Assembly: GCA_003852775.1 (NCBI GenBank)
Contig: RDDZ01000035.1
Span: forward strand, 1-64,000
Direction of reading: 5' to 3'
DNA from: Microbacteriaceae bacterium
GTDB lineage: Bacteria; Actinomycetota; Actinomycetes; Actinomycetales; Microbacteriaceae
Length of the DNA stretch: 64,000 nt
A program made the translations under genes and the position numbers. Each line of letters opens with the position of its first letter. Within the stretch, counting starts at the first letter, position 1. Shown in pieces: positions 1 through 64,000 of this stretch. Below the pieces are notes generated by a model. The model was given only the letters and a program-made list of their open reading frames with translations, was not told the origin of the DNA and ran no database searches.

Positions 1-1
1 C

Positions 2-2147
<2,146 letters not shown>

Positions 2148-2149
2148 TC

Positions 2150-2407
2150 ATGGCGCTCAACGTCGCGGTCGTCTCGGCCGAGCGCGAGCTGTGGTCGGGC
2201 GAGGCCACGCAGGTCGTCGCCCGTACCACGGAGGGTGAGATCGGCATCCTGGCCGGTCACGAGCCCGTCCTCGCGATCCTCGCGCCGGGTGAGTCGCGCG
2301 TGACCGCGACCGACGGGTCCGTGATCACCGCGCGCCTGGAGGACGGGTTCCTCTCGGTGCAGGGCGACACGGTCACGCTCGTCGCGGGCAACACCGAGCT
2401 CGTCTGA
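2150..2407 (+). CDS. atpC: ATP synthase F1 subunit epsilon
   Basis: Short protein after atpD; LNVAVVSAERELWSGEATQVVARTTEGEIGILAGHEPVLAIL. Confidence 0.97.
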   Translation: MALNVAVVSAERELWSGEATQVVARTTEGEIGILAGHEPVLAILAPGESRVTATDGSVITARLEDGFLSVQGDTVTLVAGNTELV

Positions 2408-2457
2408 GCGTCCCCGCACAGGGATGCGCAGACGCGCGCGGATCGTAGAGTAGAGCC

Positions 2458-2979
2458 ATGCTCATTGTGATGGCGGGTCTGCCCGCGGCCGGCAAGAGCA
2501 CGATCGCCGAGGTCATCGGCAATCGCCTGGGCGTCCCGGTCGTGTCGGTCGATCCGATCGAAGCCGCCATCCTCTCCGCAGGGATCGACGCCGACCAGCC
2601 CACGGGTCTCGCGGCGTACCTCGTCGCGGAGGCGTTCGCGGACGCGGTGCTCACGGGCGGCGGCAGCATCATCGTCGACGCCGTGAACGCGGTGAACCCG
2701 GCGCGTGAGCAGTGGGTGACGCTCGCCGAGCGGCAGAAGGCCGACATCCGTTTCATCGAGGTGATCTGCTCGGACGGCGAGCTGCACGGCGAGCGGCTCG
2801 CTGCGCGTGCGGCTCGCCTCGAGAAGACCGCGCTCCCGGGTGCCTTTGCCGTCGAGCAGAGCCTCGACGAGTGGGAGGACTGGTCGGGCGCGAGCGGCGC
2901 GATCGCGCGCATCACGCTCGACTCGATCGAACCGCTCGGCGTCAACGTGGAACGCGCGCTCGCGTTCCTGCAGCGCTGA
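2458..2979 (+). CDS. P-loop ATPase/kinase family protein
   Basis: N-terminal Walker A MAGLPAAGKST; TAGAGT 6 nt before ATG. Confidence 0.8.
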   Translation: MLIVMAGLPAAGKSTIAEVIGNRLGVPVVSVDPIEAAILSAGIDADQPTGLAAYLVAEAFADAVLTGGGSIIVDAVNAVNPAREQWVTLAERQKADIRFIEVICSDGELHGERLAARAARLEKTALPGAFAVEQSLDEWEDWSGASGAIARITLDSIEPLGVNVERALAFLQR

Positions 2980-2980
2980 C

Positions 2981-3724
2981 GTGCTGATCCTGCTGCCGCC
3001 CTCCGAGACGAAGCGCGAGGGCGGGATCGCGGGGAGCCGTCTGGAGGCGGACGCTCTGTCGTTCCCGACGCTCGGCGAGGCGCGCGAGGCAGCGCTCGCC
3101 GCGCTCGAGCGGCTCGCCGGTGACATCGACGCCTCGATGAAGGCGCTCACGCTCGGGCCGCGCCAGGGGCACGAGGCGGAGCGCAACCGCCGCATCCGCT
3201 CGGCGGAGCTGCTTCCGGCGATCGACCGCTACGACGGCGTGCTCTATGACGCTCTCGACGCGTCGACGCTCCCGGACGACGCGCGCGCCTTCGCGCACCG
3301 TCATGTCGCGATCGCCTCGGCCCTGTTCGGACTGACCCGGGCGCTCGACGCGATCCCGGCCTATCGCCTGTCGGCGGACTCCCGACTGCCGGGGGTCGCA
3401 CTCAAGAAGCTGTGGGCCCCCGTCATCTCGGAGGCGATCGCGCAGGAGCCGGGTGTCGTGCTCGACCTCCGTTCCGAGGCCTATGCGGCGCTGGGGCCTG
3501 TGCCGGCGCGCCCAGACGCCGCGTTCGTGAGGGTCGTCGCGGACGAGGGCGGCCGTCGGCGGGCTCTCAACCACTTCAACAAGGCGGGCAAGGGGCGTCT
3601 CACGCGCGCCCTCGTGCTGGCGGGGATCGACCACCCCGACCTCGACGCGCTCGTCGCCTGGGCCGCGGGGGAGGGCATCCGGCTCGAGCCGGGGGCACCG
3701 GGCGAGCTCGACCTCGTCGTGTGA
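2981..3724 (+). CDS. yaaA: YaaA (DUF328) family peroxide-stress protein
   Basis: LILLPPSETKREGG N-terminus, YDGVLYDALD, LNHFNKAGKGRLTRAL; GTG start 2981. Confidence 0.85.
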   Translation: MLILLPPSETKREGGIAGSRLEADALSFPTLGEAREAALAALERLAGDIDASMKALTLGPRQGHEAERNRRIRSAELLPAIDRYDGVLYDALDASTLPDDARAFAHRHVAIASALFGLTRALDAIPAYRLSADSRLPGVALKKLWAPVISEAIAQEPGVVLDLRSEAYAALGPVPARPDAAFVRVVADEGGRRRALNHFNKAGKGRLTRALVLAGIDHPDLDALVAWAAGEGIRLEPGAPGELDLVV

Positions 3725-3756
3725 GGTCGGGAGCCGCGCCGCAGCCCGTGGTGCGA

Positions 3757-4341
3757 TCAGGCGGCGCGCCAGCAGCCGGCGACGTGATCGTCGACGAGGC
3801 CGGCCGACTGCATGAGCGCGTACGTCGTGGTGGGCCCGACGAAGCGGTAACCGAGGCGCTTGAGGGCCGTGCTGAGCGCCGTGGCCTCGGGCGTGACGGC
3901 GGGGACGTCGGAGAGCGCGGAGGGACGCGCGCCCGGGGCGGGCGCATACGACCAGATGAGCCGGTCGAGCGCGCCCGGCTCGTCGGCCACGAGCTCTCGC
4001 GTGATGCGCGCGTTCGAGATCGTTGCCTCGACCTTCGCCCGATTGCGGATGATGCCGGCATCGCCCAGGAGGCGCTCGACGTCGGCGTCGTCGAACGCGG
4101 CGACGGCGGCGATGTCGAAATCGCGGAAGGCCGTGCGGAAGGCCGGGCGGCGGCGCAGGATCGTGATCCACGACAGGCCTGCCTGGAACCCCTCGAGCGA
4201 CAGCTTCTCGAAGAGCGCCCGGTCGCCGTGCAGCGGGCGACCCCACTCCTCGTCGTGGTAGCGGCGGTACTCCGGGTCGTCGCCGACCCAGCCGCAGCGG
4301 GCCAGCCCGTCCGCGCCGACGACGAGGTCGGCGCGGCTCAC
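3757..4341 (-). CDS. tag: DNA-3-methyladenine glycosylase I
   Basis: RCGWVGDDPEYRRYHDEEWGRPLHGDRALFEKLSLEGFQAGLSWITIL..., GYRFVGPTTTYALMQSAGLVDDH; GTG start overlaps stop of the upstream ogt-like gene. Confidence 0.93.
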   Translation of the reverse strand: MSRADLVVGADGLARCGWVGDDPEYRRYHDEEWGRPLHGDRALFEKLSLEGFQAGLSWITILRRRPAFRTAFRDFDIAAVAAFDDADVERLLGDAGIIRNRAKVEATISNARITRELVADEPGALDRLIWSYAPAPGARPSALSDVPAVTPEATALSTALKRLGYRFVGPTTTYALMQSAGLVDDHVAGCWRAA

Positions 4342-4931
4342 GCGGCGGACTCCGTGCCCGGGATGTCGAGCGTGGGTGCCGGGTCGGCCGGCCCGGCGGG
4401 CACCCTGTGCGGGATGCCCTCGTGGTCGAGCAGCCACGACTTGGTGGGGATGCCCTCGCCTCCCGAGTAGCCTGTGATGACCCCGTTCGCGCCGAGCACA
4501 CGGTGGCACGGCACGATGATCGGCACGGGGTTGGCTCCCACCGCGCCCCCCACGGCGCGTCCGGCCGTGGCGCGGCCCGTGCCGCGGCCGAGCTCGCCGT
4601 AGGAGATCACCTCGCCCCACTGCAGTTCGACGAGCTGCTCCCAGACGGCCCGCTGGAACGCCGTGCCGTGCAGCACGACGGGGACGTCGAAGGCGCGACG
4701 TTCGCCCGCGAAGTACTCCTCGAGCTGGGCGACCGCGCGCCGGGTGACCTCGTCGGGTCGCACGTCGAGCTCGTCGTGAGGGAGCAGACCGTCGCGTTCG
4801 ATCGCGAGGGCGACGATCGCCGTGCCGTCGCCGACGACCTCGATGCGGCCGATGGGGCTCTCGAGGCGCTGCAGCGCGACGGGCTCGGCGGGGAGCGGCG
4901 GGGCGACGGATGCGTCGGGGGCGGTGGTCAT
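4338..4931 (-). CDS. ogt: methylated-DNA--[protein]-cysteine S-methyltransferase
   Basis: Active-site motif PCHRVLGANGVITGYSGG; GTAFQRAVWEQL. Confidence 0.94.
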   Translation of the reverse strand: MTTAPDASVAPPLPAEPVALQRLESPIGRIEVVGDGTAIVALAIERDGLLPHDELDVRPDEVTRRAVAQLEEYFAGERRAFDVPVVLHGTAFQRAVWEQLVELQWGEVISYGELGRGTGRATAGRAVGGAVGANPVPIIVPCHRVLGANGVITGYSGGEGIPTKSWLLDHEGIPHRVPAGPADPAPTLDIPGTESAA

Positions 4932-5038
4932 GGCACGAGCGTAACCGGGGCCGGCGACGGTCACCGGCGGGAATCGGACATCGCGTGGACGGCCGCGCGG
5001 GCGCCGATGGGGGAGGAGAGGACGCGTAGGGTCGAGGC

Positions 5039-5998
5039 ATGCAGACCCGTCAGCTCGGACCCTCCGACCTCCGCGTCTCCGTCGTCGGCCTCGGCTGCAA
5101 CAACCTCGGGCGACCCGGCACGCGCACCGAGACCCAGGACGGCGCGACGGCCGTCGTGCACGCGGCACTCGACGCGGGCGTCACCTTCTTCGACACCGCC
5201 GACATCTACGGAGCGCGCTACGGGCTGAGCGAGACGCTCCTCGGCGAGGCCCTCAGGGGCCGCCGCGACGAAGCCGTCGTCGCGACCAAGTTCGGCCACC
5301 AGGACTACGCCTCGCCGCTCGCCGACCTCGGACCGCGCGGCGGGCGCGCCTACATCCGCGCGGCCGTCGAGGGGTCGCTCGCGCGTCTGCAGACCGACCG
5401 CATCGACCTCTACCAGTTGCACACCCCGGACCCCGCGACGCCGATCGAGGAGACCCTCGAGGCCCTCGCCGAGCTCGTGCGTGAGGGCAAGGTGCGCGCG
5501 ATCGGGCACTCGAACCTCGACGGCCCCGCCATCCGAGCGGCCGACGACGCCGCGACCGCGCTCGGCACCGCGCGCTTCGCGTCGGCGCAGAACGAGTACA
5601 GCCTCCTCGCGCGCGGGGTCGAGGCGGACGTGCTGCCGGCCGTGCGGGAGCGCGGCCTCGGCTTCCTGCCCTACTTCCCGCTCGCCAACGGTCTCTTCAC
5701 CGGCAAGTTCAGCCGCACCGAGCGCCCGGCCGACACCCGCATCGCCCGTCAGCGACCGCACATCGCCGACCAGGCGCCGTGGGACGCGATCGAGGCGCTC
5801 GAGGCCTTCGCCGCGGAGCGGGGCATCGGCATCCTCGAGGCGACCTTCGGCTGGCTGCTGTCGCGGCCCGAGCTGTCGAGCGTCATCGCGGGCGCGACGA
5901 GGCCCGAGCAGATCGTGGCCAACGCGCGCGCGGGGGACGGATGGCGCCCGACGCCCGACGAGGTCGCGGCGATCGAGGCGCTCTTCCCGGCCTCCTGA
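5039..5998 (+). CDS. aldo/keto reductase
   Basis: MQTRQLGPSDLRVSVVGLGCNNLG, FFDTADIYG, DRIDLYQLHTPD, IGHSNLD; TAGGGT 6 nt before ATG. Confidence 0.93.
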   Translation: MQTRQLGPSDLRVSVVGLGCNNLGRPGTRTETQDGATAVVHAALDAGVTFFDTADIYGARYGLSETLLGEALRGRRDEAVVATKFGHQDYASPLADLGPRGGRAYIRAAVEGSLARLQTDRIDLYQLHTPDPATPIEETLEALAELVREGKVRAIGHSNLDGPAIRAADDAATALGTARFASAQNEYSLLARGVEADVLPAVRERGLGFLPYFPLANGLFTGKFSRTERPADTRIARQRPHIADQAPWDAIEALEAFAAERGIGILEATFGWLLSRPELSSVIAGATRPEQIVANARAGDGWRPTPDEVAAIEALFPAS

Positions 5999-6020
5999 GA
6001 GAGGGGGCGGCACGCCGGGC

Positions 6021-7403
6021 TCAGTGCCCGATGAGCGGCCCCATGACGCGCGCGACGAGCGAGCCGCGACGAGTGACCCGCTCCTCGACGTCGGCGGCCG
6101 TCATCGCGACCAGCCCCGCGTTCGCGCCGAGGAACCGGAGCGGCTCGACCTCCCAGTCGGGGGAGCGGTGCCCGACCCACGGCAGGCGGGTGAGCTCGGT
6201 GTCGGCGCCCGTGAGCAGGTCGGCGAGCGTGCGGCCGGCGAGATTGGTCGTCGAGAGGCCGTCGCCGACGTAGCCGCCGGCCCACGCGATGCGCGTCGCG
6301 GGATCGAACCGCACGGCCGCGTGCCAGTCGCGCGGCACCCCGAGGGGTCCGCCCCAGCTGTGGGTGACCTCCGCGTCGCCGATCGCGGGGAACAGCTCGC
6401 CGAGCGTGCGCCGCAGGTGGGCGAACACCCGCTCGACGCGGTCGTAGTCGGGGCGGATGGCGCTCCCGAAGTGGTAGCGCGCGCCGCGGCCGCCGAAGGC
6501 GAAGCGGTCGTCAGCCGTGCGCTGCCCGTAGACGAGCAGGTGGCGGTAGTCGCTGAAGGTGCGCCCGTGCGGGATGCGGATCTCGTCCCAAAAGGTCGCG
6601 GGCAGCGGCTCGGTCGCGATCATGAGCGAGTAGAGCGGCAGGATGCGGCGGTGCGTCTGCTCGAGCGCGGCGCCGTAGCCCTCGACCGCGATGACGACGC
6701 GGTCGCACGCGACGACGCCGCGGTCGGTCGTGACGCGTCCCGGGTCGACCCGTGTGACGGTCGTGCCCTCGGCGATCCGCACGCCGCGCGCCTCGAGCGC
6801 GGCGGCGAGGCCCCGGACGAGCTTCGCGGGATGGAGGCGCGCGCAGTTCGGGTCGTAGGCGCCGCCGAGCGCACCGGAGGCGCCCACGCGGTCCGGACCC
6901 CACCACTCGATCGGGTCGACGCCCCACTCGGCGGCCTCCGCGACCTCGGCGCGCGCCGCGCGCTCCTGCACGGCTGAGCGCGCGTAGACGACGGTGCCGC
7001 CGCGCGCGTGGTCGCAGTCGATGCCCGCCTCGGACGCCGCGCGGCCGACCTCGTCGACGGTCTCGATCATCGCGCGCCGCATCGCGAGGGCGGCCTCGCG
7101 CCCGTGCTTCTTGGCGAGCGAGGCGGTCGAGCGCGGGAAGAGCGCCGAGCACCAGCCGCCGTTGCGGCCGGAGGCGCCGAAGCCCGCGATCTCCTTCTCG
7201 AGCACGAGGATGCGCGCAGTCGGCTGCCGCTCGGAGAGGTACCACGCGGTCCACAGGCCGGTGAGGCCGCCGCCCACGACGACGACGTCGGCATCCGTGT
7301 CCCCGTCGAGGCCGGGGCGGTGCGCGAGGGCGTCGCCCGCGGCCCCGACGGAGTCGTGCCAGTAGGAGAGGCCGCGGTAGCCCGCGGTCGCCGGCTGCGT
7401 CAC
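6021..7403 (-). CDS. FAD-dependent amine oxidoreductase (DAO family, PuuB-like)
   Basis: DADVVVVGGGLTGLWTAWYLSE Rossmann motif, GFGASGRNGGWCSALFP, C-terminal GGYVGDGLSTTNLAGRTLADL. Confidence 0.85.
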   Translation of the reverse strand: MTQPATAGYRGLSYWHDSVGAAGDALAHRPGLDGDTDADVVVVGGGLTGLWTAWYLSERQPTARILVLEKEIAGFGASGRNGGWCSALFPRSTASLAKKHGREAALAMRRAMIETVDEVGRAASEAGIDCDHARGGTVVYARSAVQERAARAEVAEAAEWGVDPIEWWGPDRVGASGALGGAYDPNCARLHPAKLVRGLAAALEARGVRIAEGTTVTRVDPGRVTTDRGVVACDRVVIAVEGYGAALEQTHRRILPLYSLMIATEPLPATFWDEIRIPHGRTFSDYRHLLVYGQRTADDRFAFGGRGARYHFGSAIRPDYDRVERVFAHLRRTLGELFPAIGDAEVTHSWGGPLGVPRDWHAAVRFDPATRIAWAGGYVGDGLSTTNLAGRTLADLLTGADTELTRLPWVGHRSPDWEVEPLRFLGANAGLVAMTAADVEERVTRRGSLVARVMGPLIGH

Positions 7404-7410
7404 GCGCGGA

Positions 7411-8814
7411 TCAGAGCCGGGCCCACGCCTCGGTGAGGACGCCGCGCAGGATGCCCTCGATCTCGTCGAACTCGGCCGGGCCGATCGTGAGCGGGGGTGC
7501 GAGCTGGATGACGGGGTCGCCGCGGTCGTCGGCGCGGCAGTAGAGACCCGCGTCGAAGAGCGCCTTCGAGAGGAAGCCGCGCAGCAGGCGCTCCGACTCG
7601 TCGTCGTCGAAGGTCTCCTTGGTGGCCTTGTCCTTGACGAGCTCGATCCCGAAGAAGTAGCCGGCGCCGCGGACGTCGCCCACGATCGGCAGGTCGAGCA
7701 GGCGCTCGAGGGCGGCGCGGAACAGCGGCGAATTCTGCTTGACGTTCTCGGTGAGCCCCTCCTCCTCGAAGATCGCGAGGTTCTCGAGCGCGACGGCGCT
7801 CGAGACGGGGTGACCGCCGAAGGTGTAGCCGTGGTAGAACGCCGTCGTGCCGTGGCGGAAGGGCTCGTAGAGCCGGTCGCTCACGATGCACGCGCCGATG
7901 GGGGAGTAGCCGCTCGTCATGCCCTTCGCGCACGTGATCATGTCGGGCTCGATGCCGAGCGTGGTCGACGCGAACATGTCGCCGATGCGCCCGAAGCCCG
8001 TGATGACCTCGTCGGCGACGAGCAGCACGTCGTACTTGTCGCAGATCTCGCGCACGCGCTGGAAGTAGCCCTTCGGCGGCGGGAAGCATCCGCCCGAGTT
8101 CTGCACGGGCTCGAGGAAGACGGCCGCGACGGTCTCGGGGCCCTCGAAGACGATCATCTCCTCGATGCGGTTGGCCGCCCAGAGCCCGAACTCCTCCTCG
8201 GTGCCGCCCGGGAAGCCCATCTCGTCGGCGCGGTAGAAGTTGGTGTTCGGCACGCGGAAGCCGCCCGGCGTGACGGGCTCGAACATCTCCTTCATCGCCG
8301 GGATGCCGGTGATGGCGAGGGCGCCCTGCGGCGTGCCGTGGTAGGCGACGAAGCGCGAGATGACCTTGTGCTTCGTGGGCCGACCCTGGAGCTTCCAGTA
8401 GTACTTGGCGAGCTTGAAGGCGGTCTCGACGGCCTCGCCGCCGCCCGTCGTGAAGAAGACGTGGTTCAGGTCGCCGGGGGCGTAGTCGGCGAGCTTGTCG
8501 GCGAGCTCGATCGCGGCCGGGTGCGCATACGACCAGAGCGGGAAGAACGCGAGCTCCTCGGCCTGCTTGGCCGCGACCTCCGCGAGGCGCTTGCGGCCGT
8601 GTCCGGCGTTGACCACGAACAGGCCCGAGAGTCCGTCGAAGTACTTCTTGCCGTGCGAGTCCCAGATGTGGTGGCCGGCGCCCTTCACGATGATGGGGGC
8701 GCCGTGCTCCTCGAGTACCGACTGGCGCGCGAAGTGCATCCAGAGGTGGTCCTTGGCCTTCTGCTGCAGGTCCGCCTCGGTCTGCGCGCTCAGGGTGTTG
8801 AGGGTCTGTGTCAT
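7411..8814 (-). CDS. aspartate aminotransferase family protein (class III, PLP)
   Basis: SHGKKYFDGLSGLFVVNAGHGR, VADEVITGFGRIGDMFAS, CAKGMTSGYSPIGA. Confidence 0.92.
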   Translation of the reverse strand: MTQTLNTLSAQTEADLQQKAKDHLWMHFARQSVLEEHGAPIIVKGAGHHIWDSHGKKYFDGLSGLFVVNAGHGRKRLAEVAAKQAEELAFFPLWSYAHPAAIELADKLADYAPGDLNHVFFTTGGGEAVETAFKLAKYYWKLQGRPTKHKVISRFVAYHGTPQGALAITGIPAMKEMFEPVTPGGFRVPNTNFYRADEMGFPGGTEEEFGLWAANRIEEMIVFEGPETVAAVFLEPVQNSGGCFPPPKGYFQRVREICDKYDVLLVADEVITGFGRIGDMFASTTLGIEPDMITCAKGMTSGYSPIGACIVSDRLYEPFRHGTTAFYHGYTFGGHPVSSAVALENLAIFEEEGLTENVKQNSPLFRAALERLLDLPIVGDVRGAGYFFGIELVKDKATKETFDDDESERLLRGFLSKALFDAGLYCRADDRGDPVIQLAPPLTIGPAEFDEIEGILRGVLTEAWARL

Positions 8815-8821
8815 GGTGTGA

Positions 8822-9289
8822 TCACCTGGTTCCCCAGTTGTAGTGCTGCTTCTGCAGCTTGAGATAGACGAAGGTCTCGGTCGCCTGAACGCCCTCTATG
8901 CGTCGGATCCGCTCGTTCAGCAGCTCGATGAGGTCGTCGTCGTCCTCGCACACGACCTCGGCGAGGAGGTCGAAGCTCCCGGCCGTGAGGACGATGTAGT
9001 CGACGGCGTCGATCTCGGCGAGGGCTGCCGCGACCTGCCGGCTGTCGCCGGTGACCCGGATCCCCACCATCGCCTGGCGGAAGAAGCCGAGCTGCATGGG
9101 GTCGGTCACGGCGACGACCTGCATGACGCCGGCCTCCGTGAGCTTCTGCACGCGTTGGCGTACGGCGGCCTCCGACAGGCCGACGGCTTTGCCGATCTCC
9201 GCATAGGAGCGGCGACCGTCCTCCTGCAGCTGCTCGATGATCCCCTTCGACACGTCGTCGAGGGCGACGGGTCGGTTGCGCGGCGTCAT
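8822..9289 (-). CDS. Lrp/AsnC family transcriptional regulator
   Basis: LDDVSKGIIEQLQEDGRRSYAEIGKAVGLSEAAVRQRVQKL HTH plus RAM-type C-terminus. Confidence 0.93.
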   Translation of the reverse strand: MTPRNRPVALDDVSKGIIEQLQEDGRRSYAEIGKAVGLSEAAVRQRVQKLTEAGVMQVVAVTDPMQLGFFRQAMVGIRVTGDSRQVAAALAEIDAVDYIVLTAGSFDLLAEVVCEDDDDLIELLNERIRRIEGVQATETFVYLKLQKQHYNWGTR

Positions 9290-9356
9290 GCGCTCGATTC
9301 TCTCATCATGACGAGGCCGCTACAAGCGAATCCGCAACGTCGGCGGGTCATCGCGA

Positions 9357-9376
9357 CGGAATCAGAAGTTCCGAGC
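9357..9376 (+). promoter_or_regulatory. Candidate operator overlapping -35: CGGAATCAG-aagt-TCCGAGC
   Basis: Same element occurs on the minus strand at 37150..37169 at equivalent phasing; TTCCGA-N17-TAGTGT promoter. Confidence 0.5.
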
Positions 9377-9403
9377 GTGCCGCCGACCGGTTAGTGTGTG
9401 CAC

Positions 9404-10840
9404 ATGGCCGAACGGATCCTGCGCAACTTCATCAACGGCGAGTACGTCGACGCCCGCGCCGACGACAGCTTCGAGGTCATCGACCCCGCGACGGAGCAGA
9501 GCTACGCGAGCTCGCCCGTCTCGGGTCAGGCGGATGTCGACGCCGCGTTCGCCGCGGCGGCCGCCGCCTTCGAGACCTGGGGCGAGTCGACGCCCGCGGA
9601 GCGCCAGCTCGCGCTCTTCCGCATCGCGGACCGCATGGAGGAGCGCGCCGAGGAGTTCGCCGACCTCGAGTCCCAAGACACGGGCAAGCCCCGCACGACC
9701 CTCGTCGACGACGAGATCATGCTCTCGGTGGACCAGATCCGCTTCTTCGCGGGCGCCGCGCGCAACCTCGAGGGCCGCGCCACCGCGGAGTACATGAAGG
9801 ACCACACGAGCTCGATCCGCCGCGAGCCGATCGGTGTGATCGGCCAGGTCACCCCGTGGAACTACCCGCTCAACATGGCGGTGTGGAAGTTCGCCCCCGC
9901 GGTCGCCGCGGGCAACACGACCGTCATCAAGCCGTCCGACACGACCCCGCAGACGACCCTGCTGCTCGCCGAGATCGCGGCCGAGTTCCTGCCGCCGGGC
10001 GTCGTCAACGTCATCACGGGCGACCGCACGACGGGCGCGAAGATGATCGAGCACAAGACGCCGCAGATGGTCTCGATCACGGGCTCGGTTCGCGCCGGCA
10101 TGGAGGTCGCGCGCGCCGCGGCCTCCGACCTCAAGCGCGTGCACCTCGAGCTCGGCGGCAAGGCGCCCGTCATCGTCTTCCCTGACGCCGACATGGCGAA
10201 GGCCGCCGAGGGCATCGCGACCGCGGGCTACTTCAACGCCGGTCAGGACTGCACGGCCGCGACGCGCGTGCTCGTGCACAAGGACGCCCACGACGACTTC
10301 CTCGCGGCGCTCGCGGCGTACGTGAAGGAGAACGTGACGACGGGCGCCCCGAGCGACCCCGACACCTTCTTCGGCCCGGTCAACAACGCCAACCAGCTCG
10401 AGCGCGTCATGGGCATGATCGACGCCCTGCCGTCGCACGCGCAGATCGTCACGGGCGGCACGCGCAAGGAGGGCGCCGGCTACTTCATCGAGCCGACGAT
10501 CGTCGACGCGCTGCGCCAGGACGACGACGCCATCCAGACGGAGATCTTCGGCCCCGTCATCACGGTGCAGACCTTCTCCGACGAGGCGGAGGCGCTCGCG
10601 TGGGCGAACGGCGTGCAGTACGGCCTCTCGTCGAGCGTGTGGACGAGCGACCACGGCCGTGCGATGCGCTTCGCGAAGCGCCTCGACTTCGGCTGCGTGT
10701 GGATCAACACCCACATTCCGCTCGTCGCCGAGATGCCGCACGGCGGCTTCAAGCACTCGGGCTACGGCAAGGACCTCTCGATGTACGGCTTCGAGGACTA
10801 CACGCGCATCAAGCACGTCATGTCCTACATCGGCGAGTAG
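9404..10840 (+). CDS. gamma-aminobutyraldehyde dehydrogenase-type ALDH
   Basis: ALDH motifs TPWNYPLNMAVWKFAPAVAAGN, HLELGGKAPVIVFPDAD, NAGQDCTAATRVLVH. The ORF track starts at GTG 9398, but TAGTGT-N6 points to ATG 9404. Confidence 0.92.
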   Translation: MAERILRNFINGEYVDARADDSFEVIDPATEQSYASSPVSGQADVDAAFAAAAAAFETWGESTPAERQLALFRIADRMEERAEEFADLESQDTGKPRTTLVDDEIMLSVDQIRFFAGAARNLEGRATAEYMKDHTSSIRREPIGVIGQVTPWNYPLNMAVWKFAPAVAAGNTTVIKPSDTTPQTTLLLAEIAAEFLPPGVVNVITGDRTTGAKMIEHKTPQMVSITGSVRAGMEVARAAASDLKRVHLELGGKAPVIVFPDADMAKAAEGIATAGYFNAGQDCTAATRVLVHKDAHDDFLAALAAYVKENVTTGAPSDPDTFFGPVNNANQLERVMGMIDALPSHAQIVTGGTRKEGAGYFIEPTIVDALRQDDDAIQTEIFGPVITVQTFSDEAEALAWANGVQYGLSSSVWTSDHGRAMRFAKRLDFGCVWINTHIPLVAEMPHGGFKHSGYGKDLSMYGFEDYTRIKHVMSYIGE

Positions 10841-10927
10841 TCGGCGGCAGTCATCGCACCTCCCCCTCTGGGGATAGGGCGACCCGGGTCGTTCGCGACA
10901 GAATGGATGTTCGACCCAGGGAGGGGG

Positions 10928-11503
10928 GTGAGCCGCGCCGTGCACGAGGAGACCGACGACACGATCCCGCACGCCGTGCGGGAACGGCTCGCCCGTGCGG
11001 TCGTCGACGTCGACGAGGTCGAGGTCGCGCTGGGCGACACGGTCGTCCGTGCCGCCCCGGGTGCTCCCGAGCGCGCCGCCGCGCACGAGCGTGAGGCGCC
11101 CGAGCTGCCGCCCGTCCCGGCGGCGCTGCGTCCGCGCCACCGCATCCGGGTGGGAGGCGACGAGCCGGTCGAGCTCGACCGCCCCGTGCTCATCGGCCGC
11201 AGGCCGCGCCCCGGTCGCGTGCCGTCGGGCGTGCCGCCGCGCCTCGTGAGCGTCGCGAGCGTCGAGGGCGGGATCTCGTCGACCCACCTCGAGCTCCGCG
11301 AGCAGGGGGCCGTCGTCGTCGCGACCGACATGCGCACGCTCAACGGGAGCGAGGTCATGGTGCCGGGATCGCCCGTGCAGGCGCTCCAGCGCGGGGCGTC
11401 GGTCGTGGTCACCCCGGGCACCCGCATCGACCTGGGGGAGGGCGTGGTCGTCGAGGTGCTCGGCCCAGCCCGCCCGGTGCCGCGAGCAGGAGGCAGGGTA
11501 TGA
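10928..11503 (+). CDS. FHA-domain-like protein
   Basis: IGRRPRPGRVPSGVPPRLVSVASVEGGISSTHLELREQG...DMRTLNGSEVMVPG resembles FHA (GR..SSTH...T.NG). Start uncertain (10907/10928/10940). Confidence 0.7.
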   Translation: MSRAVHEETDDTIPHAVRERLARAVVDVDEVEVALGDTVVRAAPGAPERAAAHEREAPELPPVPAALRPRHRIRVGGDEPVELDRPVLIGRRPRPGRVPSGVPPRLVSVASVEGGISSTHLELREQGAVVVATDMRTLNGSEVMVPGSPVQALQRGASVVVTPGTRIDLGEGVVVEVLGPARPVPRAGGRV

Positions 11504-12339
11504 CCCGTCACGGAGCGGACGAGACGCGCCGCGAGTTCCCCATCCCGGGGCGCTCGGGTGAGAGCGTCACGCTCGCGTGGGCGGCGGTCACGGATGTGGG
11601 TCGCCGACGCCAGGCGAACGAGGACAGCCTCATCGTGCAGCCACCCGTGTTCGCGGTGGCCGACGGGATGGGCGGCCACGCCGCAGGGGACCGCGCGAGC
11701 GCCGCCGCCGTCGACCGGCTCCACGCCCTCGCCGACCGCGACGACGTCGACAGCGGCGTCGTGGCCGAGGCGCTCACGCTCGCCGCGCAGGACATCGACG
11801 ACCTCGCGGAGCACCTGCAGCTCGGTGCGGGGACGACGGTCACGGGGGCCGTGCTCGACCTCGCCTCCGCCGACGATCCCTCCTTCGTCGTGTTCAACGT
11901 GGGCGACAGCCGCGTCTACAGCTTCGAGGGCAACGACCTCGCGCAGGTCACCCACGACCACTCGGTCGTGCAGGAGCTCGTCGACGCGGGACTCATCTCC
12001 GCGGACGACGCGGAGGGGCACCCCGAGTCGAACGTCGTCACGCGCGCGCTCGGCTTCCGCGAGGTGCCGCGCCCCGACTACTGGCGCGTGCCGATCCGGG
12101 CTGGCCTGCGCCTGCTGCTGTGCTCGGACGGGCTCACGAAGGAGCTCGGCGCCGAGCGGCTGCGCCTGCACCTCGCCGCCCGGCTCTCGGCCACCGAGAC
12201 CGCCGGCGCGCTCGTGGACGCCGCGCTCGCGGCGGGCGGTCGCGACAACATAACGGTCATCGTGATCGACGTGCTCGACGCACCGGAGACGACCGACCGG
12301 TCTGCCTACAATGAAGGCTCGACGGGGGCGAGGGGGTAG
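11500..12339 (+). CDS. PP2C-type Ser/Thr protein phosphatase
   Basis: RRQANEDSLIV, VFAVADGMGGHAAGDRAS, FNVGDSRVY, CSDGLTKEL, GGRDNITVIVIDV. Confidence 0.95.
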   Translation: MTRHGADETRREFPIPGRSGESVTLAWAAVTDVGRRRQANEDSLIVQPPVFAVADGMGGHAAGDRASAAAVDRLHALADRDDVDSGVVAEALTLAAQDIDDLAEHLQLGAGTTVTGAVLDLASADDPSFVVFNVGDSRVYSFEGNDLAQVTHDHSVVQELVDAGLISADDAEGHPESNVVTRALGFREVPRPDYWRVPIRAGLRLLLCSDGLTKELGAERLRLHLAARLSATETAGALVDAALAAGGRDNITVIVIDVLDAPETTDRSAYNEGSTGARG

Positions 12340-12341
12340 CC

Positions 12342-13787
12342 GTGGCACGACGACTGCCGTCCCAGCCGCCCGTCCTCCCGGGCTTCTCGCACGTCCACGT
12401 CCTGGGGTCGGGCGGGTTCGCCGACGTGTTCCTCTACGAGCAGAACATGCCTCGTCGCCAGGTGGCCGTGAAGGTCATGCTGAGCGAGGTCGTCAACGAC
12501 CAGGTGCGCCAGATGTTCCAGGCCGAGGCGAACCTCATGGCGCAACTGAGCACGCATCCGTCGATCCTCACCGTCTACCAGGCGAGCGTGTCGAGCGACG
12601 GCCGCCCGTACCTCGTCATGGAGCTGTGCTCGTCGTCGCTCTCGGAGCGCTACCGGCGCGAGCCCATCCCGGTGCCCGAGGTGCTGCGGATCGCGATCAA
12701 GATCGGCTCCGCCGTCGAGACGGCGCACCGCGCGGGCGTGCTGCACCGCGACATCAAGCCGTCGAACATCCTGCAGACGGCGTACGGCCACCCCGTGCTC
12801 TCCGACTTCGGCATCGCGTCGACGCTCGGGAGCCAGAAGGACGAGAGCTCCGTGGGGCTCTCGATCCCGTGGTCGGCACCCGAGGTGCTGCTCGACGAGA
12901 CGCCCGGCTCCGTCGCGAGCGAGGTGTGGTCGCTCGCCGCGACCGTGTACTCGCTCCTCGCGGGACGCTCGCCGTTCGAGATCCCGGGCGGCGCGAACAC
13001 CTCGAGCGACCTCATGGGCCGCATCGCGCGCGCCAAGCCGCAGCCGATCGGGCGGCCCGACGTGCCGGCGAGCCTCGAGGCCGTGCTGCGGAAGGCGATG
13101 TCGCGTCGCCCCGAGCACCGGCCCGCGAGCGCGCTCGAGCTCGTGCGCGAGCTCCAGCTCGTCGAGACGGAGCTCGGACTGCCGCAGACCGCGGCCGAGA
13201 TCGCGATGGACGACTGGGCGCTCGGCACGGTCGGCGACCAGGAGGAGCGCACACGGCTGCGTCCCGTGAGCTCGGGCGGCGAGGCCCCGCGGCCCGGCCG
13301 CCGGCGTCGTCGCGCGGCGGCCACGTCGGCCGAGAACTACGCTCCCGTCGGCACCGTGCGCGACCGCAGCGGGTCCGCCAGTCCCTTCTCCCGCAGCGCC
13401 CCCGAGGCGTCGCCCGGCATCCGGCGGATGGCGTGGCTGCTCGCGGGTGCCGCGGCGCTCGTGACGGTGCTCGGCGTCGTGGCCCTCGTGGTGCTCGTGC
13501 GCGCCTTCGGCTCGGACATCCCGACGGTGTCCGACATCCGCGCCGACCTCGGTGCCGCCGGCCGCGTGGAGTTCAGCTGGAGCGACCCCGGCCTCGACCC
13601 GGGCGACCGTTACCAGATCACCGTCACGGAGGACGGCATCGCCTCGACGCCGGCCCTGCAGGAGGCCGACCGCTTCGTCGTCGACGCCGACCCCGGCAGC
13701 ACCGTCTGCCTGTCGGTCGCGGTCAACCGGAACGGCACCACGGGCCCGGCGAGCGCGCAGAAGTGCGTGGACGCGGTCGGAGGCTGA
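12342..13787 (+). CDS. Ser/Thr protein kinase with TM segment and FN3-like extracellular domain
   Basis: GSGGFADVFLYEQ, VAVKVM, VLHRDIKPSNILQ, SDFGIAS; TM MAWLLAGAAALVTVLGVVALVVLVRAF; ectodomain IRADLGAAGRVEFSWSDPGLDPGDRYQITV resembles FN3. Confidence 0.93.
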   Translation: MARRLPSQPPVLPGFSHVHVLGSGGFADVFLYEQNMPRRQVAVKVMLSEVVNDQVRQMFQAEANLMAQLSTHPSILTVYQASVSSDGRPYLVMELCSSSLSERYRREPIPVPEVLRIAIKIGSAVETAHRAGVLHRDIKPSNILQTAYGHPVLSDFGIASTLGSQKDESSVGLSIPWSAPEVLLDETPGSVASEVWSLAATVYSLLAGRSPFEIPGGANTSSDLMGRIARAKPQPIGRPDVPASLEAVLRKAMSRRPEHRPASALELVRELQLVETELGLPQTAAEIAMDDWALGTVGDQEERTRLRPVSSGGEAPRPGRRRRRAAATSAENYAPVGTVRDRSGSASPFSRSAPEASPGIRRMAWLLAGAAALVTVLGVVALVVLVRAFGSDIPTVSDIRADLGAAGRVEFSWSDPGLDPGDRYQITVTEDGIASTPALQEADRFVVDADPGSTVCLSVAVNRNGTTGPASAQKCVDAVGG

Positions 13788-13789
13788 CC

Positions 13790-16700
13790 GTGCGCCGCTG
13801 GCTGTCCGCCCACCGCTCCTCGTTCGCGGCCCTCGCGAGCGGCACGGTCGTCGCGGCCCTCGTGGCGACCCTCGCCGTCGTGTCGACGGGCTACACGGCA
13901 CAGCGGATGGATCTGACGGACCCCTCGGTGTGGGTCTCGTCGCGTGACGAGGGCGCCGTGGGCCGCGCCAACACGCAGGTGTTCGAGCTCGACAGCGTGC
14001 TGCCGGTCGACGCCGACGCGCCCGAGGTCGTGCAGTCGGGCTCGACCGTGCTGCTCGTCGACCCCGGCAGCGCGACGGTGCGCGCGATCGACCCCGCGTC
14101 GGCCGAGCTCGGCGACGACGTCGCCCTTCCTCCGCAGGATCCCGAGCTGTTCCTCGCGGACGACCGCGTCATCATCGTCGCGCAGGGCACGGGCGAGGTC
14201 TGGTTCGTGCCGCTCGGCGACCTCGCCTCGTTCGACGCGGCCGCGCCCTCGAACCTGAGCCTCGGCGCCGACGCCGTCGTCGCCGTGAGCGAGACGGGCG
14301 CGATGCTCGCGTACGTGCCCGAGACGCGACAGGTGTGGCGCGTCGCGCCCGGCGACGCCGTCGTGGGGGAGCGCTGGGACGTCGAGTGGGGCGGCGAGGC
14401 CGAGCCCACGGACGCCGTGCAGCTCACCGTGGTCGGCGAGCGCTGGGCGGTGCTCGACGTCACGACGCGCGAGCTCGCGACGGAGGCGGGAGTGCGCGCC
14501 CTCGACGACGACGCGCTCGGCGGTTCGGTGCGCATCCAGCAGCCCGGTCCCGCGAACGCGCGCGTGCTCATCGCCCACTCGGGTGGTCTCCTCGGCGCCG
14601 ACATGCAGGGCGGCGAGCCGACGGTGCTCGTCGAGGACGCGGCGGGCGTGCCGGCGCGTCCCGTCGTGGTCGCCGGCTGCCGCTTCGCCGCGTGGACCAC
14701 GGGCGAGGCGTGGCGCCGCTGCGGCTCGGACCAGGCCGACACGCTCTCGCTCGCCGGGATGGACGGTGGCGCCCAGCTCTCGTTCGCCGTCAACGGCGCG
14801 AGCGTCGCCCTCACCGACGCCCTGAGCGGCTCGACGTGGGCCGTGCAGTCGCGCGGGGAGCTCATCGACAACTGGGACGAGCTCATCACCGACGAGGAGA
14901 CCGAGCAGGAGCAGCCCGAGGCGGACGACGAGACCCCGCCCGAGCTCGAGGAGCTGCAGGAGCCGCCCGTCGCCGTCGACGACGTCTTCGGCGCGCGTCC
15001 GGGCCGCTCGAGCATCCTGCCCGTGCTCCTGAACGACTACGACCCGAACGGCGACGTGCTCGTCGTGACGTCGTTCACCCCGATCGACGAGGCGCTCGGC
15101 CGGCTCGACCTCGTGAGCCGCAACCAGCAGCTGCAGATCACGCTGAGCCCCACGGCATCCGGATCCTTCACCTTCGGCTACACGATCAGCGACGGACGCG
15201 GCGGCACGGCGAGCGCGACGGTCACGCTCGAGGTGCGCGGCGAGGATGAGAACTCGCCGCCGCGCCAGGTGCGCACCTCCACCGCGACGGTCGGCCAGGG
15301 CGGTCGCGTGTCGACGCAGGTCATCAACGACTGGGTCGACCCCGACGGCGACGCCGTGTACCTCACGGGCGCGTCGATCGCGGCGCCCGACCAGGTCGCG
15401 TACAAGCCCGACGGCGTCGTCGTCTTCACCGACGGCGGCGAGGTCACCGGCCAGAAGACGGTCGCGCTCACGGTCTCGGACGGACGCGCGGAGGCCGCGG
15501 GCCTGCTCCAGGTGACGGTGCGCGCCCGCGGCGACGTGCCGATCCTCATCGAGCCGTGGGTCGCCCTCGCGACCGCAGGCGACGAGATCACGGTGCGTCC
15601 CCTGCGGTACGCCCGCGGCGGCAACGGGACGCTGCGCCTCGGCGGCGTCCCGCCCAAGGCCGGCACGACGATCGTCGCGAGCTTCGAGGCGGGCACCTTC
15701 ACCTTCCAGTCCGAGCAGGTCGGCACCCACTACGTCGAGTTCACGGTGACCGACGGTACGCAGACGGCCACCGGCACCGTGCGCATCGACGTGTCCGCAC
15801 CCGCCGACGCCTCGACGCGGCCCATCACGGTGCCGAAGACGATGTTCATCACGTCGCAGAGCTCGCAGACCGTGGACCCGCCGACCTCCGACATCGACCC
15901 CGCGGGCGGCGTGCTCGTCGTGACGGGCGTCATGAACATCCCGGCGGGGTCCGGCATCCAGGCGGAGGTGCTCGACCAGCGGCTCATCCGCGTGACCCTC
16001 ACGGCCCCGCTCGAGGCCCCCGTGGCGTTCAACTACCGGATCAGCAACGGCCTCGCGGAGGCGGAGGGCACGATCACGGTCGTCGAGATCCCGACGCCGC
16101 AGCGCCTCCAGCCGCCCATCGCGACCGACGATCAGGTCACGGTGCGCGTGGGCGACACGGTCGACATCCCCGTGCTCGACAACGACGAGCAGCCGGACGG
16201 GCTCGACATCACGCTCCTGCCCGACCTCGCCCAGGAGCTCGCGGAGGACGCCGGCCTGCTCTTCGTCTCGGGCGACCGTCTGCGCTACCTCGCCCCGCAG
16301 ACCGCCGGCAACTACACGGCCGTCTACTCCATCGCGGGGCCCGACGGCCAGACGGCGCAGGCCCGCGTCGTCATCTCGGTGCGCGAGCGTAACGCGGCCA
16401 CCAACAACCCGCCCGTGCCGCGGCCCGTGACGGCGCGCGTGCTCGCCGGCAACACCGTGCGCATCGAGATCCCGACGAGCGGCATCGACCCCGACGGCGA
16501 CGCCGTGCAGCTCGTCGGCCAGGCGACCAACCCCGAGAAGGGGAGCGTGCTCGCCGTCGAGGGCAGCACGATCGTCTACCAGGCGGGGGACTACTCCTCG
16601 GGCACCGACGTCTTCCAGTACGCCGTCGTCGACGGTCTCGGTGCCCGGGCCACGGGCACCGTGCGCGTCGGCATCTCGCCCGCGCTCGAGGGCGGACGCA

Positions 16701-19700
16701 ACCCCGTCGCGAACCTCGACTCGGTGCTCGTGCGGCCCGGGCGGACGGTCGCCGTGCGGGCGCTCCTCAACGACTCCGACCCAGACGGCTCGGCGCTGCG
16801 CATCCGTCAGGTCGAGCCGACGACCGTCGGTGTGACGGCCGAGATCGTCAACGACGAGATCGTGCGGATCACACCGCCGCGCCAGCCGGGCGACTACAGC
16901 GTCATCTACACGATCGAGAACGAGACGGGCGGCACGAGCTCGAACTTCATCCGCGTCACGGTCGACGAGAACGCGCCGCTCTCGCGGCCGAGCGTCCAGG
17001 ACTCCATCCTGAGCGTGACCGACGTGCTCGACCGCGAGACCGTCGACGTGGCCGTGCTCGACCGGGTGTTCTTCGCCGACGGCGAGGTGGGCGACCTCGG
17101 GGTCGAGCTCGTGCCGGGCTTCGGCGACTCGGCCCGCGTACTCCCCGACAAGCGCGTCCGCGTCGAGATCGGCGACCGGAGTCAGATCATCCCGTTCGCG
17201 GTCGTGCACCCCGAGAACCCCGCGGTGCGCGGCTACGCGTTCATCCGCGTGCCCGGCTACGACGACGCGCTCCCGCAGATCAACACGAAGGCGCCGCCGC
17301 TCGTCGTGAAGAGCGAGTCGACGCTGCGGATCGACCTCGCGAAGTACGTCGTCGCGCTCGGCGGATCGCGCGTGCGGATCACCGACCCGAGCACCGTGCG
17401 CGCGACCCACGCCGACGGCGGGCCGCTCGTCGTCGACGAGAGCACGCTGCAGTACCGCTCGGCCGACCGCTACTGGGGTCCGGCCTCGATCACCTTCGAG
17501 GTGACGGACGGGCGGTCGGCAAGCGACCCCGAGGGGCACGTGACGACGCTCTCGCTGCCCATCCAGGTGGAGCCGCGCGACAACCAGCCACCGATCTTCA
17601 CGGGCGGCGTCGTCGAGTTCGAGCCCGGGCAGCAGAAGGAGCTCGACCTCGTCAAGCTCACGAAGTACCCGTACGACGACGACATCGACGAGCTCAGCTA
17701 CACCGTGCTCGAGCCGCTCCCGACGGGCTTCAGCTACCAGCTCAACGGCCAGCGCCTCCTGCTCAGGGCCGACCCGACCACCGTGAAGGGCACGACGACG
17801 AGCATCACCCTCGCCGTGCGCGACGCGCTCTCGGAGGGCCAGAGCGGCCGCGTGCAGCTGCGCGTCGTGCCGTCGACGCGGCCGCTCGCACGCCCCGCCC
17901 CGGACCGCGCGGTCACCCAGCGCGGGCAGACGACGGTCGTCGACGTGCTCGCCAACGACTACGCCACCAACCCGTTCCCGGACGTGCCGCTGCGCGTCGT
18001 CGCGATCCAGGGCCTCGACGGGGCGAGCCTCCCGCCGGGCGTGAACATCACGCCGAACGCCGACCGCTCGCGCCTCTCGGTGACCGTCTCCGACACCGCC
18101 GAGCCCGTCGACGTCACGCTGCAGTACCAGGTGGCGGACGCCACGGGCGACCCCGAGCGCTACACGTGGGGCCTCGTGACGATCTCGGTGCAGGACGTGC
18201 CCGACCCGGTGAGCAACCTGCGCGTCACCGAGTTCGGCGACCGCCTGCTCCGGCTCTCGTGGGTGCCCGGGCCGTTCAACAACTCGCCCATCACCGAGTA
18301 CCGGGTGACGGCGCTCGACACGACCGGCGCCGTCGCGTCGACGACGGTGTGCACGATCACGGCGGGCTGCGCCGTGACGACCCCGGGCAACGGTCCCGAC
18401 CACGCGCTGCGGCTCTCGGTCGTCGCCGTCAACGCGCTCGGCGAGTCCGATCCCACGCATCTGCCCGGCACGATCTGGTCGGATGTCATCCCGCCGCCGC
18501 CCGCCGCCGTCACGGCCACGCCCGTCGACCACGGCCTGCGCGTCGTGTGGCAGAAGCCCGCCGCCGGCGCGGGGACGCCCATCGACTCCTACGTCGTGAC
18601 CGTCGGGGGCTTCTCGTCGACGGTGTCGGTGTCGCCCGGCGACGCGGTCGGCACGGAGTACAGCCGCGTCGTCACGAACCCCGCGATCGCCAACGGCAGC
18701 GCGGTCGGCTTCACCGTGAGCGCGCGCAACAAGGCGCCGAACTCGCTCGCCACCTGGAACGAGGCGGGCGGGACGGCGACGCCCGCGGGGCCGCCGATCC
18801 TCACGGCGAGCCCGAGCGCGGCGGCGTCGATGACCGACGGCACGAGCGCGACCGTCACCTGGGCCGGTTCGTTCACCGCCAACGGCCGCGCCATCACCGC
18901 CTACTACGTCGCGCGGCACGGCGGCACCCCGCCCGCCTGCACCGTCACGGGCGTCGAGAGCGGCGCCCCGAGCTTCACACCGCCGTCCGGGCCCGGCGTG
19001 CAGGCCGTCGGGACCGCGACGACCGCGACGTTCACCGGCCTCTCGCCCGACGAGACCTACAACTTCACCGTCTACGCCTACAACGGTCAGGGCTGCACGG
19101 CGTCCGGCACCGTGACCGCGATCCCGCGCGCGCAGCCCGGCACCGTCGTGTCGGTCGCCGTCGACGCGCCGACCGCGCGCGACGGCGGGTACTGGGACTT
19201 CCGCCTCACGAGCCTCACGACCTCGGGCGGCTCCTCGCCCGACTCGTTCGTGTACCGCCTGAGCGGCGGCACGACCGACACGACCCAGTACGGTCCGGTG
19301 CCGTTCAACACCTTCCTGACCTCGGGCGTCACGCACTACGGCAACGACGTCTCCGTCGAGGTGAAGGCCTGCCGCCAGTACGAGGTGCTGCTCTGCAGCG
19401 AGAACTGGTCGACGCCGTTCCACCTCGGCCGGCCGGTCAGCATCCAGATGAGCGGCCTGCAGGCGATCGTCACCAAGCCGCCGCTCACGCTGCTCGACCC
19501 CGGCGAGGGCTACTGGACCTGGACGGGCGCCCCGGCCGTCGCGGACGGCGGCCCCGGCTACGACAGCGTGAGCATCACGTGCGGCCCGGCCGACGACCCC
19601 GGGACGCCCACCCAGTGCGAGGTCGTGGGGGCGGGGCTGCTCGGCGCCGACTACCCCGACCTGGTCGTGACGGTGGGAGCCAACGGCACGACGTATACGC

Positions 19701-19732
19701 GAACATACAACTGGGCGAGCACCCCCCACTGA
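13790..19732 (+). CDS. giant membrane-anchored Ig-like/cadherin-like and FN3 repeat protein (1980 aa)
   Basis: N-terminal TM SFAALASGTVVAALVATLAVVS; repeated ND.DPDGD-type motifs; C-terminal FN3 repeats (VSNLRVTEFGDRLLRLSWVPGPFNNSPITEYRVTA...). GTG 13790. Confidence 0.9.
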   Translation: MRRWLSAHRSSFAALASGTVVAALVATLAVVSTGYTAQRMDLTDPSVWVSSRDEGAVGRANTQVFELDSVLPVDADAPEVVQSGSTVLLVDPGSATVRAIDPASAELGDDVALPPQDPELFLADDRVIIVAQGTGEVWFVPLGDLASFDAAAPSNLSLGADAVVAVSETGAMLAYVPETRQVWRVAPGDAVVGERWDVEWGGEAEPTDAVQLTVVGERWAVLDVTTRELATEAGVRALDDDALGGSVRIQQPGPANARVLIAHSGGLLGADMQGGEPTVLVEDAAGVPARPVVVAGCRFAAWTTGEAWRRCGSDQADTLSLAGMDGGAQLSFAVNGASVALTDALSGSTWAVQSRGELIDNWDELITDEETEQEQPEADDETPPELEELQEPPVAVDDVFGARPGRSSILPVLLNDYDPNGDVLVVTSFTPIDEALGRLDLVSRNQQLQITLSPTASGSFTFGYTISDGRGGTASATVTLEVRGEDENSPPRQVRTSTATVGQGGRVSTQVINDWVDPDGDAVYLTGASIAAPDQVAYKPDGVVVFTDGGEVTGQKTVALTVSDGRAEAAGLLQVTVRARGDVPILIEPWVALATAGDEITVRPLRYARGGNGTLRLGGVPPKAGTTIVASFEAGTFTFQSEQVGTHYVEFTVTDGTQTATGTVRIDVSAPADASTRPITVPKTMFITSQSSQTVDPPTSDIDPAGGVLVVTGVMNIPAGSGIQAEVLDQRLIRVTLTAPLEAPVAFNYRISNGLAEAEGTITVVEIPTPQRLQPPIATDDQVTVRVGDTVDIPVLDNDEQPDGLDITLLPDLAQELAEDAGLLFVSGDRLRYLAPQTAGNYTAVYSIAGPDGQTAQARVVISVRERNAATNNPPVPRPVTARVLAGNTVRIEIPTSGIDPDGDAVQLVGQATNPEKGSVLAVEGSTIVYQAGDYSSGTDVFQYAVVDGLGARATGTVRVGISPALEGGRNPVANLDSVLVRPGRTVAVRALLNDSDPDGSALRIRQVEPTTVGVTAEIVNDEIVRITPPRQPGDYSVIYTIENETGGTSSNFIRVTVDENAPLSRPSVQDSILSVTDVLDRETVDVAVLDRVFFADGEVGDLGVELVPGFGDSARVLPDKRVRVEIGDRSQIIPFAVVHPENPAVRGYAFIRVPGYDDALPQINTKAPPLVVKSESTLRIDLAKYVVALGGSRVRITDPSTVRATHADGGPLVVDESTLQYRSADRYWGPASITFEVTDGRSASDPEGHVTTLSLPIQVEPRDNQPPIFTGGVVEFEPGQQKELDLVKLTKYPYDDDIDELSYTVLEPLPTGFSYQLNGQRLLLRADPTTVKGTTTSITLAVRDALSEGQSGRVQLRVVPSTRPLARPAPDRAVTQRGQTTVVDVLANDYATNPFPDVPLRVVAIQGLDGASLPPGVNITPNADRSRLSVTVSDTAEPVDVTLQYQVADATGDPERYTWGLVTISVQDVPDPVSNLRVTEFGDRLLRLSWVPGPFNNSPITEYRVTALDTTGAVASTTVCTITAGCAVTTPGNGPDHALRLSVVAVNALGESDPTHLPGTIWSDVIPPPPAAVTATPVDHGLRVVWQKPAAGAGTPIDSYVVTVGGFSSTVSVSPGDAVGTEYSRVVTNPAIANGSAVGFTVSARNKAPNSLATWNEAGGTATPAGPPILTASPSAAASMTDGTSATVTWAGSFTANGRAITAYYVARHGGTPPACTVTGVESGAPSFTPPSGPGVQAVGTATTATFTGLSPDETYNFTVYAYNGQGCTASGTVTAIPRAQPGTVVSVAVDAPTARDGGYWDFRLTSLTTSGGSSPDSFVYRLSGGTTDTTQYGPVPFNTFLTSGVTHYGNDVSVEVKACRQYEVLLCSENWSTPFHLGRPVSIQMSGLQAIVTKPPLTLLDPGEGYWTWTGAPAVADGGPGYDSVSITCGPADDPGTPTQCEVVGAGLLGADYPDLVVTVGANGTTYTRTYNWASTPH

Positions 19733-19760
19733 CCCCGATCCCGACGCGAGAGGACACCCC

Positions 19761-20732
19761 ATGACGATGACGCCCGAGCAGGCGAGCGCCTTCCACGAGA
19801 CGTTCGGCCGACTCGTGTCCGGCGTCGAGCAGGTGCTGCTCGGCAAGACCTTCGTCGTGCGGCTGGGGTTCATCGCGCTGTTCAGCGAGGGGCACCTGCT
19901 CCTCGAGGACTTCCCGGGCACCGGCAAGACCTCGCTCGCCCGCGCGATCGCGCAGAGCGTCGACGGATCGAGCAACCGCATCCAGTTCACGCCGGACCTC
20001 CTGCCCGGCGACATCACGGGCGTGAGCGTCTACGACCAGCGCTCGGGGCAGTTCGAGTACCACGAGGGGCCGGTCTTCGCGAACGTCGTGCTCGCCGACG
20101 AGATCAACCGCGCGAGCCCGAAGACGCAGGCCGCGCTGCTCGAGGTCATGGAGGAGGGACGCGTGACGGTCGACGGCGCGACCCACCCCGTCGGCGCGCC
20201 GTTCATGGTCATCGCGACCCAGAACCCGATCGAGCAGGCCGGCACCTACCGCCTGCCCGAGGCGCAGCTCGACCGCTTCCTCCTCAAGGCCTCGATCGGC
20301 TACCCGGACCACGCGGCGACCGTGCGCATCCTCGAGGGTGCGGGCGTGCGCGCCCACGACACGGTCATCCCGCCCGTCATCTCCGCCGCGGAGGTCGTCG
20401 AGCTCGCGGCCCTCGTGCGCACGGTGCACGTCGACCCGACCATCAACGACTACGTGTCGCGTCTCGTCGAGGCGACCCGCTCGGCCGTCGAGGTGCGGCT
20501 CGGCGTGAGCGTGCGCGGCGCGCTCGCGCTCGTGCGGGCGGCCAAGACGCTCGCCGCCGCGAGCGGACGCCACTACGTCGTGCCGGACGACATCAAGTCG
20601 CTCGCCGAGCCCGTGCTCGCGCACCGCCTCGTGCTCGACCCGGAGGCCGAGTTCGACGGCGTCACGGCGTCGAGCATCATCGGCCAGCTCCTCCTCGAGA
20701 CCCCGCCCCCGAGCGATCGGCAGGCCGTGTGA
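19761..20732 (+). CDS. MoxR-family AAA ATPase
   Basis: LLLEDFPGTGKTSLARAIAQ, VVLADEINRASPKTQAALLEVMEEGRVTVDG, ATQNPIEQAGTYRLPEAQLDRFLL. Confidence 0.97.
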   Translation: MTMTPEQASAFHETFGRLVSGVEQVLLGKTFVVRLGFIALFSEGHLLLEDFPGTGKTSLARAIAQSVDGSSNRIQFTPDLLPGDITGVSVYDQRSGQFEYHEGPVFANVVLADEINRASPKTQAALLEVMEEGRVTVDGATHPVGAPFMVIATQNPIEQAGTYRLPEAQLDRFLLKASIGYPDHAATVRILEGAGVRAHDTVIPPVISAAEVVELAALVRTVHVDPTINDYVSRLVEATRSAVEVRLGVSVRGALALVRAAKTLAAASGRHYVVPDDIKSLAEPVLAHRLVLDPEAEFDGVTASSIIGQLLLETPPPSDRQAV

Positions 20733-22099
20733 CCCGCACGTCCCGTCCGACTCGGTCCCGGGAGTCGACGAGCGCCGACACCGCGGGGCTCGGTACGACG
20801 CGCGCCCGCATCGTGGGTGCGCGCACGGGCGTGCTCGCGGACAGCGTCGTCGCGGTCGTGCGCGGCGCGCGCGCCGTCGGCCGGGGGTTCGCGCACGTCG
20901 GGCGGCGCCTGAGCGGCGTCATCACGCCTCTCGGCTGGGTCGTGCTCGCGCTCATCCCCGCGGCGCTCGGCGCCGGCTACCTGCTCGGCTGGCTCGAGCT
21001 CGTCGCGGTCGGCTGGGGCGCCGTGCTCCTCGCCCTCGCGGCCGCGTGCTTCCTCGTGGGTCGTGCGCCCTACCGGATGGCGCTCACCCTCCCGCACCGC
21101 CGTGCCGTCGTCGGCGAGGCCGCGCGCGGCGCGGTGACCGTCGAGAACCCGGCGGGACGTCGACTCGGCACCGTCATGGAGGTGCCCGTCGGCGAGTCCG
21201 TCGTCGAGCTGCCTCTCCCCGGCCTGCGGCGGGGGACCGCCCACACGCAGGACTTCGCGATCCCGACCGAGCGGCGCGGCGTCATCGGCGTCGGACCCGT
21301 GCGCACCGTGCGCGGCGACCCGCTCGGCCTCATCCGCCGCGAGATCAGCTGGACGGAGCGCCTCGAGCTCGTCGTGCACCCCCGCACGGTGAGCGTGCCG
21401 TCGACGAGCACGGGGCTCATCCGCGACCTCGAGGGCAATCCGACGCGCGACCTGACGGCGAGCGACGTGGCCTTCCACGCGCTGCGCGAGTACCAGTCGG
21501 GCGACGACCGCCGCTACATCCACTGGAAGTCGAGCGCGAAGACGGGCACCTACATGGTGCGCCAGTTCGAGCAGACCCGGCGCAGCCACCTCGTCGTCGC
21601 GCTCAGCCTCTCGACGCACGACTTCGCGAGCGAGGACGAGTTCGAGCTCGCCGTGAGCGTCGCCGGCTCGCTCGGCGTGCGCGCCATCCGCGACGGTCGC
21701 ACGGTCTCCGTCGTCGTCTCGGCCGTCACCCCCGAGTTCGCGAAGCGCCGCGTGTACGCCGTGCACCCCCTCGCGACCCACCAGCCCGACCGTCTGCTCG
21801 ACGACCTCGCCGTCGTCGGCGCGTCGGTCGGCGCGCTCCCCGTCCGCGACGTCGCCCGCATCGTCGCGGACGGCACGCCCGGCATCTCGGTCGCGTTCCT
21901 CATCTGCGGCTCCCGCACGGGCACCGCCGAGCTCCGTGCCGCGGCGGCCGGATTCCCGCAGGACGTCGAGGTCGTCGCGGTCGTGTGCGACCCGGATGCG
22001 GTCCCCGGCATGCGCCGCCTCGCGGGCGTCAACGTGCTCACGATCGGCTACCTCGAGGAGCTCCGGCTCGCCCTCGCGCGATCGGCGGCGGTGGCATGA
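20729..22099 (+). CDS. DUF58 domain-containing protein
   Basis: IRRDLEGN..REYQSGDDRRYIHWKSSAKTGTYMVRQFE motif; two N-terminal TM segments; overlaps moxR by 4 nt. Confidence 0.93.
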   Translation: MTRTSRPTRSRESTSADTAGLGTTRARIVGARTGVLADSVVAVVRGARAVGRGFAHVGRRLSGVITPLGWVVLALIPAALGAGYLLGWLELVAVGWGAVLLALAAACFLVGRAPYRMALTLPHRRAVVGEAARGAVTVENPAGRRLGTVMEVPVGESVVELPLPGLRRGTAHTQDFAIPTERRGVIGVGPVRTVRGDPLGLIRREISWTERLELVVHPRTVSVPSTSTGLIRDLEGNPTRDLTASDVAFHALREYQSGDDRRYIHWKSSAKTGTYMVRQFEQTRRSHLVVALSLSTHDFASEDEFELAVSVAGSLGVRAIRDGRTVSVVVSAVTPEFAKRRVYAVHPLATHQPDRLLDDLAVVGASVGALPVRDVARIVADGTPGISVAFLICGSRTGTAELRAAAAGFPQDVEVVAVVCDPDAVPGMRRLAGVNVLTIGYLEELRLALARSAAVA

Positions 22100-24399
22100 G
22101 CGCGCGGCGGCTCACGGTCGCCGCGGTCGGCGACGTCCTCCAGCTCTGGGCGCTGTTCGCGCTCGCCGCGGCCGTGCTGTGGCCGGTCTACCGCGCCGAG
22201 TGGTACATCGTGGTCGCCGTGTCGGCGGTCGTGCTCGGCACCCTCATCGCGGTGCTCGGGGCCGTCTTCCGGTGGAAGGCGTGGCTCGTGATCCTCGTGA
22301 CGCTCGCCGTGTTCACGGCCGTCGGCGTGCCGCTCGCGGTCCCCGCGAAGGCCTCCGGGGGCGTGCTCCCCACCCTCGACGGCCTCCTCGACCTCTTCGC
22401 GGGAGTCGCCCTCGGCTGGAAGCAGCTGCTGACCATCACCCTGCCCGTGGGCGACTACCAGGCGCTGCTCGTGCCGGCCCTCGTGCTGCTGCTCACGGCG
22501 TCCGTCGTGTCGGTGACGATCGCGCTGCGCGCCCGTTACGGCGAGTTCGCGGTCATCCCGCCCGTCGTGGTCTTCGTCGTCGGCATCGTGTTCGGCCCGA
22601 CGACCGCGACCCTGCCCATCCCGCTCGGCATCGGCCTCCTCGTGGCGGGCGTCGGGTGGATCAGCTGGTGCCGCTGGCGTCGACGCCGGGCGATCACACG
22701 GGGCCGCGACCGCGAGGCGTCCGCCGGGTTCCGCATCGGCGTAGAGGCGCGCAACCTCATCGGCGGCCTCCTCGTGTTCGCGATCGCGGGCGCCGGATCC
22801 GTCGCCACCACGAGCGTGCTCGGCCCGACGGGCGACCGTCAGGTCGCGCGCGCGGCGGTCGAGCAGCCGTTCGAGCCCCGCGACCACGCGAGCCCGCTCG
22901 CCGGATTCCGGCGCTACCTGCGCGAGGACCACGTCGACGAGGTCATGATGCGCGTGACGGGCCTTCCCGCCGACGCCCGCATCCGGATCGCCACACTCGA
23001 CAGCTACGACGGCGTCGTCTACGCGGTCGGCAGCCCGACCGTCGACTCGGCGTCGGGCGTGTTCGTGCGCGTCCCCTCGCGCATCGACCAGTCCTCCCGC
23101 GGAACGGGCGCCGTCCGGGCGGAGTTCGAGATCGACGCCTACGCGGGCGTGTGGGTGCCGACCGTCGGCCTCCTCGAGGACATCGTCTTCCGCGGCGACG
23201 ACCGCGCGCGGCTCGAGGACGGCTTCGGCTTCAACACCACGAGCGGCACCGCCGTCGACCTCGCGGGGATCGGCGAGGGCGACCGGTACGCGGTCGACGC
23301 CGTCATGCCTCCGTCGCCCGCCCTCGAGACCCTCGCCATCGCGGTGCCCGGGTCGGCGGACGTGCCGCGGGGCGCCGACGCACCCGAGGAGCTCGTGAAC
23401 GCGCTCGACTCCTACGTCGAGGGGGTCCAGGGCTCGGGGGCGCAGCTCGTCGCGGCGATCCAGCGGCTGCACGCCGACGGGTACATCAGCCACGGTCTCG
23501 GCCCCGACGAGCCCGCGAGCCGGTCGGGGCACTCGCTCGACCGCATCGCCGAGCTGTTCGACGGGTCGCGCATGATCGGCGACGCCGAGCAGTACGCCGT
23601 CGCGGCGGCGCTCATGGCCACGCGCCTCGGCTTCCCCGCGCGCGTCGTCGTGGGCTTCGCGCCCGAGGTCGCCCCGGGCGGCGGCACGACCGTCGTGCGC
23701 GGCGGCGACATCTCGGCGTGGATCGAGGTCGACACCGCCCAGTACGGCTGGGTCGCGGTCGACCCCGTGCCGCCCGAGCGGCCCATCCCCGAGGACGAGC
23801 CCGAGGAGCCGAAGCCGATCTCGCGGCCGGAGTCGATCGTGCCCCCGCCCGTCGACCGGCCCGAGCCGCGCGAGGACCCCGTCGACTCCGACACGACCGC
23901 CGACGAGCCCGAGTCCGCCGACCAGACCCTCGAGGTGCTGCTGCAGGTCGCGCGCGTCATCGGGATCTCGCTGCTCGTGGTGCTCGTCGCGCTCTCGCCC
24001 TTCCTGCTCGTGATCGGCGCGAAGCTGCGCCGCCGGCACCTGCGGCGCACGGCGCCGGATGCGCTCGGCCGCATCCGCGGCGGCTGGGACGAATTCGCCG
24101 ACCTCGTCGTCGACCGGGGGCTCGCGGTGCCGCCGGCCGCGACGCGGGCCGAGTTCGCCGCGGCCGTCGGGACGCTCCCGTCGCGCGTGCTCGCAGCCGT
24201 CGTCGACCGCGCCGTGTTCGCCCCCGAGCCGCCGAGCGTCGCGGATGCCGACCGCGTCTGGACCGCGGTGGGGGAGCTCCGGAGCTCGCTCGACGCCGGA
24301 CGCACGAGACGCGAGCGCATCCGCGCCCTCGTGTCGCTACGCTCCCTGGGCGGGGGAGCGGTGCGGGAGCTGCTCCGACGACCGAGGAGCATCCGATGA
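22096..24399 (+). CDS. transglutaminase-like (TgpA-type) multi-TM membrane protein
   Basis: Multiple TM helices, then EQYAVAAALMATRLGFPARVVVGFAPE...ISAWIEVDTAQYGWVAVDPVPPE, then a C-terminal TM. Confidence 0.92.
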   Translation: MSARRLTVAAVGDVLQLWALFALAAAVLWPVYRAEWYIVVAVSAVVLGTLIAVLGAVFRWKAWLVILVTLAVFTAVGVPLAVPAKASGGVLPTLDGLLDLFAGVALGWKQLLTITLPVGDYQALLVPALVLLLTASVVSVTIALRARYGEFAVIPPVVVFVVGIVFGPTTATLPIPLGIGLLVAGVGWISWCRWRRRRAITRGRDREASAGFRIGVEARNLIGGLLVFAIAGAGSVATTSVLGPTGDRQVARAAVEQPFEPRDHASPLAGFRRYLREDHVDEVMMRVTGLPADARIRIATLDSYDGVVYAVGSPTVDSASGVFVRVPSRIDQSSRGTGAVRAEFEIDAYAGVWVPTVGLLEDIVFRGDDRARLEDGFGFNTTSGTAVDLAGIGEGDRYAVDAVMPPSPALETLAIAVPGSADVPRGADAPEELVNALDSYVEGVQGSGAQLVAAIQRLHADGYISHGLGPDEPASRSGHSLDRIAELFDGSRMIGDAEQYAVAAALMATRLGFPARVVVGFAPEVAPGGGTTVVRGGDISAWIEVDTAQYGWVAVDPVPPERPIPEDEPEEPKPISRPESIVPPPVDRPEPREDPVDSDTTADEPESADQTLEVLLQVARVIGISLLVVLVALSPFLLVIGAKLRRRHLRRTAPDALGRIRGGWDEFADLVVDRGLAVPPAATRAEFAAAVGTLPSRVLAAVVDRAVFAPEPPSVADADRVWTAVGELRSSLDAGRTRRERIRALVSLRSLGGGAVRELLRRPRSIR

Positions 24400-25223
24400 A
24401 CTGCGCGTACTGCGGCACGTCGCTGGCGGCCGGTGCCCTCTTCTGCGTCGAGTGCGGCCGCTCCGTCGCGGAGCCCGCCCCCACGGTGCGGGAGCAGCCC
24501 CACCTGCCCCCGCTGCCGCCCCTCCCGCCCGTACGCGTCGAGGTCGACGCCCCGCTCTGCCCGCAGTGCCGGGCGGTCGTCGAGGAGGGGGCCGCCTTCT
24601 GCGGGGAGTGCGGCTTCGTGCTGCAGCCCGCGACGGGCGCGGTTCCCGCCGTCGACCGCGCGGAGGTCGTCGTCGAGCCGCCGGACGACGGCGCCGTTCA
24701 CACGGAGGCTCCTGCCGTGCACGTGGAGCCCCCGGCTGCGCACGGGGAGACGTCCGCCGTGCGGGTGGAGACCCCTGCGCCCGCGGCGGGCTCCCGCTTC
24801 GCCCCCCGTGCGCCCGGAACCTCCCCGGCACCGCCCCCCGAGGCATCCGCGCTCGAGGACATCGAGAGCACGCGCGTCGTCGCCCGTCGGGCCGCCGGCG
24901 AGCGCTACGTGCTGCAGTTCAGCACGGGCGAGAGCGTCGTCGTGTCGGGCACGGGACTCATCGGACGCAACCCCGCCCCCGAGCCCGGCGAGTACGTCGA
25001 CGAGCTCGTGCCGATCTTCGACGTGGGCAAGTCCGTATCGAAGTCGCACGTCGAGTTCGGCCAGGAGGGCGGACGCTTCTGGGTGGCGGATCGGTACTCC
25101 ACGAACGGCACGGTCATCCGCCAGCCCGACGCGCCGCCCGTGCGCTGCGAGCCGGGCAAACGCTACATGATCGCGCGCGGGAGCCGCGTCGAGATCGGCG
25201 AGCAGTTCTTCGTCGTGAGCTGA
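24396..25223 (+). CDS. double zinc-ribbon and FHA domain protein
   Basis: CAYCGTSLAAGALFCVECG and CPQCRAVVEEGAAFCGECG; C-terminal LIGRNPAP...VSKSHVEFGQEGGRFWVADRYSTNGTVIRQPD. Confidence 0.93.
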   Translation: MNCAYCGTSLAAGALFCVECGRSVAEPAPTVREQPHLPPLPPLPPVRVEVDAPLCPQCRAVVEEGAAFCGECGFVLQPATGAVPAVDRAEVVVEPPDDGAVHTEAPAVHVEPPAAHGETSAVRVETPAPAAGSRFAPRAPGTSPAPPPEASALEDIESTRVVARRAAGERYVLQFSTGESVVVSGTGLIGRNPAPEPGEYVDELVPIFDVGKSVSKSHVEFGQEGGRFWVADRYSTNGTVIRQPDAPPVRCEPGKRYMIARGSRVEIGEQFFVVS

Positions 25224-25301
25224 TCGCCCACAGCGCCGTCGGCACCGCCTCGTCCCCGGATGCCGCGCGCAGCCTTCGGGGCGGCGCGCGGGCGTGCTGC
25301 C

Positions 25302-27965
25302 ATGGTGCGGATGGACGCCCCTCCGATCGAACGCATCCCGTTGCCCGTCGTCGCCGCCGAGCGTGCGCGCCCCGGCGTGCCGCTCGTGGCCACCGTCGCG
25401 CCGCTCGTGCTCGCCGCCGCGCTGTGGCTTGCGAGCGGCTCACCCTACGCGCTGCTCGTCGGTCTGCTCGCCCCGATCGTCGCGGTCGGCTCGACGCTCG
25501 ACGCGAGACGACTCGCCCGTCGTGAGCGCCGTCGGGCGGTCGCGGAGGCGCGTGACGGGCTCGCGCGCGCGGGGGACGAGGCACGGGCCCGGCGCGACGA
25601 CCGTGCCGCGGCGCTGCGCCGGGCGTCGCCGGAGGCCGGGGAGCTCGTGCCCGATCCCGGACGCACCGGCTGGAGGCTCGGCACAGGAGACGTCCCCTCG
25701 GGAGTCGAGCTCACGGGCGACGGACCGCCCGAGCTCGCCGAGGAGATCGCAGCGCTCCGCGACGACGTCGGCTGCATCCGCGACGCCCCGATCGTCGCCC
25801 CGGGCGCAGGCGAGTTCGCGGTCGCGGGCGTGGAGCCGCTCGTGCGAGCGTTCTGCCGCGGTCTCGTGCTGCAGGCCGTGGCGCGCTGCGAGCTCGGAAC
25901 GGCGCGCGTCGAGGCCCCTCCGGACGAGGCCTGGACGCGTACCCTCCCCGCTGCGGTCGCCGAGGGGGACGGCTGGCGTGTCGCGAGCGGCGATCGTACG
26001 GTGCTCCGCATCGGCAGGACCCCGGTGCCCGGGGCGACGGTCGTGCGATTCCCCGACGACGGGTCGGATCCGCGGCTCGACGAGGCGCCCGCCGGGTGGA
26101 GGCCCGCCCTCCTCGCCGCTCCGGAGGCGGAGGCGGCCGCGACCCGGCTCGCGGAAGCGGCCCGCGCCCTCGGCCGGCCGAGCGACCACGGGCTGCCGCG
26201 CGAGCTCGACCTCGCGGCCGTGCTCGACGGCACCGCGGAGTCGGCGTCCTCGGCCGCGGCGATCGGGGTCGATGCGGACGGCCCCGTGCTCGTCGACCTC
26301 GAGCGCGACGGCCCCCACGCGCTCGTCGCCGGCACGACCGGATCGGGCAAGAGCGAGCTGCTCGTCACGTGGGTGCTCGCCCTCGCCGCCCGCAGGCCGC
26401 CCGGGGAGGTGTCGTTCCTGCTCGTCGACTTCAAGGGCGGCGCGGCCTTCGCGCCGCTCGAGGCGTTGCCGCACGTCGTCGGCGTCGTGAGCGACCTCGA
26501 CGAGGCGACGGCGGCGCGCGCCGTCCGGAGCCTCCGCGCCGAGCTGCGCCGCAGGGAGGCCGTCCTCGCTCGGCACGGCGCGCGCGACATCGCGGAGCTG
26601 CCGACGGGGGAGCTGCCCCGGCTCGTGATCGTCGTCGACGAGTTCGCGGCCCTCCTCGACGCGGACGAGGGGCTCCATCGGCTCTTCGCGGACCTCGCGG
26701 CGCGGGGGCGCTCCCTCGGCATGCACCTGCTGCTCGGGACCCAGCGCCCGACGGGGGTCGTGCGGGACGCGCTGCTCGCCAACGTGACCGTGCGGGTGTG
26801 CCTCCGCGTGCTCGACCCCGCCGAGAGCGCGGCGACCGTCGGGATCCCCGACGCGGCGGCGATCGACGCCCGGCATCGCGGCCGTGCCGTGATCGCGGAC
26901 CCCGCGGGCCGCAGAGCGCTCCAGGTCGCGCGCGCCGACGCCGCGACGATCGCCCGAGTCGTCGAGCGCTGGCGCGGGGCGCCCGTCCCAGCCGCGCGGC
27001 CGTGGGTCGACCCGCTCCCTCCGCGTGTCGGGCTCGCCGAGCTCCCGCCCGGCGCCGTCGGCCTCGTCGACCTCCCAGACCGGCAGCGGCGGGACCCCCT
27101 CGTGGTCGACGCATGGACCGGCGGAGCCGTGCTCGTGCTGGGAGCCGCATCGTCGGGGCGGACGACCGCGCTCGCAGCCCTCGCGTCGTCGGCGGCCGCC
27201 GAGGTGCGCTGGACGGCCGGAGACGCGGCCGAGCTGTGGCAGGCCCTCGTCGCCCCCGCCCCCGGCCGTGTGCTCGTGCTCGCCGACGACCTCGACGTCG
27301 CGCTCGCGCAGGGCGACGCCGAGCAGCGCGCCGACCTCGCGGAGCTCGTCGCCCGCACGGCGCGGGACGGTGCGCGCCGCGGACTCGCGCTCATCGCCTC
27401 CGCGCGCACGGCGGGCGCGGCGCTCCTCTCCGCGGGCGGTGCGTTCGAGCAGCGCGTGCTGCTGCGGCTCGCGTCCCGGGAGGACCACCTCCTCGCGGGA
27501 GGCGAGAGCGCCGGCTACCGCCCCGACCGTCGACCCGGCTCCGCGCTCTGGCGCGGACACGAGGCGCAGTTCGCCCTCGCAGCGCCGCCCGCGCCGTGGC
27601 GGGCGCGCATCGACGAGGCGGAGCCCCGCGCCGGGTGGGGCCTCGTCACGCCACGGCCCGGCCGCTGGGCCGCGCGGCTCGAGGCGCAGGGCCTCCGGGT
27701 CGCACTCCCCGATGTCCCCGTCGTCGACACCCGCGCCGTGCTCGTGGGAGACCCCGAGACGTGGCTCGCGTCTCCCGGCGCCCTCTCCCGGCTCCGCCGC
27801 GAGGGCTGCCTGCTGTTCCACGGGTGCGGGCGCGCCGAGCACCGACTGCTCACCCGCGGGAGGGCACCGCTCCCGCCGCTCGCCGGCGACCACGAGGCGT
27901 GGCTCGTCGAGGCGGGGGAGACCCGCCGGGTGCGGGTCGCCCGCGCCCGGGAGGGCGCGAGCTGA
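25302..27965 (+). CDS. EccC-like FtsK/SpoIIIE domain ATPase
   Basis: TM-rich N-terminus; VAGTTGSGKSELLVTWVLAL, SFLLVDFKGGAAFAPLEALPHVVGVVSDLD, LVIVVDEFAAL, LLLGTQRPTGVV; second degenerate P-loop LGAASSGRTTAL. Start 25302 or 25311. Confidence 0.88.
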   Translation: MVRMDAPPIERIPLPVVAAERARPGVPLVATVAPLVLAAALWLASGSPYALLVGLLAPIVAVGSTLDARRLARRERRRAVAEARDGLARAGDEARARRDDRAAALRRASPEAGELVPDPGRTGWRLGTGDVPSGVELTGDGPPELAEEIAALRDDVGCIRDAPIVAPGAGEFAVAGVEPLVRAFCRGLVLQAVARCELGTARVEAPPDEAWTRTLPAAVAEGDGWRVASGDRTVLRIGRTPVPGATVVRFPDDGSDPRLDEAPAGWRPALLAAPEAEAAATRLAEAARALGRPSDHGLPRELDLAAVLDGTAESASSAAAIGVDADGPVLVDLERDGPHALVAGTTGSGKSELLVTWVLALAARRPPGEVSFLLVDFKGGAAFAPLEALPHVVGVVSDLDEATAARAVRSLRAELRRREAVLARHGARDIAELPTGELPRLVIVVDEFAALLDADEGLHRLFADLAARGRSLGMHLLLGTQRPTGVVRDALLANVTVRVCLRVLDPAESAATVGIPDAAAIDARHRGRAVIADPAGRRALQVARADAATIARVVERWRGAPVPAARPWVDPLPPRVGLAELPPGAVGLVDLPDRQRRDPLVVDAWTGGAVLVLGAASSGRTTALAALASSAAAEVRWTAGDAAELWQALVAPAPGRVLVLADDLDVALAQGDAEQRADLAELVARTARDGARRGLALIASARTAGAALLSAGGAFEQRVLLRLASREDHLLAGGESAGYRPDRRPGSALWRGHEAQFALAAPPAPWRARIDEAEPRAGWGLVTPRPGRWAARLEAQGLRVALPDVPVVDTRAVLVGDPETWLASPGALSRLRREGCLLFHGCGRAEHRLLTRGRAPLPPLAGDHEAWLVEAGETRRVRVARAREGAS

Positions 27966-27974
27966 CCCGCCCGA

Positions 27975-29090
27975 TCAGGCGAGGCCGATGGGGGAGTGCT
28001 CCGGCTCGAGGCCGTGAGCAGCCGCGACGGCCGCGTTGACGACCTTGCCCGCGTGCACGTTGAGGCCGCGAGCGAGGGCGGCGTCGGCGCGCAGCGCGTC
28101 CTGCCAACCCGCGTTCGCGATCGCGCGCACGTACGGCAGCGTCGCGTTGGTGAGCGCGTAGGTCGAGGTGTTCGCCACGGCGCCGGGCATGTTCGCGACG
28201 CAGTAGAAGATCGACTGGTGCACCGTGAAGGTCGGGTCGGCGTGCGTGGTCGGGTGGGTGTCCTCGAAGCACCCGCCCTGGTCGACGGCGATGTCGACGA
28301 GCACGCTGCCGGGCTTCATGCGCGACACGAGCTCGTTCGTCACGAGCTTGGGCGCCTTCGCACCGGGCACGAGGACGGAGCCGATCACGAGGTCGGCGTC
28401 GAGCACGGCCCGCTCGATCTCGAAGCTGTTCGAGGCGATCGTCCGCACCCGGCCCGCGTAGTGCGCGTCGAGCTCGCGCAGGCGCTGGATGTTCGTGTCG
28501 AGCACCGTCACCTGCGCGCCGAGCCCCGCCGCGACGGAGACCGCGTTCGTGCCGGCCACGCCGCCGCCGAGCACGACGACGTTCGCGGGGCGCGTGCCCG
28601 GGACGCCCGGCACGAGCAGGCCGGGGCCGCCGTGCGGGCGCATCATGACGTTGGCTCCGACGATGGGCGCGAGCCTGCCCGCGACCTCGCTCATGGGAGC
28701 GAGCAGCGGCAGCGCACCCGAGGCGAGCTGCACGGTCTCGTACGCGATCGCCGTGACGCCGCTCGCCATGAGCTGCCGCGTGAGCTCCTCCTCGGCGGCC
28801 AGATGCAGGTAGGTGAAGAGCACGAGCCCCGACCGGAAGTGGCGGTACTCGGACTCGATGGGCTCCTTCACCTTCAGCACGAGCTCGGCCTCGCCCCATG
28901 CCGCCTCGGCGTCCGCCACGATGCGGGCGCCCGCGGAGCGGTAGTCGTCGTCGGTGATGGACGAGCCGAGTCCTGCGCCGCTCTGGATGAGCAACTCGTG
29001 ACCCGCGGCCGTCAGGTCGTGCACCCCCGCCGGGGTGATCGCCACCCGGAACTCGTTGTTCTTGATCTCGCTCGGAACTCCGATCCTCAT
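27975..29090 (-). CDS. ald: alanine dehydrogenase
   Basis: MRIGVPSEIKNNEFRVAITPAGVHDLTAAGHELLIQSGAG, VKVKEPI, VLGGGVAGTNAVSVAAGLGAQVTVLD. Confidence 0.97.
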   Translation of the reverse strand: MRIGVPSEIKNNEFRVAITPAGVHDLTAAGHELLIQSGAGLGSSITDDDYRSAGARIVADAEAAWGEAELVLKVKEPIESEYRHFRSGLVLFTYLHLAAEEELTRQLMASGVTAIAYETVQLASGALPLLAPMSEVAGRLAPIVGANVMMRPHGGPGLLVPGVPGTRPANVVVLGGGVAGTNAVSVAAGLGAQVTVLDTNIQRLRELDAHYAGRVRTIASNSFEIERAVLDADLVIGSVLVPGAKAPKLVTNELVSRMKPGSVLVDIAVDQGGCFEDTHPTTHADPTFTVHQSIFYCVANMPGAVANTSTYALTNATLPYVRAIANAGWQDALRADAALARGLNVHAGKVVNAAVAAAHGLEPEHSPIGLA

Positions 29091-29116
29091 GGCGTCAGGC
29101 TACCGCCTCCAGACGC

Positions 29117-29137
29117 CGGAATCCGAAGGAGATTCCG
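29117..29137. promoter_or_regulatory. Inverted repeat CGGAATC-N7-GATTCCG upstream of ald
   Basis: Perfect 7-bp arms, located near the inferred -35 region of ald. Confidence 0.5.
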
Positions 29138-29281
29138 TCGTTCGGTGCTGATTTCGTGAAATCTATGTTTCGAAATGGACGCTTTTGGCAGTTCCGTTCG
29201 TCGGAGCCCTCATCCTGTGCCAATATCGACCCACGGCATCGCCGCCTGTGCCCGTCGCACCACGTGAAGGAGTCCTCTCTG

Positions 29282-30490
29282 ATGTCCCGGTCTCTTCCCG
29301 AAGATCCGCTGATCCGCAGCCTCGTCGTCCAGGCTCGTCGCGCGCAGGTCAGCCGCCGCGCGATGCTCCAGGGCACCGGCATCGGCGCCGCCGCCCTCAC
29401 GCTCGCGGCATGCTCGACGGGCGGATCGGACAAGCCGAGCCCCGCCGCCGACAACTCCGCGAACGACCCGACCCTCACGTGGGCCAACTGGGCGCTCTAC
29501 CTCGACGAGGACGACGCGGGCAACCACCCGACGCTCGACCGCTTCGAGGAGGAGACGGGCATCTCCGTCGACTACCGCGTCGACGTCGACGACAACAACT
29601 CGTATAACGCGAAGGTCAAGGACCAGCTCGCGCTCGGTCAGGACATCGGCGCGGACCTCGTCTGCCTCACCGACTGGATGGCCAGCCGCTGGGTGCGCCT
29701 CGGCTACACGCAGGAGCTCGCCGACGCGAACATCCCGAACAAGGCGAACCTCGAGCCGAGCCTGCTCGACGTCGACTTCGACAAGGGCCGCAAGCACACC
29801 CTCCCGTGGCAGGGCGGGTTCGCCGGCATCTGCTGGAACAAGGCCAAGGTCCCCGAGGGCCTGCGCTCGGTGAGCGACCTGTGGAAGCCGCAGTTCAAGG
29901 GACGCGTGGGCGTGCTGAGCGAGATGCGCGACACGATCGGCCTCATCATGATGGAGAACGGCGTCGACATCTCCGGCGACTTCACCAACGACCAGTTCTC
30001 GGAGGCCATCGAGATCTTCCGCAAGCAGGTCGAGGTCGGCCAGATCCGCAACATCAAGGGCAACTCGTACATCGACGACCTCGCCAACGAGGACACCCTC
30101 GTCGCGATCGTGTGGTCGGGCGACGTCACGACCCTCAACGCCGAGAACGGCGACCGCTGGGAGTTCGCGATCCCGGAGGCCGGCGGCACGATCTGGAACG
30201 ACAACTTCCTCATCCCCATCGGCTCGCCCCGCAAGGCCAACGCCGAGAAGCTCATCAACTACTACTACGAGCCCGAGATCGCGGCCGAGGTCGCGGCGTG
30301 GGTGAATTACATCACCCCCGTCGTCGGCGCCAAGGAGGCGGCCGAGGCGATCGACCCCGAGCTCGTGGAGAACCAGCTGATCTTCCCGAACGAGGAGACG
30401 CTGTCGAAGGTCAAGCAGTTCCGCACGCTGAGCCCCGCAGAGGAGCAGTCGTTCGGAGCCGAGTTCCAGTCCGTCCTGATCGGCGCCTGA
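29282..30490 (+). CDS. spermidine/putrescine-type ABC transporter substrate-binding lipoprotein
   Basis: Tat-like RRAQVSRRAMLQGTGIGAAALTLAAC lipobox; PotD/F-like ...YRVDVDDNNSYNAKVKDQLALGQDIGADLVCLTDWMASR; followed by potABC-like genes. Confidence 0.9.
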   Translation: MSRSLPEDPLIRSLVVQARRAQVSRRAMLQGTGIGAAALTLAACSTGGSDKPSPAADNSANDPTLTWANWALYLDEDDAGNHPTLDRFEEETGISVDYRVDVDDNNSYNAKVKDQLALGQDIGADLVCLTDWMASRWVRLGYTQELADANIPNKANLEPSLLDVDFDKGRKHTLPWQGGFAGICWNKAKVPEGLRSVSDLWKPQFKGRVGVLSEMRDTIGLIMMENGVDISGDFTNDQFSEAIEIFRKQVEVGQIRNIKGNSYIDDLANEDTLVAIVWSGDVTTLNAENGDRWEFAIPEAGGTIWNDNFLIPIGSPRKANAEKLINYYYEPEIAAEVAAWVNYITPVVGAKEAAEAIDPELVENQLIFPNEETLSKVKQFRTLSPAEEQSFGAEFQSVLIGA

Positions 30491-31686
30491 TGGGAGGTTC
30501 GTTCGACGAATCCGGTGCCGACCTCGAACTGGTCGGCGTCACGAAGCGCTTTCCCGGGTTCACGGCGATCGAGAACCTCAACCTGACGATCCCGGCGGGG
30601 TCGTTCTTCGCCCTGCTCGGTCCGTCCGGGTGCGGCAAGACGACCACGCTGCGGCTCGTCGCGGGACTCGAGGAGCCGACGGCCGGACGCATCCTCATCG
30701 GCGGCAAGGACGTCACCGCGACGAAGCCGCACCAGCGGCCCGTCAACACGGTGTTCCAGAGCTACGCGCTCTTCCCGCACATGACCGTGCTCGCGAACGT
30801 CGAGTTCGGTCTCAAGCGGCGGGGCATCTCGAACGCCCAGGCGCTCGCGCACGAGGCGCTGCGCCTCGTCGAGCTCGACCACGTCGCCGGGCGCAAGCCG
30901 AGCCAGCTCTCGGGTGGCCAGCAGCAGCGCGTTGCGCTCGCGCGCGCCGTCGTCAACCGTCCCGCCCTGCTGCTGCTCGACGAGCCCCTCGGCGCCCTCG
31001 ACCTGAAGCTGCGCCGCCAGATGCAGCTCGAGCTCAAGGCGATCCAGAGCGAGGTCGGGCTCACCTTCCTCCACGTGACCCACGACCAGGAGGAGGCCAT
31101 GACGATGGCCGACACGGTCGCCGTCATGAACAAGGGCCGCATCGAGCAGATGGGTGCGCCCGAGGAGCTCTACGAGCTGCCGCGCACCTCGTTCGTCGCC
31201 AACTTCCTCGGCCAGTCGAACCTGTTCACGGGCCCCGTCGTGGAGTCCGCGGCCGACTCGATCACGGTCGAGGTCGCGGGCGTCGGCGTCAAGGTCCCGC
31301 GCGAGCGCGCCCAGCGGCACGCGGGCGAGGTGACCATCGGCGTCCGTCCCGAGAAGCTCACGCTGCACACGAGCAAGCCCGACTCCGTCGCCGGCCTCAA
31401 CGTCCTCGGCCCCGGCACGATCACCGACGTCTCGTTCACGGGCGTCAGCACGCAGTACCTCGTGCAGATCCCCGGCCTGCCGGCCATCACCGTGTTCGCG
31501 CAGAACATGGCGTTCGGCCCGGTCGCCGAGCAGGGCGCCGAGGTGTGGGTGTCGTGGCGCGTCGAGCACGGCTTCGGCCTCGCCGACGAGGCGGACCCGG
31601 AGCCGCGCTTCGCGGACGACGACGACACGCGGTCGATCGCCGTGCAGCGCCGCCAGAGCCTCGAAGTCGAGCTGGACGAGGCCTGA
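30490..31686 (+). CDS. potA: spermidine/putrescine-type ABC transporter ATP-binding protein
   Basis: [41 protein letters not shown]-terminal TOBE-like region. Confidence 0.92.
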
Positions 31687-32600
31687 TGGCATTCGGTGCG
31701 TTCGCCAACTCGGGCCCCGACCTCTCGGCCTCGGCCCCGCGCAGGCGCAGCTACGTCGCGCTCATCCTGCTCGCGCCCGGCATCCTGTACCTGATCGCGA
31801 CCTTCGTCGCACCGCTCGGCTCGCTCGTGCTGACGAGCTTCAAGGAGCCCGGCGGGAACTTCGAGGTCGGCGAGTACGTGTACGCGTTCCGCTGGGAGAA
31901 CTACGCGGAGGCGCTCGGCCGCTTCGGCGAGATCTTCGGGCGGACCTTCCTGTTCTCGCTCCTCGCGACGATCTTCGCGCTCATCATCAGCTACCCGCTC
32001 GCCTACTTCATCGGCGTGACGCTGCGGCGGTTCCCGCTGTGGCAGAGCCTCGTGCTCATCCTCGTGATCGCGCCGTTCTTCATCAGCTTCCTGCTGCGCA
32101 CCCTCGCCTGGAAGGCGATCTTCTCGGACGAGGGTCCCGTGGTGAGCTTCCTGCAGGCGATCGGGCTGTTCGGGCCGGAGCAGTACCTCAACGGCACCGC
32201 GTTCACCGTGGTGTTCGGTCTGACCTACAACTACATCCCGTTCATGACCCTGCCCATCTACGCATCGCTCGAGCGCCTCGACCTGCGGTACGTGGAGGCG
32301 GGCGGCGACCTGTACGCGGGCCCGGTCCAGCGGTTCTGGCGCATCATCCTGCCGCTGTCGCTCCCGGGCGTCGTGTCGGGCACGCTCCTGACCTTCATCC
32401 CCGCGTCCGGCGACTACGTCAACGCGAGCAAGGACTTCCTGGGCTCGACGAACACGGTCATGGCGGGCAACGTCATCAACGACCTCTTCTTCCAGAGCTT
32501 CTACCCGGTGTCGGCGGCGGTCTCGATCCTCCTGATGATCGCGATCCTCATCCCCGTCATCGCGTACGTCATGAAGAGCGGATCGGAGGACCTGCTGTGA
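31686..32600 (+). CDS. ABC transporter permease (PotB-like)
   Basis: Six-TM permease with EAA-like motif RYVEAGGDLYAGPVQRFWRIILPLSLPGV. Confidence 0.92.
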   Translation: MAFGAFANSGPDLSASAPRRRSYVALILLAPGILYLIATFVAPLGSLVLTSFKEPGGNFEVGEYVYAFRWENYAEALGRFGEIFGRTFLFSLLATIFALIISYPLAYFIGVTLRRFPLWQSLVLILVIAPFFISFLLRTLAWKAIFSDEGPVVSFLQAIGLFGPEQYLNGTAFTVVFGLTYNYIPFMTLPIYASLERLDLRYVEAGGDLYAGPVQRFWRIILPLSLPGVVSGTLLTFIPASGDYVNASKDFLGSTNTVMAGNVINDLFFQSFYPVSAAVSILLMIAILIPVIAYVMKSGSEDLL

Positions 32601-33469
32601 CCACCCAGGAGGCCGCGGCGATCGCGGAGACCGCTCCCGCACCCCGGCGCCGCGGGCGCGCCCGCAGCGGACGCGGCGGGACCGGATCGTGGGTCGTCGG
32701 CGCGTACTCGCTCATCGCCCTCGCGATCATGATGATCCCGATCGTCTACACGATCGTGTTCTCGTTCAACGACGCGCGCCGCAGCAACATCGTGTGGCGC
32801 GGGTTCACGCTCGACAACTGGCTCGGCATCTGCGACGACGACCGCGTGTGCGAGTCGTTCGGCAACAGCATCCTCGTGGGCGTCACCGCGACGATCGTGG
32901 CGACCGTGCTCGGCACGATGATCGCGATCGCGATCGTGCGCTACACCTTCAAGATGCGCACGCTCATCACGGTGCTGCTCTTCCTGCCGATGGCGACGCC
33001 GGAGGTCGTGCTCGGCTCGGGTCTCGGCTCCCAGTTCGTGAACATGGGCGTCGAGCGCGGCCTGTGGACGATCATCGTCGCCCACATCATGTTCTGCATC
33101 AGCTTCGTCGTCGTCACGGTGCGGGCGCGCGTCGCGAGCCTCGACCCCTCGCTCGAGGAGGCCGGTCGCGACCTCTACGCGAGCCCCGGTCAGGTGTTCT
33201 GGCGCGTGACGCTGCCGCTGCTCATGCCGGGCATCCTGGCCGCAGCGCTGCTGTGCTTCGCGCTCAGCTTCGACGACTTCATCATCACGAACTTCGTCTC
33301 CGGCAACGCCGAGACCTTCCCGAAGTTCGTGTACGTCGCGGCCAGCCGCGGCATCCCGCCCCAGTCGAACGTCATCGCATCCGCGGTGTTCTTCCTCGCG
33401 ATCATCATCGTGGTCGCGGCGCAGCTGTCGGCGGGCGCCCGGCGCCGCAAGCTCGCCAAGACGGGGTGA
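32597..33469 (+). CDS. ABC transporter permease (PotC-like)
   Basis: EEAGRDLYASPGQVFWRVTLPLLMPGILAAALLCFALSFDDFIITNFV. Confidence 0.93.
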   Translation: MTTQEAAAIAETAPAPRRRGRARSGRGGTGSWVVGAYSLIALAIMMIPIVYTIVFSFNDARRSNIVWRGFTLDNWLGICDDDRVCESFGNSILVGVTATIVATVLGTMIAIAIVRYTFKMRTLITVLLFLPMATPEVVLGSGLGSQFVNMGVERGLWTIIVAHIMFCISFVVVTVRARVASLDPSLEEAGRDLYASPGQVFWRVTLPLLMPGILAAALLCFALSFDDFIITNFVSGNAETFPKFVYVAASRGIPPQSNVIASAVFFLAIIIVVAAQLSAGARRRKLAKTG

Positions 33470-33471
33470 TC

Positions 33472-34839
33472 ATGTACGAGGACCGCGCGCGTCTCACGAG
33501 GCTGTGGGAGGCGGAGCTGGAGACGTTCCGACGGCTCCACCCGCGCTCCGGGCAGCTCTGGGAGCAGGCCAAGGCCCACCTCCCCGGGGGTGTGCCGATG
33601 CTGTGGATGTCGAAGTGGCCGGGCGACTGGCCCCTCTACGTCGAGGAGGCGAAGGGCGCCCACTTCCGGTGCGCCGACGGGATCGACCACGTCGATCTGT
33701 GCCTCGGCGACACGGGGGCGATGGTCGGCCACGCACCCGAGGCCTCCGTCGCCGCGATCACCGAGCGCCTCGCGAAGGGCTCGACCTTCATGCTGCCGAC
33801 GGAGGACGCGGCGGTCGCCGCATCCCTCCTCGCGGAGCGCTTCGGGCTGCCCGAGTGGCAGTTCACGCTCTCGGCGACCGACGCGAACCGCCACGTGCTG
33901 CGCTACGCCCGCCAGGCCACCGGCCGGCGGAAGGTGCTCGTGATCGACTACTGCTATCACGGCACCGTCGACGAGGCGTACGCGACGCTCGACGACGACG
34001 GCCGTGTCGTGTCGCGTCGCCGCAACATCGGCCCGCCTGTGCCGCTCGACGAGACGACCGTCGTCGTGGCGTTCGACGACATCGCGGGTCTCGAGGCCGC
34101 CCTCGAGACGGGCGAGGTGGCCGCGGTGCTCGCCGAGCCCGCCATGACCAACATCGGCATCGTGCTCCCGCCGGACGGATGGCACGAGGCCGTGCGGGCG
34201 GCGTGCGACCGCACGGGCACGATCCTCGTGATCGACGAGACGCACACGCTGTGCGCGGGCCCCGGCGGCATGACCGCGCGCGACGGCCTGCGCCCGGACG
34301 TCGTGGTCGTCGGCAAGACGATCGGCGGCGGCATCCCCGCGGCCGCGTGGGGCATGACGAGCGAGCTCGCGCAGCGCGTGCGCGACAGTCTCGACTGGGC
34401 GGGCGAGGGCCGCGAGGACCTCGACGTCGGGGGAGTGGGCGGCACGCTCGCCGGCAACGCCGTGTCGATGGCCGGCATCCGCGCGACGCTGAGCCAGGTG
34501 CTCACGCCCGAGGTCTACCCCGGCATGATCGACCGCGCGACGGAGTGGACCGCGGGCGTGCAGGCCGCGATCGACGAGTTCGGGGCGCCGTGGCAGGTGA
34601 CCCAACTCGGCTGCCGTGCCGAGTACAGCTTCCGCCCGACCGCGCCCGCCAACGGCCGGGAGGCCGCGGAGGCCGACGACTTCGAGCTGCAGCAGTACCT
34701 GCACCTGCACGCCCTCAACCGGGGCATCCTCATCACGCCGTTCCACAACATGGCGCTCATGTCTCCCGCGACCACCTCGGAGGACGTGGCGCGCCACACG
34801 GAGGCGTTCCGCGAGGCCGTGGCGTCGCTCTTCGGCTGA
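33472..34839 (+). CDS. class III aminotransferase (glutamate-1-semialdehyde aminomutase-like)
   Basis: AKAHLPGGVPMLWMSKWPGDWPLYVEEAKGAHFRCADG, VIDETHTLCAGPGG, VVGKTIGGGIPAAAWG. Confidence 0.88.
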   Translation: MYEDRARLTRLWEAELETFRRLHPRSGQLWEQAKAHLPGGVPMLWMSKWPGDWPLYVEEAKGAHFRCADGIDHVDLCLGDTGAMVGHAPEASVAAITERLAKGSTFMLPTEDAAVAASLLAERFGLPEWQFTLSATDANRHVLRYARQATGRRKVLVIDYCYHGTVDEAYATLDDDGRVVSRRRNIGPPVPLDETTVVVAFDDIAGLEAALETGEVAAVLAEPAMTNIGIVLPPDGWHEAVRAACDRTGTILVIDETHTLCAGPGGMTARDGLRPDVVVVGKTIGGGIPAAAWGMTSELAQRVRDSLDWAGEGREDLDVGGVGGTLAGNAVSMAGIRATLSQVLTPEVYPGMIDRATEWTAGVQAAIDEFGAPWQVTQLGCRAEYSFRPTAPANGREAAEADDFELQQYLHLHALNRGILITPFHNMALMSPATTSEDVARHTEAFREAVASLFG

Positions 34840-34848
34840 CGCCCGCGG

Positions 34849-35772
34849 TCAGAACGCGACGCGGAGCGTCGTGTACGGGTCGGCGAGGGCCGCGAGCGTC
34901 TCGTCGGCGACCTCGCGCGCCAGCAGCCCCTCGCGCACGAGGAGCTCGAGACCCACGGGCGTCGTGGGCCGGTGCGCCCCGTCGAGCGCCTTGACCGCGA
35001 CGGCCTCGCCCGCGGGCGTCACGAGCACGAGCACGCCCTCGGCGCCGAGCTTCGCGACGAGGCCCGTGCGTTCGATCGTGACCGTGTTGCTGCGTCCGGG
35101 GCCGTCGATCGCCCAGGGGTGACGGCGGATGCTGTCGCCCAGCCGTGTGCCGGCGCGCGCGGCGCGGGAGGCGAGGCGCGCGAGACCGGTGAGGCTGAGC
35201 GTCGGCACGGGCGCGCCGCATCCGTCGACCCCGACGTGGTGGATCGTCTCCGCGGCGAGGCCCTCGACCGTCGTCAGCACCTGCTGCTGCAGCGGATGCC
35301 GCGGGTGGAGGTAGCCGTCGAGGTCCCAGCCGCGCGCGACGCACGCGGCGAGGAACGAGGCGTGCTTGCCGGAGCAGTTCATCGTGATCCGCCGCGGCTC
35401 CGTCACGGCTCGACGGGCGGCGGAGTCGCCGGGCCAGTCCGGCGGGCATCCGAGCGCTGCCTCGTCGAGGCGCGCACCCGCGAGCATGCGCTCCACGACG
35501 GCGACGTGCGCGGGCGTCCCCGCGTGGCTCGCCGCCGAGAGCACCGTCTGCTCCTCGTCGAACGTGACCCCGAGCAGCTCGACGGCCGTCGCCTGCCCCA
35601 GCTTGAGCGTCGAGCGCGGGTAGACGAGCGCCGACGGGTCGCCGAGCGCGCGCACGACCGAGCCCTCGGCGTCGACGAGCACGGCCGCGCCGAGATGGCG
35701 CGACTCGGGCACGCCCGAGCGCTCGACGAGCGCGAGCTCGACCGAGGACGCCGCGTCGAGCGGACCGGTCAC
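34849..35772 (-). CDS. asparaginase (AnsA/Asparaginase_II family)
   Basis: MNCSGKHASFLAACVARGWDLDGYLHPRHPLQQ, VGVDGCGAPVPTLSLTGLARL; GTG start overlaps gabT stop. Confidence 0.85.
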   Translation of the reverse strand: MTGPLDAASSVELALVERSGVPESRHLGAAVLVDAEGSVVRALGDPSALVYPRSTLKLGQATAVELLGVTFDEEQTVLSAASHAGTPAHVAVVERMLAGARLDEAALGCPPDWPGDSAARRAVTEPRRITMNCSGKHASFLAACVARGWDLDGYLHPRHPLQQQVLTTVEGLAAETIHHVGVDGCGAPVPTLSLTGLARLASRAARAGTRLGDSIRRHPWAIDGPGRSNTVTIERTGLVAKLGAEGVLVLVTPAGEAVAVKALDGAHRPTTPVGLELLVREGLLAREVADETLAALADPYTTLRVAF

Positions 35773-37121
35773 GCGCCCGCCGCGGCGAACGACTCCTCGA
35801 GCACCGCGACGGCGTCGGCGAGGAGGTCGTCGGTCAGCGCGAGGCTCGGCAGGAAGCGGAGCACGTTGCCGTAGGTGCCGGCGGTCAGCACGAGCACGCC
35901 GCGCTGGGCCGCCTCGGCCGCGATCTTGGCGGGAAGGTCGGCGCGGGGCTCGTGAGTCTCGGGGTCGAGCAGCTCGACCGCGAGCATCGCGCCCTTGCCC
36001 CGCACCTCGGCGATGACGGGGAAGCGCTCGCGCAGGGCCTCGAGCGCACGCCGCAGGCCCGCCTCGATGCGCTGCGCCTCGGCGAGGAGCCCGTCGCGCT
36101 CGATGCGCTCGAACACCGCGACGGCCGCCGCGCACGCGACGGGGTTGCCGCCGAAGGTGCCGCCGAGGCCCCCGGGCTGGGAGGCGTCCATGATCTCGGC
36201 GCGGCCCGTGACGCCCGCGAGCGGCAGGCCGCCCGCGATGCCCTTGGCCGAGAGCACGAGGTCGGGGACGAGGCCGAAGTGCTCGCTCGCGAAGTAGGCG
36301 CCCGTGCGGGCCATGCCCGACTGGATCTCGTCGGCGATGAAGACGACGCCGTTCGCGGTGCACCACTCCTGGAGGGCGGGCAGATAGCCCTGGGCGGGCA
36401 CGATGAAGCCGCCCTCGCCCTGGATGGGCTCGACGACGAGGCACGCGAGATCCGCGGCGCCGACCGTCTTCTCGAGGTAGCCGATCGTGCGCTTCGCGGC
36501 CTCCGCGCCCGACAGTCCGTCGTGGAGCGGGTAGGAGTTCGGGGCGCGGTAGATGTCGCCCGCGAACGGGCCGTAGCCCGCCGCGTACGGCATCGCCTTG
36601 AAGTTCATGGCCATCGTGAGGTTCGTGCGGCCGTGGTACGCGTGCTCGAGCACGGCGACGCCGCGGCGACCGGTGAACCTGCGGGCGATCTTGACGCCGT
36701 TCTCGACGGCCTCCGCGCCCGAGTTGACGAGCACGGTCTTCTTCGCGAAGTCGCCGGGGGTGTGCGCGGCGAGGAGCTCGGCGACGCGCACGTACTCCTC
36801 GTAGGGCGTGATCGTGAAGAGCGTGTGGGTGACCTGGGTGAGCTGGGCGGCCGCGGCGGCGACGACCGCGCCGTCCGTGTGGCCGATCGTCGTGACGCCG
36901 ATGCCCGCGCCGAGGTCGATGAACTGGTTGCCGTCGACGTCGACGAGGATCGCGCCGTGCGCGCGCTCGATGAAGACGGGCAGGGCGCTCGAGACGCCGT
37001 CCGAGACGACCTGGCGACGTCGCTCCTGGAACTCGTTCGACCGCGGTCCGGGGATCGCGGTGACGACGCGGCGCTCGAGCTCGAGCGGCGCTACCGTGGG
37101 AGGGGTCAGCGTGTCGGTCAT
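35769..37121 (-). CDS. gabT: 4-aminobutyrate--2-oxoglutarate transaminase (paralog 1)
   Basis: VDGNQFIDLGAGIGVTTIGHTD, VNSGAEAVENGVKIARRFTGRRGVAVLEHAYHGRTNLTMAMNFK, IADEIQSGMARTGAYFASEH, SAKGIAGGLPLAGVTGRAEIMD. Confidence 0.93.
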   Translation of the reverse strand: MTDTLTPPTVAPLELERRVVTAIPGPRSNEFQERRRQVVSDGVSSALPVFIERAHGAILVDVDGNQFIDLGAGIGVTTIGHTDGAVVAAAAAQLTQVTHTLFTITPYEEYVRVAELLAAHTPGDFAKKTVLVNSGAEAVENGVKIARRFTGRRGVAVLEHAYHGRTNLTMAMNFKAMPYAAGYGPFAGDIYRAPNSYPLHDGLSGAEAAKRTIGYLEKTVGAADLACLVVEPIQGEGGFIVPAQGYLPALQEWCTANGVVFIADEIQSGMARTGAYFASEHFGLVPDLVLSAKGIAGGLPLAGVTGRAEIMDASQPGGLGGTFGGNPVACAAAVAVFERIERDGLLAEAQRIEAGLRRALEALRERFPVIAEVRGKGAMLAVELLDPETHEPRADLPAKIAAEAAQRGVLVLTAGTYGNVLRFLPSLALTDDLLADAVAVLEESFAAAGA

Positions 37122-37149
37122 GGCTGCGATCCTACCTCTGCGCCCGGGT

Positions 37150-37169
37150 GCTCGGAGATGCTGATTCCG
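37150..37169 (-). promoter_or_regulatory. Candidate operator overlapping -35: CGGAATCAG-catc-TCCGAGC
   Basis: CTCCGA-N17-TAGGAT promoter; 28 nt between element and gabT ATG versus 27 nt at the ALDH gene. Confidence 0.5.
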
Positions 37170-37200
37170 CAGCCGTGGCCTACTGAGAGTGAGGAATCGC

Positions 37201-37689
37201 ATGCGCCACCGCCACAACTATGCGGTTTCCGTCGAATGGACGGGGAATCGCGGCACCGGCACGTCCGGCTACCGCGACTACGGGCGCGACCACATCGTGC
37301 GCGCGGAGGGCAAGCTCCACGAGCTCGCCGGGTCGAGCGACCGGGTCTTCCACGGCGACCGGGAGCGCTGGAACCCCGAGGAGCTCCTGCTCGCCGCTCT
37401 CAGCCAGTGCCACCTGCTGAGCTACCTGCACGTCGCCTCGTCGCGCGGCATCGTCGTCGTGGCCTACACGGACGACGCGACGGGCGTCATGGAGCAGACC
37501 GCGGACGGCGGCGGGCACTTCACGGAGGCGACGCTCCGGCCCGTCGTGACGATCGCCGCGGGCGACCCCGCGGACGCGCTCGACGCGCACCACGAGGCGG
37601 CCCGGAAGTGCTTCATCGCGGCGTCGGTCGCCTTCCCGGTGCGCCACGAGCCGCGGATCGTGCTCGCCGACGACCCGGCGAACGCCTAG
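37201..37689 (+). CDS. OsmC family protein
   Basis: WNPEELLLAALSQCHLLSYLHVASSRGI motif; GAGGA SD 5 nt before ATG. Confidence 0.88.
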   Translation: MRHRHNYAVSVEWTGNRGTGTSGYRDYGRDHIVRAEGKLHELAGSSDRVFHGDRERWNPEELLLAALSQCHLLSYLHVASSRGIVVVAYTDDATGVMEQTADGGGHFTEATLRPVVTIAAGDPADALDAHHEAARKCFIAASVAFPVRHEPRIVLADDPANA

Positions 37690-37699
37690 GCTCCGGGGC

Positions 37700-38782
37700 T
37701 CAGCCCTCGGGCGCCGAGCGGCTGTCGAGCTGCGAGTACAGCTCGGCGCGCTGGGCGTCGAGCGTCTTCAGCTCCTCGATCTTGGCGTTGTAGGCGTCCA
37801 CGTCGGCGTTGAGCTGGAGGCGGTCGGCCTCGAGCGCCTCCTGTCGGGCGATGAGCGCCCCGCGCTCGCGCTGGAACTGCTCCTGCGACGCGAAGCCCCC
37901 GACGGTGTCGGCGCGCCGGTTGAAGTCCGCGATGTCGGCCTCGAGCCGCGCGATGGCCGCGTCGTAGGCGGCGGAGCGCTGCTCGAGGTCGGCGAGGGCC
38001 GCATCGAGCTCGGCGCTCAGCTGCTCGATGCGCTCGGAGTACTCGTCGATCTGCGCGGTGCGCTCCCGCTCGAACGCGACCACCCGCGCGCGGTCGGCGA
38101 AGATCTCCGCGTAGTGCGCCTCGAGCTCGGCGGGGAGCCCCTCGTAGCCGGTGCCCACGCGCGAGTGCCACTCGTCGGCGTGTTGGCGCTCCGCATAGCC
38201 GGCGACCGTCGCGATGTTGGGGTCGTCCTCGTCGAGCCCGGCCACGACCTCGGCGACGAGGGCGTCGATGCGCGAACGCTCGTCGCGCGACATCCGCTCG
38301 TACACCGCGTGCAGCAGCTCGTGGGCGGCGGTCGCCTCGACGGTCCCGGCGAGACGCTCGTCGGTCACGTCGTAGATGTAGATCGTGCCGCTGCCGTAGC
38401 AGCCGAGCACGACGCCCGCCTCGAGGGGGCAGTGCTCCTGGAAGTCGGATGCCGCGTCGATGCGCGGACGGCTCGCGAAGAAGATGCGACGGCCCGTCTC
38501 GGTGAGGGTCAGGCGCTCCGCGAGCTGCTCGATGCGCTCGGGCTGGGGTTCCGTCCAGACGACCCACTGATCGGCCCACGCCTGCCGGCGCTGCGCGTCC
38601 CACGGCTGCGCGACGAGGGCGCCGACCGCGAGGGCGGCCACGAGCACGCCCGCGATCCAGCGCCCGACGCGTCGTCGGCGGCGGCGCGGGCGCAGCAGCG
38701 GCACCTCCGCGCCCGGGCCCTCGTCGGGCCGGGGGAACGGATCCGTCGCCGCGGGGCGGAGGTCGGCGAACTCGTCGGCCAT
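37700..38782 (-). CDS. single-TM membrane protein with HELLH motif and C-terminal coiled coil
   Basis: N-terminal TM WIAGVLVAALAVGALVAQ; ATAAHELLHAVYERMSRDER (HEXXH); C-terminal coiled coil IDEYSERIEQLSAELDAALADLEQRSAAYDAAIARLEADI. Confidence 0.8.
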   Translation of the reverse strand: MADEFADLRPAATDPFPRPDEGPGAEVPLLRPRRRRRRVGRWIAGVLVAALAVGALVAQPWDAQRRQAWADQWVVWTEPQPERIEQLAERLTLTETGRRIFFASRPRIDAASDFQEHCPLEAGVVLGCYGSGTIYIYDVTDERLAGTVEATAAHELLHAVYERMSRDERSRIDALVAEVVAGLDEDDPNIATVAGYAERQHADEWHSRVGTGYEGLPAELEAHYAEIFADRARVVAFERERTAQIDEYSERIEQLSAELDAALADLEQRSAAYDAAIARLEADIADFNRRADTVGGFASQEQFQRERGALIARQEALEADRLQLNADVDAYNAKIEELKTLDAQRAELYSQLDSRSAPEG

Positions 38783-38789
38783 GGCGTCC

Positions 38790-40112
38790 TTACAGGGCGG
38801 CGAGGGCCTCTTCGAGCACGCCCGCGGCGTCGTCGATCAGCTCGTCGCTGATGACGACGCTCGGCAGCAGCCGCAGCACGGAGTCCCACGAGCCCGCGTC
38901 GAGCGGGACGACGCCGTTCGCGGTCGCGTGACGCAGCACCGCGCTGAGCGCCGGGGCGTTGGGCGTCGTGGTGCCGGGCTCGACGAGCTCGATGCCGAAC
39001 ATCGCGCCCTTGCCGCGCACCTCGCCGACGACGCCGAAGCGCTCGGGCCAGTCGCCGATCCGGGCCCGGATGCTGCGCTCGACGCGCTGGGCCTCGGCGA
39101 TGAGCCCGTCGCGCTCGATGATCTCGAACACCTTGAGGGCGGCGGCCGTCGAGACGGGGTTGCCGCCGAAGGTGCCGCCGATGCCGCCGGGCTGCACGGC
39201 GTCCATGATGTCGGCCCGGCCGGTGACCGCGGCGAGCGGGAGGCCGCCCGCGATGCCCTTGGCGGTCGTGACGAGGTCGGGCACGACGCCGTGGTGCTCG
39301 ATCGAGTACCACGCGCCCGTGCGGGCGATGCCGGCCTGGATCTCGTCGGCGACGAAGACGATGCCGTTCTCCTCGCAGAAGCGCTTGATGGCCGCGAAGT
39401 AGCCCGGAGCGGGGATGACGATGCCGCCGTCGCCCTGGATCGGCTCGGCGAAGAACGCCGCCACCTCGGTCGCGCCGATGTGGGTCTGGATGTAGTCGAT
39501 CGTGCGGGCCGCGGCCTCCTCGCCCGTGAGCCCGTCGCGGAACGGGTAGGAGACGGGCACCGAGTACAGCTCGCCGGGGAAGGGGCCCATGCCCGCGCGC
39601 TCCGGCCACGGGCGGTACGTCATCGCCATCGTGAGGTTGGTGCGGCCGTGGAAGGCGTGGTCGAGGCTCACGATCGCGCGGCGGCCGGTGAAGCGGCGCG
39701 CGATCTTGACGGCGTTCTCGACGGCCTCCGCGCCCGAGTTCACGAGGATCGTGTGCTTCTCGAAGTCGCCGGGGGTGATCTCGGCGAGCTTCTCGGCGAC
39801 GCGCACGTAGTTCTCGTACGGGGTCACGGTGAAGAGCGTGTGCGTGAGCTTCGCGGCCTGCTCGGCCACGGCCTCCGCGACCTCGGGGTGGGCGTGGCCG
39901 ATCGTGGTCACGCCGATGCCGCAGCCCAGGTCGATGAGCTGGTTGCCGTCGACGTCGACGAGGATCGCGCCCGCGCCGTGGTCCATGTAGATGTTGGCGA
40001 GGGTCCCGGCGCCGCGGGAGACGGATGCGACGCGGCGCTCCTGCAGGGCGCGGGACTTGGGGCCGGGGAGTTCGGTGACGAGCTTGCGCTCCTGGGGCAC
40101 GCTGAAGGCCAT
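38790..40112 (-). CDS. 4-aminobutyrate transaminase (paralog 2)
   Basis: Closely related to the 35769..37121 product (VDGNQLIDLGCGIGVTTIGHAHPEV, FVADEIQAGIARTGAWYSIEHHG, TAKGIAGGLPLAAVTGRADIMD). Confidence 0.92.
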   Translation of the reverse strand: MAFSVPQERKLVTELPGPKSRALQERRVASVSRGAGTLANIYMDHGAGAILVDVDGNQLIDLGCGIGVTTIGHAHPEVAEAVAEQAAKLTHTLFTVTPYENYVRVAEKLAEITPGDFEKHTILVNSGAEAVENAVKIARRFTGRRAIVSLDHAFHGRTNLTMAMTYRPWPERAGMGPFPGELYSVPVSYPFRDGLTGEEAAARTIDYIQTHIGATEVAAFFAEPIQGDGGIVIPAPGYFAAIKRFCEENGIVFVADEIQAGIARTGAWYSIEHHGVVPDLVTTAKGIAGGLPLAAVTGRADIMDAVQPGGIGGTFGGNPVSTAAALKVFEIIERDGLIAEAQRVERSIRARIGDWPERFGVVGEVRGKGAMFGIELVEPGTTTPNAPALSAVLRHATANGVVPLDAGSWDSVLRLLPSVVISDELIDDAAGVLEEALAAL

Positions 40113-40124
40113 GCCTCGAGTCTA

Positions 40125-40157
40125 GGCGCGGTCTCCTGGGGGCCCGCCGACCGCGCC
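40125..40157. promoter_or_regulatory. Inverted repeat GGCGCGGTC-N15-GACCGCGCC between gabT paralog 2 and FKBP gene
   Basis: Perfect 9-bp arms in the divergent intergenic region; next to the TAGACT -10 of gabT paralog 2. Confidence 0.4.
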
Positions 40158-40228
40158 GCGCAGACACACACCCGGTACCGAGGAACCATGGGGCAGGATG
40201 GAGCGTCCCGCAACCTCGAGGAGTACCC

Positions 40229-41191
40229 GTGCGCCGTGCACTGCCCGTTCTGACCGTCGCCGCACTCGCGGTCGCCCTCACCGGGTGCGCCGGCGAGCCC
40301 GAGGCTCCGTCGTCCGAGCCCTCGGGTTCGGCTGCCGGTGAGCGCGTCTGCGCCTCCGCCGGGGAGGGCACGGACAAGGTCGACGTGACCGGCGAGTTCG
40401 GCTCCGTCCCGACCGTCACGGTCGACGCGCCCCTCGAGGTCACCGAGACGCAGCGCCGCGTGCTCATCGAGGGCGAGGGCGCTCCGGCCGCCTACGGCGA
40501 CACCGTGCGCGTCGACTTCACGCTCTACAACGGCACGACCGGCGAGGTCGCCACCCAGACGGACTACGACGCGGCCACCGCGGCGGAGTTCCTGCTCAAC
40601 GAGGCCGCGTTCATCCCGGGCCTCGTCAAGACGATCGAGTGCTCGAAGCCGGGCGCGCGCGTCGTCGGGGTCGTTCCCTCGTCGCAGGCGTTCGGCGAGA
40701 ACGGCCTCGCCGACTTCAACATCTCGGCGGGCGACACCGTCGTGTTCGTCGTCGACGTGCTCGAGATCGTGCCGCCGCTCACGCCCGCCGCGTGGACCGA
40801 CGGCGTGCCGCAGGTCGAGCGCGACGGTGACGGAGTGCCGACGGTGACGCTGCCCGGGGGCGACGCCCCGACGGAGCTGCTCGAGGCCGTGCTCGAGGAG
40901 GGCGACGGAGAGACCGTCGTCGCGGGCGACAGCGTGACGCTCGACTACCAGGGCACGAGCTGGGAGACCGGAGAGGTCTTCGACCAGAGCTTCGGACGCA
41001 GCCCCGCGACCTTCGCGACGACCCAGGTCGTCGAGGGCTTCGGTGCGGCGCTCGTGGGTCAGAAGGTCGGCTCGACCGTCATCGTCGTGATCCCGCCGGA
41101 GCTCGCCTACGGCACGGACCCGCAGGCCCACCAGCTCGGCGGGCAGACGCTCGTGTTCCTCATCGACATCCTGGGCGTCAACGGCTCCTGA
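40229..41191 (+). CDS. FKBP-type peptidyl-prolyl isomerase lipoprotein
   Basis: Lipobox VALTGCAG; FKBP signatures YGDTVRVDFTLYNGTTGEV and VTLDYQGTSWETGEVFDQSFGRSP...VIPPELAYG. Confidence 0.9.
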   Translation: MRRALPVLTVAALAVALTGCAGEPEAPSSEPSGSAAGERVCASAGEGTDKVDVTGEFGSVPTVTVDAPLEVTETQRRVLIEGEGAPAAYGDTVRVDFTLYNGTTGEVATQTDYDAATAAEFLLNEAAFIPGLVKTIECSKPGARVVGVVPSSQAFGENGLADFNISAGDTVVFVVDVLEIVPPLTPAAWTDGVPQVERDGDGVPTVTLPGGDAPTELLEAVLEEGDGETVVAGDSVTLDYQGTSWETGEVFDQSFGRSPATFATTQVVEGFGAALVGQKVGSTVIVVIPPELAYGTDPQAHQLGGQTLVFLIDILGVNGS

Positions 41192-41216
41192 TCCGGCCGC
41201 TCGCTAGGCTCGCGGC

Positions 41217-42308
41217 ATGAGTCGTCGCCGCGTCATCGTCCTCGGATCCACCGGATCGATCGGCGTCCAGGCGCTCGAGGTGATCGCGGCGAACCCCGAT
41301 CGCTTCGAGCTCGTGGGTCTCGCCGCGGGGCGCAACGCGGAGGCGCTCGCACGCCAGTCCGCCGAGACGGGGGTCGGGCGCACGGCGCTCGGCATCGACG
41401 AGGCGGTCGCGCTCGTGCGCGAGGTCGAGGCGGATGTCGTGCTCAACGGCATCACGGGCTCGGTCGGCCTTGCGGCGACGCTCGCAGTCCTCGAGACGGG
41501 CGCGACGCTCGCCCTCGCCAACAAGGAGAGCCTCATCGTGGGCGGCGAGCTCGTGCTCGCGGCCGCCGCGCCCGGTCAGATCGTCCCAGTCGACTCGGAG
41601 CACTCCGCTCTCGCGCAGGCCCTGCGCGCGGGGGAGCACGGCGAGGTGCGCCGCCTCGTGGTCACCGCGTCCGGCGGTCCGTTCCGCGGCCGCACGCGCG
41701 AGCAGCTCGCCGCCGTGCGCCCCGAGGACGCGCTCGCTCACCCCACGTGGGACATGGGCCGCGTCATCACGACGAACTCGGCGACCCTCATCAACAAGGG
41801 TCTCGAGGTCATCGAGGCCCACCTGCTCTTCGGCATCCCGTACGACCGCATCGACGTCGTCGTGCATCCGCAGTCGATCGTCCACTCGATGGTCGAGTTC
41901 GTCGACGGCTCGACGATCGCGCAGGCGTCGCCGCCCGACATGCGCCTGCCCATCTCGCTCGGCCTCGACTGGCCACACCGCGTGCCGGGCGTCGGAGCGC
42001 CCCTCGACTGGACGACGGCCCAGCAGTGGGCCTTCGAACCGCTCGACGACGACACGTTCCCCGCCGTCGCGCTCGCGCGGCGGGTGGGGGAGCTCGGAGG
42101 CACCTACCCGGCCGTCTACAACGCGGCCAACGAGCAGGCCGTCGACGCCTTCCACGAGCGCCGCGTGGGATTCCTCGACATCGTGGAGACCGTGCGGCGG
42201 GTCGTCGACGCCCACGTGCCCGGGCCTGTCACCCTCGAAGGTGTGCTCGCCGCCGAGCGGTGGGCCCGCGACGAGGCCGACAGGCTGCTCGGAGGGGTGG
42301 ACGGATGA
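41217..42308 (+). CDS. dxr: 1-deoxy-D-xylulose-5-phosphate reductoisomerase
   Basis: [72 protein letters not shown]. Confidence 0.98.
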
Positions 42309-43339
42309 CCAGACGCGTTCTCGGAGGGACGGCGGCGGTCGCGCTCGCGGCGGCCGCGCTCACGATGGTCGGCATCGCGCAGCCCGCGGCGGCCTGTGCG
42401 TGCGGGGCCCCGACGCCGCCGGACGGCGCGAGCGTCTCGGTCGGCGAGGAGCACGCCCTCGTGACCTTCGACGGCACGACGCAGCGCATCGACCTCGTGC
42501 TCGACATGCTCGCGGACGGCGCCGACACCGGTCTCCTCGTCCCGACGCCGACACCGGCCACCGTGAGCCTGGGCGAGAAGTCGGTCTTCGAGGCCCTCGT
42601 GCGCCAGACGGCTCCGACGGTCGAGTACGTCGAGGACTGGTGGGGTTCGGCCGGCGACGGATCGGCGGGGGCGGCCCCCGACGTGCTCTCCGAGGTCGAC
42701 CTCGGCCCCCTCTCCGCCGTGACGCTCGCGGCCTCCGACGCCGCGGGACTGCAGGCCTGGCTCGGTCAGAACGGCTACGGGATCGCCCCGGCCGTGGAGT
42801 CGCTCCTCGCCGACTACATCGCCCGCGGCTGGTCGTTCGCCGCCTTCAAGCTCACGGGCGAAGAGCCACTCGACGGCGCCCTTGACCCCGTGCGCCTCGA
42901 GTTCGCGACGACCGACATCGTGTACCCGCTGCTGCTGTCGCAGGCGGCGCAGACGCCGCAGACGGTGCGCCTCTACCTCTTCGGCGCCGACGGGATGCAG
43001 GCTGCCTTCCCCGACGGCACGGCCTTCGGGAGCGTCGTATGGGCGGGGCGCGTGACGCAGCCCGGCCTCCTGCGGCTCGGCGAGTACCTCACGGTGCTCG
43101 AGGGCTACTTCCCGGAGCCCGCGACCCAGATCACGGGCGACCTGACGATCACCTCGACGGGCACGCGCGCCGACCACCAGCCCGTCGAGACGCGCACGAA
43201 GTACGTCGAGTTCGGGGGCGTCCCGCTCGGCTACGCGATCGCGGGCGTCGCCTCGGTGTTCGGCCTCATGCTCCTCATCGTCATCGTCGGTGCCGTCGTG
43301 CACGCCCGGGCGGAGCGTCGTCGGAGCCGCGCCTACTAG
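42305..43339 (+). CDS. DUF2330 domain-containing membrane-anchored protein
   Basis: Signal peptide, [38 protein letters not shown]-terminal TM. Family assigned from memory of the conserved N-terminal pattern. Confidence 0.75.
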
Positions 43340-43402
43340 ACCACGGCGCGCCCGAGGCATCGCCTCGGCACGCTCACAGCGCTCGTGGCCTAGCCTCTCC
43401 CC

Positions 43403-44728
43403 GTGGAAACCGTGCTGCTCTACGTGCTCGGCGTCGTCATCGTCGCGGTCGGGCTCGCCGTCTCGATCGGCCTCCACGAGATCGGCCACCTGCTCCCGGC
43501 GAAGCGCTTCGGGGTCAAGGTCGGCCAGTACATGATCGGCTTCGGGCCGACCCTCTTCTCGCGCCGTCGCGGTGAGACCGAGTACGGCGTCAAGCTCATC
43601 CCGCTCGGCGGCTACATCTCGATGGCGGGCATGTACCCGCCCGCCCGCGAGGGCGAGGCCGCCCGCAGCGCGAGCACGGGCTTCTTCGACACCCTCGTGC
43701 AGGATGCGCGCGAGCAGTCCGCCGAGACGATCCAGGCGGGCGACGAAGAGCGCGTCTTCTACAAGCTGCCCGTGCACAAGCGCATGATCATCATGCTCGG
43801 TGGCCCCTTCGCGAACCTGCTCATCGCGATCGTGCTGTACGCCGTCGTGCTGTGCGGCTTCGGCGTGTACCAGTACTCCACGACGCTCGGGAGCGTGAAC
43901 GAGTGCGTGGCGACGGACGCCTCGCAGACCGAGTGCCTCCCCACCGACCCCGCGGCGCCCGCCGCCGAGGCGGGGCTGCTCCCGGGCGACCGCCTCGTGT
44001 CGATCGCGGGCACCGAGGTGACCGGATGGGAGCAGGCGAGCGGCATCATCCGCTCCCACCCCGACCAGACGATCCCGTTCGTGGTGGAGCGCGAGGGACG
44101 GCGGCTCACGCTCGAGGTGACGCCCATGCTCACCGAGCGGCCCGTCGTCGACGACGCCGGGCAGACCGTGTTCGACGAGGACGGGAACGTCGTCACGCGC
44201 GAGGTGGGGTTCATCGGCGTGAGCCCCGCGACCGAGAAGGTGCAGCTGCCGGTGACGGCCGTGCTGCCCGCCGTGTGGGACAACTCGGTCGCCGTGGGCC
44301 GCATCATCGTGACGCTCCCGCAGCGCCTCGTGCAGGTCGCGCAGGCGGCGTTCGGGGGCGACGAGCGCGATCCCAACGGCCCCATCAGCGTCGTCGGCGT
44401 GGGGCGGCTCGCGGGGGAGATCTCGTCGCTCGACTCGGCACCCGTCGCCGACCGCGCCGCGACGCTCATCCAGATGCTCGCGGCGCTCAACGTCGCGCTG
44501 TTCGTGTTCAACCTCATCCCGCTCCTGCCGCTCGACGGCGGGCACGTCGCGGGGGCGATCTGGGAGGCGCTGCGACGCGGTGTCGCGAAGCTGCGCGGGC
44601 GGCCCGACCCCGGTCCCATCGACATCGCGCGCTTCATCCCCGTCACGCTCGTGATCGTCGCGGTGCTCGGCATCTCGAGCGCGCTGCTCATCTACGCCGA
44701 CATCGTGAACCCCGTCACGCTCCAGTAG
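43403..44728 (+). CDS. rseP: RIP-type M50 family zinc metalloprotease (RseP-like)
   Basis: SIGLHEIGHLLPAKRFGVKVGQYMIGFGPTLFSRRRGETEYGVKLIPLGGYISMAGM; PDZ-like segment; C-terminal NLIPLLPLDGGHV. Confidence 0.95.
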   Translation: METVLLYVLGVVIVAVGLAVSIGLHEIGHLLPAKRFGVKVGQYMIGFGPTLFSRRRGETEYGVKLIPLGGYISMAGMYPPAREGEAARSASTGFFDTLVQDAREQSAETIQAGDEERVFYKLPVHKRMIIMLGGPFANLLIAIVLYAVVLCGFGVYQYSTTLGSVNECVATDASQTECLPTDPAAPAAEAGLLPGDRLVSIAGTEVTGWEQASGIIRSHPDQTIPFVVEREGRRLTLEVTPMLTERPVVDDAGQTVFDEDGNVVTREVGFIGVSPATEKVQLPVTAVLPAVWDNSVAVGRIIVTLPQRLVQVAQAAFGGDERDPNGPISVVGVGRLAGEISSLDSAPVADRAATLIQMLAALNVALFVFNLIPLLPLDGGHVAGAIWEALRRGVAKLRGRPDPGPIDIARFIPVTLVIVAVLGISSALLIYADIVNPVTLQ

Positions 44729-44731
44729 GGC

Positions 44732-45649
44732 TCAGGCGGCCGCGGCCTCGCCGAGGAGCTGCGGGCGCACCTCCTCGAGGCGCTCGCGGAGGGCCTCGAG
44801 GTAGGCGGAGACGACCGGCAGGCGGTACACCTCGAGGGGGGCGACGAGCCAGTAGGGGAGGCGGGGGTCGACCTCGTCGCGGAGCACGCGCACGAGGTCC
44901 GGCTCGCGGTCGGCGAGGAACGCCGGCAGGAGGCCGAACCCGGCGCCCGCGCGCGTCGCCTCGACGTGCACGAACACGTTGGTGCTCGTGACGGCGTCGA
45001 TCATCGAGGGCAGGGTGGCCCGCGCGCCGTCGAGCACGTCGACCTGGAGGATCGACTCGATGAAGTACACGAGCGGCTCGCCCGCGAGGTCGGCGAGGGT
45101 CGTCGGCGTGCCGTGCTCGACGAGGTAGTCGCGCGAGGCGTAGACGCCGAGGGCGTAGTCGGCGAGCCGCACGGCCTGCGCGCGGCGCACCTCGGGCCGT
45201 CCCACGACGACCTCGAGGTCGACGCCCGAACGGTGCACGGCGGCCTGCCGCGTCTGTGCGATGACCTCGAGCGAGACGCCGGGATGCCGGCGGCGGAGGG
45301 CCGCCATCGCGGGGGCGGCGACGAACGCGCTGAAGCCGTCGGTCGCCGAGAGCCGGATGGCGCCCGTGAGCTCCGCGCTCCCCGCGTCGAGGGCGGTCAG
45401 CGCGGCCGACACGCCCTCGCCCGCCGCTGCGGCGCGCTCGCCGAGGGCGGTGAGCTGCCAGCCCTCGGCCCCGCGCACGAGCACGCGTCCGCCGAGCGCA
45501 CCCTCGAGCGCCTCGATGCGGCGGGCGACGGTGGTGTGGGTCACGCCGAGCTGACGTGCGGCGGTCGCGAAGCGGCCCGTGCGGGCGACGGCGAGGAGCA
45601 CGAGCAGGTCGTCGGCGGCGAGCCCGGAGCGTGAGAACTGCGCAGTCAT
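44732..45649 (-). CDS. LysR family transcriptional regulator
   Basis: LLVLLAVARTGRFATAARQLGVTHTTVARRIEALEGALGGRVLVR HTH; LysR substrate-binding-like remainder. Confidence 0.93.
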   Translation of the reverse strand: MTAQFSRSGLAADDLLVLLAVARTGRFATAARQLGVTHTTVARRIEALEGALGGRVLVRGAEGWQLTALGERAAAAGEGVSAALTALDAGSAELTGAIRLSATDGFSAFVAAPAMAALRRRHPGVSLEVIAQTRQAAVHRSGVDLEVVVGRPEVRRAQAVRLADYALGVYASRDYLVEHGTPTTLADLAGEPLVYFIESILQVDVLDGARATLPSMIDAVTSTNVFVHVEATRAGAGFGLLPAFLADREPDLVRVLRDEVDPRLPYWLVAPLEVYRLPVVSAYLEALRERLEEVRPQLLGEAAAA

Positions 45650-45667
45650 CTGTGCAGAATTGCACAG
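45650..45667. promoter_or_regulatory. Inverted repeat CTGTGCA-gaat-TGCACAG directly upstream of the lysR start codon
   Basis: Perfect 7-bp arms; contains a T-N11-A-like LysR core; sits between divergent lysR and ABC operon. Confidence 0.6.
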
Positions 45668-45769
45668 TTTCGCGGCTAGAACGAGCCCTCGTATTCCGAT
45701 TAGCGTTCAGACATGCCGCACCCGCGGCGCGATCACACTCCTCCTACGGCAGCAGGAAAGGCATCTCCC

Positions 45770-46960
45770 ATGCGTCTGTCCCCTCTCGCGCCGGCGCTCC
45801 TCGCGGCGTCCGCGCTCGTCCTCGCGGGGTGCGCCCCGACGGTCACCGGCGGCGGCGACGGCGGCGGCGACGCCGGGGCCCCGGTCCCCGTCGCGATCAT
45901 CACCTCCGAGACCGGCCCGCTCGCCGCCTACGGCGCCGCCTACCTCAACGGCTTCAAGGCGGGACTCGACTACGCGACCGACGGCACCGGCACGGTCGAC
46001 GGCCGCGAGCTCGACATCACCTACCTCGACGACGCGGGCGACCCCGACAAGGCCGTCACGCTCGCGAAGGACGTCATCGGCCAGGGCACCCAGATCATCG
46101 CCGGAACGGCATCGTCGGGCATCGCGCTCGCGCTCGCCGAGCAGGCCGCGCAGAACGAGATCCTCTACATCTCGGGCCCCGCCGCAGCGGACGCCGTCAC
46201 GGGCATCAACGAGTACACCTTCCGCTCGGGCCGCCAGACGTACCAGGACGTCGCGACCGCGGGCACCTTCATCGGTGACCCGGCAGGCAAGACCGTCACG
46301 GTGTTCGCGCAGGACACCGCGTTCGGCCAGGGCAACGTCGCGGGCGTCGAGGCCGTCCTCGGCGCGAAGGGCGCCACGGTCACGAGCATCCTCGTGCCCG
46401 AGGACGCCACCGAGTTCACGCCCTTCGCGCAGCAGGTGCTCGCCTCCGGCTCCGACCTCGTCTTCGTGGCGTGGGCCGGTGCGACCTCGGGCGCGATGTG
46501 GCAGGCGCTCAGCCAGCAGGGCGTGTTCGAGTCGATGCCCGTCGTCACGGGCCTCGGCGACATCTCGACCTACGGCGCGTACGGCGCCGCGAGCGAGGAC
46601 ATCTCCTTCCTGTCGCACTACTTCAGCGACGCGGCCGGCACCGACGCGGAGGCCGCGATGATCGCCGCCCTCGAAGAGGGCGGACACGAGGCCGACCTGT
46701 TCTCGCCCGACGGCTTCACGGCCGCGCAGATGATCGTGCAGGCCGTCCGCGCGGGTGGCGACACGGTCGACGGCATGATCGCGGCCCTCGAGGGCTGGGA
46801 GTTCGAGGGCGTCAAGGGCGGCTACACGATCCGCGCCGAGGACCACGCGCTCATCCAGCCGATGTTCCAGGCCCGACTCGTCGCCGACGGCGACTCCTTC
46901 CGCCCCGAGCTCGTCGAGATCGTCGACGCCGACGACGTCGCGCCGCCGGTCGCGGGCTGA
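45770..46960 (+). CDS. branched-chain amino acid-type ABC transporter substrate-binding lipoprotein
   Basis: MRLSPLAPALLAASALVLAGC lipobox; LivJ-like VAIITSETGPLAAYGAAYLNGFKAGLDYA; SD aggaaagg. Alternative in-frame start ATG 45713. Confidence 0.92.
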   Translation: MRLSPLAPALLAASALVLAGCAPTVTGGGDGGGDAGAPVPVAIITSETGPLAAYGAAYLNGFKAGLDYATDGTGTVDGRELDITYLDDAGDPDKAVTLAKDVIGQGTQIIAGTASSGIALALAEQAAQNEILYISGPAAADAVTGINEYTFRSGRQTYQDVATAGTFIGDPAGKTVTVFAQDTAFGQGNVAGVEAVLGAKGATVTSILVPEDATEFTPFAQQVLASGSDLVFVAWAGATSGAMWQALSQQGVFESMPVVTGLGDISTYGAYGAASEDISFLSHYFSDAAGTDAEAAMIAALEEGGHEADLFSPDGFTAAQMIVQAVRAGGDTVDGMIAALEGWEFEGVKGGYTIRAEDHALIQPMFQARLVADGDSFRPELVEIVDADDVAPPVAG

Positions 46961-46978
46961 CCCGGAGGAGACCGCATC

Positions 46979-47737
46979 GTGTCCACCCCGCCCGTGCTCG
47001 CCGTCGAGCGGCTCTCCCTCCAGATCGGGGGCGCGCGCATCATCGATGACGTGACGCTCTCGGTGCCCGAGGGCGAGATTCTCGGGGTCATCGGCCCCAA
47101 CGGCGCCGGCAAGACGACCCTCTTCAACCTCGTGTCGGGAGTGCTCCGCCCCACGGCGGGCAGCATCCGGCTCGACGGTCGGGACGTCACGACGGCGACC
47201 GTCGACGCGCGAGCGCGGGCGGGACTGGGACGCAGCTTCCAGACCTCCAACCTGTTCCTCGGACTGAGCGTGCTCGAGAACGTCCGGCTCGCCGCGCAGG
47301 CGGCCCTCGGCGGCGCCGTGTCGCCCTTCCGCTTCCCGCGCCCGACGGATGCCGCCACGCGGCTCGCCGAGGACCGGCTCGACCAGGTGGGCCTCGTCGC
47401 GCACCGCGACACGCTCGCGGGCGGCCTCTCGCACGGCGACAAGCGCAAGCTCGAGATCGCGATGCTCCTCGCCGCCGACCCGCGCGTCATCCTGCTCGAC
47501 GAGCCCATGGCGGGCGTCGGCTCGGGCGACGTGCCGGGGCTGACGGAGCTCATCCGCCGAGTGCACCGGGAGACCGGCAGGACGGTGCTCATGGTCGAGC
47601 ACCACATGGAGGTCGTCCTCGGCGTCGTCGACCGGGTCGCGGTCATGCACCACGGCCGGCTCCTCGCCTGCGACACCCCGGAGATCGTCATGGCCGACCC
47701 GACCGTGCAGTCCGCCTACCTCGGGGAGGCCGTGTGA
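46979..47737 (+). CDS. livG: ABC transporter ATP-binding protein (LivG-like)
   Basis: IGPNGAGKTTLFNLVSG, GLGRSFQTSNLF, HGDKRKLEIAMLLAADPRVILLDEPMAGV. Confidence 0.94.
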   Translation: MSTPPVLAVERLSLQIGGARIIDDVTLSVPEGEILGVIGPNGAGKTTLFNLVSGVLRPTAGSIRLDGRDVTTATVDARARAGLGRSFQTSNLFLGLSVLENVRLAAQAALGGAVSPFRFPRPTDAATRLAEDRLDQVGLVAHRDTLAGGLSHGDKRKLEIAMLLAADPRVILLDEPMAGVGSGDVPGLTELIRRVHRETGRTVLMVEHHMEVVLGVVDRVAVMHHGRLLACDTPEIVMADPTVQSAYLGEAV

Positions 47738-48447
47738 GCGCGCCCGTGCTGGCCGTCCGCGGACTCGCCGCGGCGATCGGTCACCAGCCCGTCGTCGAGC
47801 ACGTCGACCTCGAGGTGCCCGCGGGGTCCGTCACCGCGATCCTCGGCCGCAACGGGGCCGGCAAGACGAGCACGATGAAGGCGGTCCTCGGGCTCATCAC
47901 GCGCACCGGGGGCGAGGTCGAGCTCGCGGGGGAGCGCATCGACGGCTTCGCGACCCACCGCATCGTCCAGCGCGGTGTCGGCTACGTGCCCGAGGACCGC
48001 GAGGTCTTCGCGACACTCACCGTGGCCGAGAACCTGCGGCTCGCCGAGCGGGACGCGTCGCCGCGTCGCGAGCTCGTCGCCGAGCTGTTCCCCGACATCA
48101 TCGCCCGGTCTGCGCAGCGCGCCGGCACCCTCTCGGGCGGTCAACAGCAGATGGTGTCGCTCGCGCGCGCCCTCCTCAACGAGAACCGGATCCTCCTCAT
48201 CGACGAACCCACGAAGGGCCTCGCGCCCAAGCTCGTGACCGAGGTCGCCGACGCCCTCGCGCGCGCGGCCGAGGTCGTGCCCATCCTGCTCGTGGAGCAG
48301 AACCTCCAGGTCGCCAAGCGCCTCGCCCAGTCGGTCGTCGTGATCGCGGGCGGGCGGACGGTACATGCCGGGCCCGCCGCCGAGTTCTTCGCCGACGAGA
48401 CGCGAGTCGAGCGCCTCCTGGGCGTGCACGGGGAGGCGAGCGCGTGA
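47734..48447 (+). CDS. livF: ABC transporter ATP-binding protein (LivF-like)
   Basis: LGRNGAGKTSTMKAVLGL, GVGYVPEDREVFATLTVAENL, LSGGQQQMVSLARALL. Confidence 0.94.
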   Translation: MSAPVLAVRGLAAAIGHQPVVEHVDLEVPAGSVTAILGRNGAGKTSTMKAVLGLITRTGGEVELAGERIDGFATHRIVQRGVGYVPEDREVFATLTVAENLRLAERDASPRRELVAELFPDIIARSAQRAGTLSGGQQQMVSLARALLNENRILLIDEPTKGLAPKLVTEVADALARAAEVVPILLVEQNLQVAKRLAQSVVVIAGGRTVHAGPAAEFFADETRVERLLGVHGEASA

Positions 48448-49319
48448 GCACCGTCGTCCTCCTGCTCATCACCGGCCTCGGTCTCGGGGCGCTCTACTTC
48501 CTCGTCGCATCGGGCCTGTCGCTCATCTACGGGCTCATGGGCGTGCTCAACTTCGCGCACGGCTCGTTCCTCACCCTCGCGGCCTTCCTCGGTTGGGAGA
48601 CCGCCCGGGCGCTCGGTGCCGACAGCTGGGGCGCACTCGCCGCGGCCCTCCTCGTCGGCGCCGCGGCCGGCGCCCTCGTCGCCGCGGGCACCGAGCTCCT
48701 GCTCATCCGCCGGCTCTACGAGCGCCACATCGAGCAGGTGCTCGTGACGGTCGGCCTCGCGCTCGCCTCCGTCGCCCTCTTCGACGGCATCTGGGGCACC
48801 GACCCGCAGTTCATCCGCGGACCGGCCTGGCTCGCCGAGACGACCGAGATCCTCGGGGCGCGCATCCCGAACAACCGGTTCCTGCTCATCGCGATCGCGA
48901 TCCTCGTCCTGCTGCTCATCGTGCTGTTCCTGCGGTTCACCCGCTACGGACTCATCATCCGCGCGGGCGTCGAGAACCGCTCGATGGTCACGGCCCTCGG
49001 CATCGACGTGCGGCGCGCGTTCACGGTCGTCTTCGCGATCGGAGGCGCCGCCGCGGGCATTGGCGGCGTGCTCGCCTCGCACTACTTCGGCTACGTCTCG
49101 CCGCAGCTCGGCGGGTCGCTGCTCATCTTCGCGTTCATCGTGACCGTGATCGGCGGCCTCGGGTCGCTGCCCGGCGCGGCGGTGGCGTCCGTCGTCGTCG
49201 CGGTGCTCCAGCAGTTCGCCAACTTCTACCTCGGCGGCACGGGCGACCTCGTCGTCGTGCTGCTGCTCGCGGTCGTGCTGCTCGTGCGGCCGCGCGGACT
49301 CTTCGGGAGGGCCGCATGA
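48444..49319 (+). CDS. livH: branched-chain amino acid-type ABC permease (LivH-like)
   Basis: GLGALYFLVASGLSLIYGLMGVLNFAHGSFLTLAAFLG. Confidence 0.94.
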   Translation: MSTVVLLLITGLGLGALYFLVASGLSLIYGLMGVLNFAHGSFLTLAAFLGWETARALGADSWGALAAALLVGAAAGALVAAGTELLLIRRLYERHIEQVLVTVGLALASVALFDGIWGTDPQFIRGPAWLAETTEILGARIPNNRFLLIAIAILVLLLIVLFLRFTRYGLIIRAGVENRSMVTALGIDVRRAFTVVFAIGGAAAGIGGVLASHYFGYVSPQLGGSLLIFAFIVTVIGGLGSLPGAAVASVVVAVLQQFANFYLGGTGDLVVVLLLAVVLLVRPRGLFGRAA

Positions 49320-50401
49320 CCGCCATCCGCCGCCTGTGGGCGAAGCCCGCCGTGCGCTGGGGCCTCGCGGGTGCGCTCGTCGTGTTCGCGGCGGCGCTGC
49401 CGCTGCTCGACCTCGTCGTGCCGGGCGTGCTGCCGGGCCCGACCTACACGCCGGGCACGCTGCAGATCCTCGCGCTCTCGCTCATCTTCGCCGCGCTCGC
49501 GCTCAGCTACCACGTGCTCTTCGGGGTCAGCGGGATGCTGTCGTTCGGGCACGCGCTCTACTTCGCGGTGGGCGCGTACGGCCTCGGCATCGTGCTCGAG
49601 CGAACGGGGCTCGACCTGCTCCCGGCCGTCGGGCTCACGCTCGCCGGGGCGATCCTCGTCGCGGGGGTCCTCGGCGCGATCTCGCTGCGCGTGAGCGGCA
49701 TCTCGTTCGCGATGGTGACGCTCGCGTTCGCCCAGGCCGGCTCCGTGCTCATCCGCCGCAACCCCGGCGTCACGGGCGGCGAGGAGGGCCTCGGGCTCGC
49801 GACCGCGAACGTGCCCGACTGGCTCGTCGGCGTCGCCGACACGCGCAACCTCTACTGGCTGGCGCTCGGCGTCATCGTCGTGGTGTTCCTCGTCGTGCGC
49901 TGGTTCGAGCGCTCGCGCGCGGGGCACGTCGCCGCGGCGGTGCGCGAGAACGAGCTGCGCGTGCGGGTGCTCGGCCTCCCGCCGCTGCGGGTCAAGCTGC
50001 TCGCCTTCGTCATCGGCTCGACGCTCGCCGCGGTCGCCGGGATGCTCTTCCTGCTCCTGCAGAGCGGCGTCACCCCGCGCGCGGTGTCGGCGGACTTCAC
50101 GCTCACGATCCTCGTGATCGTCGTGCTCGGCGGCGTCGGATCGCGCTGGGGCGCGGTCGTCGGCGGGATCATCTACACGATCCTCGACCAGCGGCTCACG
50201 GCCCTCGCGGGATCGGAGTGGGTCGACGCGCTCCCGGCGGTGCTGCGCATCCCGCTCTCCGAGCCGCTCTTCATCCTCGGCACGCTCTTCATCCTGGTCG
50301 TGCTGTTCCTGCCCGGCGGCATCGTCGGGCTCGCGGGCCGCGTCGGTCGGCGCCGCGCCACCACGGGCGATGCCCGCGATCGTCTCGAGGAGACCACGTG
50401 A
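49316..50401 (+). CDS. livM: branched-chain amino acid-type ABC permease (LivM-like)
   Basis: ALSYHVLFGVSGMLSFGHALYFAVGAYGLG, GVGSRWGAVVGGIIYTILDQRL. Confidence 0.94.
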   Translation: MTAIRRLWAKPAVRWGLAGALVVFAAALPLLDLVVPGVLPGPTYTPGTLQILALSLIFAALALSYHVLFGVSGMLSFGHALYFAVGAYGLGIVLERTGLDLLPAVGLTLAGAILVAGVLGAISLRVSGISFAMVTLAFAQAGSVLIRRNPGVTGGEEGLGLATANVPDWLVGVADTRNLYWLALGVIVVVFLVVRWFERSRAGHVAAAVRENELRVRVLGLPPLRVKLLAFVIGSTLAAVAGMLFLLLQSGVTPRAVSADFTLTILVIVVLGGVGSRWGAVVGGIIYTILDQRLTALAGSEWVDALPAVLRIPLSEPLFILGTLFILVVLFLPGGIVGLAGRVGRRRATTGDARDRLEETT

Positions 50402-51147
50402 ACGCAGAGCTGTCCGGTCGTCGCGCCCTCGTCACGGGAGGTGCGAGCGGCATCGGCGAGGCCGTCGCCCGCGCGCTCGCGGCACGCGGCGCCGGCGTCG
50501 TCGTCGCCGACCTCGACGCGGATGCCGCCGCGCGTGTCGCGGGGGAGCTCGGCGGGGAGGCGTGGGCCGTCGACCTGTCCGACCTCGACGCCCTCGCCGG
50601 GGTCGAGGTGCGCGCCGATATCCTCGTCAACAACGCCGGGATCCAGACCGTGAGCCCCATCGAGGACTTCGACCCGGCGCGATTCCGCACCATGATCGAT
50701 CTCATGCTCACCGCGCCGTTCCTGCTCACACGCGCGGTGCTGCCGGGGATGTACGCGAACGGATGGGGACGGGTCGTCAACATCTCGAGCGTGCACGGCG
50801 TCCGGGCGAGCGCCTACAAGTCGGCCTACGTCTCCGCGAAGCACGGGCTCGAGGGCCTCTCCAAGGTGACCGCGCTCGAGGGCGCGCCCCACGGGGTCAC
50901 GAGCAACTGCGTCAACCCCGGCTACGTGCGCACGCCCCTCGTCGAGAAGCAGATCGCCGACCAGGCGCGCGTGCACGGGATCCCGGAGTCGGACGTGATC
51001 GAGAAGGTCATGCTCACCGAGAGCGCGATCAAGCGCCTCCTCGAGCCCGCCGAGGTCGCCGACCTCGTCGCCTGGCTGTGCGGTCCCCACGCGGGCATGG
51101 TGACCGGCGCCTCCTACGTCATGGACGGCGGGTGGACCGCCCGATGA
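50398..51147 (+). CDS. SDR family dehydrogenase (3-hydroxybutyrate dehydrogenase-like)
   Basis: RRALVTGGASGIGEAVARALAARGA, NNAGIQTVSPIEDFD, SSVHGVRASAYKSAYVSAKHGLEGLSKVTALEGAPHGVTSNCVNPGYVRTPLV. Confidence 0.88.
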   Translation: MNAELSGRRALVTGGASGIGEAVARALAARGAGVVVADLDADAAARVAGELGGEAWAVDLSDLDALAGVEVRADILVNNAGIQTVSPIEDFDPARFRTMIDLMLTAPFLLTRAVLPGMYANGWGRVVNISSVHGVRASAYKSAYVSAKHGLEGLSKVTALEGAPHGVTSNCVNPGYVRTPLVEKQIADQARVHGIPESDVIEKVMLTESAIKRLLEPAEVADLVAWLCGPHAGMVTGASYVMDGGWTAR

Positions 51148-51974
51148 CGCTCCTGCACGTGACCGAGTACGGGCCCCGCGACGGGGCGCCGCTGCTCGCC
51201 GTGCACGGCATCACGTCGAGCTCGCGCGCGTGGGCGGCCCTCGCCCGCCACCTGCCCGACATGCGGATCATCGCGCCCGATCTGCGGGGGAGGGGGCGGA
51301 GCCGCGCGCTGCCGCCCTCGACGGGGATGCGCCATCACGCCGCCGACCTCGCCGAGCTGCTCGAGGAGCTCGGCACGGGAGCCGTGCCCGTCGTCGGCCA
51401 CTCGATGGGCGGGTTCGTCGCCGTCGCGCTCGCCGCGGCGCGACCCGATCTCGTGTCGGCGCTCCTGCTCGTCGACGGCGGCTACCCGCTCGCGCGCCCC
51501 GCGGGGGTCGCGGACGCCGACCTCGCGGATGCGGTGCTCGGCCCCGTCGCGCAGCGGCTGTCGCAGGAGTACCCGACGGTCGAGGCGTACCGCGACTTCT
51601 GGCGGCGGCATCCGGCTTTCGCTGGGGCGTGGAACGCCGACCTCGAGGCGTACGCCGACTACGACCTCGTCGGCGAGCCGCCGCACCTGCGCCCCGCGTC
51701 GACGGTCGAGGCGATCGCGGAGGACTCCCTCGACCTCTACGGCTCCGACTGGCACCTCGCGGCGCTCGCGGGCCTCGGCATCCCGGCGCCGCTCCTCCGA
51801 GCGCCCCGCGGCCTCCTCGACGAGCCCGGCGGGCTCTACCCCGACCTCCCCGCCCGTCCGCCGCTCGCGCCGACGATGACGGTGACCGATGTGCCGGACG
51901 TCAACCACTACACGATCCTCCTCACCGACCCGGGTGCCGGCATCGTCGCCGACGCCATCCGCGTCATCCGCTGA
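51144..51974 (+). CDS. alpha/beta hydrolase
   Basis: LLAVHGITSSSRAWAALARHL, APDLRGRGRS, VVGHSMGGFVAVALAA. Confidence 0.92.
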   Translation: MTLLHVTEYGPRDGAPLLAVHGITSSSRAWAALARHLPDMRIIAPDLRGRGRSRALPPSTGMRHHAADLAELLEELGTGAVPVVGHSMGGFVAVALAAARPDLVSALLLVDGGYPLARPAGVADADLADAVLGPVAQRLSQEYPTVEAYRDFWRRHPAFAGAWNADLEAYADYDLVGEPPHLRPASTVEAIAEDSLDLYGSDWHLAALAGLGIPAPLLRAPRGLLDEPGGLYPDLPARPPLAPTMTVTDVPDVNHYTILLTDPGAGIVADAIRVIR

Positions 51975-51986
51975 AAGGAACCCGAG

Positions 51987-53048
51987 ATGACCCTCACTCT
52001 CCTGCCCGGCATCATCGCGCGCACCGTGGAGACGCCGCGCTACACCGCGAACGTGCTCGAGCGACCCGCGGCGGGCGAGGCCGCCCGGACGGTCGTGTTC
52101 GTCCACGGGAACGTCTCGTCGTCGCACTTCTACCAGCCGACGATGCTCGCGCTTCCCGACGACGTGCACGCGATCGCGATCGACCTCCGCGGGTTCGGCG
52201 AGTCCGAGACGAAGCCCGTGGACGCGACCCGGGGGTTGCGCGACTTCTCCGACGACGTCCTGAGCGTGCTCGACGCGCTCGGCCTCGACGCCGTGCACCT
52301 CGTCGGCTGGAGCATGGGCGGCGGCGTCGTCTCGCAGCTCCTCCTCGACGCACCCGAGCGCGTGCTCTCGCTCACGCTCGAGGCGCCCGTGTCGCCCTAC
52401 GGGTTCGGCGGCACGCACGGGCCCGACGGAGCCCGGAACGACGCGGACGGGGCGGGAACGGGCGGCGGGGGAGCGAACCCCGACTTCGTGGCCCGCCTCG
52501 TGGCGGGAGACACGAGCGCCGACGAGCAGACCTCCCCGCGCACGGTGTTCCGCACCGCCTACACCGCGAAGCCCGAGGCGCACGCCGAGCTCGAGGACCT
52601 GTGGGTCGCCTCGATGCTGACGACGAAGACGGGCGTCGACAACTACCCGGGCGACCTCGTCGAGAGCCCCAACTGGCCCGGGTTCGCCGCGGGCACGCGG
52701 GGTGTGCTCAACACGATGGCGCCGCAGCACCACGACGTCTCGGCGATCGTCGACCTGCCCGCGAAGCCGCCCATCCTGTGGATCCACGGGGACAAGGACG
52801 CGATCGTCTCCGACGGCTCGTTCTTCGACCTCAACATGCTCGGCCAGGTGGGCGTCGTCCCCGGATGGCCGGGCGCCGACGTCGCGCCGCCGCAGCCCAT
52901 GAAGCTGCAGACGCGCGCCGTGCTCGACCGCTATCGTGCGAACGGCGGTGAGTACCGCGAGGTCGCTCTCCCCGAGGCGGGCCACGCGCCGCACCTCGAC
53001 GAGCACGAGGCCTTCGTCGCCGAGCTCGTCGCCCACATTTCGCGGTGA
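51987..53048 (+). CDS. alpha/beta hydrolase
   Basis: VVFVHGNVSSSHFYQPTML, IDLRGFGESE, VGWSMGGGVVSQLLLDAPERV, GHAPHLDEHEAFVAELV. Confidence 0.92.
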   Translation: MTLTLLPGIIARTVETPRYTANVLERPAAGEAARTVVFVHGNVSSSHFYQPTMLALPDDVHAIAIDLRGFGESETKPVDATRGLRDFSDDVLSVLDALGLDAVHLVGWSMGGGVVSQLLLDAPERVLSLTLEAPVSPYGFGGTHGPDGARNDADGAGTGGGGANPDFVARLVAGDTSADEQTSPRTVFRTAYTAKPEAHAELEDLWVASMLTTKTGVDNYPGDLVESPNWPGFAAGTRGVLNTMAPQHHDVSAIVDLPAKPPILWIHGDKDAIVSDGSFFDLNMLGQVGVVPGWPGADVAPPQPMKLQTRAVLDRYRANGGEYREVALPEAGHAPHLDEHEAFVAELVAHISR

Positions 53049-53092
53049 GGCGCTCCCGGGCGGCTCTCGGCCGGCCGTCCTAAGCTGGTCAC

Positions 53093-54247
53093 GTGCCTGC
53101 TGTGAACATCGGGATGCCCAAGCCTCCGCCCGAGGTGCTGGCCCCCCGTCGCAAGTCCCGCCAGATCAAGGTCGGGAAGGTGCTCGTCGGGGGCGACGCT
53201 CCCGTGAGCGTCCAGTCGATGACGACGACGCCGACGACGAACATCAACGCGACGCTCCAGCAGATCGCCGAGCTCACGGCCTCCGGCTGCGACATCGTGC
53301 GCGTCGCGGTGCCGAGTCAGGACGACGCGGATGTGCTGCACATCATCGCGAAGAAGAGCCAGATCCCGGTCATCGCCGACATCCACTTCCAGCCGAAGTA
53401 CGTCTTCCAGGCGATCGACGCGGGCTGCGCGGCCGTGCGCGTGAACCCCGGCAACATCCGTAAGTTCGACGACAAGGTCGGCGAGATCGCGAAGGCGGCG
53501 AAGGATGCGGGCGTCTCGCTGCGCATCGGCGTCAACGCCGGCTCGCTCGACAAGCGCCTGCTCGAGAAGTACGGCAAGGCCACCCCGGAGGCGCTCGTCG
53601 AGAGCGCGGTGTGGGAGGCGAGCCTCTTCGAGGAGCACGACTTCCACGACTTCAAGATCTCGGTCAAGCACAACGACCCGATCGTCATGGTGAAGGCGTA
53701 CCGGATGCTCGCCGAGCGCGGCGACTGGCCGCTCCACCTCGGCGTCACGGAGGCCGGACCCGCCTTCCAGGGCACCATCAAGTCGGCGACGGCGTTCGGC
53801 ATCCTGCTGTCGGAGGGCATCGGCGACACGATCCGCGTCTCGCTCTCGGCCCCGCCCGCCGAGGAGGTCAAGGTGGGGCTGCAGATCCTGCAGTCGCTGG
53901 GCCTGCGCGAGCGCAAGCTCGAGATCGTGTCGTGCCCCTCGTGCGGCCGCGCCCAGGTCGACGTGTACACGCTCGCCGACTCGGTCACCGAGGGCCTCAA
54001 GAACGTCACCGTGCCGCTGCGCGTCGCCGTCATGGGTTGCGTCGTCAACGGCCCCGGCGAGGCCCGCGAGGCGGACCTCGGGGTCGCCTCCGGCAACGGC
54101 AAGGGTCAGATCTTCGTGAAGGGTGAGGTCATCAAGACCGTCCCCGAGTCGGAGATCGTCGAGACGCTCATCGCCGAGGCGCGCCGCATCGCCGACGAGA
54201 TGGGCGCCGACGCACCCGTCGGCGAGCCCGTCGTCGTGACGAGCTGA
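53093..54247 (+). CDS. ispG: 4-hydroxy-3-methylbut-2-en-1-yl diphosphate synthase
   Basis: [76 protein letters not shown]. Confidence 0.98.
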
Positions 54248-54266
54248 CCCGCCCGCCGCCTGTCTG

Positions 54267-54300
54267 AACGGCTCTCCCGACCCGGGGGAGCCGTTCTTTT
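54267..54300 (+). terminator. Rho-independent terminator after ispG
   Basis: AACGGCTCTCCC-GACCC-GGGGGAGCCGTT followed by CTTTT; 12-bp stem with one U.G wobble. Confidence 0.9.
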
Positions 54301-54483
54301 CATCCTCGCCACGGCCTGCATCCCCCGTTCGGGGGAGAACTGGGGGTTCCCGTACCCCGATGCGTCCCCCAAACTGGGAGATGTACCCCTCGGGGTGGTG
54401 TCAATAGCGTTGACCCCATACGAGCAGGGCACCGGAGCCCGGACCTCGGATCCGCCTCTGCCGTACGAGCAGGAAGAAGGATC

Positions 54484-55185
54484 ATGACCGGTAACCGAGT
54501 CGGTGCGCGCCGAGCGCGCACCCGCAACAAGGCGCTCGCCCTCACGGCGACGGGCGTCGTCCTCGCCGCAGCCATCACGGTCCCGTCGCTCGCGGCGTGG
54601 ACCGACATCGAGTGGGTGATCGGCGGCGCAGGCGCCGACGACACCACGGGCGGCGGCATCACGGCCTCGACGTTCGAGGTCGAGCAGGCCGCCCTCCAGG
54701 ACGGCGAGAACTTCGGCCACTACGAGACCGAGGCCGGCGCCAACGTCATCAGCTTCGGTGACGCCGCGGCAGCGCTCACCCCGGGCGACACCGTGTACGC
54801 CTTCGTGCGTCTTCGCACGGTCACCGGCTCGCTCGGCGGCACGCTGACGCTCGCGGCCGACACCGACACGTCGACCAACGCCCTCGCGGACGTCCTCACC
54901 TACGGTGCGCGCACTGTCGCGAGCCCCGCCGCGTGCAACGCCGCGGGCTACACCGGCGCCGGCAGCAACGAGCTGCAGGCCCCCGGCACGCCGCTCGACG
55001 AGGTGGCTCCGACCGCGACGTTCTCGCTCGGCGCCGCGACCGCCGCGGCTCCCGGCCCCGAGGTCGTCGTCTGCTTCGCGCTGACGCTTCCCGACACGCA
55101 GGCCATCCGCGACAACGACGCCCTGCAGAGTCTCTCGGTCGCTCCGGTGTGGCACTTCGACGCCGTCTCGGTGTCGACGCCGTAA
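54484..55185 (+). CDS. SipW-dependent-type (alternate) signal peptide, TasA-like secreted protein
   Basis: N-terminus RTRNKALALTATGVVLAAAITVPSLAAWTDIEWVIGG; next to SipW-like peptidase; SD aggaagaagga. Confidence 0.75.
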   Translation: MTGNRVGARRARTRNKALALTATGVVLAAAITVPSLAAWTDIEWVIGGAGADDTTGGGITASTFEVEQAALQDGENFGHYETEAGANVISFGDAAAALTPGDTVYAFVRLRTVTGSLGGTLTLAADTDTSTNALADVLTYGARTVASPAACNAAGYTGAGSNELQAPGTPLDEVAPTATFSLGAATAAAPGPEVVVCFALTLPDTQAIRDNDALQSLSVAPVWHFDAVSVSTP

Positions 55186-55213
55186 GTCACCTTCAGGCGT
55201 CACGCCACCCCTC

Positions 55214-55819
55214 ATGATCCTCACGAACACCGCCGAGCGGACGGCGGACGACGTCTCCCCTGACGTCGCTCCGTCGTCCGCCCGGCGGCCCCGCGTCCTC
55301 AAGACGCTCACGCTGACCCTCGCGGCCGCCGCGGGGGCCATCGTGCTGCTCGCCTCCCTCGCGCCTCTCGCGGGGATGCGGCTCGTGCGCCTCGAGACCG
55401 GGTCGATGGCCCCCGGCTTCCCGGCCGGGTCCGTGCTGCTCGCGCGTGACGTGCCCGCCGTCGAGGCGGCGCCGGGCGACATCGTGACGGTCATGCGCTC
55501 CGACGGGTCTCCCGTCACCCACCGCGTCGTGGAGACGGCGCCCGCCGGAGACGGCGCGCGCCTCATCCTCAAGGGCGACGCGAACGATCAGGTCGACCCC
55601 GCGCCGTACCTCGCGACGCGCGTCGGCCTCGTCCTCGGCGGCATCCCCTTCGGCGGGCAGCTCCTCGAGGCCGCACGGACGCCGTTCGCGACGCCCCTGC
55701 TCGCCGTCGTCGTGAGCCTGCTCGTGCTCTGGGCCTGGTGGCCCGAGCCGCGGACCCCCGCGCACCGGGCCACGCCCGAGCGGGGCCTCCGCCGTCGATC
55801 CGAACGGCGGCCCGCATGA
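55214..55819 (+). CDS. SipW-like (ER-type) signal peptidase I
   Basis: LETGSMAPGFPAGSVLL (catalytic Ser), APGDIVTVMRSDGSPVTHRVVE (His in place of Lys), LKGDAND; N- and C-terminal TM segments. Confidence 0.85.
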   Translation: MILTNTAERTADDVSPDVAPSSARRPRVLKTLTLTLAAAAGAIVLLASLAPLAGMRLVRLETGSMAPGFPAGSVLLARDVPAVEAAPGDIVTVMRSDGSPVTHRVVETAPAGDGARLILKGDANDQVDPAPYLATRVGLVLGGIPFGGQLLEAARTPFATPLLAVVVSLLVLWAWWPEPRTPAHRATPERGLRRRSERRPA

Positions 55820-56523
55820 GCGCCCGCACGACCCGCGCCGCGGCGGTCGCTGTGCTCGTCGGCTTCTCGCTCGCAATCGCCGCTCCGGCTGCCGCCGACA
55901 TCGTCGACAACGGAGCTCCCGGGCTCCTCACGATCGAGGTCGAGCCGGGCACGATCTCACTCGAGCTCTCGCCGGGCGACCGCGGCGACTGGCTGCTCAC
56001 CCCGCGCCTCGACGCCGACAGCTCGAGCGATCTCGAGCTGCGCGTCGAGAGCGAGGGCGACCTCGCCGCCCACCTCGCGGGCCTCCACATGAGCATCGAC
56101 GAGTGCTCGGCCGCGTGGATCCCCGGTCCGACGTCGAACGCGGCCGCGACGTGCCCCGGCACGGCCACCCAGCTGTTCCCCTCCACCGCGGTCGCGGCGA
56201 TCGCCGTGGGCGACAGGTTCGACTTCGGCGAGCTCGCGACGGGATCGCAGCGCTACCTCAGGGTGGTCTTCGAGCTCCCGGACGGAGCGCCCGACGAGCT
56301 TCAGGGGACCGACGCGCGCGTCCTGCTCGGCTTCGCGGTCGCGGGGGACTCCGTGACCGTCGACAACGGCACCCCCGGCGCCCCCGGCGGCCCCGGCTCC
56401 GGCAGCATCGCCCAGACGGGCGCCGCGATCGCCCTCCCGCTCGGCATCGCCGCCGCCCTCGGCGTGGGCGGTGCCGTCCTGCGCGTGCTCGCACGTCGCG
56501 AACCCCAGGAGAGCACCTCATGA
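55816..56523 (+). CDS. secreted surface protein with C-terminal IAQTG/TM/positive-tail sorting-like signal
   Basis: Signal peptide VAVLVGFSLAIAAPAAA; C-terminus GSGSIAQTGAAIALPLGIAAALGVGGAVLRVLARREPQESTS. Confidence 0.7.
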   Translation: MSARTTRAAAVAVLVGFSLAIAAPAAADIVDNGAPGLLTIEVEPGTISLELSPGDRGDWLLTPRLDADSSSDLELRVESEGDLAAHLAGLHMSIDECSAAWIPGPTSNAAATCPGTATQLFPSTAVAAIAVGDRFDFGELATGSQRYLRVVFELPDGAPDELQGTDARVLLGFAVAGDSVTVDNGTPGAPGGPGSGSIAQTGAAIALPLGIAAALGVGGAVLRVLARREPQESTS

Positions 56524-58361
56524 GGATCGTGAAGCGCTCCTCCCGCAAGGTCGTCGCCACGACAGCCTCGGTCGCGCTCGCGGCGGTCCTCGCCGGTACC
56601 TCGCTCACGGCGAGCTCGGCGTCGCTCACCGACACCGAGTACGACACGAGCGTCGTCGGCGCGCTCGGCTGCACCGCCGACGAGCAGCGCGGCACCAGCA
56701 CGGCCATCGGAAAGCTCCTCGGCGGCACGCTCCTCGGACTCGACCTCGACACGCTCGCCGAGGTCAAGGGCGTGCGGGCGACGGATGACGGCGAGGGCAC
56801 CGTCCCCGACCCGGCGAGCGCCGTCCTCGTCCCCGGAAGCGACGGCGATGCCTACCAGAACCCCCTCGACGTCGAGCTGCTGTTCGATGTCCTCGAACTC
56901 GACCTCACTGCTGCCCTCCTCAAGCTCCCGCTCCAGACCGACCTGGGCGCGTACGGGCAGTACGCACGCGCGAGCGCCGACGCCTCCTCCGCGGCGGCGG
57001 CGGGCCTCGTCGACCAGGGCGGCAGCATCAACCTCGCGGCCTTCTCCGCTCCGCCGGAGGAGCGTCCGGGCTTCGCCCGACTCGAGCTCGGCGGCCTGCT
57101 CGAGGCGGCGCTCGGCGAGTCGCTCTCGAGCCTCGTGTCGGGGCTCGCCGACCTGCGCCTCGACATCGGCGCTGTCGCATCCGCCGCGTCCCTCGACGCC
57201 TGCGGTGCCGCCTGGCAGGGCGACGTGTACGACGGCCTCGAGCGCGACTACGCGATCGCGGGCCTGGACCTCGACGTCGACTCGCCCCTCGTCGGAGGCC
57301 TCACGAGCACGGTCGACACCGCCCTCGGCGGGCTCGAGGCGGGGCTCACGGCCCTCGCAGGCGACCAGGGCCTCCTCGACAACCTGACGGGGGGCGTCGT
57401 CGGCGTGCTGGGCGGCGTGCTCACGATGGTCGGTCTCGGAACCCCGACGGCCACCCTGTCGGTCACGCCCGACTTCTCGGCCGTGCGCAACCTCCTCACC
57501 GACACGATCTCCGACGACGGCGGTGTCGTCGAGATCGACCTCGCGACCGGGGTCATCGGCGTGGACCTCGCGGCCCTGCTCGGCTCCGTCTACGGAACCG
57601 ACGGTCTCAACGGCCTCCCGCCGAACACCGAGCTGCTCATCAACGACACCGTCCTGAACGCGCTCGTCGCCGCCGTCGGGTCGGCGCTCGACGACTGGGT
57701 CGCCCACGTCCTCACGGCGATCGACGAGGCGCTCGACCTCGTGCGCGTGAAACTCGACATCCGGCTGCCCCTCGCGGGCGACGAGGGCGGCACGTCCTAC
57801 GGGCTCGGCACCCTCGTGGTGCACCTCGACGCGAGCCTCGGCTCGATCCGCGCGGGCACGGCCTCGGTCACGACCTCCTTCGAACGCGCCGTCGGCCTGT
57901 GCTCGATCGTCCTCGTCGGCCTCATCCTGTGCGGACTCGTCGACACCGTGCTGCTGCTCGTCAACGGGGTGCTCGCCATCCTCGGCGATACGCTGCGCGG
58001 CGTCCTCGTGCTCGCGCTCGACGGGGTCATCAACCCGATCGTGGGCTCGCTCGGCGCGACGCTCGCCGGGGTGACCGCCCCCATCGTGACGCTCCTGGGG
58101 GCGACCCTCGGCGTGCTGTTCGGCTCCGACGGCCTCGTCGGACTGCTCGTCAACGCGCAGAACGACCCCGACCCCGCCGCGGTCGGCGCGGGCCCCGAGC
58201 CGGACCCCTGGGCAGGCCTGCCCGGTCCGGTCGCGGGTCACCCGTTCCAGACGGGCCGGTACGACGTCGCCGCATTGCGCCTGAGCGTCATCGGCGGCAT
58301 CCAGGCGGTCGAGGTCGAGCTCGCGAGGTCCGCGGTCGGCTCCAACGTCGTCACCGGCTGA
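56520..58361 (+). CDS. choice-of-anchor G-type secreted protein
   Basis: Signal-like VATTASVALAAVLAGTSLTASSASLTDTEYDTSVVGAL; Ala/Leu/Asp-rich body; part of the SipW cassette. Family name from memory. Confidence 0.65.
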   Translation: MRIVKRSSRKVVATTASVALAAVLAGTSLTASSASLTDTEYDTSVVGALGCTADEQRGTSTAIGKLLGGTLLGLDLDTLAEVKGVRATDDGEGTVPDPASAVLVPGSDGDAYQNPLDVELLFDVLELDLTAALLKLPLQTDLGAYGQYARASADASSAAAAGLVDQGGSINLAAFSAPPEERPGFARLELGGLLEAALGESLSSLVSGLADLRLDIGAVASAASLDACGAAWQGDVYDGLERDYAIAGLDLDVDSPLVGGLTSTVDTALGGLEAGLTALAGDQGLLDNLTGGVVGVLGGVLTMVGLGTPTATLSVTPDFSAVRNLLTDTISDDGGVVEIDLATGVIGVDLAALLGSVYGTDGLNGLPPNTELLINDTVLNALVAAVGSALDDWVAHVLTAIDEALDLVRVKLDIRLPLAGDEGGTSYGLGTLVVHLDASLGSIRAGTASVTTSFERAVGLCSIVLVGLILCGLVDTVLLLVNGVLAILGDTLRGVLVLALDGVINPIVGSLGATLAGVTAPIVTLLGATLGVLFGSDGLVGLLVNAQNDPDPAAVGAGPEPDPWAGLPGPVAGHPFQTGRYDVAALRLSVIGGIQAVEVELARSAVGSNVVTG

Positions 58362-58439
58362 GTCGTCGGGTGGCGGCCGCGGGTGCCGAGCCCTTCGTCC
58401 GACACGGGAGGATGAGCCGCACGCGACTAAAGTGAACGG

Positions 58440-60212
58440 GTGCCCACGCTCCTGTCCCAGCTCTTCGTCCGCACCCTGAAGGAAGACCCCGCCGACGCCG
58501 AGGCCACGAGCCACAAGATGCTCGTCCGCGCCGGCTACATCCGACGCCAGGCGCCGGGTGTCTTCGCGTGGCTCCCGCTGGGTCTGCGCGTGCGCGCCAA
58601 GATCGAGCGCGTCATCCGCGAGGAGATGGCTGCCGCCGGCGCGCAGGAGGTGCTGTTCCCCGCGCTGCTGCCGCGTGAGCCCTACGAGGCCACGGGGCGC
58701 TGGGAGGAGTACGGCGACAACATCTTCCGCCTCAAGGACCGCAAGGGCGCCGACTACCTGCTCGCCCCCACGCACGAGGAGGTGTTCACGCTGCTCGTGA
58801 AGGACCTCTACTCCTCGTACAAGGACCTCCCGCTCACGATCTTCCAGATCCAGGACAAGTACCGCGACGAGGCCCGCCCGCGCGCCGGCCTCCTGCGCGG
58901 CCGCGAGTTCACGATGAAGGACGCCTACTCCTTCGACTACACCGACGAGGGACTCGACCTCTCCTACCAGGCCCAGCGCGATGCCTACGAGCGGATCTTC
59001 ACGCGCCTCGGCCTCGACTACGTCATCGTGCAGGCCGACGCCGGCGCGATGGGCGGCTCGCGTTCCGAGGAGTTCCTGCACCCGACGCCGATCGGCGAGG
59101 ACACCTTCGTGCGCTCGCCCGGCGGATACGCGGCCAACGTCGAGGCGTTCACGACCCTCGCCCCCGAGCCGCTTCCGATCGACGGGCTCCCCGAGGCCGT
59201 CATCCACGACACCCCGGACACCCCGACGATCGCGACCCTCGTCGACGTCGCGAACGCGCGGGTCGCACGCGACGACCGGCCCTGGACCGCCGCCGACACG
59301 CTCAAGAACGTCGTGCTCGCCCTCCGTCACCTCGACGGCACGCGCGAGCTCGTCGTCGTCGGCGTCCCGGGGGACCGCGAGGTCGACATGAAGCGCGCGG
59401 AGGTCGCCTTCGCGCCCGCCGAGGTCGAGCCCGCGACCGAGGCGGACTTCGACGCGAACCCGCTCCTCGTCAAGGGCTACATCGGACCGTGGTCGCCCAC
59501 CGGCCCCGTGCTCGGCGAGGAGTCGGCCACCGGCATCCGCTACCTCGGCGACCCGCGCGTCGTCGACGGAACGGCGTGGGTGACGGGCGCCAACGTCGAG
59601 GGCAAGCACGTGTTCAACCTCGTCGCGGGTCGCGACTTCACCTTCGACGGCATCGCCGAGATCGCGGAGGTGCGCGAGGGCGACCCCGCGCCCGACGGCT
59701 CCGGCCCCGTCGAGCTCGCCCGCGGCATGGAGATCGGCCACGTGTTCCAGCTCGGCCGCAAGTACGCGGATGCGCTCGGCCTCAAGGTGCTCGACGAGAA
59801 CGGCAAGCTCGTGACCGTCACGATGGGGTCCTACGGCATCGGCGTCACCCGCATCCTCGCGGCGATCGCCGAGACGACCGCCGACGACCGCGGCCTGCTG
59901 TGGCCGCGCGGCATCGCGCCGTTCGACGTGCACGTCGTCGCGACGGGCAAGGACGAGGTGGCGTTCGACCTCGCGGCGAGGCTCGCGGGCGAGCTCGAGG
60001 CCGCGCGCTTCGAGGTGCTCTACGACGACCGCCCGAAGGTCTCGCCGGGCGTGAAGTTCGGCGACGCCGAGCTCCTCGGCGTGCCCACGATCGTGATCGT
60101 CGGCCGCGGGGCCGCGGACGGCCTCGTCGAGCTCTGGGACCGCCGCTCGAACGAGCGCACCGAGGTTCCCGCGAGCGAGCTCGTCGCGCGCTTCCAGGCG
60201 TCGCTCGTCTGA
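58440..60212 (+). CDS. proS: prolyl-tRNA synthetase
   Basis: [73 protein letters not shown]. Confidence 0.98.
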
Positions 60213-60228
60213 TCCGGAGAGAGGGCGC

Positions 60229-60777
60229 GTGAAGCGGCCGGCATCGCCCGGACGGCTCGCGGCCGTCGCGGTGCTCGTCGCGATCCCGACGCTCGCCGTG
60301 CAGGCGGTGCTCGTGCTCGGCGGAGTGGCCGTGGCGCTCACCTGGATGCGGGCGACTGTCGGCGCCTCGTGGGGCGAGGTCCTCGCGATGGTCGTCGCGC
60401 TCGAGGCGCTCCTGGCCATGCTGCTCGGCGCGGCCCTCGTCGTGGGCGTGCCGTGGCGTGCCGCCGCGCTCCGGTTCCGCCTCCGTCGGCACGAGGTCGC
60501 GCGTGCCCAGCGCAGCAGGACCCGGGCGGTCCCGCTGCGGAGCGCGGGCGTGCGCGTGAGGTTCGCCCTGCGGGCGATGTGGGTCGAGGACGGCGGCCCC
60601 CGCGGTGAGCTGGACCGCGCCCTGGCGGCGAGCTACCCGCCGGTCGACGCCCGCTGGGCGAAGACGACGGTGCGGATGTCGATCGTCGACGGGCTGATGC
60701 TCGACGCGTGGCTCATCATCGGCGGCTTCGCCCGCGGGGCAGTCGGAGTGCTGCTCCTCACGATCACGGGCGGATAG
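60229..60777 (+). CDS. hypothetical membrane protein
   Basis: Two N-terminal hydrophobic helices and a C-terminal hydrophobic segment; GGAGAGAGGG SD before GTG. Confidence 0.65.
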   Translation: MKRPASPGRLAAVAVLVAIPTLAVQAVLVLGGVAVALTWMRATVGASWGEVLAMVVALEALLAMLLGAALVVGVPWRAAALRFRLRRHEVARAQRSRTRAVPLRSAGVRVRFALRAMWVEDGGPRGELDRALAASYPPVDARWAKTTVRMSIVDGLMLDAWLIIGGFARGAVGVLLLTITGG

Positions 60778-60782
60778 AGGAA

Positions 60783-60810
60783 CGGCCGGGTCGGTCGTCC
60801 GACCCGGCCG
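60783..60810. terminator. Perfect hairpin between convergent genes (candidate bidirectional terminator)
   Basis: CGGCCGGGTCGG-TCGT-CCGACCCGGCCG, 12-bp perfect stem with 4-nt loop; no clear U-tract. Confidence 0.6.
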
Positions 60811-60827
60811 CCCGCTTCACCGCGCGC

Positions 60828-62246
60828 CTAGGCGGCGGGGTCCACGTAGGGCTCGATCTGCATCGGCTCCGGAAGCTCGATGACGCCCTCCACGAGGGAG
60901 ACGATCGTCGTCCAGAAGTCGCCCTCGGGGTTCTCGAAGGCGTAGCCCGGCACGAGCCACGCGTTGCCGTCGACGTCCCACAGCATGAGGAGCGTCGCCT
61001 CCGCGCGGTCGAGCGTCACCGTGACGACCTCGGGCGTCGGCTCCTCGACGGGCTCCTCGATCGGGAGCTCCTCGATCGGCTCGTCGGTCGCGGGCGCGTC
61101 GGGGTCGCCGGGCTCCGGCAGCACGACGCCGGGGTCGCCCGGATCGGCCGGCTCGGTTGCACCGGGCTCGGAGCCGGAGACACCGGACCCCTCGGTGCCG
61201 GCCTCGCCGCCGCCGTCCTCCGCGCTGCGCGCGACACCGTCGGCGGCGAACGCGACCATGCCGCCCATGTAGTCCGGGCCCGCGGCGCCGTACCAGCGGC
61301 CCTCCGCGATGCGCCCGACCGCCGCGACGGGCGAGACCGTGTCGAAGTCGCCGCGCTCGATCACCTCGATCGAGTGGCCCGTGGCCCACGAGATGGTGCC
61401 GAGGGGCGACCACGCGACGCTGTACTCGAGCGCCGTCGCGGTGCCGTCGACGACGAGGCTCGCGCTCGCGAGCGTCTGCCACGAGTCGGCCGTCACGCGG
61501 ATGTCGCCCGGTGCGACGTCGAGGCCGGACGCCTCGAAGATCTCGGCGGCGAGCGCGCGCGCCTCGGCCTCCGAGGGCGCCTTCGATTCGGACGCGGGGA
61601 CCTCGGGCTGCGCGCAGTCCTGGTAGGTCTCGCCCTCGGCGCCGCCCGCGACCGGCACGTCGACGCACACGGCGGCGGGGTAGGCGCCCGGGTCGTTGTA
61701 CCACCAGCTGCCGGTGCCCGACCAGCCGAGCGTGATGGCGGGCCCGCTGCCGTCCTCCGGGCCCACGACGTAGCTCGGGTACTCGGGGCTCGAGTACGCG
61801 GACTCGGCGGGCGTCCCCGCCACGCCGAGCGCCGCCGCGACGTGCGTGAGCACGCCCTCGGGGTCGCCGACGCGCGCGAGCTGGTACACCGTGCCGCGGC
61901 CGCCGTCCGTCGACAGGCCGGGGCCGGCGACGTAGCGGTAGTCGATCCACAGCATCATGCGGGAGGCGTCGCCGAACGCGGCGGCCTCCTGACCCGCCCC
62001 CGCCGCGGCCGTGAAGAGCGGCGCCCGGGGGGCGAGCACGCCCGGCACGACGAGCGCCCCGACCGAGACCGCGGCGATCGCGGAGAGCGAGATGCCCGCG
62101 GCGCGCGCCGCGCGGCCACGGCGCACGAGGCGCGGGGCGCGGCGGTCCGGGGCGCCGGTCACGAGCGCGGGGTCGAGCTCGGGCGCCAGGGGAGCGGAGG
62201 CGGCACGCCGGAGGCGGGCCTCGGCGTCGTCGAAGTGGTCGTTCAT
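60828..62246 (-). CDS. single-TM protein with large extracytoplasmic domain; candidate sigma-factor-associated membrane protein
   Basis: MNDHFDDAEARLRRAA N-terminus, TM GISLSAIAAVSVGALVVPGVLA, ~400-aa exterior with acidic/Pro linker; starts 7 nt after the ECF sigma stop. Confidence 0.7.
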   Translation of the reverse strand: MNDHFDDAEARLRRAASAPLAPELDPALVTGAPDRRAPRLVRRGRAARAAGISLSAIAAVSVGALVVPGVLAPRAPLFTAAAGAGQEAAAFGDASRMMLWIDYRYVAGPGLSTDGGRGTVYQLARVGDPEGVLTHVAAALGVAGTPAESAYSSPEYPSYVVGPEDGSGPAITLGWSGTGSWWYNDPGAYPAAVCVDVPVAGGAEGETYQDCAQPEVPASESKAPSEAEARALAAEIFEASGLDVAPGDIRVTADSWQTLASASLVVDGTATALEYSVAWSPLGTISWATGHSIEVIERGDFDTVSPVAAVGRIAEGRWYGAAGPDYMGGMVAFAADGVARSAEDGGGEAGTEGSGVSGSEPGATEPADPGDPGVVLPEPGDPDAPATDEPIEELPIEEPVEEPTPEVVTVTLDRAEATLLMLWDVDGNAWLVPGYAFENPEGDFWTTIVSLVEGVIELPEPMQIEPYVDPAA

Positions 62247-62253
62247 ACCCTGT

Positions 62254-62784
62254 CTATGTCGCGGGTGCGGCGGATCTTTCACCGGCCGCATCCGGATCCC
62301 CGCCCGCGGTCCGCAGAGCGTCGGCGAGGGCCCTCTTCGCGCGGTGGAGGCGGATGCTCGCGGCGTTCGCCGAGACGCCGAGCGCGATCGCCGCCTCCGC
62401 GACCGGCAGCCCGTCGAGCACGACGAGCGCGAGCACCTCGCGCTGCGAGCCGGTGAGCGAACGCCACGCCCGTGCGAGCTCCGGGTCGCCGTCGAACGCG
62501 GCGTCGGCCGCGGGGGCGGCGTCCGGGGCCGCGAAGAGCGCGAGCGCGTTCGCACGCACCGCGAGTCGGCGCCGGTGGTTCGCCACCTGGTACGAGGCGA
62601 TCCGGTAGAGCCACGGCAGCTCCTCGCCCTCCGCGACGGCGTCGCGCTTGCGCCAGGCGATCGCGAACACGTCGGCGGCGAGGTCCTCGACGTCGGCGCG
62701 ATCGACGCGGCGGGCGAGGTAGGCGCTCACGGCGGGGAGGTGCCGTCGGTAGACGGCCTCGAACTCGGCACGCGCGTCGGGCAT
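62254..62784 (-). CDS. ECF-type RNA polymerase sigma factor
   Basis: FEAVYRRHLPAVSAYLARRVDRADVEDLAADVFAIAWRKR (region 2) and LTGSQREVLALVVLDGLPVAEAAIALGVSANAASIRLHRAKRAL (region 4). Confidence 0.93.
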   Translation of the reverse strand: MPDARAEFEAVYRRHLPAVSAYLARRVDRADVEDLAADVFAIAWRKRDAVAEGEELPWLYRIASYQVANHRRRLAVRANALALFAAPDAAPAADAAFDGDPELARAWRSLTGSQREVLALVVLDGLPVAEAAIALGVSANAASIRLHRAKRALADALRTAGGDPDAAGERSAAPAT

Positions 62785-62932
62785 GCTCTCAGTCTGGTCG
62801 GAACGGCCGTCTGCGTCGTCCCAACGTTCCGGTCGTGTCGTTCGTCCCGTGCTCTCACACTCAGGCTCGGGTAGAGTGGGCGGTCGCGGCATGCAGGCGG
62901 TGCCGCTCGAGATCTGAATATCGGAGGCTGAC

Positions 62933-63913
62933 GTGGACATCGACCTCGCCGTGTTGCGGCTCATGGAGCGGGAGCGCGAGATCCCCTTCGACGAACTCGT
63001 CCAGATCATCGAGCAGGCCATCCTGACCGCCTACCTCAAGCACACCGGCAAGACCGCCGAATCCGGCGCCCGGGCCGTGCTCGACCGCAAGAGCGGCCAC
63101 GTCGCCATCTACATCCCCGAGCTCGACGAGAACGGCGAGGTCATCGGGGAGGCCGTCGACAGCCCCGACGACTTCGGCCGCATCGCGGCCTTCGCGGCCA
63201 AGCAGGTCATCAACCAGCGCCTGCGCGACATCGGCGACGACAAGGTGCTCGGCGAGTTCCGCGGCAAGGAGGGCGACATCGTCGCCGGCGTCATCCAGCA
63301 GGGGCCGAACCCCCGGATGGTGCACATCGACCTCGGCACGGTCGAGGCGATCCTGCCGCCCGAGGAGCAGGTGCCGGGCGAGGAGTACCCGCACGGCCAG
63401 CGCATCCGCGTCTACGTCACGAGCGTCGCGAAGGGACTCAAGGGCCCCTCCATCACCGTGAGCCGCACCCACCCGGGCCTCGTGCGCAAGCTGTTCGCCC
63501 TCGAGGTGCCCGAGATCGCCTCTGGCGTCGTCGAGATCGCCTCGCTCGCCCGCGAGGCGGGGCACCGCACCAAGATCGCCGTGCGGGCCACCCAGCCGGG
63601 CGTCAACGCCAAGGGCGCGTGCATCGGCGAGCTCGGAGCGCGTGTGCGCGCCGTCACGAGCGAGCTCGGCGACGAGAAGATCGACATCGTCGACTGGTCG
63701 GACGACCTCGCGACCTTCGTCTCGAACGCGCTGAGCCCCGCGAAGGTCTCGAGCGCGTTCGTCGTCGACCCGTCGATCAAGGCCGTGCGCGCTCTCGTGC
63801 CGGACTACCAGCTGTCGCTCGCGATCGGCAAGGAGGGGCAGAACGCCCGCCTCGCCGCCAAGCTCACGGGCGCGCGCATCGACATCCAGCCCGACTCCGT
63901 CATGGAGTCGTAG
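62933..63913 (+). CDS. nusA: transcription termination/antitermination factor NusA
   Basis: [13 protein letters not shown]..., S1/KH segments; [72 protein letters not shown]. Confidence 0.97.
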
Positions 63914-64000
63914 GGCCGCCGCCTCGAGCTGGGGCGCACCGGGCGGGCCGACAGGCCGCGACACGCCCGGCCGGAATCGGAACGGGGGAGGGGGTAGGAT

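Follow-up and report, generated by a model that had tools for sequence, protein, structure and literature searches.

Four adjacent open reading frames lie at positions 54484-58361 on the forward strand of the window, the whole 64,000-nucleotide stretch of Microbacteriaceae DNA analyzed here. A preliminary description had placed a four-gene cassette between ispG and proS, and all its reading frames were confirmed. The cassette is located 3' of ispG and of the intrinsic terminator of that gene (54266..54296, a 14-pair stem followed by TTTT), which separates it from ispG transcription; proS lies downstream. In the congeneric genomes G181 and G127, the gap between ispG and proS holds small lipoprotein-like genes in place of the cassette. 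All features described below are on the forward strand, as is the terminator. The leader of gene 1 contains a 13-nt direct repeat, C-C-[AG]-TACGAGCAGG (copies 54416-54428 and 54461-54473). Between this leader and the related loci described below, no common upstream regulatory motif scored above shuffled controls. An ATGA overlap of 4 bp is present at both the gene 2-3 and the gene 3-4 junctions.

Gene 1 (P0001, 233 aa; 54484..55185) encodes a protein with a putative SipW-type signal peptide and a predicted TasA fold, proposed here as the shaft subunit of a fibre. Motif statistics and the TasA register place its predicted mature N-terminus and candidate donor strand at A38-W-T-D-I-E-W44 (codons 54595..54615). 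With the TIGR04088 model of SipW-dependent-type signal peptides (cut-off 19 bits), gene 1 of the window scores 14.4 bits, most of the same-position orthologues tested score 25-38 bits, and the Homoserinibacter orthologue scores 18.6. Gene 1 reached the cut-off of no Pfam or NCBIfam family, and PHROGs and Pfam scans of genes 1, 3 and 4 gave no match above cut-off. The TasA/camelysin profile PF12389 had no match in the genome carrying the cassette, hhalign comparisons of the gene 1 and gene 3 profiles with TasA were not significant, and searching PDB sequences with the gene 1 profile returned chance matches only. The name "TasA-like" first given to gene 1 therefore stands by predicted fold, but not by sequence.

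Gene 2 (P0002, 201 aa; 55214..55819) encodes a SipW/ER-type (Ser-His) signal peptidase with two transmembrane segments (residues 34-50 and 158-174). It passes the TIGR02228 profile (62.2 bits, cut-off 51.85) and also matches SEC11C. Residues S64, H103 and D122 are invariant in 17 homologues, in agreement with the Ser/His signature noted earlier; the codons of the catalytic Ser64 and His103 are found at 55403..55405 and 55520..55522. On the Bacillus SipW equivalog NF046067, gene 2 reaches 53.5 bits, below the threshold of 190. Ordinary bacterial signal peptidase I has a lysine where the SipW/ER type has its catalytic histidine, and the genome encodes an ordinary signal peptidase I as well.

Gene 3 (P0003, 235 aa; 55816..56523), the proposed base, combines an AxA signal, a predicted TasA-fold domain and a sortase sorting signal. 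The latter consists of the motif IAQTG (56407..56421), a transmembrane segment (residues 198-214) and a basic tail, as first described; it scores below the LPXTG HMM cut-offs and has all three elements by which sorting signals were counted in this study. The genome encodes one class E sortase (NF033747, 222.8 bits), a housekeeping type. Gene 4 (P0004, 613 aa; 56520..58361) carries a SipW-type signal and no C-terminal anchor, and is proposed as tip or adhesin. It had been described as a choice-of-anchor G (CAG) type protein and proved to be a full member of that family (NF033766 choice_anch_G, 211.2 bits, cut-off 45). Its predicted mature N-terminus, S35-L-T-D-T-E-Y41, also a candidate donor strand, was placed by motif statistics (codons 56622..56642).

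Conservation of the gene set and distribution of sorting signals

To assess the distribution of the set, we scanned for gene 1 relatives with a profile made from closer sequences. In 79/79 loci the gene 1 relative has a SipW gene as its neighbour, and all four genes are present in at least 43 of them. The order 1-2-3-4 is preserved across unrelated genomic contexts. The preliminary description had staked its reading on the four genes being conserved together, which the constant pairing and the kept order support. The set is present in plant- and soil-associated genera, including Clavibacter, Curtobacterium, Microbacterium and Leifsonia. In 28 loci, belonging to many genera (Cellulomonas and Brevibacterium among them), SipW and the gene 3 anchor form a single open reading frame (profile match Prob 99.1, E 1.4e-18). 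Two loci (L064 and L065) have no anchor and about 24 loci with a fused SipW lack CAG; the tip and base roles are thus not universal.

Sorting signals, counted as a motif followed by a transmembrane segment and a basic tail, are distributed unevenly over the set. They were found in 43/46 anchor homologues and 27/28 SipW fusions, and in none of the 106 gene 1 relatives, which therefore fit a subunit held by another protein. Among CAG proteins linked to SipW, none carries a sorting signal (0/45 named proteins, 0/24 linked homologues), whereas 10 of 15 solo CAG proteins have their own (p = 5e-6). Solo members of NF033766 combine an LPxTG-type anchor with an AxA or Tat-like signal, and SipW-linked members have neither. 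This pattern suggests that anchoring is delegated away from CAG when the protein is linked to SipW.

A putative donor-strand fibre

We consider it fairly likely that the cassette encodes a sortase-anchored TasA-type donor-strand fibre with a dedicated peptidase, in which CAG forms the tip, gene 1 the shaft and gene 3 the base. In this model, the SipW of gene 2 would remove the signal peptides of genes 1 and 4 and expose a new N-terminus, A/S-W-x-D-x-E-W. By the donor-strand exchange known from TasA, the exposed N-terminal strand would enter the beta-sandwich of the next subunit. Gene 1, with both a donor strand and an acceptor sandwich, would build the repeating shaft. Gene 3 has a predicted sandwich with a proline box (PGD), but its signal is of the ordinary AxA type and it lacks the donor motif; it would accept the last strand, and the class E sortase would fix it to peptidoglycan as the base. 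At the opposite pole, gene 4, whose donor motif precedes a large anchorless body unrelated to the sandwich, would cap the fibre as tip or adhesin, and the whole may serve adhesion or a matrix. The "acceptor only" role of gene 3 is not clean, because some of its anchor relatives carry A-[FL]-x-D after the signal. Co-conservation and fold searches support the initial idea of a small surface-fibre or matrix system with its own peptidase.

The predicted mature N-terminus [A/S]-W-x-D-x-E-[W/Y/F] is common to genes 1 and 4 and is located where TasA has its donor strand; the two proteins share positions +4, +6 and +7, and CAG retains the tryptophan at +2. Of 120 gene 1 relatives, 111 contain the motif W/L-T-D-x-E, as do 49 of 58 SipW-linked CAG proteins, far beyond chance; a stricter form is present in 19/24 SipW-linked versus 0/15 unlinked CAG proteins (p = 8e-7). 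The A/S-x-W/L-TD-E pattern that had been noticed in the two cargo candidates is therefore real, but it had been taken for the last residues of the signal peptide. By the TasA register (TWA before the cut, AFND after it), the mature protein starts with it. In TasA, the donor strand comprises residues 28-38, right after the SipW cut, and TapA has a similar N-terminus (PMC9674648). TasA F29, at +2, packs on P62 of a conserved "proline box" (PMC10151520); this numbering was checked on 8aur. Among gene 1 relatives, the mature +2 residue is aromatic in all 111 motif-bearing proteins (tryptophan in 110) and P100 of the PGD is invariant across 57 sequences, while P53-G54 of the PGD is kept among gene 3 relatives. 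Gene 1 relatives thus appear to keep both the +2 aromatic and the PGD proline box of TasA/camelysin. An apparent profile match between CAG and the TasA-like domains was traced to profile contamination by the shared signal peptide, and homology was rejected (hhalign Prob 0.1).

Instead of a donor strand, the same motif could be a tag that SipW recognises, with CAG merely co-secreted and outside the fibre. This explanation would account for the position of the motif at the predicted cleavage site. It also agrees with the SipW-type signals already modelled by NCBI (TIGR04088), and with a second SipW locus in the same genome whose cargo has another motif (YWNAST). We nevertheless consider it somewhat unlikely, since the motif extends to +7, past the usual signal-peptidase contacts, and the same residues make up the donor strand in TasA. 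Of note, a tag and a donor strand are not mutually exclusive.

Structure predictions bear on whether there is a fibre at all. Foldseek comparison of the AF2 model of gene 1 with the PDB returned AbpA bundling pili first (7ueg, E 8.1e-4, prob 0.99), followed by the TasA fibre (8aur, 4.9e-3), FimG with a donor strand, PapA and other filament subunits. For gene 3, the TasA fibre 8aur ranked first (E 5.9e-5, prob 1.00), followed by CanA and the Saci 0406 filament. The TM-scores of both models are modest (0.3-0.4), and the fold calls therefore rest on ranking and on the agreement of two models, not on close superposition; in the gene 1 model, the N-terminal residues 16-53 have low confidence (pLDDT < 50). 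Within these bounds, the models point to a TasA-type beta-sandwich in genes 1 and 3. The low TM-scores to TasA would also suit a generic beta-sandwich, in which case SipW would process separate surface or matrix proteins that act alone, without fibres. CAG proteins without SipW are indeed sortase-anchored single proteins, and polymerisation is a prediction here. Such an arrangement seems unlikely given that the set travels together, with SipW beside the gene 1 relative in all 79 loci, and that donor-strand filament subunits rank first among all PDB entries; the agreement of genes 1 and 4 at +4, +6 and +7 and the anchorless gene 1 relatives also argue against it. A class E sortase and one subunit bearing a sorting signal would be consistent with a SpaA-like pilus polymerised by sortase, to which SipW would contribute as an accessory peptidase. 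This is highly improbable, as the shaft candidate has no such signal in 106/106 relatives and the cassette contains no sortase, pilus-specific or other, the sole one being class E.

Comparison with known systems

TasA-type fibres are known in Bacillus, Clostridium and archaea, and the SipW of Bacillus processes TasA and TapA to build biofilm fibres. Like the tapA-sipW-tasA operon of Bacillus subtilis, the cassette has a dedicated SipW, a TasA-fold subunit (predicted here) with a mature aromatic at +2 and aspartate at +4, and a gene for a minor anchoring or assembly partner that overlaps sipW (PMC10151520, PMC9674648). Unlike in that operon, the partner combines a sortase signal with a predicted TasA-like fold, there is an additional large CAG protein, the gene order is different, SipW and anchor are fused in many genera, and gene 1 escapes the TasA/camelysin profiles. 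The systems sipW-bsaABCRSD of Clostridium perfringens and sipW-tasA/calY/capP of Bacillus cereus likewise join SipW to one or more secreted filament subunits with a pellicle or biofilm role; they are reported to be sortase-independent, whereas sorting signals are a constant of the present set (PMC7395162, PMC13082335). AbpA bundling pili of Pyrobaculum calidifontis, the best structural match of gene 1, are donor-strand filaments, but they are archaeal and lack the SipW-anchor-CAG set. The second SipW locus of the genome (contig C140) belongs to the TIGR04089 "alternate-type signal peptide" system. It shares with the cassette a SipW, SipW-type cargo signals and a sortase-anchored neighbour, but has other cargo families besides its other signal motif.

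Outside subscription journals, our literature searches found no description of the set in Actinobacteria (SipW with actinobacteria returned reviews and Bacillus-type papers) and nothing on SipW with Microbacterium or with choice-of-anchor proteins. The cassette would thus bring such a system to a phylum for which none was described in the literature found. Tentatively, it may represent a widespread actinobacterial fibre class made of donor-only (CAG tip), donor-and-acceptor (shaft) and acceptor-plus-wall-anchor (base) proteins, with peptidase and base joined in a single polypeptide in many genera, whereby the peptidase may itself mark the assembly site; we regard this extension as possible but doubtful. 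The attachment of TasA-type fibres to the cell is a matter of debate, since TapA lacks conservation even among Bacillus (PMC10151520). If our model is true, a sortase-anchored TasA-fold base would be a covalent answer to fibre attachment. For the choice-of-anchor G family, so far unexplained, the set also provides a likely context, and it offers a natural experiment on anchoring, in which CAG proteins lack an anchor of their own where the SipW system supplies one.

Composition, conservation and genomic site of the cassette

The gap between ispG and proS is filled by a four-ORF cassette on the forward strand (54484-58361), and an intrinsic terminator lies 3' of ispG (54266-54296). ATGA overlaps at the gene 2/3 and gene 3/4 junctions suggest a single operon. 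Gene 2 (55214-55819) scored 62.2 bits against TIGR02228 (cut-off 51.85), with the human signal peptidase subunit SEC11C as its top PDB match. Its Ser64, His103 and Asp122 were unchanged across 17 homologues, which makes it a Ser-His peptidase of the ER/SipW type. Gene 3 (55816-56523), the putative anchor, ends in IAQTG, a transmembrane segment (TM) and a basic tail, and gene 4 (56520-58361) passed the choice_anch_G profile (211 bits; CAG protein hereafter). For gene 1 (54484-55185), none of the family profiles searched reached its cut-off; most gene 1 orthologues tested passed TIGR04088 (SipW-dependent signal) with 25-38 bits, and the window gene 1 scored 14.4. Residues ~455-550 of gene 4, a protein expected to be secreted, form a long hydrophobic glycine-rich stretch that contains two cysteines and several segments above TM-like hydropathy.

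Among 200 Microbacteriaceae genomes, 75 encode a CAG protein and 72 a gene 1 relative, the latter also found in 23 of 297 genomes of the class. SipW adjoins CAG in 24 fetched Microbacteriaceae loci, the window included, and the order 1-2-3-4 is complete in 21 of these. A gene 1 scan of GTDB contigs yielded 79 named loci; SipW was found beside the gene 1 relative in all of them (75 by gene calling, 4 by tblastn), and the full set in 40 by gene calling and 3 by tblastn. Two loci (L064, L065) are three-gene versions, with gene 1, SipW and CAG and without a sortase anchor.

Homoserinibacter species (L074, L075) are the closest named relatives, and the cassette is present in the ispG-proS gap of both the window genome (54248-58439) and two Homoserinibacter relatives. 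Two congeners lack it and have other genes in this gap: G181 (L188 5303-5871; one small lipoprotein-like gene, ispG 99% identical) and G127 (L189 2178-3162; two such genes). Flanking genes also vary widely between loci, so the cassette is either mobile or has been lost repeatedly, and its site is variable. A LuxR-type STAND regulator adjoins 8 of 25 loci, and none stands beside the window copy. This ATPase of ~890 aa (L033 10603-13290; L036 10435-13107; L051 2926-5601; L063 2703-5141) may control the adjoining cassette.

Sorting signals and possible dedicated peptidases

Sorting signals, scored as motif, TM and basic tail, were found in 43/46 anchors and 27/28 SipW-anchor fusions, and in none of 106 gene 1 relatives or 45 CAG proteins of the named loci. 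Within Microbacteriaceae, 0/24 SipW-linked versus 10/15 unlinked CAG proteins carry one (Fisher p = 5e-6), and 19/24 versus 0/15 carry an [AS]-W-x-[DEQ] signal (p = 8e-7), both p-values being inflated by kinship of the sequences. The five remaining linked signals are mostly near variants (SLTD in the window, ASWGG, TWND, AWVA). The sorting-signal split is free of exceptions, so CAG has no anchor of its own wherever the SipW set provides a separate one. In L058, L061 and L062, CAG has neither a SipW neighbour nor a sorting signal and bears a twin-arginine-like signal (clearest in L061 and L062, RRS...A), probably a third export route for the family.

The same genome also encodes a general signal peptidase I, one class E sortase and a second SipW locus (contig C140, L053 1195-5091). 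The latter has an unfused SipW, its own IASTG-anchored protein, no CAG, and three cargo-like proteins with Y-[WL]-[NS]-A signals, of which one matches TIGR04089 (138 bits) and another has a lectin-like domain. The signal motif of this locus, YWNAST, is unlike that of the window cassette. The presence of two SipW enzymes, each with a cargo set of its own, is consistent with dedicated peptidases.

Fusion of SipW with the anchor

In 28 loci, including Cellulomonas, Brevibacterium, Leucobacter, Kocuria, Zhihengliuella, Agromyces and Micromonospora, SipW runs on in the same ORF into a second region. This region holds an internal signal-like segment with an AxA site (26/28, loose pattern) and a gene 3-like domain (profile comparison with the gene 3 family, Prob 99.1, E 1.4e-18). 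The fused state requires 3-4 changes on the SipW tree, which means that fusion or fission occurred repeatedly. Cellulomonas has the layout gene1-[SipW::anchor]-CAG, and most other fused loci gene1-gene1'-[SipW::anchor] without CAG, so shaft, SipW and anchor form the constant core and CAG is optional. Directly 3' of the SipW-anchor gene, fused or unfused, Brevibacterium, Kocuria and Arthrobacter carry an extra SipW-signal protein of 160-172 aa (L119 8692-9210; L128 8638-9132; L137 7863-8351), which possibly substitutes for CAG at the tip.

Predicted folds and a proposed fibre

AlphaFold2 models of genes 1 and 3, built on 57 and 35 homologues respectively, are confident in their globular part, with pLDDT > 90 across roughly half of each model. 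Against all PDB entries, the gene 1 model matched AbpA bundling pili (E 8.1e-4), then the TasA fibre (4.9e-3) and FimG with donor strand, with PapA, the Saci 0406 filament and CanA ranking lower; the gene 3 model matched the TasA fibre (5.9e-5, prob 1.00) and, after it, CanA and the Saci 0406 filament. With TM-scores of 0.3-0.4, these matches are predicted fold-class assignments. Profile comparison gave a remote likeness between genes 1 and 3 (Prob 83-87) and none of CAG to either; profile searches did not find TasA.

SipW, SipW-dependent signals, choice-of-anchor G and class E sortase are already single families in NCBIfam. Our search of open-access papers turned up none that deals with the combined set in actinobacteria, with the SipW-anchor fusion or with a sortase-anchored TasA-type fibre. 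The Clostridium and B. cereus SipW systems are reported to be sortase-independent (PMC7395162, PMC13082335), in contrast to the sortase-anchored reading proposed here.

The TasA donor strand (residues 28-38) begins exactly at the SipW cut, and the N-terminus of TapA resembles it (PMC9674648); TasA F29 (+2 of the mature protein) packs on P62 (PMC10151520). We confirmed the TasA residue numbering. The motif [A/S]-W-x-D-x-E-[W/Y/F] occupies +1 to +7 in both gene 1 and CAG, the proline of the PGD box is invariant in the gene 1 family and kept in at least 90% of the gene 3 family, and gene 3 has an AxA signal without the W+2/E+6 motif. These features suggest CAG as tip, gene 1 as shaft and gene 3 as base. 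After SipW cleavage, CAG would act as donor only, gene 1 as donor and acceptor, and sortase-bound gene 3 as acceptor only; strand exchange would give a polar, wall-linked fibre that may serve in adhesion or biofilm formation.
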